Below are positions 1 to 40,544 of a stretch of DNA of 40,544 nucleotides, piece after piece. How positions within the stretch are numbered: the first letter of the stretch is position 1; every line of letters starts with the position of its first letter. Under the pieces are notes generated by a model. That model was given only the letters and a program-made list of their open reading frames with translations, made no database searches and was not told the DNA's origin. Source of the DNA: Gemmatimonadales bacterium (lineage in GTDB: Bacteria; Gemmatimonadota; Gemmatimonadetes; Gemmatimonadales; GWC2-71-9); contig JAUYMC010000045.1 in the NCBI GenBank assembly GCA_030699545.1, positions 1 through 40,544 on the forward strand. Reading direction: 5' to 3'. Both the position numbers and the translations under genes were made by a program.

Positions 1-1
1 G

Positions 2-1321
2 GCGCAGCGCGTCGGCGCCGCGGTGATCGTGACGTGCGACTGCGGCATCACCGCCATCGACGCCGTCGCCGCCGCCCGCGCCGCCGGCATCGAGATCATC
101 GTCACCGATCACCACCTCCCGGGCGACGCCTTGCCGCCGGCGCATGCCGTGCTCGATCCGCAGCGGCCCGATTGCCCGTCGGAGGAGAAGAACCTCTGCG
201 GCACCGGGGTCGCCTTCAAGCTCGCGCAGGCGCTCGTGCCGGCCCTCGGCCTGTCGCCGCACCTGCCGCTGCACTTCCTCGACTTCGTCGCGATGGCGAC
301 GATCGCCGACGTCGTGCCGCTCGTCGGCGAAAACCGCATCCTCGCGCGCCACGGCCTCAAGATGCTGGCCGACTCGCGCTGGGTGGGGCTGCGCGCCCTC
401 GTCGAAACGGCGGGACTGTCCGGGCGGCCGCTGCGCGCCTCGCACGTCGGCTTCATCCTCGCGCCGCGGCTCAACGCCGCCGGCCGCATCGGCGATGCCC
501 ACGACGGGTTGCGGCTGCTGCTGACGGAAGACGCGGGCGAAGCGGCGGCGCTCGCGCGCGAGCTCGAGACGATCAACGCGCGGCGCCAGGCGCTGGACCA
601 GCAGATTCTCGACCAGGCGATCGAGCTGGCCGATGAGGCGCTGACCGCCGCGCCCGGGCAGTGCGCGCTGGTGCTCGCGGCCGAGGGCTGGCATCCCGGC
701 GTGATCGGGATCGTCGCGTCGCGGTTGGTGGAGCGCTACGGCCGGCCCACGTTCCTCATCTGCTGGGACGACGACGGGCTCACCGGGCGCGGCTCGGGGC
801 GGAGCATTGCCGGCTTCGATCTGCACGGCGCGCTGCAGCGCGTCGGCACGCATCTCGAGAAGTACGGCGGGCACCTGATGGCGGCGGGGCTGACGATCCG
901 GCGCGACCGCTACGAGGGGTTCCGCGACGCGTTCCTCGGCGTCGCCGGCGCGCTGCTGGGGCCCGACGACCTCGCGCCCAGCCAGCGCGTGGACCTCGAG
1001 GTCCCGCTGAACATGGTGAGCGCCGACCTGGAGCGGCTGATGCGGCATCTCGAGCCGTGCGGCATGGGGAATCCGGCGCCGGTGTTCGGCGTGCGCGGCG
1101 CGCGCGCGCTCGGCGCCAAGCGCGTCGGCACCAATCACCTGCGCTTCACGCTCGATGACGGCTCCGGGGTGTTGCCGGCGATCGGGTTCCGCTGGGCGGA
1201 CATGGTGCCGCAGACGTGGCTCGAGCAGCCGCTGGACGTCGCGTTTCGGCTGGAGCGCGACGACTGGCAGGGGCGGGTGACCTTACAAGCGCGGATTGCG
1301 TGCTTGGCGCCGGCGAAGTAA
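2..1321 (+). CDS. recJ: Single-stranded-DNA-specific exonuclease RecJ, 5' truncated
   Basis: The reading frame is open from the window edge, so the N-terminus lies upstream; about 439 residues are present. RecJ degrades single-stranded DNA 5' to 3' in recombination and mismatch repair. Near the start, a CDCGI segment followed by VTDHH is the DHH phosphoesterase metal site. An LNAAGRIGDA segment follows, and the DHHA1 region holds GRGSGRS and the KYGGHLMAAG segment, whose GGH is typical of the family. A C-terminal OB-like region ends in LQARI. Family proteins are about 560-580 residues, so roughly 120-140 are missing. A tract of AATGCGG heptamers starts right after the stop codon. The assignment is firm; only the start is unknown. 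Confidence 0.95.
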   Translation, partial: AQRVGAAVIVTCDCGITAIDAVAAARAAGIEIIVTDHHLPGDALPPAHAVLDPQRPDCPSEEKNLCGTGVAFKLAQALVPALGLSPHLPLHFLDFVAMATIADVVPLVGENRILARHGLKMLADSRWVGLRALVETAGLSGRPLRASHVGFILAPRLNAAGRIGDAHDGLRLLLTEDAGEAAALARELETINARRQALDQQILDQAIELADEALTAAPGQCALVLAAEGWHPGVIGIVASRLVERYGRPTFLICWDDDGLTGRGSGRSIAGFDLHGALQRVGTHLEKYGGHLMAAGLTIRRDRYEGFRDAFLGVAGALLGPDDLAPSQRVDLEVPLNMVSADLERLMRHLEPCGMGNPAPVFGVRGARALGAKRVGTNHLRFTLDDGSGVLPAIGFRWADMVPQTWLEQPLDVAFRLERDDWQGRVTLQARIACLAPAK

Positions 1322-1323
1322 GA

Positions 1324-1422
1324 AATGCGGAATGCGGAATGCGGAACTACATGGCGAGGTCGGTTCGGACATGACACTCACATTGCCATTCCGCGTTCCA
1401 CGTTCCGCATTCCGCATTCGCC
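1324..1422. repeat. Inverted tracts of heptamer units between recJ and rsmD
   Basis: The left arm is three exact AATGCGG units at 1324-1344. The right arm is five units at 1388-1422 (ATTCCGC, GTTCCAC, GTTCCGC, ATTCCGC, ATTCGCC), the reverse complement of the left unit with small changes. About 43 bases separate the arms, so a transcript could fold into a long hairpin. The right arm ends one base before the rsmD GTG start and occupies the place of a Shine-Dalgarno sequence. A second pair with nearly the same unit lies at 9182-9253. Confidence 0.85.
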
Positions 1423-1423
1423 T

Positions 1424-1942
1424 GTGATCCGCATCATCTCGGGCGAGTTCAAAGGCCGCCGGTTACGGACGCCCAAAGGGGGTTCCGTTCGCCCCACCGC
1501 GGATCGCGTGCGCGAAGCGTGGTTCAGTATTCTGCAGGGCGAGATTCCCGGCGCGCGGGTCCTCGATCTCTTCGCCGGCTCGGGCGCGCTCGGCCTCGAG
1601 GCGCTGTCGCGCGGAGCCGTGACCGTGGATTTTGTGGAGCAGCACCAGGCCGCGCTGGCGGCGATTCGGGAGAACGCCGGCACGCTGCAGGTGACCGAGC
1701 GGGTGACCATCCACCGGAGTGATGCCATGCGCTTCGCCGAACGGTTGCAACCGGGCGCCTACGACGTGGCGTTCGCCGATCCGCCGTACGCCGGTGACGC
1801 CGCCCAACGGCTGGTCGCGCTCTATCGCGCGACGCCGTTCGCGCGCGTGTTCTCGATCGAGCATGCCGCGGATCTTCCCCTCGCGGGCGACGACACGCGC
1901 CGCTATGGCGATACGGCCGTGACCTTCGTGTACGCCCCATGA
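1424..1942 (+). CDS. rsmD: 16S rRNA (guanine(966)-N2)-methyltransferase RsmD
   Basis: RsmD methylates G966 of 16S rRNA using S-adenosylmethionine. The 172-residue protein begins [14 protein letters not shown], the usual RsmD N-terminus, and continues with [15 protein letters not shown]. The SAM site is [20 protein letters not shown], and the catalytic NPPY-type motif appears as ADPPYA. GTG 1424 is chosen because the family alignment begins there. An upstream ATG at 1325 would only add residues encoded by the heptamer repeat. The start lacks a recognisable ribosome binding site because repeat units occupy that position. Its stop overlaps the coaD start as ATGA. Confidence 0.93.
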
Positions 1943-2418
1943 AGCGCACCGCCGTCTACCCCGGCTCCTTCGACCCCGTCACCAGGGGTCACGAAGACCT
2001 GATCCAGCGCAGCCTCGGCTTCGCGGACCGGCTCGTGGTGGCGGTCGCCGTCAATGTCGTCAAGCAGCCGCTGTTCACCCTCGAAGAACGGGTGCGGCTG
2101 ATCCGCGACGCCGTGCCCGACCCGCGCGTCGAGGTGCAGTCGTTCGACGGGCTGCTGGTGCAGTTCGCGCAGCAGGTCGGCGCGTCGCTGATCATCCGCG
2201 GGCTGCGCGCGGTGTCGGACTTCGATTACGAATTCCAGATGGCGCTGATGAACCGCAACCTCGCGCCCGAGATCGAAACCGTCTTTCTCGTGCCCGCCTT
2301 CGATCTCACCTATCTCAGCTCGAGTCTGGTGCGCGAGGTCGCGCGCTTCGGCGCCGACGTCTCGGCGCTGGTCCATCCCACCGTCCAGCAGGCCCTGAAG
2401 CGCAAGTTCGGAAAATGA
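1939..2418 (+). CDS. coaD: Phosphopantetheine adenylyltransferase CoaD
   Basis: CoaD transfers AMP from ATP to 4'-phosphopantetheine, the penultimate step of coenzyme A synthesis. The 159-residue length is normal. The nucleotidyltransferase signature is clear: [19 protein letters not shown] near the N-terminus with the T/HxGH-type site (TRGH), [20 protein letters not shown] in the middle, and the [14 protein letters not shown] segment near the end. The ATG overlaps the rsmD stop and its own stop overlaps the pta start, so rsmD, coaD and pta are probably translationally coupled. Making CoA beside a gene that uses acetyl-CoA is a sensible pairing, though that link is inference. Confidence 0.97.
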
Positions 2419-3326
2419 GCTTCCTCGACCGCGTGTACGCGCGGGCCCGGGAGCGGAACGCGCGCATCGTCCTGCCCGAGGGGGACGACGCCCGAGTGCA
2501 GGAGGCGGCGCGGATCCTCGAGCGCGAAGGACTGGGTGTCGTCACGCTCCTCGATCGCACGATTCCCCATTCCCGATTCCCCGCCGTGATCGGCCATCTC
2601 CGCACCCGCCGACCCGACCTGTTCCCGACGGATGCCGCCGCCGCCCGGGCGCTGGAGCATCCCGTCGTACTCGGCGCCTGCCTCGTCGGGACCGGCGCGG
2701 CCGATGTCATGGTGGGCGGCGCGCACTATCCCACCGCCGACACGCTTCGTGCGGCCCTGTGGGCCGTCGGACCGGCGCCCGGCATCACGACCATCAGCAG
2801 CGCCTTCTATATGATGAAGGGGGACGTAGTCCTGACGTTCGCCGACTGCGCCGCCGTCCCCGATCCGACGCCGCCCCAGCTCGCCGATATCGCGGTCGCG
2901 GCGGCGCGCGACCGGCGGCGTATCGTGGGCGACGAGCCGGTCGTCGCTCTGCTGTCGTACAGTACCCACGCCAGCGCCGCGGGTCCGCGGGTGGAGCGGG
3001 TGCAGGACGCCATCGCCGCCCTGCGCCGCCGCCTGCCGCCGCCTGATTTTGCCTTCGACGGCGAGCTCCAGGGCGACGCCGCGCTCGTGCCTGAGGTCGC
3101 GGCGCGCAAGGCGCCGGAGTCGGCCGCGGCCGGCCGCGCCAACGTCCTCATCTTCCCCGATCTCGACAGCGGCAACATCGCCTACAAGCTGGTGCAGCGG
3201 CTCGGCGGGTGGGTCGCGCTCGGGCCGATCCTGCAGGGCCTGGCGCGGCCCATCTGCGACCTGTCGCGCGGCGCATCCGTCGATGATATTGTGAGCACGA
3301 CAGCCATCGCCACACTGCAAGCGTGA
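2415..3326 (+). CDS. pta: Phosphate acetyltransferase (phosphotransacetylase)
   Basis: This interconverts acetyl-CoA and acetyl phosphate in acetate metabolism. At 303 residues it matches the short single-domain class, not the long class with an N-terminal regulatory domain. Support comes from [17 protein letters not shown] at the start, [22 protein letters not shown], the [18 protein letters not shown] block, [20 protein letters not shown], and [18 protein letters not shown] near the end, all classical PTA_PTB features. Residues 50-56 are encoded by a three-unit ATTCCCN heptamer tract, apparently tolerated in a loop. No acetate kinase gene is adjacent. A related phosphotransbutyrylase is less likely given the conserved C-terminal block. 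Confidence 0.92.
2562..2582. repeat. Heptamer tract inside pta
   Basis: Three consecutive 7-nt units (ATTCCCC, ATTCCCG, ATTCCCC) lie in frame within pta. They resemble the ATTCCGC unit of the intergenic tracts at 1388-1422. I see no complementary arm nearby. Confidence 0.6.
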
Positions 3327-3339
3327 GGGGGGAGTTCGG

Positions 3340-3681
3340 ATGGGGTTCACCCTGAAGAAGGACAAGACCGGCATCGTCGTCGTGGGCGTGGATGGCCAGC
3401 TCATCGTCGGCAACCGGCAGGAGCTGAAGCAGAAAGTGCTCGACGCGCTGGAGGGGGGGGGGGGCGCGCGCAAATTCGTGATCGACTTCAGCAAGACGGG
3501 CTACATCGATTCCTCCGGACTCGGCGTGCTCGTCTCGCTCTCGAAAAAAATCCGCGAGCAGGGGGGCGAGCTGCGGCTCGCCGGCCTCAACGCCGATCTC
3601 CAGACGCTGTTCGAGCTGACCAAGCTCGACACCCTGTTCGCCATCACCGGGACCGCGGAGGAGGCGCTCGCCGCATTTTGA
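3340..3681 (+). CDS. STAS-domain anti-sigma factor antagonist (RsbV/SpoIIAA-like)
   Basis: This 113-residue STAS protein has the organisation of an anti-anti-sigma factor. In that family the unphosphorylated form binds the anti-sigma kinase and frees a sigma factor. The phosphorylatable serine lies in YIDSSGLGVLVSLSKKI around residues 52-66, and the domain runs essentially from end to end. Downstream are an RsbW-like kinase and a SpoIIE-type phosphatase, which gives a full partner-switching set, although no sigma factor gene is nearby. A 12-G homopolymer encodes four glycines near residues 39-42, before KFVIDFS. A one-base slip there would truncate the protein. An ATG with a gggagt-type upstream signal supports the start. 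Confidence 0.9.
   Translation: MGFTLKKDKTGIVVVGVDGQLIVGNRQELKQKVLDALEGGGGARKFVIDFSKTGYIDSSGLGVLVSLSKKIREQGGELRLAGLNADLQTLFELTKLDTLFAITGTAEEALAAF
3453..3464 (+). repeat. G12 homopolymer in the STAS gene
   Basis: Twelve consecutive G residues lie inside the anti-sigma antagonist gene and encode glycines between a helix and the next strand. Such tracts are prone to slipped-strand changes and also to sequencing error. Confidence 0.9.
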
Positions 3682-3682
3682 C

Positions 3683-4372
3683 GTGACCGCCCTCCACCTG
3701 CAGGTCACCCCCGCCGCGATGAGCCTCGAGGTGCCGAGCGATCTCGGCGTGGTGGGCGACGCGGTCGAGCTGGTCGCGAGCCACCTGCCGCCCGGCGCCC
3801 TCTCCCCCCGCCGTCTCAGCTTCAACTTCCGCACCGCCTTCGCCGAAGCCCTCGGCAACGCCATTCGCTACGGGACCGGCGAAGATCCGTCCAAGACGGT
3901 GCGCGTCCGCGTCGAGCTGTCGCCCGACGCTGTGCGCATCCACGTCCTGGACGGCGGCCGCGGCTTCGATCGCGCTACCCTCCCCGATCCCACGCGGCCG
4001 GAGAACGTGGACCGCGAGGACGGCCGCGGGCTGTTCGTCATTCGCCACCTGGTCGACGACGTCGCCTTCAACGACACGGGCAACGCCATTTGCCTCACGC
4101 TCCGGGCGGGGTGCCCGGGGGGGGGGGGGCGGGGGCGGGGGCGGCAGCCGGAGGCCGGCTCGAGCGCCTCCTCTCGGCGCTCGCGTCGCTCTCGGGAGAC
4201 CGGACGTCGCTGCGGCTGTGGCGCGTCGAGGGAGCACGGCTCCGGCTGGTCGTCGGTGAGCCGCCGCAGGACCCGGCCGGCTGGAGTCCGCCGCCGCCCG
4301 GCTGGTCCGGCGACGGCGGCCGTCTGGACACGCCCGAAGGTCCCGTCTGGTTCCAGCCGGTGCCCGGGGTGA
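3683..4372 (+). CDS. Anti-sigma regulatory serine kinase, RsbW-like HATPase, with an unusual 3' end
   Basis: GHKL-type ATPase of the RsbW/SpoIIAB group, expected to bind a sigma factor and phosphorylate the STAS partner. Visible ATP-site motifs are the N box FAEALGNAIRYG (E-x3-N), the G1-like LDGGRGFD and the G2-like DREDGRGLFVIRHLVDD. The recognisable domain ends with NAICLTL around residue 142, near base 4108. Beyond that the frame runs through a 13-G tract and then about 85 low-complexity Arg/Gly/Ser-rich residues that read like an out-of-frame shadow of the phosphatase gene. The natural C-terminus is therefore uncertain. One added G (or two fewer) would join this frame to the phosphatase. 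GTG 3683 follows the STAS stop by one base. Confidence 0.8.
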   Translation: MTALHLQVTPAAMSLEVPSDLGVVGDAVELVASHLPPGALSPRRLSFNFRTAFAEALGNAIRYGTGEDPSKTVRVRVELSPDAVRIHVLDGGRGFDRATLPDPTRPENVDREDGRGLFVIRHLVDDVAFNDTGNAICLTLRAGCPGGGGRGRGRQPEAGSSASSRRSRRSRETGRRCGCGASREHGSGWSSVSRRRTRPAGVRRRPAGPATAAVWTRPKVPSGSSRCPG

Positions 4373-5751
4373 GCGGCACCTGGCTCGAGATCAAGGGCGA
4401 TGTGCGCAACGCCGACGAGTTGGCGGAGGTCGTGGGGGCGGTGCTCGGCGCCGAGCAGGAGACGGGGCAGGTGGCGGCCGAGCTGTCGGGCCGCTACGAG
4501 GAAATCGACCTGATCTACACGATCAGCGAGATCCTCGGTCACACGATCCGGCTGGACGAAGCGGCGAGCCGGATTCTGCGCGAGGTCTCGACCGTCGTGC
4601 GGGCCCGCCGTGCGACGCTGCTGGTGCACGATCCGCGCGCCAACGTGCTCCGCCTCGTCGCCCAGCGCGGCGTGGAGCTGCACGACCTCGATCCGATCGA
4701 AGTGGACGACCCCGAGTCGATCGCCGCGCGCGTGTTCCGCGAGATGCGGATCATCAGCTACGACCCGAGCGACCAGCGCGTTCCCAAGCCGCCCAATCCC
4801 ATCGAGCGGAGTTATCGCGGCCAGGCGTTCCTGTCGGTGCCCGTGGTGTACGCCTCCCCCGGCCGGGCCTCGACGCCGATCGGCGTCATCAACCTCACCG
4901 ACCGCGAGGGCGAAGACGCCTTCACGGCCGGCGATCGCAAGCTCGTCGCCGCGATCGCCAATCAGATCGGCGCGGCGGTGGAGAACGCGCGGCTGGTGCA
5001 GCGCGACCTCAATCAGCAGCGCGTGCAGCGCGAGATGGAGCTGGCGCACGATCTGCAGCTCAAGCTGCTGCCGTCGCCCGGCGTCGTGGCCGCGCGCGCC
5101 GACGTGGCGGCCCGCTGCGTACCCGCCGAATCGGTCGGCGGCGACTTTTACAACCTGCTGCCGCTGCACGACGAGCGGATCGGCGTCATGATCGGCGACG
5201 TGTCGAGCCACGGCTTCGGTGCCGCGCTCATCATGGCGCTCGCGATGGCCGCCTCCGGCATTCACGCCGAAACGGCGGAGTCGCCGGTCGACGCGCTGCG
5301 CAAGCTCGAGGAGTCGCTGGCCGACGAGCTGGCGCGCACCGAGATGTTCCTCAGCCTCTGCTACGCCGTCGTCGACCCCGCGCAGGGCAAACTCACCTAC
5401 GCCAACGCGGGGCACGCCCACGCCTTTCTCGTCGCGGCCGATACCGGCGAGGTCACCCGGCTCGAAGCGACCCGCCCCCCGCTGGGGCTCGGCGGCGGGG
5501 GCGGGGAGCGCATGATTCCGTTGCGGCGTCACCAGACGATTCTCGCGCTCTACACCGACGGCCTGGCCGACGCCCGCGACCAGCGGGGCGGAGGCGAGGT
5601 GTTCGGCGACGAGCGCGTGCTGGGCCACGTCCGCAATCAGCGCGACCGTCCGGCGCGGCACATCCTCGAAGCGGTCTTCACTCACATCGCCGCGTTCACG
5701 GGCGGCGCGCCCGCGCACGACGACCGCACGCTGGTCCTCCTGAAAGTTTGA
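4111..5751 (+). CDS. GAF and SpoIIE/PP2C-type serine phosphatase (RsbU-like)
   Basis: Predicted phosphatase that would dephosphorylate the STAS protein and so release the sigma factor. After a Gly/Ala-rich start and a variable region, a GAF-like sensor spans about residues 135-300 (YEEIDLIYTISEIL, then FLSVPVVY...GVINLTDR). A helical linker ends in REMELAHDLQLKLLPSP. The PP2C_SpoIIE domain follows, with metal-binding residues in ESVGGDFYNLL, IGDVSSHGFGAALIMA, LYTDGLADARD and HDDRTLVLL. The start is unclear. GTG 4111 immediately precedes the G13 tract, TTG 4090 is in the same frame, and a fusion with the upstream kinase is possible if the tract length differs. The stop overlaps the rsmA start (TTGA). 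Confidence 0.88.
   Translation: MPGGGGAGAGAAAGGRLERLLSALASLSGDRTSLRLWRVEGARLRLVVGEPPQDPAGWSPPPPGWSGDGGRLDTPEGPVWFQPVPGVSGTWLEIKGDVRNADELAEVVGAVLGAEQETGQVAAELSGRYEEIDLIYTISEILGHTIRLDEAASRILREVSTVVRARRATLLVHDPRANVLRLVAQRGVELHDLDPIEVDDPESIAARVFREMRIISYDPSDQRVPKPPNPIERSYRGQAFLSVPVVYASPGRASTPIGVINLTDREGEDAFTAGDRKLVAAIANQIGAAVENARLVQRDLNQQRVQREMELAHDLQLKLLPSPGVVAARADVAARCVPAESVGGDFYNLLPLHDERIGVMIGDVSSHGFGAALIMALAMAASGIHAETAESPVDALRKLEESLADELARTEMFLSLCYAVVDPAQGKLTYANAGHAHAFLVAADTGEVTRLEATRPPLGLGGGGGERMIPLRRHQTILALYTDGLADARDQRGGGEVFGDERVLGHVRNQRDRPARHILEAVFTHIAAFTGGAPAHDDRTLVLLKV
4117..4129 (+). repeat. G13 homopolymer at the kinase/phosphatase junction
   Basis: Thirteen consecutive G residues, followed by more G-rich sequence. 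They sit where the RsbW-like domain ends and the phosphatase frame begins. The kinase uses frame 2 and the phosphatase frame 1, so 14 or 11 Gs would make one continuous reading frame. Confidence 0.9.
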
Positions 5752-6524
5752 GGCTCGGCCAGCACTTTCTCTCCGACCCCGGGATCCTCGGGCGGATCGC
5801 GGACGCGCTGGACCCGGTGCCCGGCGAGACGGTCATTGAAATCGGGCCGGGAAAGGGAACGCTCACCGAGATTCTGCTCGCCCGCGGCTTGATGGTGATC
5901 GCCGTAGAGAAGGACCGGGCGCTGGCGGAGGAACTGCGTGCGCGGTACGCGGTGCGCGGTGAGCGGGAGAACTTGACCGTGATTGCCGGGGACGCACTGC
6001 GTCTCGACTGGCATCGCTTTCCCGCGCACCGCGCACCGCTCACCGCGCACAAGATCATTGGAAACATTCCGTATTACATCACGTCACCGCTACTCGAGAA
6101 GGCCATGGAGCCGCCCCTCCCGGCCCGGATCGTCTTTCTCGTCCAGGCGGAAGTCGCCGACCGGATCGCGGCGCCGCCGGGCGGCAAGACGTATGGCGCG
6201 TTGTCGGTGGGCGTGCAGGCGGTGTGTCGCGTGGAGCGGTTGTTCACCGTCGCCCCGGGGGCGTTCCGGCCGCCGCCCAAAGTGCGCAGCGCGCTGCTGC
6301 GGCTCACGCCGCTCGCCGAGCCGCTGGTCGCGCCGGCGGAGGCCAAGGCGCTGCGCGCGTTCGTCACGGCGTGCTTCTCGCGCCGTCGCAAGCAGCTGCA
6401 CAACGCCGTGCCGGGGGCCACGGCGGAGGGGTTGCGGGCGCTGGGGTTCGATCCCCGCGCGCGGCCCGAGACGCTCGCGCCGCGGGATTTCGTGCGGCTC
6501 TTGCGCGGCAGTGCGCAATTGTGA
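5748..6524 (+). CDS. rsmA: 16S rRNA (adenine(1518)-N6/adenine(1519)-N6)-dimethyltransferase RsmA/KsgA
   Basis: RsmA dimethylates the two adjacent adenines near the 3' end of 16S rRNA during 30S maturation. The 258-residue protein opens with RLGQHFLSD, then the SAM site VIEIGPGKGTLTEILL, the acidic VEKDR, the IAGDALRLDW segment and the catalytic GNIPYYITSPLL. The C-terminal region has FRPPPKVRSALLRL and FSRRRKQLHNAVPG. TTG 5748 overlaps the phosphatase stop and places the family N-terminus correctly. Mirrored GCGCGGT-type heptamer tracts encode the stretches just before and just after IAGDALRLDW, which is unusual for so conserved a gene. The stop codon lies inside the Rex operator. Confidence 0.95.
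   Translation: MRLGQHFLSDPGILGRIADALDPVPGETVIEIGPGKGTLTEILLARGLMVIAVEKDRALAEELRARYAVRGERENLTVIAGDALRLDWHRFPAHRAPLTAHKIIGNIPYYITSPLLEKAMEPPLPARIVFLVQAEVADRIAAPPGGKTYGALSVGVQAVCRVERLFTVAPGAFRPPPKVRSALLRLTPLAEPLVAPAEAKALRAFVTACFSRRRKQLHNAVPGATAEGLRALGFDPRARPETLAPRDFVRLLRGSAQL
5940..6048. repeat. Mirrored heptamer arms inside rsmA
   Basis: The left arm at 5940-5967 has four 7-nt units (GCGCGGT, ACGCGGT, GCGCGGT, GAGCGGG). The right arm at 6021-6048 has four complementary-type units (CCCGCGC, ACCGCGC, ACCGCTC, ACCGCGC). The 53 bases between them encode conserved rsmA sequence, so the element is not a simple block insertion. Confidence 0.8.
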
Positions 6525-6536
6525 AATAATTCACAA
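6519..6536. promoter_or_regulatory. Rex operator overlapping the rex start codon
   Basis: The 18-mer TTGTGAAATAATTCACAA matches the established Rex site TTGTGAANNNNTTCACAA in every fixed position. It contains the rsmA stop codon (TGA 6522-6524), and its last base is the A of the rex ATG. AATAAT at 6525-6530 inside it resembles a -10 hexamer. If used, transcription would start at or next to the ATG. TTGCGC at 6501-6506 is a weak -35 candidate with an 18-base spacer. Confidence 0.92.
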
Positions 6537-7156
6537 TGCGGAAGATTTCCGACAGTACGATTCGTCGGCTGTCACTGTACCTCCGCTTCCTCGAGCAGGC
6601 CACGACGCAGGGACGCACCACCATATCGTCGGGGGAGCTGGCGAAGCTCGGCGGCACGACCTCCGCCCAGGTGCGCAAAGACCTCTCCTTTTTCGGCTCC
6701 TTCGGCAAACGCGGTCTCGGCTACACCGTTCCCGAGCTCGCCAGCCGCATCCGCGACATCCTCGGCCTGCAGCGCGGCTATCGCGTCGTCCTGGTCGGCG
6801 CCGGCCGCATGGGCGGCGCGCTCGTGCAGTACCAGGGCTTCAAGCAGCGGGGCTTCCACATCGCGGCGATCTACGATCAGGACGCCCGCAAGATCGGCTC
6901 GCGCTGGAACGGCCTCGTGGTGCGCGACGTGCGCCACCTCGAGACCGACCTCAAGAAGGAGCGCAGCGACATCGCCATCGTCGCGACGCCCGCCGACTCC
7001 GCGCAGCAGGTCGTGGACCGCCTCGTGCGCTGCGGCGTCAAGGCCATCCTCAACTTTGCGCCCGTCCCCCTCGCGGTCCCGCCCGACGTGCGCGTCAAGC
7101 ACGTCAACATGGCGCTGGAACTGGAAACGCTGAGCTACGCGCTGGCGAACCGTTAG
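6536..7156 (+). CDS. rex: Redox-sensing transcriptional repressor Rex
   Basis: Rex senses the NADH/NAD+ ratio. NADH binding releases it from DNA and de-repress fermentative and respiratory genes. The 206 residues comprise an N-terminal winged helix (ISDSTIRRLSLYLRFLE, then LGGTTSAQVRKDLSFFGSFGKRGLGY) and a Rossmann NAD domain with VVLVGAGRMGGAL (GxGxxG). The C-terminal helix (VKHVNMALELETLSYAL) swaps between subunits in known structures. The gene starts within a perfect Rex operator, so autorepression is very likely. No Shine-Dalgarno sequence precedes the ATG, in keeping with a leaderless mRNA or coupling to rsmA. The arginine deiminase gene follows after 11 bases. Confidence 0.97.
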   Translation: MRKISDSTIRRLSLYLRFLEQATTQGRTTISSGELAKLGGTTSAQVRKDLSFFGSFGKRGLGYTVPELASRIRDILGLQRGYRVVLVGAGRMGGALVQYQGFKQRGFHIAAIYDQDARKIGSRWNGLVVRDVRHLETDLKKERSDIAIVATPADSAQQVVDRLVRCGVKAILNFAPVPLAVPPDVRVKHVNMALELETLSYALANR

Positions 7157-7167
7157 CTTTCCCCCCC

Positions 7168-8400
7168 ATGCCCCGCGTTCACGTCACGTCCGAAATCGGC
7201 TCCCTCCGGTCCGTCCTGGTGCACACCCCCGGGAAGGAGCTGGTCGCGGTCACGCCCGGCAACCGCGAGGACTACCTCTACGACGACATCATCGACCTCG
7301 AGAACGCGCAGCAGGAGCATCGGCGGCTCGTCGCCGTGCTGGAGCGCTTCGCCGAGGTCCATGAAGTGCGCACCGTCCTGACCGACCTCGCGGCCCGGCC
7401 CGAGGTGCGGGAGTTCCTCACCACGCGGGCGCTCGAGGTCGTCCCCTCCGACGTGCTCGCCAAGCAGCTCAATGCGCTGCCCGCCGAGGATCTGGTCGCG
7501 CTGATGATCGAGGGCGCGATCGAAGAAGGGGGTCCCATCGCCCGCGCGCTGAACGAGGTCGCCTACGCGCTGCCGCCGCTGCCGAATCTCTTCTTCACGC
7601 GCGACGTCGGCATCGTCATCGGCGAGCACTCGATCATCGGGTCGATGCGGCACGGCGTGCGCTGGACCGAAGAGCTGCTGATCAAGGCGCTGTTCCGCTA
7701 CGACGCGCGCTTCGAGAACGCCGGCATCCTGTACGACGGCTCGGAGGAGAAGCGCACGAACTACACCCTCGAGGGGGGCGACGTGCATCCGCTGCGCCCC
7801 GACCTCCTGGTGCTGGGGTTCAGCGAGCGGTCCAGCCCGGCGGCGCTCGACCTGCTGTGCGACCTCGTCTTCGAGCACTGCGGCGTCACCGACGTCGTGA
7901 TCGTCGTGCTCCCCGCCGAGCGGACCGCCATCCATCTGGACATGATCTTCACGCAGATCGACCGCGAGCTGTGCTGCGTGTATCCGCCGCACTTTGTCGG
8001 TCCCGAGCGTCTCGCCGTGCTGCATCGCCGCAAACGCTCCAAGGGCGTGAAGGAGATGCCGAACTTCTTCGCCGCGCTCCAGGCGGTGGATCAGCCGCTC
8101 GAGCCGGTGTTCTGCGGCGGGAACCGGCGCACCCACCAGGAGCGCGAGCAGTGGGGATCGGCCTGCAACTTCATCGCGGTACGGCCGGGCGTCGTCCTCA
8201 GCTATGACCGCAACGACGTCACCCTGAACGAGCTCGCGAGCGCCGGATTCCGGCTGCTGCCGGCGGTGAGCTTCCTGACCGGCGACGAATCGCTGAAGCC
8301 GGGGGAGCGCTGCGTGATCACCATCGAAGGCAGCGAGCTGGTGCGCGGCGGCGGCGGGCCGCGCTGCATGACGCTGCCCCTGCGCCGGGACGATCTCTGA
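7168..8400 (+). CDS. arcA: Arginine deiminase
   Basis: Predicted to hydrolyse L-arginine to citrulline and ammonia, first step of the arginine deiminase pathway. The 410-residue protein has the expected landmarks: EIGSLRSVLVHTPGKEL at the start, NLFFTRDVG, YTLEGGDVHPL, the IHLDMIFTQID histidine/aspartate segment, WGSACNFIAVRPGVVLSYDRN, and the C-terminal GGGPRCMTLPLRR with the nucleophilic cysteine. ATG 7168 directly follows a run of seven C, and I see no ribosome binding site. It lies 11 bases after rex and may be cotranscribed under the Rex operator, which would connect it to redox state. Ornithine carbamoyltransferase and carbamate kinase genes are not in the window, so a full ATP-yielding pathway is unproven. 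Confidence 0.93.
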   Translation: MPRVHVTSEIGSLRSVLVHTPGKELVAVTPGNREDYLYDDIIDLENAQQEHRRLVAVLERFAEVHEVRTVLTDLAARPEVREFLTTRALEVVPSDVLAKQLNALPAEDLVALMIEGAIEEGGPIARALNEVAYALPPLPNLFFTRDVGIVIGEHSIIGSMRHGVRWTEELLIKALFRYDARFENAGILYDGSEEKRTNYTLEGGDVHPLRPDLLVLGFSERSSPAALDLLCDLVFEHCGVTDVVIVVLPAERTAIHLDMIFTQIDRELCCVYPPHFVGPERLAVLHRRKRSKGVKEMPNFFAALQAVDQPLEPVFCGGNRRTHQEREQWGSACNFIAVRPGVVLSYDRNDVTLNELASAGFRLLPAVSFLTGDESLKPGERCVITIEGSELVRGGGGPRCMTLPLRRDDL

Positions 8401-8498
8401 TCGGCCTCAGCGCCTATCCGGCATCCGCGCTGGGGCTGTCCGGCCGGGCGCTCGCGTATCTGCAGTCGGGCGCCGGCCCCGCGGCGAGCCTGGCGATC

Positions 8499-9263
8499 GT
8501 GCGCGACGTCCTCGGCATCGCGCGGGCCAATCGCCACACCGCCGACCGCATCGCCGCGGCGCTGCTGGCCGCCGATCCCCGCTTTGCCCGCACCGCCGAC
8601 GGCCGCTGGACCGCCGCGGTCCTCGACGTCGAGAGCCCGCCGCTCGACGCCTGCCGCTTTGCCGTCGTGGACGTCGAGACGACGGGCGTGCGCGCGTCTC
8701 GCGGCGATCGCATCATCGAGATTGCGGTGGTGCGGCTCGATGGCAGCGTCGCATTTCACAGCCTCGTGAATCCCGGCATCCCGCTCCCACCGTTCGTCCA
8801 GCGTCTGACGGGCATCGCGCCGTCGCTGGTGTCGGAGGCGCCGTCGTTCGACGCCATTGCCGACGCCGTCCTCGAGGCGTTGACCGGCTGCATCTTTGTC
8901 GCCCACAACGCCCGCTTCGATTGGCATTTCGTCTCGTCGGAAGTCGCGCGGACGCGCCATCTCGTGCTCCAGGGGCCGCGCGTCTGCACCGTGCGCCTCG
9001 CCCGGCGGCTGTTGCCCGACCTGCCGCGACGGAATCTCGATTCGGTGAGTGATCACTTTGGAATCGAGATCGAGGGACGCCATCGGGCGACGGGGGATGC
9101 GGTGGCGGCGGCGAAATGCCTGACGCGGCTGTTGAGCCTGGCGAAAGAGAACGGGGCGGTGTGCCTGGCGGATTTGGAGCAAACGCGGAAAGCGGAAGTG
9201 GGAACGCGGAACAGGACTGCCGACCGTTCCGCGTTCCGCGTTCCGCGTTCCACATTACCATGA
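8499..9263 (+). CDS. DnaQ-like 3'-5' exonuclease (DEDD family)
   Basis: The core is an exonuclease domain like the proofreading subunit of DNA polymerase III: FAVVDVETTG (Exo I, D and E), ending IFVAHNARFDWHFV (Exo II) and HRATGDAVAAAKCLTRLL (Exo III, H and D). A helical N-terminal region of about 50 residues precedes it. GTG 8499 is the first ordinary start, but the frame stays open to CTG 8397 with plausible sequence (SGRALAYLQSG), so a longer protein from a rare start is possible. The last 25 or so residues are encoded by AACGCGG/GTTCCGC heptamer tracts and look like an accidental tail. The stop overlaps the next ATG. Role in replication or repair is inferred. Confidence 0.82.
   Translation: MRDVLGIARANRHTADRIAAALLAADPRFARTADGRWTAAVLDVESPPLDACRFAVVDVETTGVRASRGDRIIEIAVVRLDGSVAFHSLVNPGIPLPPFVQRLTGIAPSLVSEAPSFDAIADAVLEALTGCIFVAHNARFDWHFVSSEVARTRHLVLQGPRVCTVRLARRLLPDLPRRNLDSVSDHFGIEIEGRHRATGDAVAAAKCLTRLLSLAKENGAVCLADLEQTRKAEVGTRNRTADRSAFRVPRSTLP
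9182..9253. repeat. Mirrored heptamer tracts at the exonuclease 3' end
   Basis: The left arm at 9182-9209 has four units (AACGCGG, AAAGCGG, AAGTGGG, AACGCGG). The right arm at 9226-9253 has GTTCCGC three times and GTTCCAC once. Sixteen bases separate them. The unit is nearly that of the 1324-1422 element, and here too the right arm ends just before a start codon (ATG 9260). Confidence 0.85.
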
Positions 9264-10123
9264 CCCACACGACCTTCCCAATCGGCCACCTCACCTGCCA
9301 TGCTCTGGAGGGCGGTCGGCAGCACTTGGATGGTGGCGCCATGTTCGGCGTCGTGCCCAAGGTGCTGTGGGAGCGGCGGATCCCCGCCGATGCGCGCAAT
9401 CGCATCCCGCTCGCGCTGCGCTGCCTGCTGGTCGAGCATCCGGACGGACTGGTGTTGATCGACACCGGGATCGGCAACAAGGAGAACGAGAAGTTCACGG
9501 ACATCTACGGCGTCGAGAACGCCGGCCAGGGCGGCCGCACGGCGCTCGAGGACGCGCTGGGGGAGCTGGGCCACGCACCGGACGACGTGCGCTGGGTGAT
9601 CAACACGCACCTGCATTTCGATCACGCCGGCGGTGACCGCTGCCGTGATCCCGACGGGACGCTGCGGCTCGCGTTCCCCAACGCCCGCTACGTCGTGCAG
9701 CGGCGCGAGCTGGACTTTGCCGCTCACACCAACGAGCGCACCGCCGGAAGCTATCTCGCCCACACCTTCGAGCACGTGCCGTTCGAGCTGATCGACGGGG
9801 ACGTGGAGGTCCTGCCCGGCATCCGCGCGCTCCCCACCCCCGGGCACGTGCCGTATCACAATTCCATGCTGATCGAGAGCGGGGGCGAGACGGCGTGTTT
9901 TGTCGCCGATCTCGTGCCGACGTCGGCGCATCTGCCGCTGCCCTGGATCATGGGCTATGACCTGGAGCCGCTGGTGACGCTCGAGACCCGGCGCCGGTTA
10001 TACCAGCGCGCCGAGGCGGAGCAGTGGCTGCTGGTGTTCGAGCACGACCCGGTGACGGTGGCGGGGCGGCTGGGGAAAGAGGGCAAGGGTGTCGGACTTG
10101 TAAAGCCTATCACGCTCGGCTAA
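9260..10123 (+). CDS. MBL-fold metallo-hydrolase
   Basis: Metallo-beta-lactamase-fold enzyme of about 287 residues. The zinc-binding motif NTHLHFDHAGG fits HxHxDH, with further ligands probably in TPGHVPYHNSML and CFVADLVPT. A DTGIGNKENEKF segment follows the first strands, and the pattern recalls the quorum-quenching lactonase/AttM-type and related MBL hydrolases. The substrate cannot be told from sequence. ATG 9260 overlaps the exonuclease stop (ATGA). The upstream tract of GTTCCGC units replaces any ribosome binding site, so translation may depend on coupling. The 174-base infC leader follows. Confidence 0.85.
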   Translation: MTHTTFPIGHLTCHALEGGRQHLDGGAMFGVVPKVLWERRIPADARNRIPLALRCLLVEHPDGLVLIDTGIGNKENEKFTDIYGVENAGQGGRTALEDALGELGHAPDDVRWVINTHLHFDHAGGDRCRDPDGTLRLAFPNARYVVQRRELDFAAHTNERTAGSYLAHTFEHVPFELIDGDVEVLPGIRALPTPGHVPYHNSMLIESGGETACFVADLVPTSAHLPLPWIMGYDLEPLVTLETRRRLYQRAEAEQWLLVFEHDPVTVAGRLGKEGKGVGLVKPITLG

Positions 10124-10297
10124 CTTGACGGCCACAATTTGGAAGCGGGCGCAGCGCGCCCCACCCGCATGCCTCTCGCAGGAGAGTGCTCCAGGGTTCG
10201 ATGATCCGAACCCCCGTCCGGGGGTGAGGTTGCGGACTTTGGGTGGGCTACCGAGGTCCGCTTTTGTACGTCCGTAAAGGAGACTGCACACCTGGCC
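10124..10297 (+). promoter_or_regulatory. Structured infC operon leader
   Basis: This stretch without a gene holds several hairpins before infC: CTCTC/GAGAG near 10172, GGTTCG/CGAACC at about 10195-10212, and ACCCCC/GGGGGU at 10210-10225. The last two overlap, so only one can form at a time. A terminator-like stem with a T tract follows, then AAAGGAG at 10276-10282. infC-rpmI-rplT leaders are known sites of feedback by L20 or by attenuation. The same role here is inference. Confidence 0.6.
10232..10265 (+). terminator. Attenuator-like terminator in the infC leader
   Basis: GCGGAC pairs with GTCCGC, and the stem extends with wobble pairs to about 11 bp closed by an 8-base loop. TTTT follows directly. 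Its place upstream of infC, inside the leader, suggests premature termination control instead of simple termination of the hydrolase gene, though it could do both. Confidence 0.65.
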
Positions 10298-10816
10298 ATT
10301 CCTGACAGCAGAGCCCCGCGGACGCGCGTGAACCGGCAGATCCGGATCAGTCCGGTGCGGGTGATCGCGGACAACGGCGATCAGCTCGGCGTGCTGACGA
10401 TCGATGACGCGCTGGCCGCCGCGCACGAACGGGGACTCGATCTGGTGGAAGTCGCGCCGCTCGCCCGGCCGCCCGTCGTCAAGATCATGGATTACGGCAA
10501 GTTCAAGTTCGAGCAGGCGAAAGCGGCGCGGGCCGCGAAGAAAAAGCAGCACGTGATTCATCTGAAAGAAGTGAAATACCGCCCCGGGATCGACGATCAC
10601 GATTTCGATTTCAAGACCCGGCACGCGCGGGAGTTCCTGGTGGAAGGCAACAAGGTGAAAGTGACGATGATGTACCGCGGCCGGCAGATGGCGCACATCG
10701 AGCTGGGCCGGGACGTGCTCGATCGCGTCGCCCTCGAGCTGAAGGACATCGGCAAGATCGAGCAGGAGCCGAAGCTCGAAGGCCGCAACATGTCGATGGT
10801 CCTCGCCCCGAAGTAA
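10298..10816 (+). CDS. infC: Translation initiation factor IF-3
   Basis: IF-3 binds the 30S subunit, prevents premature 50S joining and checks the start codon. The protein has the N-terminal RVNRQIRISPVRVI...LGVLTIDDAL region, a lysine-rich linker (KAARAAKKKQHVIHLKEVKYRPGI) and the C-terminal domain DFKTRHAREFLVEGNKVKVTMMYRGRQM. The first ordinary start is GTG 10328. I prefer ATT 10298, which adds ten residues (IPDSRAPRTR) matching the basic stretch that precedes VN/IN in homologues. An AUU start with self-discrimination by IF-3 is established in other bacteria. AAAGGAG lies 15 bases upstream of the ATT, a rather long spacing. GTG 10328 remains the alternative. Confidence 0.93.
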   Translation: MPDSRAPRTRVNRQIRISPVRVIADNGDQLGVLTIDDALAAAHERGLDLVEVAPLARPPVVKIMDYGKFKFEQAKAARAAKKKQHVIHLKEVKYRPGIDDHDFDFKTRHAREFLVEGNKVKVTMMYRGRQMAHIELGRDVLDRVALELKDIGKIEQEPKLEGRNMSMVLAPK

Positions 10817-10826
10817 GGAGTCTGGG

Positions 10827-11018
10827 ATGCCGAAGATGAAATCCAAGCGCGCCCTGCGGAAACGGGTGCGCCTGACGGGCACGGGCAAGATGCGCCGCTA
10901 TCGCGCCTACAAGCGGCACATCGCGACCAAGAAGCACCCCAAGCGGAAGCGTCACCTGCGCAAGGCGACGCTGGTTTCGCACGCCGAGCGGCGCCTGAAG
11001 CGCCTGCTCATGGCCTAA
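10827..11018 (+). CDS. rpmI: 50S ribosomal protein L35
   Basis: The 63-residue basic protein starts [21 protein letters not shown] and contains [16 protein letters not shown], the L35 pattern, with RLKRLLMA at the end. Length is standard. An AAGGAG signal lies upstream of the ATG, ten bases after infC. It sits in the usual infC-rpmI-rplT order, so control by the infC leader is likely. Confidence 0.97.
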
Positions 11019-11028
11019 AGGACGGCTT

Positions 11029-11382
11029 ATGCCTCGCGTCAAGAGCAATGTCGCGCGCCTGAAGCGCAAGAACAAAGTGATGAAGCTCGCCAAGGGCTAC
11101 TGGGGCGGGCGCAGCAAGCTGTGGAAAGCCGCCAAAGAGGCCACCGAGCGCGCCGCGAAATACGCCTACCGCGACCGGCGCCGCAAAAAGGGCGACTTCC
11201 GCCGGCTGTGGATCACGCGCATCAACGCCGCCGCGCGCCTCCACGCGCTGTCGTACAACCGCCTCATGAACGGCCTCCGCAAGGCGGGCGTCGAGATCAA
11301 TCGCAAAGTCCTGGCCGACATCGCCGTCCGCGACCCGGCGGCGTTTGAACAGATCGCGGAGGTCGCCAAGAAGGCTCTGTAA
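11029..11382 (+). CDS. rplT: 50S ribosomal protein L20
   Basis: L20 is an early-assembly 23S rRNA-binding protein and, in several bacteria, the autoregulator of this operon. The 117-residue sequence shows [38 protein letters not shown], then [25 protein letters not shown] and [27 protein letters not shown]. Length and sequence match the family throughout. The pheS start follows two bases after the stop, joining ribosomal-protein and tRNA-synthetase genes in one unit. Confidence 0.98.
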
Positions 11383-11384
11383 CA

Positions 11385-12407
11385 ATGCGCCTCGACGAGC
11401 TGCGGGAGCGTCTCAAAGAAATTCCGCAGGCCGATGCACGCCGGCTCCAGGAGCTCAAGACCGAGCTGCTGGGTCGCCGCGCCGGCGCCCTCACCGAAAT
11501 CCTCAAAACGCTGCCCACCCTCGACGCGGAGACCCGCAAGCAGGTGGGCGGCGCGGCCAACGCGCTGAAGCGCGAGCTCGAGCGCGCCATCGACGAGCGC
11601 GAGCAGGCCCTCGCCCGCGGCAAAGCCGCGCGCACCGGCCAGGGGATCGACCTCACCATGCCGGGCCGGCCCGTCTGGCGCGGCGGCCTGCACATCGTCA
11701 CCCAGGTCGTGAGCGAGATCTGCGACATCTTCCGCGAACTCGGCTTCACCCGCGCCGTCGGCCCCGAGGCGGAGACCGAGCGCAACAACTTCTTCGCGCT
11801 CAACTTCCCCCCCGATCACCCCGCGCTCGATGCCCAGGACAGCTTCTACCTGGGCGGCGACGCGCTGCTGCGCACCCACACCTCGCCCGTGCAGATCCGC
11901 ACGCTGGAGCACTACCCGCCGCCGGTGCGCGTCGTCATCCCGGGCGCCTGCTACCGCCGCGATCCCTTCGACGCGTCGCACTCGCCGGTGTTCGAGCAGA
12001 TCGAGGGGCTGGCGGTGGATGACGGGCTGACGTTCGTCGATCTGAAGGCCACGCTCGCGACGTTCGCGCGCCGCTTCTTCTCGCCCGATACCGCCGTGCG
12101 GTTCCGGCCGTCGTACTTCCCGTTCACCGAGCCGTCGGCCGAGATGGATGTCCGCTGCCAGCTCTGCGCCGGCGCGGGCTGCCCCGCCTGCAAGCAGACC
12201 GGCTGGATGGAGATCCTCGGCTCGGGCATGGTGCACCCCGCGGTGCTCGAGAACTGCGGCGTGGACGCCGAGCGCTATACGGGGTTCGCGTGGGGCATGG
12301 GACCGCAGCGCATCGCCATGGTCCGCCACGGCATCCCCGACATCCGCCTCTTCTTCGAGAGCGACATGCGGTTTCTGGAACGGTTCTCCGGGATCGACAG
12401 CCGGTGA
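11385..12407 (+). CDS. pheS: Phenylalanine-tRNA ligase alpha subunit
   Basis: Catalytic subunit of the alpha2beta2 enzyme that charges tRNA-Phe. The 340 residues comprise an N-terminal coiled coil (RLKEIPQADARRLQELKTELLGRRAG) and the class II core: DLTMPGRP, the HIVTQVVSEICDIFRELGF motif 1 helix, GACYRRDPFDASHSPVFEQIEGL (motif 2) and FAWGMGPQRIAMVRHGI with DIRLFFESD (motif 3 region). The CQLCAGAGCPACKQTGWMEILG insert is common in the family. The stop overlaps the pheT GTG by four bases, as expected for subunits made in equal amounts. Confidence 0.98.
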   Translation: MRLDELRERLKEIPQADARRLQELKTELLGRRAGALTEILKTLPTLDAETRKQVGGAANALKRELERAIDEREQALARGKAARTGQGIDLTMPGRPVWRGGLHIVTQVVSEICDIFRELGFTRAVGPEAETERNNFFALNFPPDHPALDAQDSFYLGGDALLRTHTSPVQIRTLEHYPPPVRVVIPGACYRRDPFDASHSPVFEQIEGLAVDDGLTFVDLKATLATFARRFFSPDTAVRFRPSYFPFTEPSAEMDVRCQLCAGAGCPACKQTGWMEILGSGMVHPAVLENCGVDAERYTGFAWGMGPQRIAMVRHGIPDIRLFFESDMRFLERFSGIDSR

Positions 12408-14815
12408 TCGTCTCCCGCCGCTGGCTGGAAGCGCTCCTCGGCCGCCCGCTCGTCGCGCAGGAGGTGGCCGACCGTCTGGCCGCGCAATGCGCGCCGGTCG
12501 ATGCCGTGATCCCGCTGCACCAGGACCTCGGCGCGGTGGTCGTCGCCCGGGTGCAGGACGTGAAGCAGCACCCCAACGCCGATCGGCTGACGGTGTGCGT
12601 CGTGGACGCCGGTGGCGCAGCGCCTCTCGAGGTGGTCTGCGGAGCTCCCAATGTCCAAGCAGGAAAAGCGTATCCATTCGCTCCGGTCGGCGCGACTCTT
12701 CCGGGTGGGTTAAAGCTCGAGCGGCGCAAGATTCGCGGCGTCGAATCGAACGGCATGCTCTGCTCGGCGAAGGAGCTGGGCCTGGGCGCAGACCACGCCG
12801 GCATTCTCGAGCTGGACACCGATGCCGCGCCGGGCACGCCTTTCCTCGACGCCGTCCCGGTGCGCGACGACCAGATCGTCCTCGACGTCTCGGCGAATCG
12901 ACCCGATCTGCTGAGCCATAAAGGGGTGGCTCGGGAGCTGGCGGCGGGATTGGGCGGGACAGTGAAGCTTCCGACGGTCGGACGGCCTGACGGCCCGACG
13001 GGCGCAGTGCCATCGGCCGTCCGGCCGTCCGGCCATCAGGCCGTCGTTGATGGTGTCGCGGTCCGCCTCGAGGATCCCGAAGGCGCCCCGCGCTACCTGA
13101 TCGCGGTCCTGCGGGGAGTGACGGTACGCCCCAGTCCGGCCTGGCTTGCCCATCGCCTTTCGTCCCTCGGCCAGCGGTCGATCAACAACATCGTGGACGC
13201 CACGAACTACATCCTGTTCGAGATCAATCAGCCGCTGCATGCGTTCGATCTCGCCAAGCTGCGGGGGCCGGCCGTCGTCGTGCGCCGGGCGACCGCGTCC
13301 GAGAGAATCGTCACGTTGGACGGCGTCACGCGCAGTCTGACCCCGGAGATGACCGCCATCTGCGACGCGGAACGCGCGACGATCGTCGCCGGCGTCATGG
13401 GCAGCGCGGACTCCGAAGTCTCCCAGAGCACGACCGACATCGTGCTCGAGTGCGCCTACTTCCAGCCGACGCGGATCCGGCGCACCCGCCGCGCGCTCGG
13501 CATCTCGAGCGAATCGAGCTATCGTTTCGAGCGCGGCATCGACATGCTCGCCATGCCGGAGGCGCTGGCGCGCGCCATCGAGCTGATCCGCGCGGTCGCG
13601 GGTGGGGAGATGCGCGAGGCGCCGGTGGACCTCTGGCCCGAGCCGCAGCAGCCGCGCAGCGTGTTCCTGCGCGAGGACCGCGTTGCGCATCTGCTCGGCG
13701 TCGCCGTACCGCGGCCGGAGATCGAGCGGCTGCTGTCGAGCGTCGGCTTTGTCGCCGCGCCCAAGGGCGAGCGGCTCGCGGTCCAGGTCCCGGGGTGGCG
13801 GCCCGACGTCACGCGCGAGGTGGACCTGATCGAGGAAGTCGCCCGGCTGCGGGGCTACGACTCCTTCCCGGTGGAGCTCCGGCCCTACCGCCTCGGGACG
13901 GTCCCCGATGCGCCCGCCGAGCAGACGCTCGACCGGATGCGCGAGACGCTGGCGCGCGCGGGGCTGTTCGAGGCCCGAACGCTGCCGCTCGGCCCCGCCG
14001 ATGCCCCTGACGCGATCGCGGTCGTGAACCCGCTCTCGGCGGAGGAGGCCCATCTGCGCAGCCAGCTGCTGCCGGGCCTGGTGCGCCGGGTCGAGCACAA
14101 TTGGGCGCTCGGGCAACGGGACGTGCGGCTGTTCGAGGTCGGGACCGTTTTCCGGCCGTCCGGCCGCGGGGCCGATGGACCGTCGTCCCTGCCAGACGAA
14201 CAGCTCCGGCTCGGCGTCGTCCTGACCGGTGCGCGTCACCCCTCCCACTGGTCCGCCCAGAGTTCGAAAGTACCTGATATGGACATATGGGACTTGAAGC
14301 ACCACTTTGAGTTAGCTGTTGCGGCCGCATGCCCCGCTTGCGACATTCGTCCCGCGGAATCGGGGACAGGGTGGGTGGCGCTCGAGTCGGACGGTGGGGA
14401 GCAGCGGGGGTGGGCCGGGCCGCTCGAGGCGGACGCCCCCAAGTGGGCCGGCTCGCTGTTGGGGCTGGAGGTGCGGATCGCCGTCGGCGCTCCGTCGCTG
14501 CCGCGCTACGAGGCCCTGCCGACCCAGCCGCCCGTCTTGCGGGATCTCTCCCTGGTGGTGCCGGGTGGAGTGACCGCGGCGGCCGTCGCGGTGGTGCTGC
14601 GGCGGGTGGGCGGTACGCTGCTCGAGCGGCTCGACGTGCTCGATGAATATCGCGGTGCGGGGGGGGGCTTGCCGGAAGGCACACGCGGCGTGACGTGGCG
14701 CTGCACCTTCCGCGATCCGGACCGGACGTTGACGGAACGGGAGATCGATGCGCTGCTCGGCCGGATGCTGAGCGCGCTGGAGGAAGACCTTGCCGTACGC
14801 CGGCGACAGACTTGA
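12404..14815 (+). CDS. pheT: Phenylalanine-tRNA ligase beta subunit
   Basis: The 803-residue beta subunit binds tRNA and carries editing activity. In order: an N-terminal tRNA-binding OB domain (VVVARVQDVKQHPNADRLTVCVVD), the B3/B4 editing domain with INNIVDATNYILFEINQPLHAFDLAKL, the B5 domain, a core with VDLIEEVARLRGYD, and a C-terminal FDX-ACB domain (PVLRDLSLVVPGGV to TFRDPDRTLTEREIDALLGRML). GTG 12404 overlaps the pheS stop. A linker of about 28 residues between the OB and B3 regions is encoded by mirrored octamer tracts, and a second octamer tract lies at 14154-14185. A nine-G run at 14659-14667 stays in frame. Confidence 0.97.
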   Translation: MIVSRRWLEALLGRPLVAQEVADRLAAQCAPVDAVIPLHQDLGAVVVARVQDVKQHPNADRLTVCVVDAGGAAPLEVVCGAPNVQAGKAYPFAPVGATLPGGLKLERRKIRGVESNGMLCSAKELGLGADHAGILELDTDAAPGTPFLDAVPVRDDQIVLDVSANRPDLLSHKGVARELAAGLGGTVKLPTVGRPDGPTGAVPSAVRPSGHQAVVDGVAVRLEDPEGAPRYLIAVLRGVTVRPSPAWLAHRLSSLGQRSINNIVDATNYILFEINQPLHAFDLAKLRGPAVVVRRATASERIVTLDGVTRSLTPEMTAICDAERATIVAGVMGSADSEVSQSTTDIVLECAYFQPTRIRRTRRALGISSESSYRFERGIDMLAMPEALARAIELIRAVAGGEMREAPVDLWPEPQQPRSVFLREDRVAHLLGVAVPRPEIERLLSSVGFVAAPKGERLAVQVPGWRPDVTREVDLIEEVARLRGYDSFPVELRPYRLGTVPDAPAEQTLDRMRETLARAGLFEARTLPLGPADAPDAIAVVNPLSAEEAHLRSQLLPGLVRRVEHNWALGQRDVRLFEVGTVFRPSGRGADGPSSLPDEQLRLGVVLTGARHPSHWSAQSSKVPDMDIWDLKHHFELAVAAACPACDIRPAESGTGWVALESDGGEQRGWAGPLEADAPKWAGSLLGLEVRIAVGAPSLPRYEALPTQPPVLRDLSLVVPGGVTAAAVAVVLRRVGGTLLERLDVLDEYRGAGGGLPEGTRGVTWRCTFRDPDRTLTEREIDALLGRMLSALEEDLAVRRRQT
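12973..13046. repeat. Mirrored octamer tracts inside pheT
   Basis: The left arm at 12973-13004 is four 8-nt units beginning GACGG (GACGGTCG, GACGGCCT, GACGGCCC, GACGGGCG). The right arm at 13015-13046 is GGCCGTCC twice, GGCCATCA and GGCCGTCG, the complementary type. Ten bases separate the arms. They encode a Pro/Gly-rich linker. Confidence 0.75.
14154..14185. repeat. Single octamer tract in pheT
   Basis: Four 8-nt units in a row (GGCCGTCC, GGCCGCGG, GGCCGATG, GACCGTCG) share GRCCG at their start. They match the right-arm unit at 13015-13046, but no mirrored arm is visible. They encode a loop around FRPSGRGADGP. Confidence 0.5.
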
Positions 14816-15083
14816 TGCGCGTCATGCGATTGACCAGCTCGAGGCGATCCTGCGGGAAGTCGCCGAGGAGTTGGCGGGCTGGCGCTCGCGCGCCCAAAAA
14901 GCTGAGGCGGAGCTGAAGCTGCGCGCGGCGAGCGGGACCCCGCCGGTGCGCCACCCGGAGCTCGAGTCGGAGAACCGCGTCCTGCGCCAGCGCATGGAAG
15001 GCGCGCGCACGCGCGTGAACGATTTGCTGCAGCGGCTGACGTTTCTCGAAGAGCAGGCGCGCGAAAACGGCGGTCACAAGTGA
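14790..15083 (+). CDS. Small coiled-coil protein upstream of zapA
   Basis: A 97-residue acidic, mostly helical protein with two coiled-coil stretches: LDARHAIDQLEAILREVAEELAGWRSRAQKAEAEL and ELESENRVLRQRMEGARTRVNDLLQRLTFLEEQ. The start is unsure. TTG 14790 lies inside pheT and no better start codon is in frame. Its stop overlaps the zapA GTG. Position and structure suggest a ZapB-like partner for ZapA at the division ring. That is inference, since short coiled coils carry little family signal. Confidence 0.6.
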   Translation: MPYAGDRLDARHAIDQLEAILREVAEELAGWRSRAQKAEAELKLRAASGTPPVRHPELESENRVLRQRMEGARTRVNDLLQRLTFLEEQARENGGHK

Positions 15084-15388
15084 CCACGAAAAAACACGCC
15101 GTCCGCGTCATGATCGGCGGGGAGGAGTACACCGTCCGGTCGGACCTCGCGCCCGAGTACACGCGGGAGGTCGCGGCATACGTCGACCAGGCGCTGAAGC
15201 AGGTGCTGAGCCAGGGGCCGCTCGTGGAGAACCACAAGGCGGCGATTCTGGCGGCGCTCGACATCACCAACGAGCTGTTTCAGGCGAAGCAGAGCGAACG
15301 GGAAGTGGCCGCCCGGTTGGCCGCGGTGGCCGACGATCTGGCGAAAATGTTGCCGCCGGCCAAGCGGAAAGCGCTCAGCGCCGGCTGA
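15080..15388 (+). CDS. zapA: Cell division protein ZapA
   Basis: ZapA binds FtsZ and bundles its filaments at the division site. The 102-residue protein has the family pattern: VRVMIGGEEYTVRSDLAPEYTREVAAYVDQALKQV at the N-terminus, then a helix (HKAAILAALDITNELFQAKQSEREVAARLAAVADDLAKML) suited to the dimer/tetramer coiled coil. GTG 15080 overlaps the previous stop by four bases, so the two small proteins are probably coupled. Confidence 0.88.
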   Translation: MTTKKHAVRVMIGGEEYTVRSDLAPEYTREVAAYVDQALKQVLSQGPLVENHKAAILAALDITNELFQAKQSEREVAARLAAVADDLAKMLPPAKRKALSAG

Positions 15389-15398
15389 CAAGACGCGT

Positions 15399-15449
15399 CC
15401 TCACGCCCTGGCCCCCTCTCCCTGTGGGAGAGGGGGAACGGGGGTGAGG
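15399..15449. repeat. Strong inverted repeat between zapA and rny
   Basis: CCCCCTCTCCC at 15412-15422 and GGGAGAGGGGG at 15426-15436 form an 11-bp perfect stem with loop TGT. CCTCAC (15399-15404) and GTGAGG (15444-15449) add an outer stem. No T tract follows on either strand, so it is a poor intrinsic terminator. It may be a dispersed repeat or an RNA-processing signal ahead of rny. Confidence 0.8.
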
Positions 15450-15466
15450 ACTGGAGATAGATCTCT

Positions 15467-16891
15467 ATGGAGCAGTGGCCCAGCCTGATCGCGGCCGTTC
15501 TCGGCGGTGTGATCGCCGCGGGAATGGCCTTTTATGTGTGGGGACGGCGCATCGAGCGCCGGGCGGCGGACGCGAGCGGCCGGCTGGTCCTCGCGGCCAA
15601 GGAAGAGCTGATGAGCGTCCGCGAGAACCTCCACCGGACCCTCGATGACAAGCTCGCCGGCGTGGACCGCCGCGATCAGGCGCTGCGCAAGCTGGAGCAG
15701 GAGATCGAGGCGCGCGGCCGCGCGCTGTCGGGTCGCGAGCAGGAGATCAGCCTGCGGCTGGAGCGCGTCGCCGGGCTCACCGCGCAGGAAGCGCGCGAGG
15801 AGCTGATCCGCCATCTGGAGGACGAAGCCCGCGACGAGGCGGCGGCGCTCATGCGCGACATCAAGGAACAGGCGCGCAAGAACGCCGACCGCGAGGCGAA
15901 AAAGATCATCGCGCTCGCCATCCAGCGCATGGCCGCCGAGCAGACCGCCGAATCCAGCATCTCGGCCGTGCCGCTGCCCTCCGACGACATGAAGGGGCGG
16001 ATCATCGGCCGTGAAGGGCGGAACATCCGCGCCTTTGAAGCCGCCACCGGCGTGGACGTCATCATCGACGATACGCCCGATACCGTGGTCGTGTCCTGCT
16101 TCGAGCCGGTGCGCCGCGAGGTGGGCCGGCTGGCGCTCGAGCGCCTCATCGCCGACGGACGGATCCATCCCGGGCGCATCGAAGAGGTGGTCAAGAAGGC
16201 GCAGGCCGACGTCGACGCCGGCATCGTCGAAGCGGGCGAGCAGGCGGTGTACGACACCGGCATCCGCGGCCTGCACCCCGAGCTGGTGAAGCTCGTCGGG
16301 CGCATGAAGTACCGCACGTCGTACGGCCAGAACATCCTCGAGCACTCCAAGGAAGTCGCCTGGCTCGCCGGGATCATGGCGGGGGAGCTGAAGCTCGACG
16401 CCACCCTGGCCAAGCGCGGCGCGCTGCTGCACGATATCGGCAAAGTGCTGACGCACGAGCACGACGGCACCCACGTGCAGCTCGGCGTCGAGGTCGCGAC
16501 CAAGTACGGCGAAAGCGCGATCGTGATCAACTGCATCGCCGCGCACCATGACGACGCGCCGCACGAAACGCCGATCAGCGTCATCGTGCAGGCGGCCGAC
16601 GCCGTCTCCGGCTCCCGCCCCGGCGCGCGGCGCGAAGCGTTCGAGACGTACGTCAAACGGCTCGCCCAGCTCGAGCGGCTGGCCGCCAACTTCCCCGGCG
16701 TCGAAAAGGTGTTCGCGATCCAGGCGGGCCGGGAAGTGCGCGTCGTCGTCACGCCCGATGCGGTGGACGACCAGGCGGCGACACGCCTGACCGACGAGAT
16801 CGCCCGCCGCATCGAGCGCGAGCTCCAGTATCCCGGACAGATCAAGGTCGTCGTGATTCGCGAGACCCGGGCGGTGGACTTTGCCCGCTAA
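15467..16891 (+). CDS. rny: Ribonuclease Y
   Basis: RNase Y is a membrane-anchored endoribonuclease that starts mRNA decay. The 474-residue protein begins with a transmembrane segment (SLIAAVLGGVIAAGMAFYVWG), followed by a long charged coiled coil to about residue 165. A KH domain follows (GRIIGREGRNIRAFEAATGVDVIIDD) and then an HD domain with ILEHSKEVAWLAGIMAGEL and LLHDIGKVLTHEHDGTH. It ends with the family's VKVVVIRETRAVDFAR. It is somewhat shorter than the usual 510-520 residues, mainly in the coiled coil. The 3' end overlaps folD by 11 bases. Confidence 0.96.
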   Translation: MEQWPSLIAAVLGGVIAAGMAFYVWGRRIERRAADASGRLVLAAKEELMSVRENLHRTLDDKLAGVDRRDQALRKLEQEIEARGRALSGREQEISLRLERVAGLTAQEAREELIRHLEDEARDEAAALMRDIKEQARKNADREAKKIIALAIQRMAAEQTAESSISAVPLPSDDMKGRIIGREGRNIRAFEAATGVDVIIDDTPDTVVVSCFEPVRREVGRLALERLIADGRIHPGRIEEVVKKAQADVDAGIVEAGEQAVYDTGIRGLHPELVKLVGRMKYRTSYGQNILEHSKEVAWLAGIMAGELKLDATLAKRGALLHDIGKVLTHEHDGTHVQLGVEVATKYGESAIVINCIAAHHDDAPHETPISVIVQAADAVSGSRPGARREAFETYVKRLAQLERLAANFPGVEKVFAIQAGREVRVVVTPDAVDDQAATRLTDEIARRIERELQYPGQIKVVVIRETRAVDFAR

Positions 16892-17786
16892 CGGAGCCGC
16901 CCGCATCATCGACGGTACCGCCGTCGGGCAGGCGATGCGGGCCGAGCTCGCCACGGACGTCGCCGTGCTGAAAGGGAAGGGCGTCACGCCGGGCCTGGCC
17001 GTCGTGCTCGTGGGCGATAACCCGGCGTCCGAAGTGTACGTCCGCATGAAAGTGAAGGCGTGCGACGACGCCGGCTTCTATCACGAGTCCGTCCGGCTGC
17101 GCACAGCGACAACCGAAACCGAGCTGCTCACGCTGCTCGATCGTCTCAACGCCGATTCCAGGATTCACGGCATCCTCGTGCAGCTGCCGCTCCCCAAGCA
17201 GATCGACAGCACCCGCGTGCTCCAGAGCGTCGATCCCCGCAAGGACGTGGACGGGTTCCACCCCGTCAACGTCGGCAGGGTGTCGATCGGCGATCCGACG
17301 GGGTTCCGGCCGGCGACGCCGTACGGCGTGCAGCAGCTGCTGCTCCGCAGCGGCATCGAGACCAGAGGGAAGCACGCCGTCGTCGTGGGCCGGTCGAACA
17401 TCGTCGGCCGGCCGATGGCCGCGCTGCTGCTCCAGGACGGCCCCGGCGGCAACGCCACCGTCACCGTCTGCCACTCCCGCACGGCGGATATCGGCGAGCA
17501 GACCCGCCGGGGCGACATCCTCATCGTCGCCATCGGGAAGCCCGAGTTCATCAGCGGCGACATGATCAAGCGCGGCGCCACGGTCATCGACGTCGGCGTG
17601 AACCGCGTGGACGACCCCTCGCGCAAGAGCGGCTACCGGCTGGTGGGCGACGTGAACTTCGAGCAGGCGACGCAAGTGGCGTCGGCGATCACGCCGGTGC
17701 CGGGCGGCGTCGGTCCGATGACGATCACGATGCTGTTGTACAACACGGTCCAGGCGGCGCGGCAGTGGGCCCCCCGCAGCCACTAG
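16881..17786 (+). CDS. folD: Bifunctional methylenetetrahydrofolate dehydrogenase/cyclohydrolase FolD
   Basis: FolD interconverts 5,10-methylene-, methenyl- and 10-formyl-tetrahydrofolate for one-carbon metabolism. The 301 residues include VGDNPASEVYVRMKVKACDDAG (substrate site with the catalytic lysine), HGILVQLPLPKQID, KDVDGFHPVNVGR, the Rossmann loop VVVGRSNIVGRPMAALL and the signature PVPGGVGPMTITMLLYNTV. TTG 16881 inside rny is the likely start. An N-terminus IIDGTAVGQAMRAEL follows directly, as in homologues. Its end overlaps xseA by 22 bases. Confidence 0.97.
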   Translation: MPANGAARIIDGTAVGQAMRAELATDVAVLKGKGVTPGLAVVLVGDNPASEVYVRMKVKACDDAGFYHESVRLRTATTETELLTLLDRLNADSRIHGILVQLPLPKQIDSTRVLQSVDPRKDVDGFHPVNVGRVSIGDPTGFRPATPYGVQQLLLRSGIETRGKHAVVVGRSNIVGRPMAALLLQDGPGGNATVTVCHSRTADIGEQTRRGDILIVAIGKPEFISGDMIKRGATVIDVGVNRVDDPSRKSGYRLVGDVNFEQATQVASAITPVPGGVGPMTITMLLYNTVQAARQWAPRSH

Positions 17787-18916
17787 ACCTGTTCGCCGCG
17801 GCGTCCGCCGAGGGCGCGTGGACCGTCGGCGAGGTCACGCGCCGCGCCCGCGCGGTCGTCGAGGCCGGGCTGCCGCCCCTCTGGGTGCGCGGCGAAATCG
17901 CGAATTTCAAAGCGTGGCGCAGCGGCCACTGGTACTTCTCCCTGCGCGACACGACGGCGCAGCTGCGCTGCGTCATGTTCGCCAAGCAGAACTTCCGGTT
18001 GCCGGCGCCCAGCGACGGCATGCAGGTGTTCGTCTTCGCGCGCCCGTCCCTGTACGAAGAGAAGGGCGAGTTCCAGCTCACCGTCATGGAGCTTCTGTCC
18101 ACCGAGCAGGGCGGACTGTGGAAGCTGGCCTTCGAGAAGGCGAAGGCGGCGCTCACCAAAGACGGCTTGCTCGATCCCGCCCGCAAACGGCGCATGCCGG
18201 CGTTCCCGCGGCGCATCGCGGTCGTCACGAGCCCCGACGGCGCGGCGCTGCGCGACATCCAGGCCGTCGTCGCGCGCCGCTGGCCGCTCGCCGAGCTGGT
18301 GGTCGTCCCCGCGCAGGTGCAGGGCGCCAAGGCCGAGCAGTCGGTCTGCTCGGCGCTGCATCGCATTCGCCGGCTGCCGGTCGACGTGCTGATCGTGGGG
18401 CGCGGCGGCGGCTCGATCGAAGATCTCTGGGCGTTCAACAGCGAGAAGGTCGCGCGCGCCGTCGCCGCCATGCCGATGCCGGTGATCTCGGCCGTGGGCC
18501 ATGAGACCGACGTCACGCTGTGCGATCTCGTCGCCGACCTCCGCGCGGCCACGCCGTCCGCCGCCGCGGCGGCGGCGACGCCCGACCGCGCCGAGGTGCT
18601 GGCGCACTGTGGCGTCGTGGGGCAGCGCCTCGCCCGGGCGCTGCGCACCGCCTCGCGCCACGCCGTCGAACGGCTGGACCGGACCGGCGATCGCCTGGCG
18701 CGGTGCATGGAGTCCCGCCTCGAGCAGACCCGCGCTCGGCTCACCGCGCACAGCGCGCATCTCGAGGCGCTCAGTCCGCTCCGCGTCCTCGCCCGCGGCT
18801 ACGCGGTGGCGCGGGATGCCGACGGCCACGTGGTGAAGCGGGTCGCGCAGCTGCCCGCCGGCACGGAATTCCGGCTGCGGGTCACCGATGGAGAGGTCCA
18901 TGCCCGGGTTGAATGA
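17765..18916 (+). CDS. xseA: Exodeoxyribonuclease VII large subunit
   Basis: Catalytic subunit of the two-part nuclease that degrades single-stranded DNA to short oligonucleotides. At 383 residues it is a little short. It has the N-terminal OB fold (LWVRGEIANFKAWRSGHWYFSLRD), RIAVVTSPDGAALRDI, DVLIVGRGGGSIEDLWAFNSEKVARA and the metal-site segment PVISAVGHETDVTLCDLVADLRAATPSAAA. The C-terminal helical arm, presumed to bind XseB, is compact. GTG 17765 lies inside folD. The xseB gene follows, overlapping the 3' end. Confidence 0.96.
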   Translation: MGPPQPLDLFAAASAEGAWTVGEVTRRARAVVEAGLPPLWVRGEIANFKAWRSGHWYFSLRDTTAQLRCVMFAKQNFRLPAPSDGMQVFVFARPSLYEEKGEFQLTVMELLSTEQGGLWKLAFEKAKAALTKDGLLDPARKRRMPAFPRRIAVVTSPDGAALRDIQAVVARRWPLAELVVVPAQVQGAKAEQSVCSALHRIRRLPVDVLIVGRGGGSIEDLWAFNSEKVARAVAAMPMPVISAVGHETDVTLCDLVADLRAATPSAAAAAATPDRAEVLAHCGVVGQRLARALRTASRHAVERLDRTGDRLARCMESRLEQTRARLTAHSAHLEALSPLRVLARGYAVARDADGHVVKRVAQLPAGTEFRLRVTDGEVHARVE

Positions 18917-19094
18917 GCAGCTCGAGCGGCTCGAAGCCATCGTGCGGCGGCTCGAGTCCGAAGATCTGAGTCTCGACGACGCCCTCAAGCTCTTCGAGGA
19001 AGGGGTCGAGCGGCTGCGGACGGCACGCGAGCAGCTCGCGCAGACGGAGCTCAAAGTGCGGAAAGTGTTGGAGCTTGAAGGCTCAGATCAGTAG
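18900..19094 (+). CDS. xseB: Exodeoxyribonuclease VII small subunit
   Basis: A 64-residue acidic helical protein matching XseB: LNEQLERLEAIVRRLESEDLSLDDALKLFEEGVERLRTAREQL, with the conserved EDLSLDDAL turn between helices. ATG 18900 is preferred over ATG 18888 because GGAGAGG lies just upstream at 18890-18896. It overlaps the xseA 3' end, and its own end overlaps ispA by 20 bases, which fits stoichiometric expression of many small subunits per large one. Confidence 0.93.
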   Translation: MPGLNEQLERLEAIVRRLESEDLSLDDALKLFEEGVERLRTAREQLAQTELKVRKVLELEGSDQ

Positions 19095-19959
19095 CTATCT
19101 CGCCGACGCCCGGGCCCGTGTGGACGCGGTGCTCGAGCAGTGGGCGGCCCATGGGGATGCGGTCATCCGCTACAGCCTGCTGGGCGAAGGCAAGCGCCTG
19201 CGGCCCACGCTCGTCTTCGCGTCCCATGAGGCGTTGAACGGCGGTCCCACCGGCGGCGTCGCCGAGCTGGCCGCCGCGGTCGAAGTGGTGCACGCCTACT
19301 CCCTCGTGCACGACGATCTGCCCTGCATGGATGACGACGACTTGCGCCGCGGGCGGCCGACGGCGCACCGGGCGTTCGACATCCCGCGCGCCACCCGGGC
19401 CGGCTATCAGATGGTGGCGCTCGCGGCGCGCGTCCTGACGCACGGCCTGGCGCAGCTCGACCTGTCGGAGAGCCGGCGCCGGGAGATCGCACTGGAGCTG
19501 TTCCGCGCCGCGGGAGCGGGCGGCATGATCGGCGGCCAGGCGCTCGACCTCGAAGCGGAGGCCAAGCGGCTGCCGATCGGCCAGCTCCAAGACGTGCACC
19601 AGCGCAAGACGGGCGCGCTCATCGCGGCGTCCTGCGTGATCGGAGGGCTGTCGGCGGGGGAGACGGTAGGCCGCGGGCACATCGACGCGCTGCGGGCCTA
19701 TGGCGAAGCGATCGGGCTCGCCTTTCAAATCGCCGACGATGTGCTCGACGCCACCGCCACATCCGACCAGCTCGGCAAGACGGCCGGCAAGGACGCCGCT
19801 CACGCCAAGGCGACGTTCGTCACCCTCCTCGGCGTCGGCGCGGCCCGCGCGGAGGCCGAGCGGCTCGCCGCCAGGGCGGTGGACCAGCTGCGCCAGGCGG
19901 GGTTAGCTTCTCCGACATTGATGGAGCTGGCGCACTACATTGTGACTAGGCCCAACTGA
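19075..19959 (+). CDS. ispA: Polyprenyl (farnesyl/geranylgeranyl) diphosphate synthase
   Basis: All-trans prenyl transferase of 294 residues that condenses isopentenyl diphosphate with allylic diphosphates. The first aspartate-rich motif is LVHDDLPCMDDDDLRRGRPTAH and the second is AFQIADDVLDAT; GEGKRLRPTL near the N-terminus and GGQALDLEAE in the middle also fit. Four residues between the first-motif aspartate pairs (DDLPCMD) are typical of bacterial IspA-type short-chain enzymes. Whether the product is C15 or C20 cannot be settled here. Neighbouring dxs supplies the same pathway. The TTG 19075 start overlaps xseB. Confidence 0.93.
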   Translation: MKAQISSYLADARARVDAVLEQWAAHGDAVIRYSLLGEGKRLRPTLVFASHEALNGGPTGGVAELAAAVEVVHAYSLVHDDLPCMDDDDLRRGRPTAHRAFDIPRATRAGYQMVALAARVLTHGLAQLDLSESRRREIALELFRAAGAGGMIGGQALDLEAEAKRLPIGQLQDVHQRKTGALIAASCVIGGLSAGETVGRGHIDALRAYGEAIGLAFQIADDVLDATATSDQLGKTAGKDAAHAKATFVTLLGVGAARAEAERLAARAVDQLRQAGLASPTLMELAHYIVTRPN

Positions 19960-19963
19960 CCCC

Positions 19964-21871
19964 ATGCCCCTACTCGACGCGATCCACGGTCCCGACGACG
20001 TCAAAGCCCTGCCGCCCGAGGCGCTCCAGCCCCTCGCCGACGAGGTGCGCCAGCGGCTGATCGACGTGGTCTCGCAGACGGGCGGGCACATCGGGGCGGG
20101 GCTGGGCGTCGTCGAGCTGACCGTCGCGCTGTGCGCGGCCTTCGACTCCCCCACCGACAAGATCGTCTGGGACGTCGGTCACCAGGGCTATCCCTGGAAG
20201 ATTCTGACGGGCCGCAACGATCGCTTCCCGACGCTGCGCCAGCCCGGCGGCCTGTCCGGCTTCCTGCGGCGCAGCGAAAGCGCCCACGACCAGTTCGGCG
20301 CGGGGCACGCCGGCACGGCGCTGTCCGCCGCCTTCGGCATGGCCGCGGCGCGCGATTTGAAGGGCCAGGAGTTCGAGGTCGTGGCGGTCGTCGGCGATGG
20401 GGCGATGACGTGCGGCCTGCCGTACGAAGCCCTGAACAACGCCGGCGATTCGGGCCGCGACATCATCGTCGTCCTGAACGACAACGGCATGTCGATCGCC
20501 CCCAACGTCGGGGCGCTCAACAAGTACCTCGGCTCCATCGTCGCGAGCCCGATCACGGTCCGGATCCGGGAGAAGGTGAAGCACCTCATCGAGCGCGCCT
20601 CGCACGTCGTTGGCGGCAAGAAGCTCGTAGACTTCGCCAAGAACGTCGAAGAGAGCATCAAGAACCTCTGGTCGCCGGGCATGCTGTTCGAGGAGCTGGG
20701 CTTCCGCTACTTCGGACCGATCGACGGCCACGACATTCCGCAGATGCTCCACACCTTCGAGATCATGAAGACCCTGAAGGGTCCGCGCGTGGTGCACGTC
20801 ATCACCGAGAAGGGCAAAGGCTTCCCGCTGCCCGAGCCCGACATCGAGAAGTACCACGCCCGGGCCCCGTACGACCCGGTGACGGGGAAGCTCAAGCCCG
20901 TGAACCCCGGGGGGGGGCCACCGCAGTGGACCAGGCTGTTCGGTGACGCGCTGACGCAGCTCGCCGCCGAGCATCCGGAGTTCGTCGTGATCACGGCGGC
21001 GATGCCGTCGGGGACGGGGACGAACATCTTCCAGAAGAAGTGGCCGGGGCGCTTCTTCGACGTCGGCATCGCCGAGGGTCACGCCACGACGTTTGCGGCG
21101 GGTCTGGCGACGCAGGGCGTGCGTCCCATCGTCGCGATCTACTCCACGTTCCTGCAGCGCGCGTATGACAGCATCATCCACGACGTCGCGATCCAGAAGC
21201 TGCCGGTGATCTTCTGCATGGACCGCGCGGGGATGGTCGGCGAAGACGGCCAGACGCACATGGGACTGTTCGACATCGCCTATCTGCTGGCGGTGCCGCA
21301 CATGACGGTCACGGCGCCCAAGGACGGTGCTGAATTGATCGGGCTGTTGCGCTGCGCGCTGGCCCACACCGACGGGCCGTTCACGCTGCGCTATCCGCGC
21401 GACAAGGCGCCCGCCGAGCCGCCGCCCGCCGCCGAGGTTCCGACGATTCCCTATGGGACCTGGGAGGTGCTGCGCAAGGGCAAGGACTGCGCGATCATCG
21501 CCGTGGGCGTGATGTGCAAGCCGGCCCTGGATGCGGCCGATGCGCTCGCCGCCGATGGTCTCGCCGCCACCGTGGTGAACGCGCGGTTCCTGAAGCCGAT
21601 GGACCGCGAGACGCTCGACGCCCTGGCGCGCGACCACCGGCTGCTCGTCGCGGTCGAGGACGGGACCGTCGTGAACGGATTCGGCGCCGCGCTCGCCGCG
21701 CTGGTCCAGACGACGGCGCCCGACACCCGCGTCGTCGCGCTCGGCGTCCCCGATCGCACCTACGAGCACGCGCCGCGCGCGCAGCAGCTCGCCGAGGTCG
21801 GCCTCACGGGTCCCGGCATCGCCGCGCGCATCCGGGCGCTCGCCGCCGAAGAGTCGCCCACCACGCGATGA
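19964..21871 (+). CDS. dxs: 1-deoxy-D-xylulose-5-phosphate synthase
   Basis: Thiamine diphosphate enzyme that joins pyruvate and glyceraldehyde 3-phosphate, committing carbon to the MEP isoprenoid pathway. The 635-residue protein shows [19 protein letters not shown], the ThDP/Mg site [20 protein letters not shown] ending with [34 protein letters not shown] with the catalytic glutamate, and a transketolase C-terminal domain. A nine-G run at 20909-20917 stays in frame (VNPGGGPP). ATG 19964 comes four bases after ispA and the stop overlaps nadK, so ispA, dxs and nadK form one expression unit. Confidence 0.97.
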
Positions 21872-22755
21872 ACGTCGGGGTCGTCGGCAACCCCACTTAC
21901 CCCGACCTCGGCTCCATTCTGGCGACCCTCGCCGGAGCGGCGTCGCGTTTCGGCCTCACCCTCTACAGTGAAGCAAGTCTCCAGCCGCTCTGGGGCGACG
22001 GGCAGCCCGCGCCGCCGCCGCGGCTCGCGGACGCGCCGCTGCTCGACTGCCTCATCACGCTGGGCGGCGACGGCACCCTGCTGCGCGGCGCCCGGCTGCT
22101 GAACGGCGCCAACACGCCCATCCTCGGCGTCAACCTCGGCCGCGTCGGCTTTCTCACGACCGTCACGCCCGACATGCTCGACTTCGCGCTGGACGCGCTG
22201 GTCCGTCAGGCGTACGCCACGGAATCGCGCCTGGCCCTGATCCCGTCGATCGTGGGGAAGGGAGGCAAAGGCCCGACCCGCGAGCAGCCCATCGTGCTGA
22301 ACGATGTCGTGGTGCACAAGGGCGGCGTGGCGCGCGTCGTGCGAGTCAAGGTGTCCGTCGATGGCGACGAGGTCGCGCAGTATTCGGCGGACGGCATCAT
22401 CGTCTCCACGCCGACGGGATCGACGGCGTACTCGATGTCGGCCGGCGGCCCGATCGTCGTGCCCGGCGTGGACGCGATCGTCGTGACCGCGATCTGCCCG
22501 CACACGCTCGCCGTGCGCCCGCTGGTGCTGCCGTCCCATGTGACGATCTCGATTCAGCCGATTCCGCCGTGGACCGACGAGGTGCTCGTCTCCTTCGACG
22601 GCCAGGTGGGCTCGGCGATGCAGCAGGGGGAGCGGCTCGAGGTGCGCCGCGCGCCCCAGCCGGTGTTGCTCATCCGCCTGGGGCCCGAGAGCTACTTCAA
22701 GCGGCTGCGCCGGAAGCTGCACTGGGGCGATTTGACCGATCGGGTGCGCCGCTAG
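21868..22755 (+). CDS. nadK: NAD kinase
   Basis: Phosphorylates NAD+ to NADP+ using ATP or polyphosphate. The 295-residue protein carries LITLGGDGTLLRGARLL (GGDG catalytic loop), ILGVNLGRVGFLTTV, the substrate-binding NDVVVHKG segment and YSADGIIVSTPTGSTAYSMSAGGPIV. The N-terminus [14 protein letters not shown] is usual. ATG 21868 overlaps the dxs stop. Its product supplies the NADPH pool used by the MEP pathway and FolD, consistent with the neighbours. The stop shares one base with the recN GTG. Confidence 0.97.
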   Translation: MNVGVVGNPTYPDLGSILATLAGAASRFGLTLYSEASLQPLWGDGQPAPPPRLADAPLLDCLITLGGDGTLLRGARLLNGANTPILGVNLGRVGFLTTVTPDMLDFALDALVRQAYATESRLALIPSIVGKGGKGPTREQPIVLNDVVVHKGGVARVVRVKVSVDGDEVAQYSADGIIVSTPTGSTAYSMSAGGPIVVPGVDAIVVTAICPHTLAVRPLVLPSHVTISIQPIPPWTDEVLVSFDGQVGSAMQQGERLEVRRAPQPVLLIRLGPESYFKRLRRKLHWGDLTDRVRR

Positions 22756-24449
22756 TGCTGACGGAGCTGCGGGTCCGCGACCTCGCCGTCATCGCGGACG
22801 TCACGCTGCCCCTCGTCCCCGGTCTCAACGTCCTCACCGGCGAGACGGGTGCCGGCAAATCGATGGTCGTGGACGCGCTGGCGCTGCTGCTGGGCGAGCG
22901 CGCGTCGGCGGACGCCGTCCGGCCCGGCGCCGACAAGACGATCATCGAGGGCGCGTTCGAGTTCGGGTCCGCGGTGCACCGCCATCTCCTGTCGCCCTTC
23001 GCCGCCCTCGGCGTCGAGCTCGAAGACGGCCGGCTGATCCTGAAGCGCGAAGTCCATAAAGAAGGAAAGTCCCGCGCCTGGGTGAACGGCTCTCCCACCA
23101 CGATCGGCGTGCTCGCGGAGATCGGCGCGCTGCTCGTGGACCTGCACGGCCAGCACGACACGCAGTCGCTGCTCCGCGCCGACGCGCAGCGCGACATCCT
23201 CGACGCCTACGCCGACGCGCAGGTCGAGCGGGTGGCGGTGCGGGACGCGCATAGCCGGCTGGCGGAGCTGGAACGGCGGGAGCGCGAGCTCTCCGCCAAG
23301 CAGGACGACGTGCGCCGCAAAGCCGACTACCTGCGCCACGTGCTCCAGGAGATCGAACGGGCGGCGCCCAAGCTCGGGGAAGACGACGCCCTCGACACCG
23401 AAGCGAAGCGGCTGTCCCACGCCGATGAGCTGGGCCGGCTCGCGCGCGAGCTCGAGGAGGCCGTCGACACCGCCGCGCTCTCCCGCGCCCAGCGGATTCT
23501 GGCGCAGCTGCTGCGGGTCGATGGGTCGGTGGGGAAATGGCAGGAGCTGCTCGATGCCGCCTTCGCCAACGCCGGCGAGCTGGCCCAGGCGGCGCGCGAC
23601 TACGCGAGCGCGATCGAAACCGATCCGGGGCGGCTCCAGGCCGTCGAAGCGCGCCGCGACCTGCTGTTCCGGCTCCAGCAGAAGCATGGGCCGTCGATCG
23701 CCGACGTCCTCGCCGCGCGCGACACCGCGGCCCGCGAGCTGGAGCTGCTCGACACCGCCGATCTCGACCTGCGCAACATCGCGGGGGAGCGCGCCAGCGC
23801 CGCGGACGAATTCGGCCGCGCCTGTGCGGCGCTCACCACCAAGCGCGCAGCGGGGGCCAAGAGACTGTCCCGCGCGGTGAACAAGTTGCTCCCCGCGCTC
23901 GGGATGCCGGAGGGACGCTTCGGAGTATCTCATTCCCCATTCCCCAATCCCCGGGTCGATGGGGCGGAGGGAATCACGTTCGAAGTGGAGCTCAACCCGG
24001 GGTTGGGATCACGCCCTCTCGCGCGTGTCGCGTCGGGTGGGGAACTGTCGCGCCTCATGCTCGCCCTGAAGGTGGTGCTCGCCGCGCACGACGCCGTTCC
24101 CACGCTCGTCTTCGACGAAGTCGATCAGGGCATCGGCGGAGAGATCGGGGGCAGTGTGGGCGAAGCGCTGACGGCGGTGTCGCGCGGCGGGCGCCAGGCG
24201 CTCGTCATCACCCATCTGCCGCAGATCGCCGTGTTCGCCGATCAGCACCTCGTGGTCGCGAAAGGCGCCAAGGGCGGCGTAGCGACGAGCGACGTGCGGG
24301 TCGTGGACGGCGAACCGCGAACGAAGGAAATCGCGCGGATGCTGGGGGATGCCGATATGGTGACGGCGCGGCGGCACGCCGCCGAGCTGCTTAAAACGGC
24401 CAGCGAGAAGTCCGCATCACCACTCGAAACACCGACCCGGCGGGGATAA
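22755..24449 (+). CDS. recN: DNA repair protein RecN
   Basis: SMC-like ATPase for double-strand-break repair. The 564 residues start LTELRVRDLAVIADVTLPL, then Walker A GETGAGKS, LVDLHGQHDTQSLL, a long two-part coiled coil, the ABC signature VASGGELSRLMLALKVVL, and Walker B TLVFDEVDQGIGGEIGG with VITHLPQIAVFADQHLVV. GTG 22755 shares a base with the nadK stop. A heptamer tract at 23932-23952 encodes SHSPFPNP between the coiled coil and the C-terminal ATPase lobe. The last 59 bases overlap, on the opposite strand, the 3' end of an outer-membrane-type gene. Confidence 0.96.
   Translation: MLTELRVRDLAVIADVTLPLVPGLNVLTGETGAGKSMVVDALALLLGERASADAVRPGADKTIIEGAFEFGSAVHRHLLSPFAALGVELEDGRLILKREVHKEGKSRAWVNGSPTTIGVLAEIGALLVDLHGQHDTQSLLRADAQRDILDAYADAQVERVAVRDAHSRLAELERRERELSAKQDDVRRKADYLRHVLQEIERAAPKLGEDDALDTEAKRLSHADELGRLARELEEAVDTAALSRAQRILAQLLRVDGSVGKWQELLDAAFANAGELAQAARDYASAIETDPGRLQAVEARRDLLFRLQQKHGPSIADVLAARDTAARELELLDTADLDLRNIAGERASAADEFGRACAALTTKRAAGAKRLSRAVNKLLPALGMPEGRFGVSHSPFPNPRVDGAEGITFEVELNPGLGSRPLARVASGGELSRLMLALKVVLAAHDAVPTLVFDEVDQGIGGEIGGSVGEALTAVSRGGRQALVITHLPQIAVFADQHLVVAKGAKGGVATSDVRVVDGEPRTKEIARMLGDADMVTARRHAAELLKTASEKSASPLETPTRRG
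23932..23952. repeat. Heptamer tract inside recN
   Basis: Three 7-nt units (ATTCCCC twice, then AATCCCC) lie in frame in a recN loop. The unit is the same as in pta at 2562-2582. No mirrored arm is visible nearby. Confidence 0.55.
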
Positions 24450-25476
24450 CCGCGCCGGGCGCGCCCCCCGTGGCGCTGACCGTCTGCTCGATCGACACGG
24501 CGCCTTCCACCCGCGACCCCATGTAGCTGATCGCCACACCGAGGCGCACTTGCCGCTCGGCGGTGCCGGTATCCAGCACACGCGCCGCCACCGGGCTGCC
24601 CAGCGCGGTCGCCACCGCGATCGAGTCCTGCGCGGAGCGATAGGCGTAGTGGTCGTGTGCGCGCACCCAGTACGCGGCGGTGGGGCCGACCGCGAAATGG
24701 CGGGAGAAGCGGTACATCGGGGCGACGTCGATGCCTATGTAGTCGCCCGGGTCCCAGTCGAGGCGCGCTGTGGCGGCGCGGGGCACCAGCAGCATCGCCG
24801 AGGGCCCCACACGGCGCTCCCGCGTGCCGGCCTGCTGCCGTCCCAGGCGCAGCGCGGCGTTCAGCCAGAGCCGACCGCCCACGATCAGCTCCTGCGCCAC
24901 CCGTGCTTCGACGTCGAGCTGGTGATCGCCGGTGGGGATGTCGAACAGCCGGTGCGGGGAATCGAGATGCCCGGTGGGCAGTCGCACGATGACGCTGCCG
25001 CTGAGCCGCCACGCCGGTGATTCCACGATCCGGTACTTGCCCTCCACCTCGACGTCGCCCGGCCAGAAGCGCAGCCGTCTGGGCGTATTCACGAGCGGGT
25101 CGAACTGGTAGGTGGAGTCGCGGAGCAGCGTGTCGAGCGCGAGGCCGGCGCTGTCGGGTACGAGGAACTCGCGCGTCCGCTGGCGCACCAGCGGCAGCCG
25201 CACGCCGATCGCCACGCGGTTCGTGATCCCGAACTCGACGACGAGCGGCGTGACGCGCGTCTCGGCGCGCACGCGCACCGTCGCCGGCAGCGAGGCGCCG
25301 ATGCGCCGGCGCGCGCCGTCGATCCACTCATGCTCCCACGTGCTGATCACCGGCTCGAAGGTGACGCGGAACAGGCCCGCGGGCGGCGTATCGGTTCGCG
25401 GAACGGCTTGTGCGCCGCTGACCCCGGGCGGCAGCCCGGGCACGATCAGGAGGAGCAGGAGTGTGCGTGGTCGCAT
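24391..25476 (-). CDS. Predicted exported beta-barrel outer-membrane protein
   Basis: The 361-residue protein starts MRPRTLLLLLIVPGLPPGVSGAQA, a clear signal peptide. The remainder has alternating amphipathic strands (for example RVTFEPVISTWEHEWIDGARRR, LWLNAALRLGR, RQVRLGVAISYMG) and ends in RWPF, a terminal phenylalanine typical of outer-membrane barrels. I do not recognise a family. It resembles uncharacterised transporter-like or HupE-like barrels. Start choice rests on the signal peptide at ATG 25476; longer forms only add antisense repeat-like sequence. A 15-bp perfect stem ends five bases before the ATG. The 3' end overlaps recN by 59 bases, tail to tail. Confidence 0.75.
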   Translation of the reverse strand: MRPRTLLLLLIVPGLPPGVSGAQAVPRTDTPPAGLFRVTFEPVISTWEHEWIDGARRRIGASLPATVRVRAETRVTPLVVEFGITNRVAIGVRLPLVRQRTREFLVPDSAGLALDTLLRDSTYQFDPLVNTPRRLRFWPGDVEVEGKYRIVESPAWRLSGSVIVRLPTGHLDSPHRLFDIPTGDHQLDVEARVAQELIVGGRLWLNAALRLGRQQAGTRERRVGPSAMLLVPRAATARLDWDPGDYIGIDVAPMYRFSRHFAVGPTAAYWVRAHDHYAYRSAQDSIAVATALGSPVAARVLDTGTAERQVRLGVAISYMGSRVEGAVSIEQTVSATGGAPGAVIPAGSVFRVVMRTSRWPF

Positions 25477-25481
25477 GAGCA

Positions 25482-25514
25482 GAACGGCACCCGGCGATGC
25501 GCCGGGTGCCGTTC
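25482..25514 (-). promoter_or_regulatory. Strong stem-loop just before the barrel gene ATG
   Basis: GAACGGCACCCGGCG at 25482-25496 and its exact reverse complement at 25500-25514 form a 15-bp stem with a 3-base loop. On the minus strand it sits between the lipoprotein stop and the next ATG, without a following T tract. It could terminate transcription by a non-canonical route or mask ribosome binding. Confidence 0.75.
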
Positions 25515-25540
25515 CCGTTACCCCGTGATGCAATGGAGGT

Positions 25541-26797
25541 TCAGGGAATCGGTGGCAGCGTCGTGCCGTACTCGGCGTCGATCGCCGCGGCGAGCTTGCG
25601 CGCGATGATCTGGTGCGTCGCCGCGCTGGGATGCACGGCGTCACAGGAGAATGCGGTGCCGAACGGGGTGGCGCTGCACGGCGCGCCCATGAGGGGGAAC
25701 GGCCGCACCGCTGCCGGGACCGCTCGCAGCGAGTCGAGCGTCGGATTGGGATCGAGATAGGCCCATCCGCGTGCCGTCGCTTCGGCCTGAATGAACGCGT
25801 TGTAACTGATCACCGAGGCCACGAGTCGGCGCAGCTCCGCCGGCACGACGATCTGCGGCACGGTGTCGGCGCAATCGAGATTGCTTGGCGCTCCAGCCTG
25901 AGCGGCGCCCAATAACGCCGCGCCGTAGGGGAACGGCACCAGCGTCGAGTCGCCCCGCGCCCCGGGGATTCCGGTGGCGATGGGCGCGCAATTCGCGCTC
26001 ACCGTGAAGAGGGTCGGGAACGTATCGGGCAGAGCGAGACCATTCTTGATGGCCCAGTACGTGGCGCCCGTGCTGAAGAACGGAATCGCCGTCACGTTGG
26101 CGACGCCGATCAGGGCCCCGCCGTTCGCGCCCGCCAGGTCCACCGAATCCAGCATCGCGCCGTAGCGCGCCTCGAACGTCGCGACCGGCGTGATCTCGGC
26201 CGAGTCGCCACCGTTCGTTAGGCTCGTCGCCGCGCCCAGCACGTCGTTGTTGCCGATCCAGACCGAGATGAACGTCGGATCCGCGCGCAGCATCATCTGC
26301 ACCTGCGTCAGGCCGCCGAGAATGAACGTCGTAAGGGCGTTCGCGCTCGACTCGCTGTCGAGGTTGTCGTAGATGTCGATGACGGCGGCGCCGGGCACCG
26401 CCGTATTGCTGACGTAGGGCGGCGGAAAGCGCGGGCTCGCGCGGAGGAAGCACGACGTGCTGGTGCTGGCCGGAAAGCCCGGCGGGGTGACGCGCTCCTG
26501 GAGGAACACATTCGTGTACTGCGGCGGGCAGCCGGGGAAGCGCATCGTGGGGGCAAAGACGGGGGAGCGCATCGCGCGCGCCAGCAGAACGGGATAGGCC
26601 TGCATCTGGACGCTGCTGTCGATGCCGCCCGACTGAAAGCCGGCGGTGATGGAATTCCCCATCGAGACGTAGCGCTCGAACAGCGGGTCGATCGCGACGT
26701 TGCCGAACGGCCGGTTGAGTTGGTCGTGGTCGCAGGCGCCGATGCCGAGCGTGAGGCCGAGGGCGGCGGCCGCGAGCAGCTGAGTCGTGCGGGTCAT
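25541..26797 (-). CDS. SGNH/GDSL-family hydrolase lipoprotein
   Basis: The 418-residue protein starts with a lipoprotein signal ending LGIGAC, so Cys22 or so should be lipidated. The SGNH hydrolase pattern follows: VSMGNSITAGFQSGG (block I serine), a conserved glycine region near PGAAVIDIYDNL, WIGNNDVLGA (block III GxND) and CDAVHPSAATHQIIA near the end (block V, D-x-x-H). Family members are esterases or lipases, some acting on cell-envelope polymers; the substrate here is unknown. It lies between two barrel-type genes on the same strand, 14 bases after the FadL-like gene, so they probably share a transcript and function at the envelope. Confidence 0.87.
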   Translation of the reverse strand: MTRTTQLLAAAALGLTLGIGACDHDQLNRPFGNVAIDPLFERYVSMGNSITAGFQSGGIDSSVQMQAYPVLLARAMRSPVFAPTMRFPGCPPQYTNVFLQERVTPPGFPASTSTSCFLRASPRFPPPYVSNTAVPGAAVIDIYDNLDSESSANALTTFILGGLTQVQMMLRADPTFISVWIGNNDVLGAATSLTNGGDSAEITPVATFEARYGAMLDSVDLAGANGGALIGVANVTAIPFFSTGATYWAIKNGLALPDTFPTLFTVSANCAPIATGIPGARGDSTLVPFPYGAALLGAAQAGAPSNLDCADTVPQIVVPAELRRLVASVISYNAFIQAEATARGWAYLDPNPTLDSLRAVPAAVRPFPLMGAPCSATPFGTAFSCDAVHPSAATHQIIARKLAAAIDAEYGTTLPPIP

Positions 26798-26810
26798 GGG
26801 TCGCGGTCCC

Positions 26811-28223
26811 TCAGAAGGTGTACGACAGCCCGACGCCGAGCAGGTGCGCCGAGAAGCGGTAGAGTCCGGTATTGCCGAGCGCGGTGTTCACCGTGCCGCG
26901 GCGATCGTTCTGCTTGATGTACTGATAGCCGAGATCGACGTGCAGCGAGGGCGTCGCTTCGAAGCCCGCGCCGATCGTGAACTCGTTGCGCGCGCCTTCC
27001 GGCAGCAGCGGCGTCACGAACTCGGACGGCGAGGCGGCGCTGTGGTAGAGATAGCCGCCGCGCAGCATCAGCTTGGGCGACGTGCGGTACTCGGTCCCGA
27101 TGCGGAAGCCGTGCGTATCCTCGTTGCTGGGATGCAGCTCGATGTCTGCCAGGGTGTCGTTAGGAAATCGATCAAAATCAATCTCGATTTTATTGAACCA
27201 TCCCCAGACGACGAGATGGTAGTCTGCCATCACCGTCCAGGTGTCGGTCATGTCATACGCGAATCCCAGCGACCCCTGCGGCGGCATGATGATGCTCGTG
27301 GACACGGCACCGTCGGCGAGCGGCCCCCCGGGATCGAACCCGGCGGCCACCAGGCCGTCGATCGGAGTGCCGGCCGGCACACACACGGGACAGGTGCCGA
27401 TCGTGACGGGCACCTCCAGACCGGTCGCCACCGGATTGAAGACGGCGTCCCCATCGTACGTGATCGTCTTCCGGGTGAGCCAATGCCCGCCGATCGTCAG
27501 CCGGTCGTTGACCCTCAGGATAGCGCCGAAATTCACCGCGAACCCGCTGCCGCTCACGGTCAACTCGGCGTCCGCAAAGTCGGTTCCCGTCGGCACGCCC
27601 AGCGCCGCGAACCGCGTGCCGGCCGGGAGCGGAGTGGGGAACAGCGCGGCCAGCGTCGGCGGCACGATCTGCTGCGACAGATCGCTGCGCTGATGCAGCC
27701 GGAGGTGGCTCGTGATGTAGGCGAGTCCCACCCCGACCTTCAGGCGGTCATGGAGCTGATAGCCGATCGTGGGCTGGATGTAGATCGAGGCGAGATCGGT
27801 GTTGTAGCCGACGAACCGTCCCTCGAAATTCTCGGTCGGCCACTTGGTCTCGAGGCCGTAGGGGGCGAACACGCCGATCCCCGCGGTGAGCTTGGGCGAG
27901 AAGGCGTGGGTGATGTAGAGGTTGGGAACGGGAATGAGGGGGTTGTCGAGCGGCGTTTCGTCTCCGAGGAAGTCGTCGGTAAAGCTCCCGGACGCGGCGA
28001 TCAGCGTCACGCCGAGCGACGCGCGATTGCCGGACAGTCCCGCCAATCCCGCCGGATTGAAGAAGATCGCGGAGCCGTCCGCGCAGGGGCGGGCGGCGGC
28101 GACGCCGGCGCGGCCCATGGTGCAGGTGCCCTGCTCGTAGACGCCGAAACCCTGGGCAGCGGCGGCGCCGGCGAGCGAAGGCAGGAAAGCTCCGGCGAGG
28201 AGCGTGAACGCAAACCGCCGCAT
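26811..28223 (-). CDS. OmpP1/FadL/TodX-family outer-membrane transporter
   Basis: The family moves long-chain fatty acids and other hydrophobic compounds across the outer membrane. The 470-residue protein has a signal peptide (MRRFAFTLLAGAFLPSLAGAAAA), the N-terminal hatch region with GRAGVAAARPCADGSAIFFNPAGLAGL (containing the family NPA motif), and barrel strands to the C-terminal LGVGLSYTF with terminal phenylalanine. ATG 28223 is chosen over an in-frame ATG 39 bases upstream because GGAG lies about eight bases before it and the signal peptide then begins correctly. A TTGACA promoter is visible upstream. A downstream lipoprotein hydrolase could release lipid substrates for it, which is speculation. 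Confidence 0.9.
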   Translation of the reverse strand: MRRFAFTLLAGAFLPSLAGAAAAQGFGVYEQGTCTMGRAGVAAARPCADGSAIFFNPAGLAGLSGNRASLGVTLIAASGSFTDDFLGDETPLDNPLIPVPNLYITHAFSPKLTAGIGVFAPYGLETKWPTENFEGRFVGYNTDLASIYIQPTIGYQLHDRLKVGVGLAYITSHLRLHQRSDLSQQIVPPTLAALFPTPLPAGTRFAALGVPTGTDFADAELTVSGSGFAVNFGAILRVNDRLTIGGHWLTRKTITYDGDAVFNPVATGLEVPVTIGTCPVCVPAGTPIDGLVAAGFDPGGPLADGAVSTSIIMPPQGSLGFAYDMTDTWTVMADYHLVVWGWFNKIEIDFDRFPNDTLADIELHPSNEDTHGFRIGTEYRTSPKLMLRGGYLYHSAASPSEFVTPLLPEGARNEFTIGAGFEATPSLHVDLGYQYIKQNDRRGTVNTALGNTGLYRFSAHLLGVGLSYTF

Positions 28224-28251
28224 ACGGTGTCTCCGGAAGCGAAATGGGGTA

Positions 28252-28280
28252 TTGGTGATCACGGCCGCGGTACGCTAGCA
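28252..28280 (+). promoter_or_regulatory. Possible galK promoter
   Basis: TTGGTG at 28252-28257 and TAGCAT at 28275-28280 are separated by 17 bases. Both hexamers are only partial matches. The start codon follows after a short leader without a Shine-Dalgarno sequence. It overlaps the divergent fadL-type promoter, so the two could compete. Confidence 0.35.
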
Positions 28281-28300
28281 TTGCTGCCAACCCTTGTCAA
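28272..28300 (-). promoter_or_regulatory. Promoter of the fadL-type gene
   Basis: On the minus strand, a perfect TTGACA (28300-28295) and TAGCGT (28277-28272) are separated by 17 bases. Expected transcription start is near 28265, giving a leader of about 40 bases that includes GGAG. The -35 box is five bases from the galK ATG. Confidence 0.6.
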
Positions 28301-28304
28301 ACTG

Positions 28305-29453
28305 ATGCCACGACCAGCGATAGCACTCTTTCAGCGGATATTCGGCGTCCGGCCGCGCGCAGCCGCGTCCGCGCCCGGCCGCGTCAATCTGATCGGCGAA
28401 CACAGCGACTACAATGGCGGTCCCGTGCTGCCGATGGCGATCCAATATCGCACCATGGCGGCCGTGGGACCGGCCGAGCCTGGCGTCGTCGAGGCCGTTT
28501 CCACCACCTATCCCGATGTGATCCGCGTCCGGTGGCAGGAGGAGCTGCCCCAGGGGGAAGGGAGTTGGGCGGCGTACGTCGCCGGGGTGATGCGGGAGCT
28601 GTGGGCGCTCGAGGCGCTTCCAGCCGGGGGAGGCGCGCGCATCGCCGTCCATTCGAACGTCCCCGTCGGGGCGGGGGTGTCGTCCTCGGCGGCGCTGGCG
28701 GTGGCGGCGACCAAGGCGCTCGCCCAGCTCGCCGGCGCGACCCTGACCGGACGGCAGGTCGCGGGCGTCGCGTTCCGGGCCGAGCACGATCACGTCGGCG
28801 TGCGCTGCGGGGTGATGGATCAGACGATCAGTGCGCTCGCCAAGCCGGGTCACGCCTTGTTGCTCGAGGCGGCGTCGCTCGAGACGCGGCACATTCCGTT
28901 TCGCGCGCGGCTGCTGATGGTCGATACCGGCGTGAAGCACGACTTGAAGGGCGGGCGGCTGAACGAGCGGCGTGGCGAATGTGAAGCGGCGGTCCGGCGG
29001 CTCAAGATCGAGCTGCCGGAGCTGGTGTGGCTGGCGAGCTGGCCGGCCGAGTGGCTGCCGCGGCTCAAGCGGGCGCTGAAGGAGCCGGTCCGCTCGCGCG
29101 CGGTGCATGTCGTGGGCGAGACGGCGCGGACGCGGTTTGCGGCCGAGCTGCTGCGCCGCGGCCGGTTGAAGGAGTTCGGGCGGCTGCTGTACGAGTCGCA
29201 CGAATCCTGCCGCCGGCTGTTCGACTGTAGCGCGCCCGAGCTCGATACGATCGTCGCGGCGGCGAAGCGCGCGGGAGCGCTCGGGGCGCGCATGACGGGA
29301 GCGGGGTGGGGGGGAGCGGCGATCGTGCTGCCCGGGCGCAATGAGAAGAAGGTGGTGACGGCGATCAACGCGGCGTTTCGCAAGGCGTACGGACGCGAAC
29401 CGGCGATCGACGTGGTGAAGGCGAGTGGGGGCGCCCGCGCCGAGCGCGTCTAG
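28305..29453 (+). CDS. galK: Galactokinase
   Basis: GHMP-family kinase that phosphorylates galactose at C1 in the Leloir pathway. The 382-residue protein has the galactokinase signature GRVNLIGEHSDYNGGPVLPMA, GHMP motif 2 VPVGAGVSSSAALAVAATKAL, CGVMDQTISALAKPGHALLL, MVDTGVKHDL and motif 3 GARMTGAGWGGAAIVL. The SDYN in place of the common TDYN is a mild variant. ATG 28305 is preferred because the family sequence begins shortly after. A long upstream extension of the same frame is antisense to the fadL-type gene and not coding. No other galactose genes are nearby. Confidence 0.94.
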   Translation: MPRPAIALFQRIFGVRPRAAASAPGRVNLIGEHSDYNGGPVLPMAIQYRTMAAVGPAEPGVVEAVSTTYPDVIRVRWQEELPQGEGSWAAYVAGVMRELWALEALPAGGGARIAVHSNVPVGAGVSSSAALAVAATKALAQLAGATLTGRQVAGVAFRAEHDHVGVRCGVMDQTISALAKPGHALLLEAASLETRHIPFRARLLMVDTGVKHDLKGGRLNERRGECEAAVRRLKIELPELVWLASWPAEWLPRLKRALKEPVRSRAVHVVGETARTRFAAELLRRGRLKEFGRLLYESHESCRRLFDCSAPELDTIVAAAKRAGALGARMTGAGWGGAAIVLPGRNEKKVVTAINAAFRKAYGREPAIDVVKASGGARAERV

Positions 29454-29472
29454 CGGTTAGTTTTTCATCTCC

Positions 29473-29556
29473 GCCCGGGTGGCGAAACTGGTAGACGCAA
29501 GGGACTTAAAATCCCTTGGGGGCAACCCCATGCAGGTTCGAGTCCTGCCCCGGGCA
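29473..29556 (+). tRNA. tRNA-Leu, anticodon UAA
   Basis: The acceptor stem is GCCCGGG/CCCGGGC with discriminator A. The anticodon stem AGGGA/TCCCT closes the loop CTTAAAA with TAA at positions 34-36. A long variable arm (GGGGGCAACCCC) marks a class II tRNA, and GGTTCGAGTCC forms the T arm. CCA is not encoded. Leu tRNA 3' ends are common integration sites, and an integrase remnant lies 0.9 kb downstream. Confidence 0.96.
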
Positions 29557-29618
29557 CTAGGAGACGCAACGAGTTACGCGAGATCGACGATTTGGCGTCG
29601 CGGGGAGTGTACCCCAAA

Positions 29619-30396
29619 GTGAGCCAGACCAACGCAGTCCAGCTGCCGCATTGGCTAGAGATCGCTCAAGTCGTCGCGGGGATCGGTTGGAAGGTCGCAC
29701 TCGGTGCCGTGGCGGTTGCGCTTAGTCCGCGACTCTGGCGAGCGCTTCGGACGTGGCAGGATGTCCAAACGGCGCAACTCAGAGCAGAGCGGGACATCGA
29801 GAGCCAGAGACGAGAGGCTGTCGAGAGTGCTCTAAATTTAGCAGCCGACTCCATGGCAACGCTCGAACGAGAGTCCTCATCCCTTAAGCGACAGCTCGAT
29901 GGTGCAGCTGCCAAAACAGAAAGAGTTCAGCTCGGAGATCCCAAGCATGCAACCGAACTGCGCGCAATTCTCGCAGAACTCATGTTCACCGCCGTCGCCC
30001 TGGAGATCGTCCATCGAGCTTCGGAGGTTGGCGCCTTTTTCGCCAAGCCCTTTGCCAAGAAGCCGTCAGCCGAGTCGGATCGGCAGGTGCAGGATGCGTA
30101 TCACCTAGCAGGAATGGCTCTTCTCCTCCCGACCTTATCAAAAGGGGCTTGCGGGTACGATAGCCAAAACCGTCTACGCGGTTGCCGCCGTCGCGCCAGA
30201 CCCGGAGAAAGCCATCGCTGAAGCGCGCGATGTTGTTGCCGCTAATCCGGAGTTCCCAAAACTCCAGGCCCTCGGCTCTACGATCTACCCGCAGATGACA
30301 GTAGCGAAGCAATTCGGCTTGCCGATCGAAGCACCCGAGAGGGTGCGATTGAACGAGTGGATCGTGTACGATCGTAGTAAGCTCCAGAAGAAATAA
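29619..30396 (+). pseudogene. Frameshifted gene for a membrane-anchored coiled-coil protein, unknown function
   Basis: Frame one runs from GTG 29619 (or TTG 29592) and encodes a hydrophobic segment (IAQVVAGIGWKVALGAVAVAL), a charged coiled coil (LRAERDIESQRREAVESALNLAADS...LERESSSLKRQL) and a helical part (ELRAILAELMFTAVALEIVHRASEVGAFF). Near AAAAGGGG at 30140-30147 the coding signal moves to the +1 frame. It continues as GLAGTIAKTVYAVAAVAPD, then FPKLQALGSTIYPQMTVAKQ, to YDRSKLQKK and TAA 30394-30396. In frame one the protein ends 30221 after meaningless residues. One extra base in the run explains this. It could be a mutation or a base-calling error. I recognise no family. Confidence 0.6.
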
Positions 30397-30404
30397 GGGA
30401 GACA

Positions 30405-30444
30405 CAAAGCCGCCCGACTCGGTGCTTCTGAGCCGGGCGCTTTG
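30405..30444. terminator. Bidirectional intrinsic terminator
   Basis: CAAAGC/GCTTTG, then GCCCG/CGGGC and CTC/GAG, form an interrupted stem of about 14 bp. Short A and T runs at its ends suit both directions. It lies between the plus-strand frameshifted gene and the minus-strand integrase remnant, as expected for a convergent pair. Confidence 0.65.
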
Positions 30445-30449
30445 CCTTA

Positions 30450-30545
30450 TTAGGCGAGCTTCGCGAGCTTCGTCACCCCCTCGCGCAGGTCCGCCTCGGC
30501 GACGATCGCGTAGCGCCGATAGATCGCTTCCGTTTTGTCCACTGA
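30450..30545 (-). pseudogene. C-terminal remnant of a phage-type tyrosine integrase
   Basis: Only 31 codons remain: VDKTEAIYRRYAIVAEADL, then REGVTKLAKLA and TAA. This is the familiar end of tyrosine integrases, where the segment after the conserved G-H reads like HKTxxIYxRYxIV and the RY tyrosine is the nucleophile. The catalytic GH itself is replaced by VD, and everything upstream is gone. The upstream HTH gene's stop codon abuts it in the same frame. The fragment points toward tRNA-Leu, the normal arrangement for an integrated element. It cannot be functional. Confidence 0.7.
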
Positions 30546-30992
30546 TTATGCCGCGCGTTTCTTCGCGCGTTCAGCCCCAAGCGCCACTGTGTTCGCGTGC
30601 TTCACGATCCGCTCGAACAACGGCGAAAAATCGAAAGCGTTCGACCGACCGACGCGGGCAATCCGATGAAGGAAACCCTTGCCCTCGAGACTCCTAGCGA
30701 GTTTCCGGGCGTACTGCTCCGTGACGCCCATCCGGCTGGCGATCTTCTTGTATCCGGGGTACGGTGCGTCCTGGTCCCACTTGAAGCACATCACCTCGAT
30801 AACGAACAGCATCTCGGCCACGGTGAGGCAGTAGGGCTTGAGCTCCGCGCACGCGGTGAGGAAGTTCACCGGCACGCCCACAAACCCCTTCGACACGATG
30901 ACTGGGTCGCCACCCCAGCGTGTGGCGATGTCGCGTTTGGGAGTCGTAACCTCGACGACTTCTAGCTGGTGCTTCTTGGCCTTGCGTCTCAT
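30546..30992 (-). CDS. Helix-turn-helix DNA-binding protein, phage/plasmid type
   Basis: A 148-residue protein with a basic start (MRRKAKKHQLEVVEVTTPKRD), a central part (FVGVPVNFLTACAELKPYCLTVAEMLFVIEVMCFKWDQDAPYP) and a winged-helix region: GYKKIASRMGVTEQYARKLARSLEGKGFLHRIARVG, with the recognition helix near EQYARKLARSLE. This layout is common in phage and plasmid replication or regulatory proteins. No closer family is recognisable. ATG 30992 has GGAG eleven bases upstream. An 8+8 inverted repeat lies in its leader at 31008-31041. It may be a remnant regulator or replication protein of the integrated element. Confidence 0.72.
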   Translation of the reverse strand: MRRKAKKHQLEVVEVTTPKRDIATRWGGDPVIVSKGFVGVPVNFLTACAELKPYCLTVAEMLFVIEVMCFKWDQDAPYPGYKKIASRMGVTEQYARKLARSLEGKGFLHRIARVGRSNAFDFSPLFERIVKHANTVALGAERAKKRAA

Positions 30993-31007
30993 ACACAATC
31001 TCCAATT

Positions 31008-31041
31008 CGCCCCGCGAGGGCACTTATTGTGAGGCGGGGCG
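31008..31041 (-). promoter_or_regulatory. Inverted repeat in the leader of the HTH gene
   Basis: CGCCCCGC at 31008-31015 and GCGGGGCG at 31034-31041 are exact reverse complements separated by 18 AT-richer bases. They lie 16-49 bases upstream of the HTH start. This may be an autoregulatory operator or an RNA hairpin. Confidence 0.45.
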
Positions 31042-31070
31042 AGCAAGGCTCTAGGTAACAAGCCATCCTG

Positions 31071-31411
31071 GCCGACCAAGGTCCGGGTCGCGCACCGAAA
31101 CGCGAGATCGCTCCGCAATGCTCGGTGGGTTAGTACTGTCCCGTTACTTAATTGCGGCTGAGGTGCGTCGCAACATACGAGCAGGGCGCGGTGCCCTCTC
31201 ACGTTCGACGGGATCTTGACCCTGACTGTTACCGTTACCTGGCTCTGCTTAGGTATGCCTCTGGTAACGGGGTTGCGCGCCCTGAGTAGCGGGGGAGTGA
31301 GCCGCCGGTATGAGACGGGGGCGTCACAAGGTGATTGTCCCTACGACGACGGACTCGTAGAATACGGCGCCGACCAAGGCCCGGTCGCGCATAACGCGTT
31401 GACCGCGAGGA
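31071..31411. repeat. Non-coding stretch with a direct repeat and an inverted repeat
   Basis: No convincing gene is present. GCCGACCAAGG plus a CCGG-type and GTCGCGCA segment occurs at 31071-31093 and again at 31369-31391, with small differences. Each copy can form a CGACC/GGTCG hairpin. Between them CCGTTACC (31232-31239) and GGTAACGG (31263-31270) are exact inverted repeats, and CTACGA/TCGTAG frames 31341-31360. The stretch could be a structured RNA or a protein-binding array. Confidence 0.5.
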
Positions 31412-31413
31412 AG

Positions 31414-31443
31414 GCCGATGAGCGCTCTCGCTCGTCGGCTTTT
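31414..31443 (+). terminator. Strong intrinsic terminator
   Basis: GCCGATGAGCG pairs with CGCTCGTCGGC (11 bp, one wobble) around loop CTCT, followed by TTTTCTACTTT. No plus-strand protein gene ends nearby, so it probably ends a non-coding transcript that starts somewhere in the preceding 200-300 bases. Confidence 0.75.
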
Positions 31444-31464
31444 CTACTTTCCCGAACAGCGTCT

Positions 31465-31525
31465 CGGGAGCACCGTGGCATTATCGCCACCTCATAGAGT
31501 TGGCCTGCCAACCAGGCTGCTCCCG
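31465..31525. other. Three-way-junction-like structure
   Basis: An outer 8-bp stem, CGGGAGCA (31465-31472) with TGCTCCCG (31518-31525), encloses two hairpins: GTGGC-ATTATC-GCCAC (31475-31490) and TTGGCCTGCCAA (31500-31511). The nested arrangement is unlikely to be casual and would fold on either strand. Function is unknown; candidates are a structured RNA or a cruciform recombination or replication site. Confidence 0.5.
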
Positions 31526-31563
31526 CGTTTCGGCTCATCTGGCGTGCGCCTGGATGCGCCTGA

Positions 31564-31722
31564 CGCTGCTCTCCTTACACGCCGCTGATCTTCCCTACCA
31601 ACGTACCCACGTGGCCGATCTGCACATCGTACGAGGTGGCCTACGCACGGCGCACGCAGCAGAAGAACGGCAAGGAGCCGAAGGCAGAGGAAGGCGTGAG
31701 CACGGCGCCCGACGACTCGTGA
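31564..31722 (+). CDS. Possible 3' remnant of a small gene
   Basis: Open frame of 52 codons after an in-frame stop, without an ATG, and with GTG only at 31636. The end (SYEVAYARRTQQKNGKEPKA, then EEGVSTAPDDS) has protein-like composition, and its TGA overlaps the GTG of the next small ORF as GTGA, a coupling pattern seen elsewhere in the window. This may be what is left of a longer gene. No family recognised. Confidence 0.25.
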   Translation, partial: RCSPYTPLIFPTNVPTWPICTSYEVAYARRTQQKNGKEPKAEEGVSTAPDDS

Positions 31723-31931
31723 CGCCGTACGTCCGAGCGGCGCTGGACGAGCTGCTGTCCCTGACGGAGCGGACCCCCGCGCTGATCGAGTGCTGCCCGC
31801 CTCTGACTGACGCCATTGCGCGACTCACGCACGCGCTCGTGGTCTTGGAAGGACAGGCCCCGTGGCCGCCCGGGCGTGGCGACACGGGGCTGACGATCAA
31901 CGGGCAGCCCGCATCGCACGACGCGCGGTAA
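31719..31931 (+). CDS. Small hypothetical protein
   Basis: A 70-residue protein from GTG 31719: a helical first half (YVRAALDELLSLTERTPALIECCPPLTDAIARLTHALVVLEG) and a Pro/Gly-rich second half ending NGQPASHDAR. The GTG overlaps the stop of the preceding remnant. The frame extends upstream to 31500 with Arg/His-rich sequence that does not look coding. An AACGCCA/TGGCGTT inverted repeat follows the stop. No family recognised; it may be a phage-like small protein. Confidence 0.4.
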   Translation: MTPYVRAALDELLSLTERTPALIECCPPLTDAIARLTHALVVLEGQAPWPPGRGDTGLTINGQPASHDAR

Positions 31932-31976
31932 AACGCCACGCCCTTCATTAGAGCTGGCGTTGAGGTCAGATCGGTA

Positions 31977-32008
31977 CGTTTACAACCGCATCGCCCCGTT
32001 TACGACCG
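31977..32008 (+). promoter_or_regulatory. Tandem operator-like repeats upstream of the methyltransferase
   Basis: CGTTTACAACCG at 31977-31988 and CGTTTACGACCG at 31997-32008 differ by one base and are spaced exactly 20 bases apart, about two helical turns. This spacing suits two protein dimers on the same face. They lie 73-104 bases before the methyltransferase start. The binding protein is unknown. Confidence 0.45.
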
Positions 32009-32080
32009 TAGCACCAGAACCGTGAAAGTGCCTTAACTTCTGTTGGACTCCCCTTTGCCCTAGGAGCCTTCGTTTCATCT

Positions 32081-33037
32081 ATGACGCAAACACGACTCGC
32101 ATTCGGCGCGCCGTGGTCCGGGGAAGGCGTGCTCGGACGGAGCGGGGAACCCCTGCGCCCGATCTACGCGACGCACCTCGGAGTGCTGTTCCAGGGCGAC
32201 TGCCTCGCCGTGCTGCCCGACATCAACGACGGGACGGTGGACACGGTGTTCGCCGACCCGCCGTTCAACCTGGGCAAGGTCTACGGCGGCTCGGTGGACG
32301 ACGAGCGCCCGGATCACGAGTACCTCGACTGGTCGCAGCGCTGGATTGACGAGTGCATCCGCGTGCTCCAGCCAGGCGGCGCCTTCTTCCTCTATAACAT
32401 CCCCAAGTGGAACATCCCGCTGGGCGCGTACCTGATGAACCGCGGGCTGACGTTCCGAAATTGGATCGCGGTCAACATCAAGTTCGGCCTGCCGATCCCG
32501 AAGCGCCTGTACCCGTCCCACTACAGCCTGCTCTACTTCACGAAGGGCAAGACCAAGACGTTCCGCAGCATCCGCACGCCGATCGAGACGTGCCGCCACT
32601 GCGGGAAGGAGATCAAGGACTACGGCGGGCACCGCGACGCGATGAATCCGAAGGGCGTGAACCTGACCGACGTGTGGAACGACATACCGCCCGTGCGTCA
32701 CTGGAAGTTCAAGAGCAAGAAGCGCAAGACCAACCAGCTGTCAACGAAGCTCATCCGCCGGTGCGTGGAGCTGTCGAGTCGTCCCGGGGAACTCGTGCTC
32801 GACCCGTTCGGGGGAAGCGGCACGACGTACGACGTGTGCGAACATGCGGGCCGGCACTGGATCGGGATGGAAGTGGAGAAGGAGAGTTGCGACATCATCA
32901 TCGAGCGGTTGGCGAGCGGAAACCTGCACCACCACCCGGCGCACGACCGCGTGGATGAGCAGGACGACGAGCCGGATACCGACTACGTCGAGGACGTCAG
33001 CCCTTCGCGCGGCCCGCCGTCATCTTCGGAATCTTAG
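32081..33037 (+). CDS. Site-specific DNA methyltransferase, beta class (N6-A or N4-C)
   Basis: The 318-residue protein carries motif IV DPPFNLGK at residues 59-66 before motif I DPFGGSGTT at about 241-249, the order of beta-class enzymes (N6_N4_Mtase). DPPF is usual for N6-adenine methylation. HYSLLYFTKGK and VWNDIPPVRHWKFKSKKRKTNQLSTKLI match the type II cognates, and a CRHCGKEI pair of cysteines may bind metal. The C-terminus is acidic and low-complexity. Its last 41 bases overlap the convergent nuclease gene. The target sequence cannot be inferred. Adjacency to a nuclease argues for a type II restriction-modification pair. Confidence 0.9.
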   Translation: MTQTRLAFGAPWSGEGVLGRSGEPLRPIYATHLGVLFQGDCLAVLPDINDGTVDTVFADPPFNLGKVYGGSVDDERPDHEYLDWSQRWIDECIRVLQPGGAFFLYNIPKWNIPLGAYLMNRGLTFRNWIAVNIKFGLPIPKRLYPSHYSLLYFTKGKTKTFRSIRTPIETCRHCGKEIKDYGGHRDAMNPKGVNLTDVWNDIPPVRHWKFKSKKRKTNQLSTKLIRRCVELSSRPGELVLDPFGGSGTTYDVCEHAGRHWIGMEVEKESCDIIIERLASGNLHHHPAHDRVDEQDDEPDTDYVEDVSPSRGPPSSSES

Positions 33038-33608
33038 GTACGCTCGTGCTCTCCGCGTCCTGCTCGACCACGATGATCCGCAGCACGCCGTTCGCGACGG
33101 GGTAGCCGCCCCAACCGGCGAGGTAGGGCCGCAGCTCGCGGATGTTGCCGATTCGGTCTGTGAGATAGGCGGCGAGCTTGGTGCTCGGCACTACGAGGAA
33201 TCCGCCGACGAGGTCGCCGCGCCCGAGCGCCTGGATCAGCTTGTTCAGCGCGCGGTGGCTGGACGAGATGTTGCCGGTCTCCCACTCGAAGCCGACCCAG
33301 CCCGCTGACGTCTCGATCAGCGCGTCGAGGCCGCCCGTGCGCAGCACGCCCTGCTTCTCAGGGGGCAGCCCCTCCTTGCGCCAGCCGCAGTCCTTGAGCG
33401 ACGCCACACAGGGGAGCTTGATCGGCACGACGCCGTTGCCCATGTCGCGTTTCTTGCCCGACTCGGGATAGATCGTGAACGTCCCGGAGCCGTGCGGCCA
33501 GTCGGTCGCCTTGATCGCCTTCTCCACGTCGGCGCTGACCTTTGCCCACTCCGCTGAGGCGGGGAAGGTGCCGTTGGCGAACACGTCCAGTGTCTCGATG
33601 ATCCTCAC
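32997..33608 (-). CDS. Probable type II restriction endonuclease, BamHI/BglII-like
   Basis: A 203-residue protein with a PD-(D/E)xK-type core of the ExE variety: D95 in GGLDALIE, then E108 and E110 in GWVGFEWETGN, and a basic helix (SSSHRALNKLIQALGRG) before GGFLVVPSTKLAAYL. BamHI has D94, E111 and E113 with the same ExE layout, so the class is credible, though sequence similarity is weak by eye. GTG 33608 is the start used. An ATG at 33648 lies in another frame. It is convergent with, and overlaps, the methyltransferase. That restriction activity is cancelled by that methylase is inference. Confidence 0.65.
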   Translation of the reverse strand: MRIIETLDVFANGTFPASAEWAKVSADVEKAIKATDWPHGSGTFTIYPESGKKRDMGNGVVPIKLPCVASLKDCGWRKEGLPPEKQGVLRTGGLDALIETSAGWVGFEWETGNISSSHRALNKLIQALGRGDLVGGFLVVPSTKLAAYLTDRIGNIRELRPYLAGWGGYPVANGVLRIIVVEQDAESTSVPKIPKMTAGRAKG

Positions 33609-33647
33609 GGTCTTGGAATGTGGGGGCGCTCGCGTTTTTCTGCACCA

Positions 33648-33676
33648 TTGATCTGCGGCCGTGGCGTGGCCATATT
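33648..33676 (+). promoter_or_regulatory. Promoter for the winged-helix/HEPN operon
   Basis: TTGATC at 33648-33653 and CATATT at 33671-33676, each 4/6 matches, are separated by 17 bases in the gap between the divergent nuclease gene and the operon. A leader of about 45 bases with AGAGG precedes ATG 33729. Confidence 0.45.
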
Positions 33677-33728
33677 TTGAGGCCCGAAGACTTTCCGAAC
33701 CGCAGGTCAAGGAAGCAGAGGTGTACCG

Positions 33729-34364
33729 ATGGCCAAGCTTACCGTTTCCCCCTCTAACCGCTCGAAGGTGCGCCTGTTCTTCGTTGACGCCGATCTGGCG
33801 CCGGGCGACATGCACGAGCTGACGAACGCGCTGACCAGCGCCATCCGCCCGACGCACATCGTCACGCGCACGGGCGCGCTTCAACAGATCGCGCCGCCAA
33901 CTCCCCCGCCCGCCAACGGCAACGGTCGCGGCGCGAGCGAGCAGACCGACCTGCTTGATGAGCAGTCCGAGCTCGCCGACGAGAGCGATGAACCCGAGGT
34001 GCTGACGCCGAAGGCGCCCGCGACGGCACGGCGCTACAAGACGCCGCAGATCGTGGTGATGGACATGAACGCGGGCGGTAAGCCGTTCGAGGAGTTCGCC
34101 CGGGAGAGGGCGCCGGTCTCCCACCGTGATAAGTATCTCGTGGCGGCGACCTGGTGCCAGGAGTACGCGAAGGAGGAAGGGATCACGCCGGGCCATATCC
34201 TGACGTGCTACAAGGCGGCGGACTGGACGTTCGACGTTACCGATCCCGCCGTGGCGCTACGGCAGCTGAAGGCCGAGCGTCTGTTGGACGCGGCGGGGCG
34301 CGGCAAGTTCAAGGTCAATCACCTCGGCCTCGCCGCGATCAAGAAGATGAAGCCCGGCGCGTAA
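33729..34364 (+). CDS. Unrecognised protein with acidic linker and C-terminal winged-helix-like domain
   Basis: The 211-residue protein has three parts. Residues 1-50 form a small folded region (SKVRLFFVDADLAPGDMHEL). Residues 51-105 are a Pro/Asn- then Asp/Glu-rich linker. Residues 115-211 are a compact domain (SHRDKYLVAATWCQEYAKEE, GITPGHILTCYKAADW, ALRQLKAERLLDAAGRGKF, KVNHLGLAAIKK). The last part reads like a winged helix: helix, helix with CY, helix, then a GxGxF/Y hairpin. The same pattern opens the next protein. First gene of an operon divergent from the restriction nuclease. No family recognised. A role in sensing or DNA/RNA binding is inference. Confidence 0.7.
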   Translation: MAKLTVSPSNRSKVRLFFVDADLAPGDMHELTNALTSAIRPTHIVTRTGALQQIAPPTPPPANGNGRGASEQTDLLDEQSELADESDEPEVLTPKAPATARRYKTPQIVVMDMNAGGKPFEEFARERAPVSHRDKYLVAATWCQEYAKEEGITPGHILTCYKAADWTFDVTDPAVALRQLKAERLLDAAGRGKFKVNHLGLAAIKKMKPGA

Positions 34365-34375
34365 GCAGCCCCCGC

Positions 34376-35131
34376 GTGGACGCGACCGAGTTCGTCCGAC
34401 AGCTTCCGAATTTCGCGGCTAAGAACCACCCGGAGCGGATCAAGGCCTTCGGGTGGTTCTTACATTCGCAGGGCACTGGTCGCTTCACCGCGGTGGACAT
34501 TCGGCGGTGCTACGATGACGCACACCTCGACAAGCCCGCCGACATGAACCGCTTCCTCGCGTCCCTCGTAGAAAAGCGACCGCCCGAGCTCTTGAAGGAT
34601 GGTACCGGCTATCGGCTAGCACAGGAGACGCGCGAGCTGCTAGACCGGACGCTCGGGAAGGTGGAGCAGGTGCTCCTCGTAGAAAAGGTGCTCACCGACC
34701 TACAGGACGAGCTGTCAGACGAGGGCGAGCGCGTCTTTTATGACGAGACCATCAAGTGCTACCGTGCCGGGGCGCTGCGTGCGGCCATCGTGATGACGTG
34801 GAACCTCGCCTACGACCACCTCGTGCGGTGGGTGCTCGCCGACGCGCGAAGACTCGACAGCTTTAACGCGGGGATCGCGAAGCGAAATCCCAAAAAGGCG
34901 CACGTGCAGATCACGAAGCGGGAGGACTTCGAGGAGCTGAAGGAGGACGAGACGGTGGACATCGTGGGGAACGTGCCAGGCATTACCACCAACATGAAGC
35001 GCATCCTGAAGGAGAAGCTCGGACGTCGGAACAGCTACGCGCATCCCTCGACTCTGAAGATCGAGCGCGCACAGGTGGACGATATGATCACTGAGCTTGT
35101 GAACAACGTTGTGCTGAGGCTCCAGCTATGA
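34376..35131 (+). CDS. Protein with winged-helix-like N-terminus and HEPN-type C-terminus
   Basis: A 251-residue protein from GTG 34376. Residues 15-90 (ERIKAFGWFLHSQGTGRFTA, VDIRRCYDDAHL, FLASLVEKRPPELLKDGTGY) repeat the pattern of the upstream protein's C-terminal domain. Residues 115-251 are helical: FYDETIKCYRAGALRAAIVM, AYDHLVRWVLADARRL, then RNSYAH at 218-223, which fits the R-x4-6-H motif of HEPN domains. HEPN proteins are often RNases in toxin-antitoxin and abortive infection systems, but inactive binders also exist. It lies 11 bases after its partner, and its stop overlaps the next gene's start. Defence function is inferred. Confidence 0.72.
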   Translation: MDATEFVRQLPNFAAKNHPERIKAFGWFLHSQGTGRFTAVDIRRCYDDAHLDKPADMNRFLASLVEKRPPELLKDGTGYRLAQETRELLDRTLGKVEQVLLVEKVLTDLQDELSDEGERVFYDETIKCYRAGALRAAIVMTWNLAYDHLVRWVLADARRLDSFNAGIAKRNPKKAHVQITKREDFEELKEDETVDIVGNVPGITTNMKRILKEKLGRRNSYAHPSTLKIERAQVDDMITELVNNVVLRLQL

Positions 35132-35715
35132 CTCCTAGAGAACTACTGCTGCCCGCGGCTATCTTGCTCAGCGCCGTGCTGCCAATCGCCGCCCAAGCTC
35201 AGGTAGCCACGGAGTCCACGTTCGCGCGCCTGCTTCGCGCCCCGCAGACCAACCCCGTGCGCGACTCCTTGTGGGACATAGTCGGTAAGGCTCCCGCTGG
35301 CGACCGGGACTCGCTGCGCAGGCTGGTGATGGCCCGCCGCCCATTAGGACGTGACGAGGCTCCCGCCGCTAGCACGCTCACCGCCGGACGCATGTACTTC
35401 GGCGACCTCGTCGGCGACGGACACAAGCGAATCCGCGCGTGGGCGAGAGACTACGGCTGTGACTCGGCGCGCGTCGAGGCCACGCTCGCGAAGGCCGACA
35501 CGACGGATTTTGCCGAATGGGCGCCAGCACGACCACGGGTTGGTGACGGGGTCTGCGCCCTGCTCCTCGCGCGCGGCGTTCCTTACGGCAAGCGGCGCAT
35601 CAGCAACGCGAGCGGCGAGACGGAGTTCTGGTTTTACGCCGCTGGCGGGGGCGGGCTCAACGTGTGGCTGCGCTGGGATGGCCGCCGCTGGGTCATCACG
35701 CAGATAAGTCGCTAA
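35128..35715 (+). CDS. Exported protein of unknown function, third gene of the HEPN operon
   Basis: A 195-residue protein with a clear signal peptide (MTPRELLLPAAILLSAVLPIAAQAQ). The mature part has a helical first half (FARLLRAPQTNPVRDSLWDI, AGDRDSLRRLVMARR), a MYFGDLVGDGHKRIRAWARDYGCDSARVEA segment and a C-terminal beta-rich end (ETEFWFYAAGGGGLNVWLRWDGRRWVITQISR). Two cysteines (YGCDS, GVCALLL) could form a disulfide. The ATG overlaps the HEPN stop as ATGA, which ties a periplasmic or exported product to two cytoplasmic ones. No family recognised. Confidence 0.65.
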   Translation: MTPRELLLPAAILLSAVLPIAAQAQVATESTFARLLRAPQTNPVRDSLWDIVGKAPAGDRDSLRRLVMARRPLGRDEAPAASTLTAGRMYFGDLVGDGHKRIRAWARDYGCDSARVEATLAKADTTDFAEWAPARPRVGDGVCALLLARGVPYGKRRISNASGETEFWFYAAGGGGLNVWLRWDGRRWVITQISR

Positions 35716-35721
35716 GCGACC

Positions 35722-35821
35722 ATGCCCAACGCCGAGGAGAAGTTTCAGTGGATCGTCAGTCTCGTACGCGACGCGGCGCGTCGCGCAGCGCCCGCCAGGA
35801 CTTCTTGAGCGCGGTGAACAT
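35722..35821. pseudogene. Short gene fragments in both directions
   Basis: On the plus strand ATG 35722 opens 28 codons (MPNAEEKFQWIVSLVRDAAR to TGA 35808), protein-like at first and then broken. On the minus strand 35821-35756 encodes MFTALKKSWRALRDAPRRVRD and stop, which looks like the start of another gene. Both appear truncated and mark a recombination scar. Confidence 0.3.
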
Positions 35822-35884
35822 GGAGGTGACGCGGCCGCTGTCGCTTGTGACAGGCGCATGGGTCGCTCCGAGTTTGGGGGATGG

Positions 35885-36781
35885 TTACGGACTGCCCCAC
35901 AACGACGTGAGGTTTTGGCCGAGCGTGTCAACTGTCCAAAGCGACTGCTGGGTGCCGAGTAGGCGAGTAATGACAAGCCGGCTGCCGTCCTGAAACCACT
36001 GCGGGTAGGAACCATCGGCGGCAATGCGCTTGTGTGCGCTGCCATCTGGATTCACTAGCCAAATCTCGTTCGCTGTGCCGCCTGAGCGGACGTATGCCAG
36101 GCGGTTTCCGAGCGGGCTCCACGCAGGATGCGTCAGATCTCGGTCCGGAATCATGATTACCGACGTGTCCGTGCCGTCGAGACGCGTGAGGAAGAGCGCA
36201 AAGGTGCCCGCGGCCCTCGTGGCGACGAGCCTCGCGCCGTCCGGTGCCCAGTCCGGCTCGCGTAGCTCGTCACGCGGCGGTCCTGGTAGCGGCACGCGCG
36301 TAGCGGTACCACCAGCCGCCGGCACAGTCCAGAGGTCTGGTGGGCCCGAGAACGGTGCGGCGCTCGAAAAAGCCAGCGTCGCACCGTCGGGCGAGAACGT
36401 CGGCCCGTACCCCTCGGCAATGTCACTTACGTCACCAGTGGGCAACGCGATGGTGACGATGCTCCCGCCCTCATTCGCCGCTAGCTTCGAACCGTCAGGC
36501 GACCAATCGCCGCCAAAGCCACCAACCAACAGCAACTGCCTCTCTGTTCCATCTAATCGAGCCCGATACAGCGACGGCAGGCCAGTGCTATCCAGGTGAT
36601 CGAACACGACCCACGCGCCGTCCGGACTCACGGAGGCATTTAGGTCGCCGGTGACTGCGGGTGGCGACGGGATTGGCTCGGCCCCTCTGCATGCTATGCC
36701 AAATGATGCCACGGTGCACAGCGTGGCGACGGCCGTTAGGGTCGATCGCTGTCGGGCGAGAAGGACGACGAGTCGGTTCAC
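35885..36781 (-). CDS. TolB-like beta-propeller lipoprotein
   Basis: The 298-residue protein has a lipoprotein signal ending VASFGIAC, followed by WD40-like PD40 repeats: ASVSPDGAWVVFDH, DWSPDGSKLAANE, TFSPDGATLAFSS, DWAPDGARLVATR, AWSPLGNRLAYVR and QWFQDGSRLVITR, about six blades. Such proteins resemble the TolB propeller but lack its N-terminal domain; many are periplasmic or surface proteins of unknown role. GTG 36781 is the start. The sequence ends cleanly at LTSLWGSP. A fragment homologous to one of its repeats lies 22 bases upstream of its start on the same strand. Confidence 0.8.
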   Translation of the reverse strand: MNRLVVLLARQRSTLTAVATLCTVASFGIACRGAEPIPSPPAVTGDLNASVSPDGAWVVFDHLDSTGLPSLYRARLDGTERQLLLVGGFGGDWSPDGSKLAANEGGSIVTIALPTGDVSDIAEGYGPTFSPDGATLAFSSAAPFSGPPDLWTVPAAGGTATRVPLPGPPRDELREPDWAPDGARLVATRAAGTFALFLTRLDGTDTSVIMIPDRDLTHPAWSPLGNRLAYVRSGGTANEIWLVNPDGSAHKRIAADGSYPQWFQDGSRLVITRLLGTQQSLWTVDTLGQNLTSLWGSP

Positions 36782-36803
36782 GGGAGCCGGAGGTTAAGGG
36801 CTA

Positions 36804-36923
36804 TCATGAGTCGCCTCTGCCGAAGCTGGTGAAGGACAATACCGCTCCATCAGGTGACCAAACCGGCGCGAATCCCTGCGCGACTACGGTGACATCACCG
36901 GTTCGGAGGGCCGCGATCAAGGT
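36804..36923 (-). pseudogene. Fragment of a second TolB-like propeller gene
   Basis: The minus-strand frame ends with [20 protein letters not shown] and [18 protein letters not shown], then stop. This matches a blade of the neighbouring lipoprotein (IVTIALPTGDVSDIAEGYGP, TFSPDGATLAFSS). The similarity begins abruptly near 36920, where plus-strand ArsM-like sequence starts soon after. It is a gene remnant. Confidence 0.55.
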
Positions 36924-36956
36924 GCTCGGCGGCGGGGCCTGCGGCTGCGACCCCGT

Positions 36957-37115
36957 GACCGACAACTCGCCAACCAGGCCAACGCGGCAGTGACCAACGT
37001 CGAATTCCTGAAGGGGGAGATCGAGAACATCCCCCTCCCCGACGCCGCCGTGGACGTGATCATCTCCAACTGCGTCATCAATCTGTCCGCCCACAAAGGC
37101 CGAGTATTAGCCGAG
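36957..37115 (+). pseudogene. Internal fragment of an ArsM-type arsenite methyltransferase gene
   Basis: The plus-strand frame reads [53 protein letters not shown]. This corresponds to the central part of arsenite S-adenosylmethionine methyltransferases, where [24 protein letters not shown] is conserved. Both flanks of the gene (SAM site before, C-terminal half after) are absent, and the frame then runs into unrelated sequence to 37194. Not functional. Confidence 0.65.
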
Positions 37116-37174
37116 TACGAAAGGAAGCGCATCATGGGAGCGTTCGTTCGCGCGCGGAGACCGTCCACCCTCCC

Positions 37175-37202
37175 GGCCCGGCATCAGCTGTGATGCCGGG
37201 CC
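37175..37202. terminator. Strong hairpin at the right end of the island
   Basis: GGCCCGGCATCA and TGATGCCGGGCC form a perfect 12-bp stem with loop GCTG. Only two Ts follow, so termination is likely but not canonical. It separates the gene debris from the lipoprotein-kinase operon. Confidence 0.55.
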
Positions 37203-37257
37203 TTGCCCATCCCCCTCGCCAGACCCCACTATAGCAGTCCTCTTTCGGGGTGCGTCG

Positions 37258-37632
37258 ATGCCGCGGTGGCCGTTGTCCGGCGGCTTGGGAATCCTTGCCA
37301 GCCTGCAGCTGGCCGGTTGCGGATTTGGCGACCTCTTCCGGGCGCCAGGTCCGGCCGACGGCGTGCTGTTCGTTTTCCAGAGTGACACCCTGCTGGACGT
37401 CGGCGATACCGTCCCCCTCGTGGTCGCCGTCATCGCCGACGGGCAGATGCTGCCGAATCCCCGGATCGTCATCGCCTCGTCCGACACGACCCGACTCGCC
37501 GTCACCCCCGCCGGCGACGCCGTGATTGGCGTGCGCCAGGGACTGGCCGACCTCGACGTGCGGCTCGTGGGCTCCATCATCACCGGCGAGCCTCCCGACA
37601 CCGTCCAGCGCTTCCGGGTGGTGCCGCAGTGA
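37258..37632 (+). CDS. Small lipoprotein, Ig-like (Big-type) fold likely
   Basis: A 124-residue protein with a lipoprotein signal ending LQLAGC, predicted to be anchored in a membrane. The mature part is beta-rich (GVLFVFQSDTLLDVGDTVPLVVAVIADGQML, RIVIASSDTTRLAVTPAGDAVIGVRQGLADLDVRLVG), with the spacing of bacterial Ig-like domains such as Big_2. The stop overlaps the kinase start, so it may be a surface component of the same signalling unit. Family assignment is by pattern only. Confidence 0.65.
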   Translation: MPRWPLSGGLGILASLQLAGCGFGDLFRAPGPADGVLFVFQSDTLLDVGDTVPLVVAVIADGQMLPNPRIVIASSDTTRLAVTPAGDAVIGVRQGLADLDVRLVGSIITGEPPDTVQRFRVVPQ

Positions 37633-39182
37633 GCGACGGCACGAGGTGCTTCGGTTGCGGTGCGGCCGTCCCCGAGACCTCGCGGTTCTGCGGGAATTGC
37701 GGCCGCCAGCTCACGGACCCGCAGGCCGCGACGCTGGTCGACGAGACCGCCGCGCTGGAATCGCTCCTCGATCGTCTGCGCCGGGTCATGGCGGGAGAGT
37801 ATCGGGTCGAGCGGGAGCTGGCGCGGGGCGGGATGGGCGTCGTGTTCCAGGCGACCGAAGAGCATGCGGGACGCACGGTGGCGCTGAAGATCCTCTCGCC
37901 CGAGCTGGGTATCACCGCGCGCGCGGCCGAGCGCTTCAAGCGCGAGGCCCGCATGGTGGCCGAGCTGGAGCACCCGAACATCGTGCCGGTGTATCGCGTC
38001 GGGCACCTGGGCGGCATGCTCTTCATCACCATGAAGTACATCGCCGGCCGCTCGCTGGACGAGATCACCGCCGCGCAGGGTGCGCTGCCCATCGCCGCCG
38101 TGCTGCTCGTCTTGCGCGGCGCCGCCCGGTCGCTGGCCTACGCGCACGAGCATGACATCGTCCACCGCGATGTGAAAGCGGCGAACATCCTGATCGAGCG
38201 CGACGGACGCGTTCTGGTGACGGACTTTGGCGTCGCGCTGCGCGCGTCGGACGTGACGCTCACGCAGGACGGCGCCGTCATCGGCACGCCCGGGTACATG
38301 AGTCCGGAGCAGTGCGCCGGCAAACGGGCGACGCCCCAAAGCGATCAGTACTCGCTGGGCGTCGTCGCCTTTCAGATGTTGACGGGGACGCTGCCCTATA
38401 AGGCCGACTCACTCCCCGGCATCATGCACCATCATTTCTTCACGCCGTTGCCGAGCCTGCGGTTCGTCCGCGACGACGTACCGCCCGCCATGATCGACAT
38501 CGTGGAGCGGCTGATGGCCAAGGGGCCACGCGACCGCTACGCCACCACCCGCGAGCTGGTGAATGACCTCGACGTGCTCCCGTTCAGCGCGCAGGAGCGG
38601 CACGAGGCGGAGCGGCTGTTGGGACGGCTCACCGCGGGGGACGCGATGGCCCGGGTGGCCACGCGCGAGCTTCCCAAACTGCCCGACGCCCCGACGCTGC
38701 GCTTCGACGCCATGCCGCGGCCGCGGAACACGCGCCGGCGCGGCGGCCGGCGCTGGGCGGCAGTCGCCGCGGGCCTAGCCGTCATTGCCGTCGGCAGCTG
38801 GGCGGCGTTCACCCCGCGACCCGTGGTCTCGGCCGCGTCGGATTCTGCCGTGGCATTATCCGACTCGGCCGCGCCGTCGCCGCCGCCCCCCGCCGCTCCT
38901 GCCGCGACACAGCGCGCGCAGTTCGCGGGCGCCTCGCGGGCGGCCTCCACTCCTACGGGCAAGCTGCGGCTGCTGACCGCGCCAGGCGACGCGGCGATCT
39001 ACATCGATGGCCAGCGGCGCGGCGTCGGCGCCGTCCTCGATCTCCCGGTTGCCGCGGGCCGCCGGCGGCTGGAGGTGCGCGCGCTGGGGTACCATCCGTT
39101 CGACACGGTGCTCACCATCATCGCCGACAGCACCGTCTCGCTCGGTCGCATCACGCTGCGGGAGCAACCGGCCGGGCCATGA
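37629..39182 (+). CDS. Membrane Ser/Thr protein kinase with zinc ribbon and PEGA domain
   Basis: A 517-residue Hanks-type kinase. Cys7, Cys10, Cys21 and Cys24 form a short zinc ribbon at the N-terminus. The kinase domain follows: ELARGGMGVVFQAT (glycine loop), RTVALKILSPEL (lysine), HRDVKAANILIERDG (catalytic loop), VTDFGVALRAS (DFG) and GTPGYMSPEQCAG. A transmembrane helix (AAVAAGLAVIAVGSWAAF) near residue 385 leads to a Pro/Ala-rich linker and a PEGA domain (KLRLLTAPGDAAIYIDGQRRGVG...VRALGYHPFDTVLTI) outside the membrane. Targets are unknown. GTG 37629 overlaps the lipoprotein stop, and the next exported protein overlaps its end. Confidence 0.93.
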   Translation: MSDGTRCFGCGAAVPETSRFCGNCGRQLTDPQAATLVDETAALESLLDRLRRVMAGEYRVERELARGGMGVVFQATEEHAGRTVALKILSPELGITARAAERFKREARMVAELEHPNIVPVYRVGHLGGMLFITMKYIAGRSLDEITAAQGALPIAAVLLVLRGAARSLAYAHEHDIVHRDVKAANILIERDGRVLVTDFGVALRASDVTLTQDGAVIGTPGYMSPEQCAGKRATPQSDQYSLGVVAFQMLTGTLPYKADSLPGIMHHHFFTPLPSLRFVRDDVPPAMIDIVERLMAKGPRDRYATTRELVNDLDVLPFSAQERHEAERLLGRLTAGDAMARVATRELPKLPDAPTLRFDAMPRPRNTRRRGGRRWAAVAAGLAVIAVGSWAAFTPRPVVSAASDSAVALSDSAAPSPPPPAAPAATQRAQFAGASRAASTPTGKLRLLTAPGDAAIYIDGQRRGVGAVLDLPVAAGRRRLEVRALGYHPFDTVLTIIADSTVSLGRITLREQPAGP

Positions 39183-40234
39183 GGCGTGTGATCGTTCTGG
39201 CTGCGGGCCTCGTCCTGCTCGGGACGGCCGCCGCCGCCCAGGGAGAAACGGCCGATCTCCTGCGACAGAGTCGCGAGCTCTACGAGCGGCTCGAGTTCGA
39301 GCGGGCGTTGCCGCTGCTGCGCCGCGTGGTCGCCCCCGGCTGGCCCTTCGAAATCACCGACGCGCAACGCGTCGACGCCTACACGTACCTCGGTGCCGCG
39401 CTGAGCCTGTTCGGGAAGGCCGATTCGGCAATCCTCTATTTCCAGGCCGCGCTCGAGCGCGAGCCGTTCACCGATCTCGATACCAGAGAATTCACGCCCG
39501 ACCAGCTCGCCGCCTTCGCCGCCGCGCGCCGCCGCACCTTTGCGGTGGGCGTGCGTGGGGGTGAACAGCGGGTGGACCCGCGCACCCAGCGGATCACCTT
39601 CACCGTCGTCTCGACGCACGCCGCGGCGCTTCGCGGAACCGCCCGCGGGCTGGGCGGGACAGGGCAGGCCGTCCAGTTCTTCGACGGCCGGAACGAGGGG
39701 ATCCGTCAGCTGACCTGGGACGGCCTGGGCGGCGATGCGCGGCTCGCCGCTCCCGGTCGCTACGAAATTCTGATCGCCGGCGCGAGCCAGATCCTGTCCC
39801 GAACCGATTCTGCCCGCCTCTACATCGATCTCGTACATGAGATCGAGCCGCTCGAGGACACGCTCGTGTCGTTCGGCCCGGCTGCGCTGCTTCCCGAGCG
39901 GCATCGGCGCGGCGCGGGAACGCTCGACTTCGCCAAGGCGCTCGGCGTCGCGGCGGGAGCACTGCTCATCACCGAAGTGTTCAGCAACCGGCAGCTCGGC
40001 ACCGGGGACGAGGCCCGCTGGGTCGTCGGCGTCGCCGTCGCGACGGGTGTGGTCGGCTTCGTGCACCGCCGCGGCCACGCCGAGTTGCCGGATAACATCG
40101 CCGTCAATCAACGGCGGCGCGGCGAGCGCGATGCGGCCAACGACGCCATCCGGCGCCGCAACGCCGAGCGGATCGCGCGCACCATCCTGGTGGTGCGACC
40201 CGCGGCCGGCATCGGAGCAGAGTCGCGGCAGTGA
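39179..40234 (+). CDS. Exported TPR-like protein of the kinase operon
   Basis: A 351-residue protein with a signal peptide (MRRVIVLAAGLVLLGTAAAAQG) and helical TPR-like repeats (LLRQSRELYERLEFERALPLLRRVV, DAYTYLGAALSLFGKADSAILYFQAALER). A beta-rich middle domain follows (ITFTVVSTHAAALRGTARGL, YEILIAGASQIL), then a hydrophobic segment (LGVAAGALLITEVFSNRQ, WVVGVAVATGVVGFVHRRG). It may be anchored in the inner membrane. ATG 39179 overlaps the kinase stop and its own stop overlaps the next gene. Possibly an envelope partner of the kinase; no specific family recognised. Confidence 0.75.
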   Translation: MRRVIVLAAGLVLLGTAAAAQGETADLLRQSRELYERLEFERALPLLRRVVAPGWPFEITDAQRVDAYTYLGAALSLFGKADSAILYFQAALEREPFTDLDTREFTPDQLAAFAAARRRTFAVGVRGGEQRVDPRTQRITFTVVSTHAAALRGTARGLGGTGQAVQFFDGRNEGIRQLTWDGLGGDARLAAPGRYEILIAGASQILSRTDSARLYIDLVHEIEPLEDTLVSFGPAALLPERHRRGAGTLDFAKALGVAAGALLITEVFSNRQLGTGDEARWVVGVAVATGVVGFVHRRGHAELPDNIAVNQRRRGERDAANDAIRRRNAERIARTILVVRPAAGIGAESRQ

Positions 40235-40544
40235 AGCCGGGGTTTCTCGCCATCTGCCTGATCGCCGTCGTCCTGCCGCGCACCGCCGCGACACAGCGCC
40301 CCATCCGCTTCGCGGTGACGGCGGCGCATCTCGATCACCGCGTCGAGGCGGGATTCGGGCCGGAACGGTCGTCCGGGCTGGTATTCGGGGGAGACGTCCG
40401 CATCGGCGTCGTGCGCAACATCGCGGTGGCGGCGGCGGCCTCGGCGGGGCACCTCACGGCGCGGGCTGGCGACGCGATCGACCGTGACGTCGCGCAGCTG
40501 TCGCTCGGCGCGGAAGCGCTCCCGCTGACCTGGCTGGTGGTCGA
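40231..40544 (+). CDS. Exported, probably barrel-forming protein, 3' truncated by the window
   Basis: GTG 40231 overlaps the previous stop. About 104 residues are visible: a signal peptide (MKPGFLAICLIAVVLPRTAA) followed by beta-strand-like sequence (IRFAVTAAHLDHRVEAGFGP, LVFGGDVRIGVVRNIAVAAA). The pattern suits an outer-membrane barrel, but the rest lies beyond the window, so the family is open. Confidence 0.55.
   Translation, partial: MKPGFLAICLIAVVLPRTAATQRPIRFAVTAAHLDHRVEAGFGPERSSGLVFGGDVRIGVVRNIAVAAAASAGHLTARAGDAIDRDVAQLSLGAEALPLTWLVV

Follow-up and report, generated by a model that had tools for sequence, protein, structure and literature searches.

PD-T7-3 is a phage-defence protein (Vassallo et al. 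2022, PMC9519451), and BxaP, which is found beside restriction-modification (R-M) and BREX systems, acts by abortive infection (PMC10799925). In the type IX retron retron-Kva2, a winged-helix protein, a reverse transcriptase (RT) and msDNA sequester a HEPN RNase dimer, which is released by a phage protein of similar winged-helix fold (PMC13405049). The locus analysed here resembles these systems in its predicted domains and is arranged differently from all of them. It lies in the window, by which we mean the whole stretch of 40,544 nucleotides that was analysed and that corresponds to contig C72 of a 3.16-Mb assembly. The features used below are as follows.

29473-29557: tRNA-Leu
29558..37344, strand not applicable: genome-specific island, from the tRNA-Leu 3' end to the kinase region; the genome G249, of the same genus, lacks it
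32081..33037, plus strand: DNA methylase of N6/N4 type (PF01555, E 1.3e-46); neighbouring defence gene
32997..33608, minus strand: BamHI-family restriction endonuclease (PF02923, E 2.4e-39); neighbouring defence gene
33729..34364, plus strand: gene A, 211 aa, an open reading frame (ORF) that adjoins B in relatives; small N-terminal beta-alpha segment, acidic linker at about 66-95, C-terminal winged helix at about 118-208
34079..34352, plus strand: winged-helix domain of A (residues ~118-208), matching the N-terminal domain of B
34376..35131, plus strand: gene B, 251 aa, GTG start, from ORF, profiles and AlphaFold2 model; N-terminal winged helix (18-81), predicted HEPN domain (83-246) with R218-N219-x3-H223
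34427..34618, plus strand: winged-helix domain of B (residues 18-81), from hhalign and AlphaFold2
35027..35044, plus strand: HEPN motif R-N-S-Y-A-H, R218 to H223
35128..35715, plus strand: gene 3 (P0003), exported protein of 195 aa; it adjoins the module without being conserved with it

A and B are conserved as a two-gene unit. When 84,980 species genomes and IMG/VR were scanned, 61 further loci emerged, and in these relatives the end of A either overlapped B or lay at most 50 nt from it. The first-pass annotation had grouped the winged-helix protein and the winged-helix/HEPN protein together and had asked whether the genes co-occur elsewhere, as the 61 coupled relatives indicate. The gap between the two genes, which is 11 nt in the window, had a median of -14 nt and was 20 nt or less at 59/61 loci, and an ORF stood directly before B wherever the contig extended upstream. 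When A profiles built from half of the A proteins were applied to the remaining loci, they recovered the neighbour at 31 of 32 test loci, with hardly any other matches; at the single miss (L005), a winged-helix gene was still present at that position. Furthermore, A and B distances covaried, with Mantel r values of 0.83 and 0.61 in subfamilies I and II (described below), respectively, and 0 of 2000 permutations were as high.

The layout had initially been described as a three-gene operon with its own promoter, of which the coupling of A and B stood and the membership of gene 3 did not. P0003 lacks convincing relatives (weak matches only, in 3 of 120 other genomes), and at 37 loci the gene downstream of B is on the opposite strand, only 7 loci having a gene in the same orientation as B at 60 nt or less, so that gene 3 was rejected as a member of the module. 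The ATGA by which gene 3 was said to be joined to B in the window was confirmed, the overlap lying at 35128. As for the promoter, none was found by a sigma-70-type consensus scan of 33400-35900, other promoter types being outside that scan.

A domain common to the C-terminus of A and the N-terminus of B, noticed from the sequence at the outset, was recovered by two approaches, and its fold is predicted to be a winged helix. Specifically, hhalign aligned the two regions over 87 columns with a probability of 93.7 (E 2e-7), and family-II A aligned with B with a probability of 72 (E 3.5e-5); AlphaFold2 gave the order H-H-H-E-E in both A (132-206) and B (18-81). The AlphaFold2 model of A was confident over the winged helix and poor over the N-terminus and acidic linker, and Foldseek matches of A were mostly winged-helix proteins. 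The net charges of the winged helices were +4 and +1, neither being strikingly basic.

For B, AlphaFold2 returned a model of mean pLDDT 94.6 in which the winged helix is followed by a helical domain (83-246). RNSYAH, read in the first-pass annotation as a HEPN-type R-x4-H, spans R218 to H223, and the alignment showed R-N-x3-H-P (R218, N219, H223 and P224) to be invariant in the 61 relatives; both an all-helical bundle (model and profile) and a conserved R-x4-6-H (61 sequences), which characterise the HEPN superfamily, were thus found. The B profile matched the solved HEPN domain of Dandelion with E 3e-6. When 40 B and 38 A proteins (the A/B set) were scanned, the PADLOC model of PD-T7-3 gave 37 matches, with a best E of 2.7e-10. 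The HEPN proteins 2q00, HepT 7bxo/6m6u, 5yep and 2hsb were among the best Foldseek matches of B, all weak at E ~1, and no confident match was obtained by Foldseek against viral models. We therefore assign the C-terminal domain of B to HEPN by sequence, more on the invariant motif, the Dandelion profile and the PD-T7-3 matches than on Foldseek, and by the same comparisons it is related to PD-T7-3 and Dandelion. Since the motif is invariant across deep divergence, we infer selection on catalysis by B, which is probably an RNA-cutting effector. Note that single-sequence scans against Pfam, NCBIfam and PHROG gave chance-level matches only (MscS_TM, BcsO and others). No Pfam, NCBIfam or PADLOC model was found for A or for the whole of B, and profile searches placed neither protein in a housekeeping family; such a placement would have spoken against the original proposal.

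The relatives fall into two subfamilies. In subfamily I, which includes the window, A is about 200 aa long and has the acidic linker, which was noted at the outset and carries a net charge of -8 over residues 66-95 in the window protein; it was kept in 24/24 subfamily-I A proteins, at net -6 to -12 per 40 aa. In subfamily II, A is about 170 aa long and starts with KIRxKxGxxExEYEG, and the linker, which the first-pass annotation had suggested could mimic nucleic acid, is weak or absent in most proteins. The N-terminus of A is exchanged among relatives, being a beta-alpha hairpin, a zinc ribbon or an extra winged helix. For instance, A has an N-terminal double zinc ribbon at L020 (7106-7981) and L040 (6878-7975), and the A proteins of L038 and L040 have an additional winged-helix-like stretch.

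A also occurs without B. Solo A genes lie downstream of lepA in G502 and G477 (L157 6322-6867 and L158 6646-7149, plus strand), each followed by a tiny Lys-rich ORF (MPKKQSS...); therefore, A would not be only an antitoxin for B. At the same spot downstream of lepA, the genome G347 (L147, contig C1) has at 6274-6846 on the minus strand a B-like HEPN ORF (E 4e-13) without a winged helix, and with a different partner upstream, which we take by eye to resemble DUF5343. In the Gemmatimonadota genome G099, a family-II A homologue (E 2.9e-38) lies beside a different putative HEPN protein, which has the motif R-N-N-R-D-A-A-H and its own C-terminal winged helix. This locus (L145, contig C40, 5686-9361, minus strand) comprises five genes, encoding a methylase, a probable PD-(D/E)XK restriction endonuclease (REase), the A homologue, the putative HEPN protein and a second A-like winged-helix protein, and is a second instance of A adjoining R-M-like genes. 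A degraded A-like gene with a broken frame was seen in G061 (L146, contig C64, 6882-7158, minus strand); a tyrosine integrase gene (9675-10955) lies some 2.5 kb away. These few cases hint that A-type proteins are modular partners; that they make up a whole class of winged-helix control subunits pairing with unrelated HEPN effectors is a tentative extension, and we hold it to be rather less probable than its opposite. If it were true, docking of winged helix on winged helix would be a common RT-free restraint on HEPN RNases, and swaps of the A N-terminus would alter what is sensed.

In the window, the pair and a BamHI-type R-M system share an island of about 7.8 kb between tRNA-Leu and a Ser/Thr kinase gene. 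The restriction nuclease that had been described as divergent from A is the BamHI-family endonuclease listed above, with 120 nt between its GTG and the ATG of A; its methylase comes next to it. The 3' end of the tRNA, at 29558, is where the alignment with G249 breaks off; it restarts at 37344 after only 157 nt in that genome, indicating that the ~7.8 kb are a genome-specific island; other relatives have different inserts or none at the tRNA-Leu site. This site (29473-37344) is variable in the genus, being empty in G249 and probably in G195 and occupied by a TonB-receptor/SusD-like pair in G251. No integrase was recognised within the island, no flanking att repeats of at least 12 nt were found at its right end, and a search with Rfam, which covers few retron RNAs, found tRNA-Leu only. 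A minus-strand gene of the island, at 30546-31202, encodes a product weakly similar to DnaD/MarR-like winged helices (E 2e-4), which perhaps serves the island in replication or regulation. Near the right end, a short ORF (36990-37193, plus strand) resembles part of a SAM-dependent methyltransferase of the arsenite-methyltransferase type and is possibly a remnant.

The defence context, which the first-pass annotation had marked as inference, gained substance from the neighbourhoods of the relatives. Among 150 genes near subfamily-I pairs and 150 near subfamily-II pairs, 84 and 197 PADLOC families, respectively, were matched at E<=1e-8, against 8 families, mostly generic models, among 140 control genes of the same genomes, most of them on the same contig at a distance of 60 kb or more; PADLOC R-M models are redundant and inflate these counts, so the contrast is qualitative and not a ratio. 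Neighbours include type I, II and IIG R-M, DRT, HEC-06 and, by Pfam, GmrSD. The three R-M types and DRT, together with several candidate systems, were seen near the pair only and not among control genes. Most loci lie outside obvious defence islands.

The pair is sporadic and scattered over many bacterial phyla. B was found in 5 of 249 Gemmatimonadota genomes; an alphaproteobacterial family had it in 6 of 199, a partial HEPN match being all that one of these six gave, and it was present as a single copy in 20/20 carrier genomes checked. In the tree, hosts of several phyla are intermingled, which is consistent with transfer. Among 72,556 plasmid records, one carried a full-length match (a pair on an Ochrobactrum plasmid) and a Spirosoma record gave a partial match. 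The pair was absent from the 50,697 phage records searched, and some IMG/VR contigs, which are putatively viral, carry it.

Taken at the level of sequence, the pair is probably a phage-defence system. The reading we prefer, with a probability of roughly 0.6, is that A and B make up a standalone two-gene, toxin-antitoxin-like abortive-infection module, in which B would be the RNase effector and A would restrain B and sense infection. B would act as a HEPN RNase dimer with R218 and H223 in the active site, and A, made first, would keep it inactive. Given that A always accompanies B, is read before it and has the related winged helix, A most likely binds and silences B and releases it upon infection; the likeliest contact would pair the C-terminal winged helix of A with the N-terminal one of B, in line with the suggestion of the first-pass annotation that the matched domains might let the two proteins bind each other or the same ligand. 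That a winged-helix protein can contribute to restraining a HEPN RNase dimer is known from type IX retrons (PMC13405049). The exchangeable N-terminal segment of A, together with the linker, would be the likely sensing part; a phage product would bind or displace A, and B thus freed would cut cellular RNA, perhaps tRNA, so that growth would stop.

The main rival, to which we give about a third of the weight of the preferred reading, is a plain type II toxin-antitoxin role in island addiction without phage sensing, A being a labile antitoxin and autorepressor and B a HEPN toxin. Two small overlapping genes with the presumed antitoxin first are the layout of such systems, MNT-HEPN pairs share this gene order (PMC3710099), and the pair was seen on an island and a single plasmid. 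In addition, the A/B set gave at least 13 weak PADLOC matches to AbiEi, the winged-helix antitoxin of AbiE. However, a pair so rare on plasmids (1/72,556 full-length) and absent from the phage records fits addiction poorly, whole defence systems are among its neighbours, and the exchanged N-terminus of A is more sensor-like than expected of a simple antitoxin.

The two further explanations are each improbable. A retron-like or nucleic-acid-gated module, in which A would take the part of the type IX winged-helix protein with nucleic acid supplied from elsewhere, would account for the pairing of a winged-helix protein with a HEPN RNase known from those retrons (PMC13405049), for one protein of the A/B set that matches PADLOC HTH_IX (3e-4) and for the matches of RT models to a neighbouring gene at one or more subfamily-I loci. 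Nevertheless, the only RVT_1 match of the genome is on contig C380 and none is on the window contig, the island holds no known ncRNA besides tRNA-Leu, and B has the contiguous R-H motif that type IX HEPNs do not. Alternatively, the two winged-helix proteins might be a transcription regulator without a role in defence, the HEPN domain serving as a non-catalytic dimerisation domain, and both do carry winged helices and A alone resembles MarR-type folds; yet this is at odds with a catalytic R-N-x3-H invariant over deep divergence, with a patchy distribution and a relative whose site is empty, and with a defence-gene neighbourhood above that of the control. If the preferred reading, an abortive-infection module of A and B, is true, the pair would be a small HEPN defence system of two genes, widely but patchily distributed and unnamed in Pfam, NCBIfam and PADLOC, whose RNase is silenced by a matched winged-helix partner and not by RT/msDNA, a nucleotidyltransferase or a CRISPR complex, and the exchangeable A N-terminus would make the sensed trigger directly testable.

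Compared with described systems, B shares with PD-T7-3 and BxaP a HEPN domain of the DUF4145/PF18735 kind. However, these are single proteins with an N-terminal HEPN, whereas in B the HEPN is C-terminal to a winged helix, the protein is smaller and an obligate separate partner is present. Over the 432 positions of the PD-T7-3 model, the B of G003 covers 8-121 and the window protein 7-45 (E 0.0054); B was not classed as PD-T7-3, its match falling short of full length and its gene being coupled to A at the loci examined. In Dandelion (PDB 9wx2, 9wxf), the E, R, W and R/H-P positions align with those of B, but that protein has 460 aa, was deposited with 12 chains and matches within its first 130 residues only. 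Type IX retrons likewise have one winged-helix protein and one HEPN RNase per operon; however, they require RT, for which the window contig gave no match, and msDNA, for which Rfam gave none in the island, and their HEPN is small (19 kDa), with a non-canonical active site. The window module was rejected as a type IX retron for want of an RT on its contig. MNT-HEPN (MntA-HepT) systems also place a partner gene before a HEPN gene, and HepT is among the fold matches of B, but their partner protein is a nucleotidyltransferase, in contrast to the winged-helix protein A. In AbiE the antitoxin also comes first, and some A proteins weakly resemble AbiEi in their winged-helix portion, at a best E of 0.0013; the AbiE toxin, however, is a nucleotidyltransferase and not a HEPN protein. 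Some EC042_2821-type wHTH-HEPN-REase proteins have a winged helix N-terminal to HEPN and an R-M context, but they are single proteins with an REase domain, and no A-like partner is described for them (PMC3710099). A literature search, which left most subscription papers outside its reach so that absence is not proof, found no account of the pair and no Dandelion paper. Arrangements in which a partner restrains a HEPN RNase are known, and the pairing of a winged-helix protein with a winged-helix/HEPN protein looks like a new version of them.
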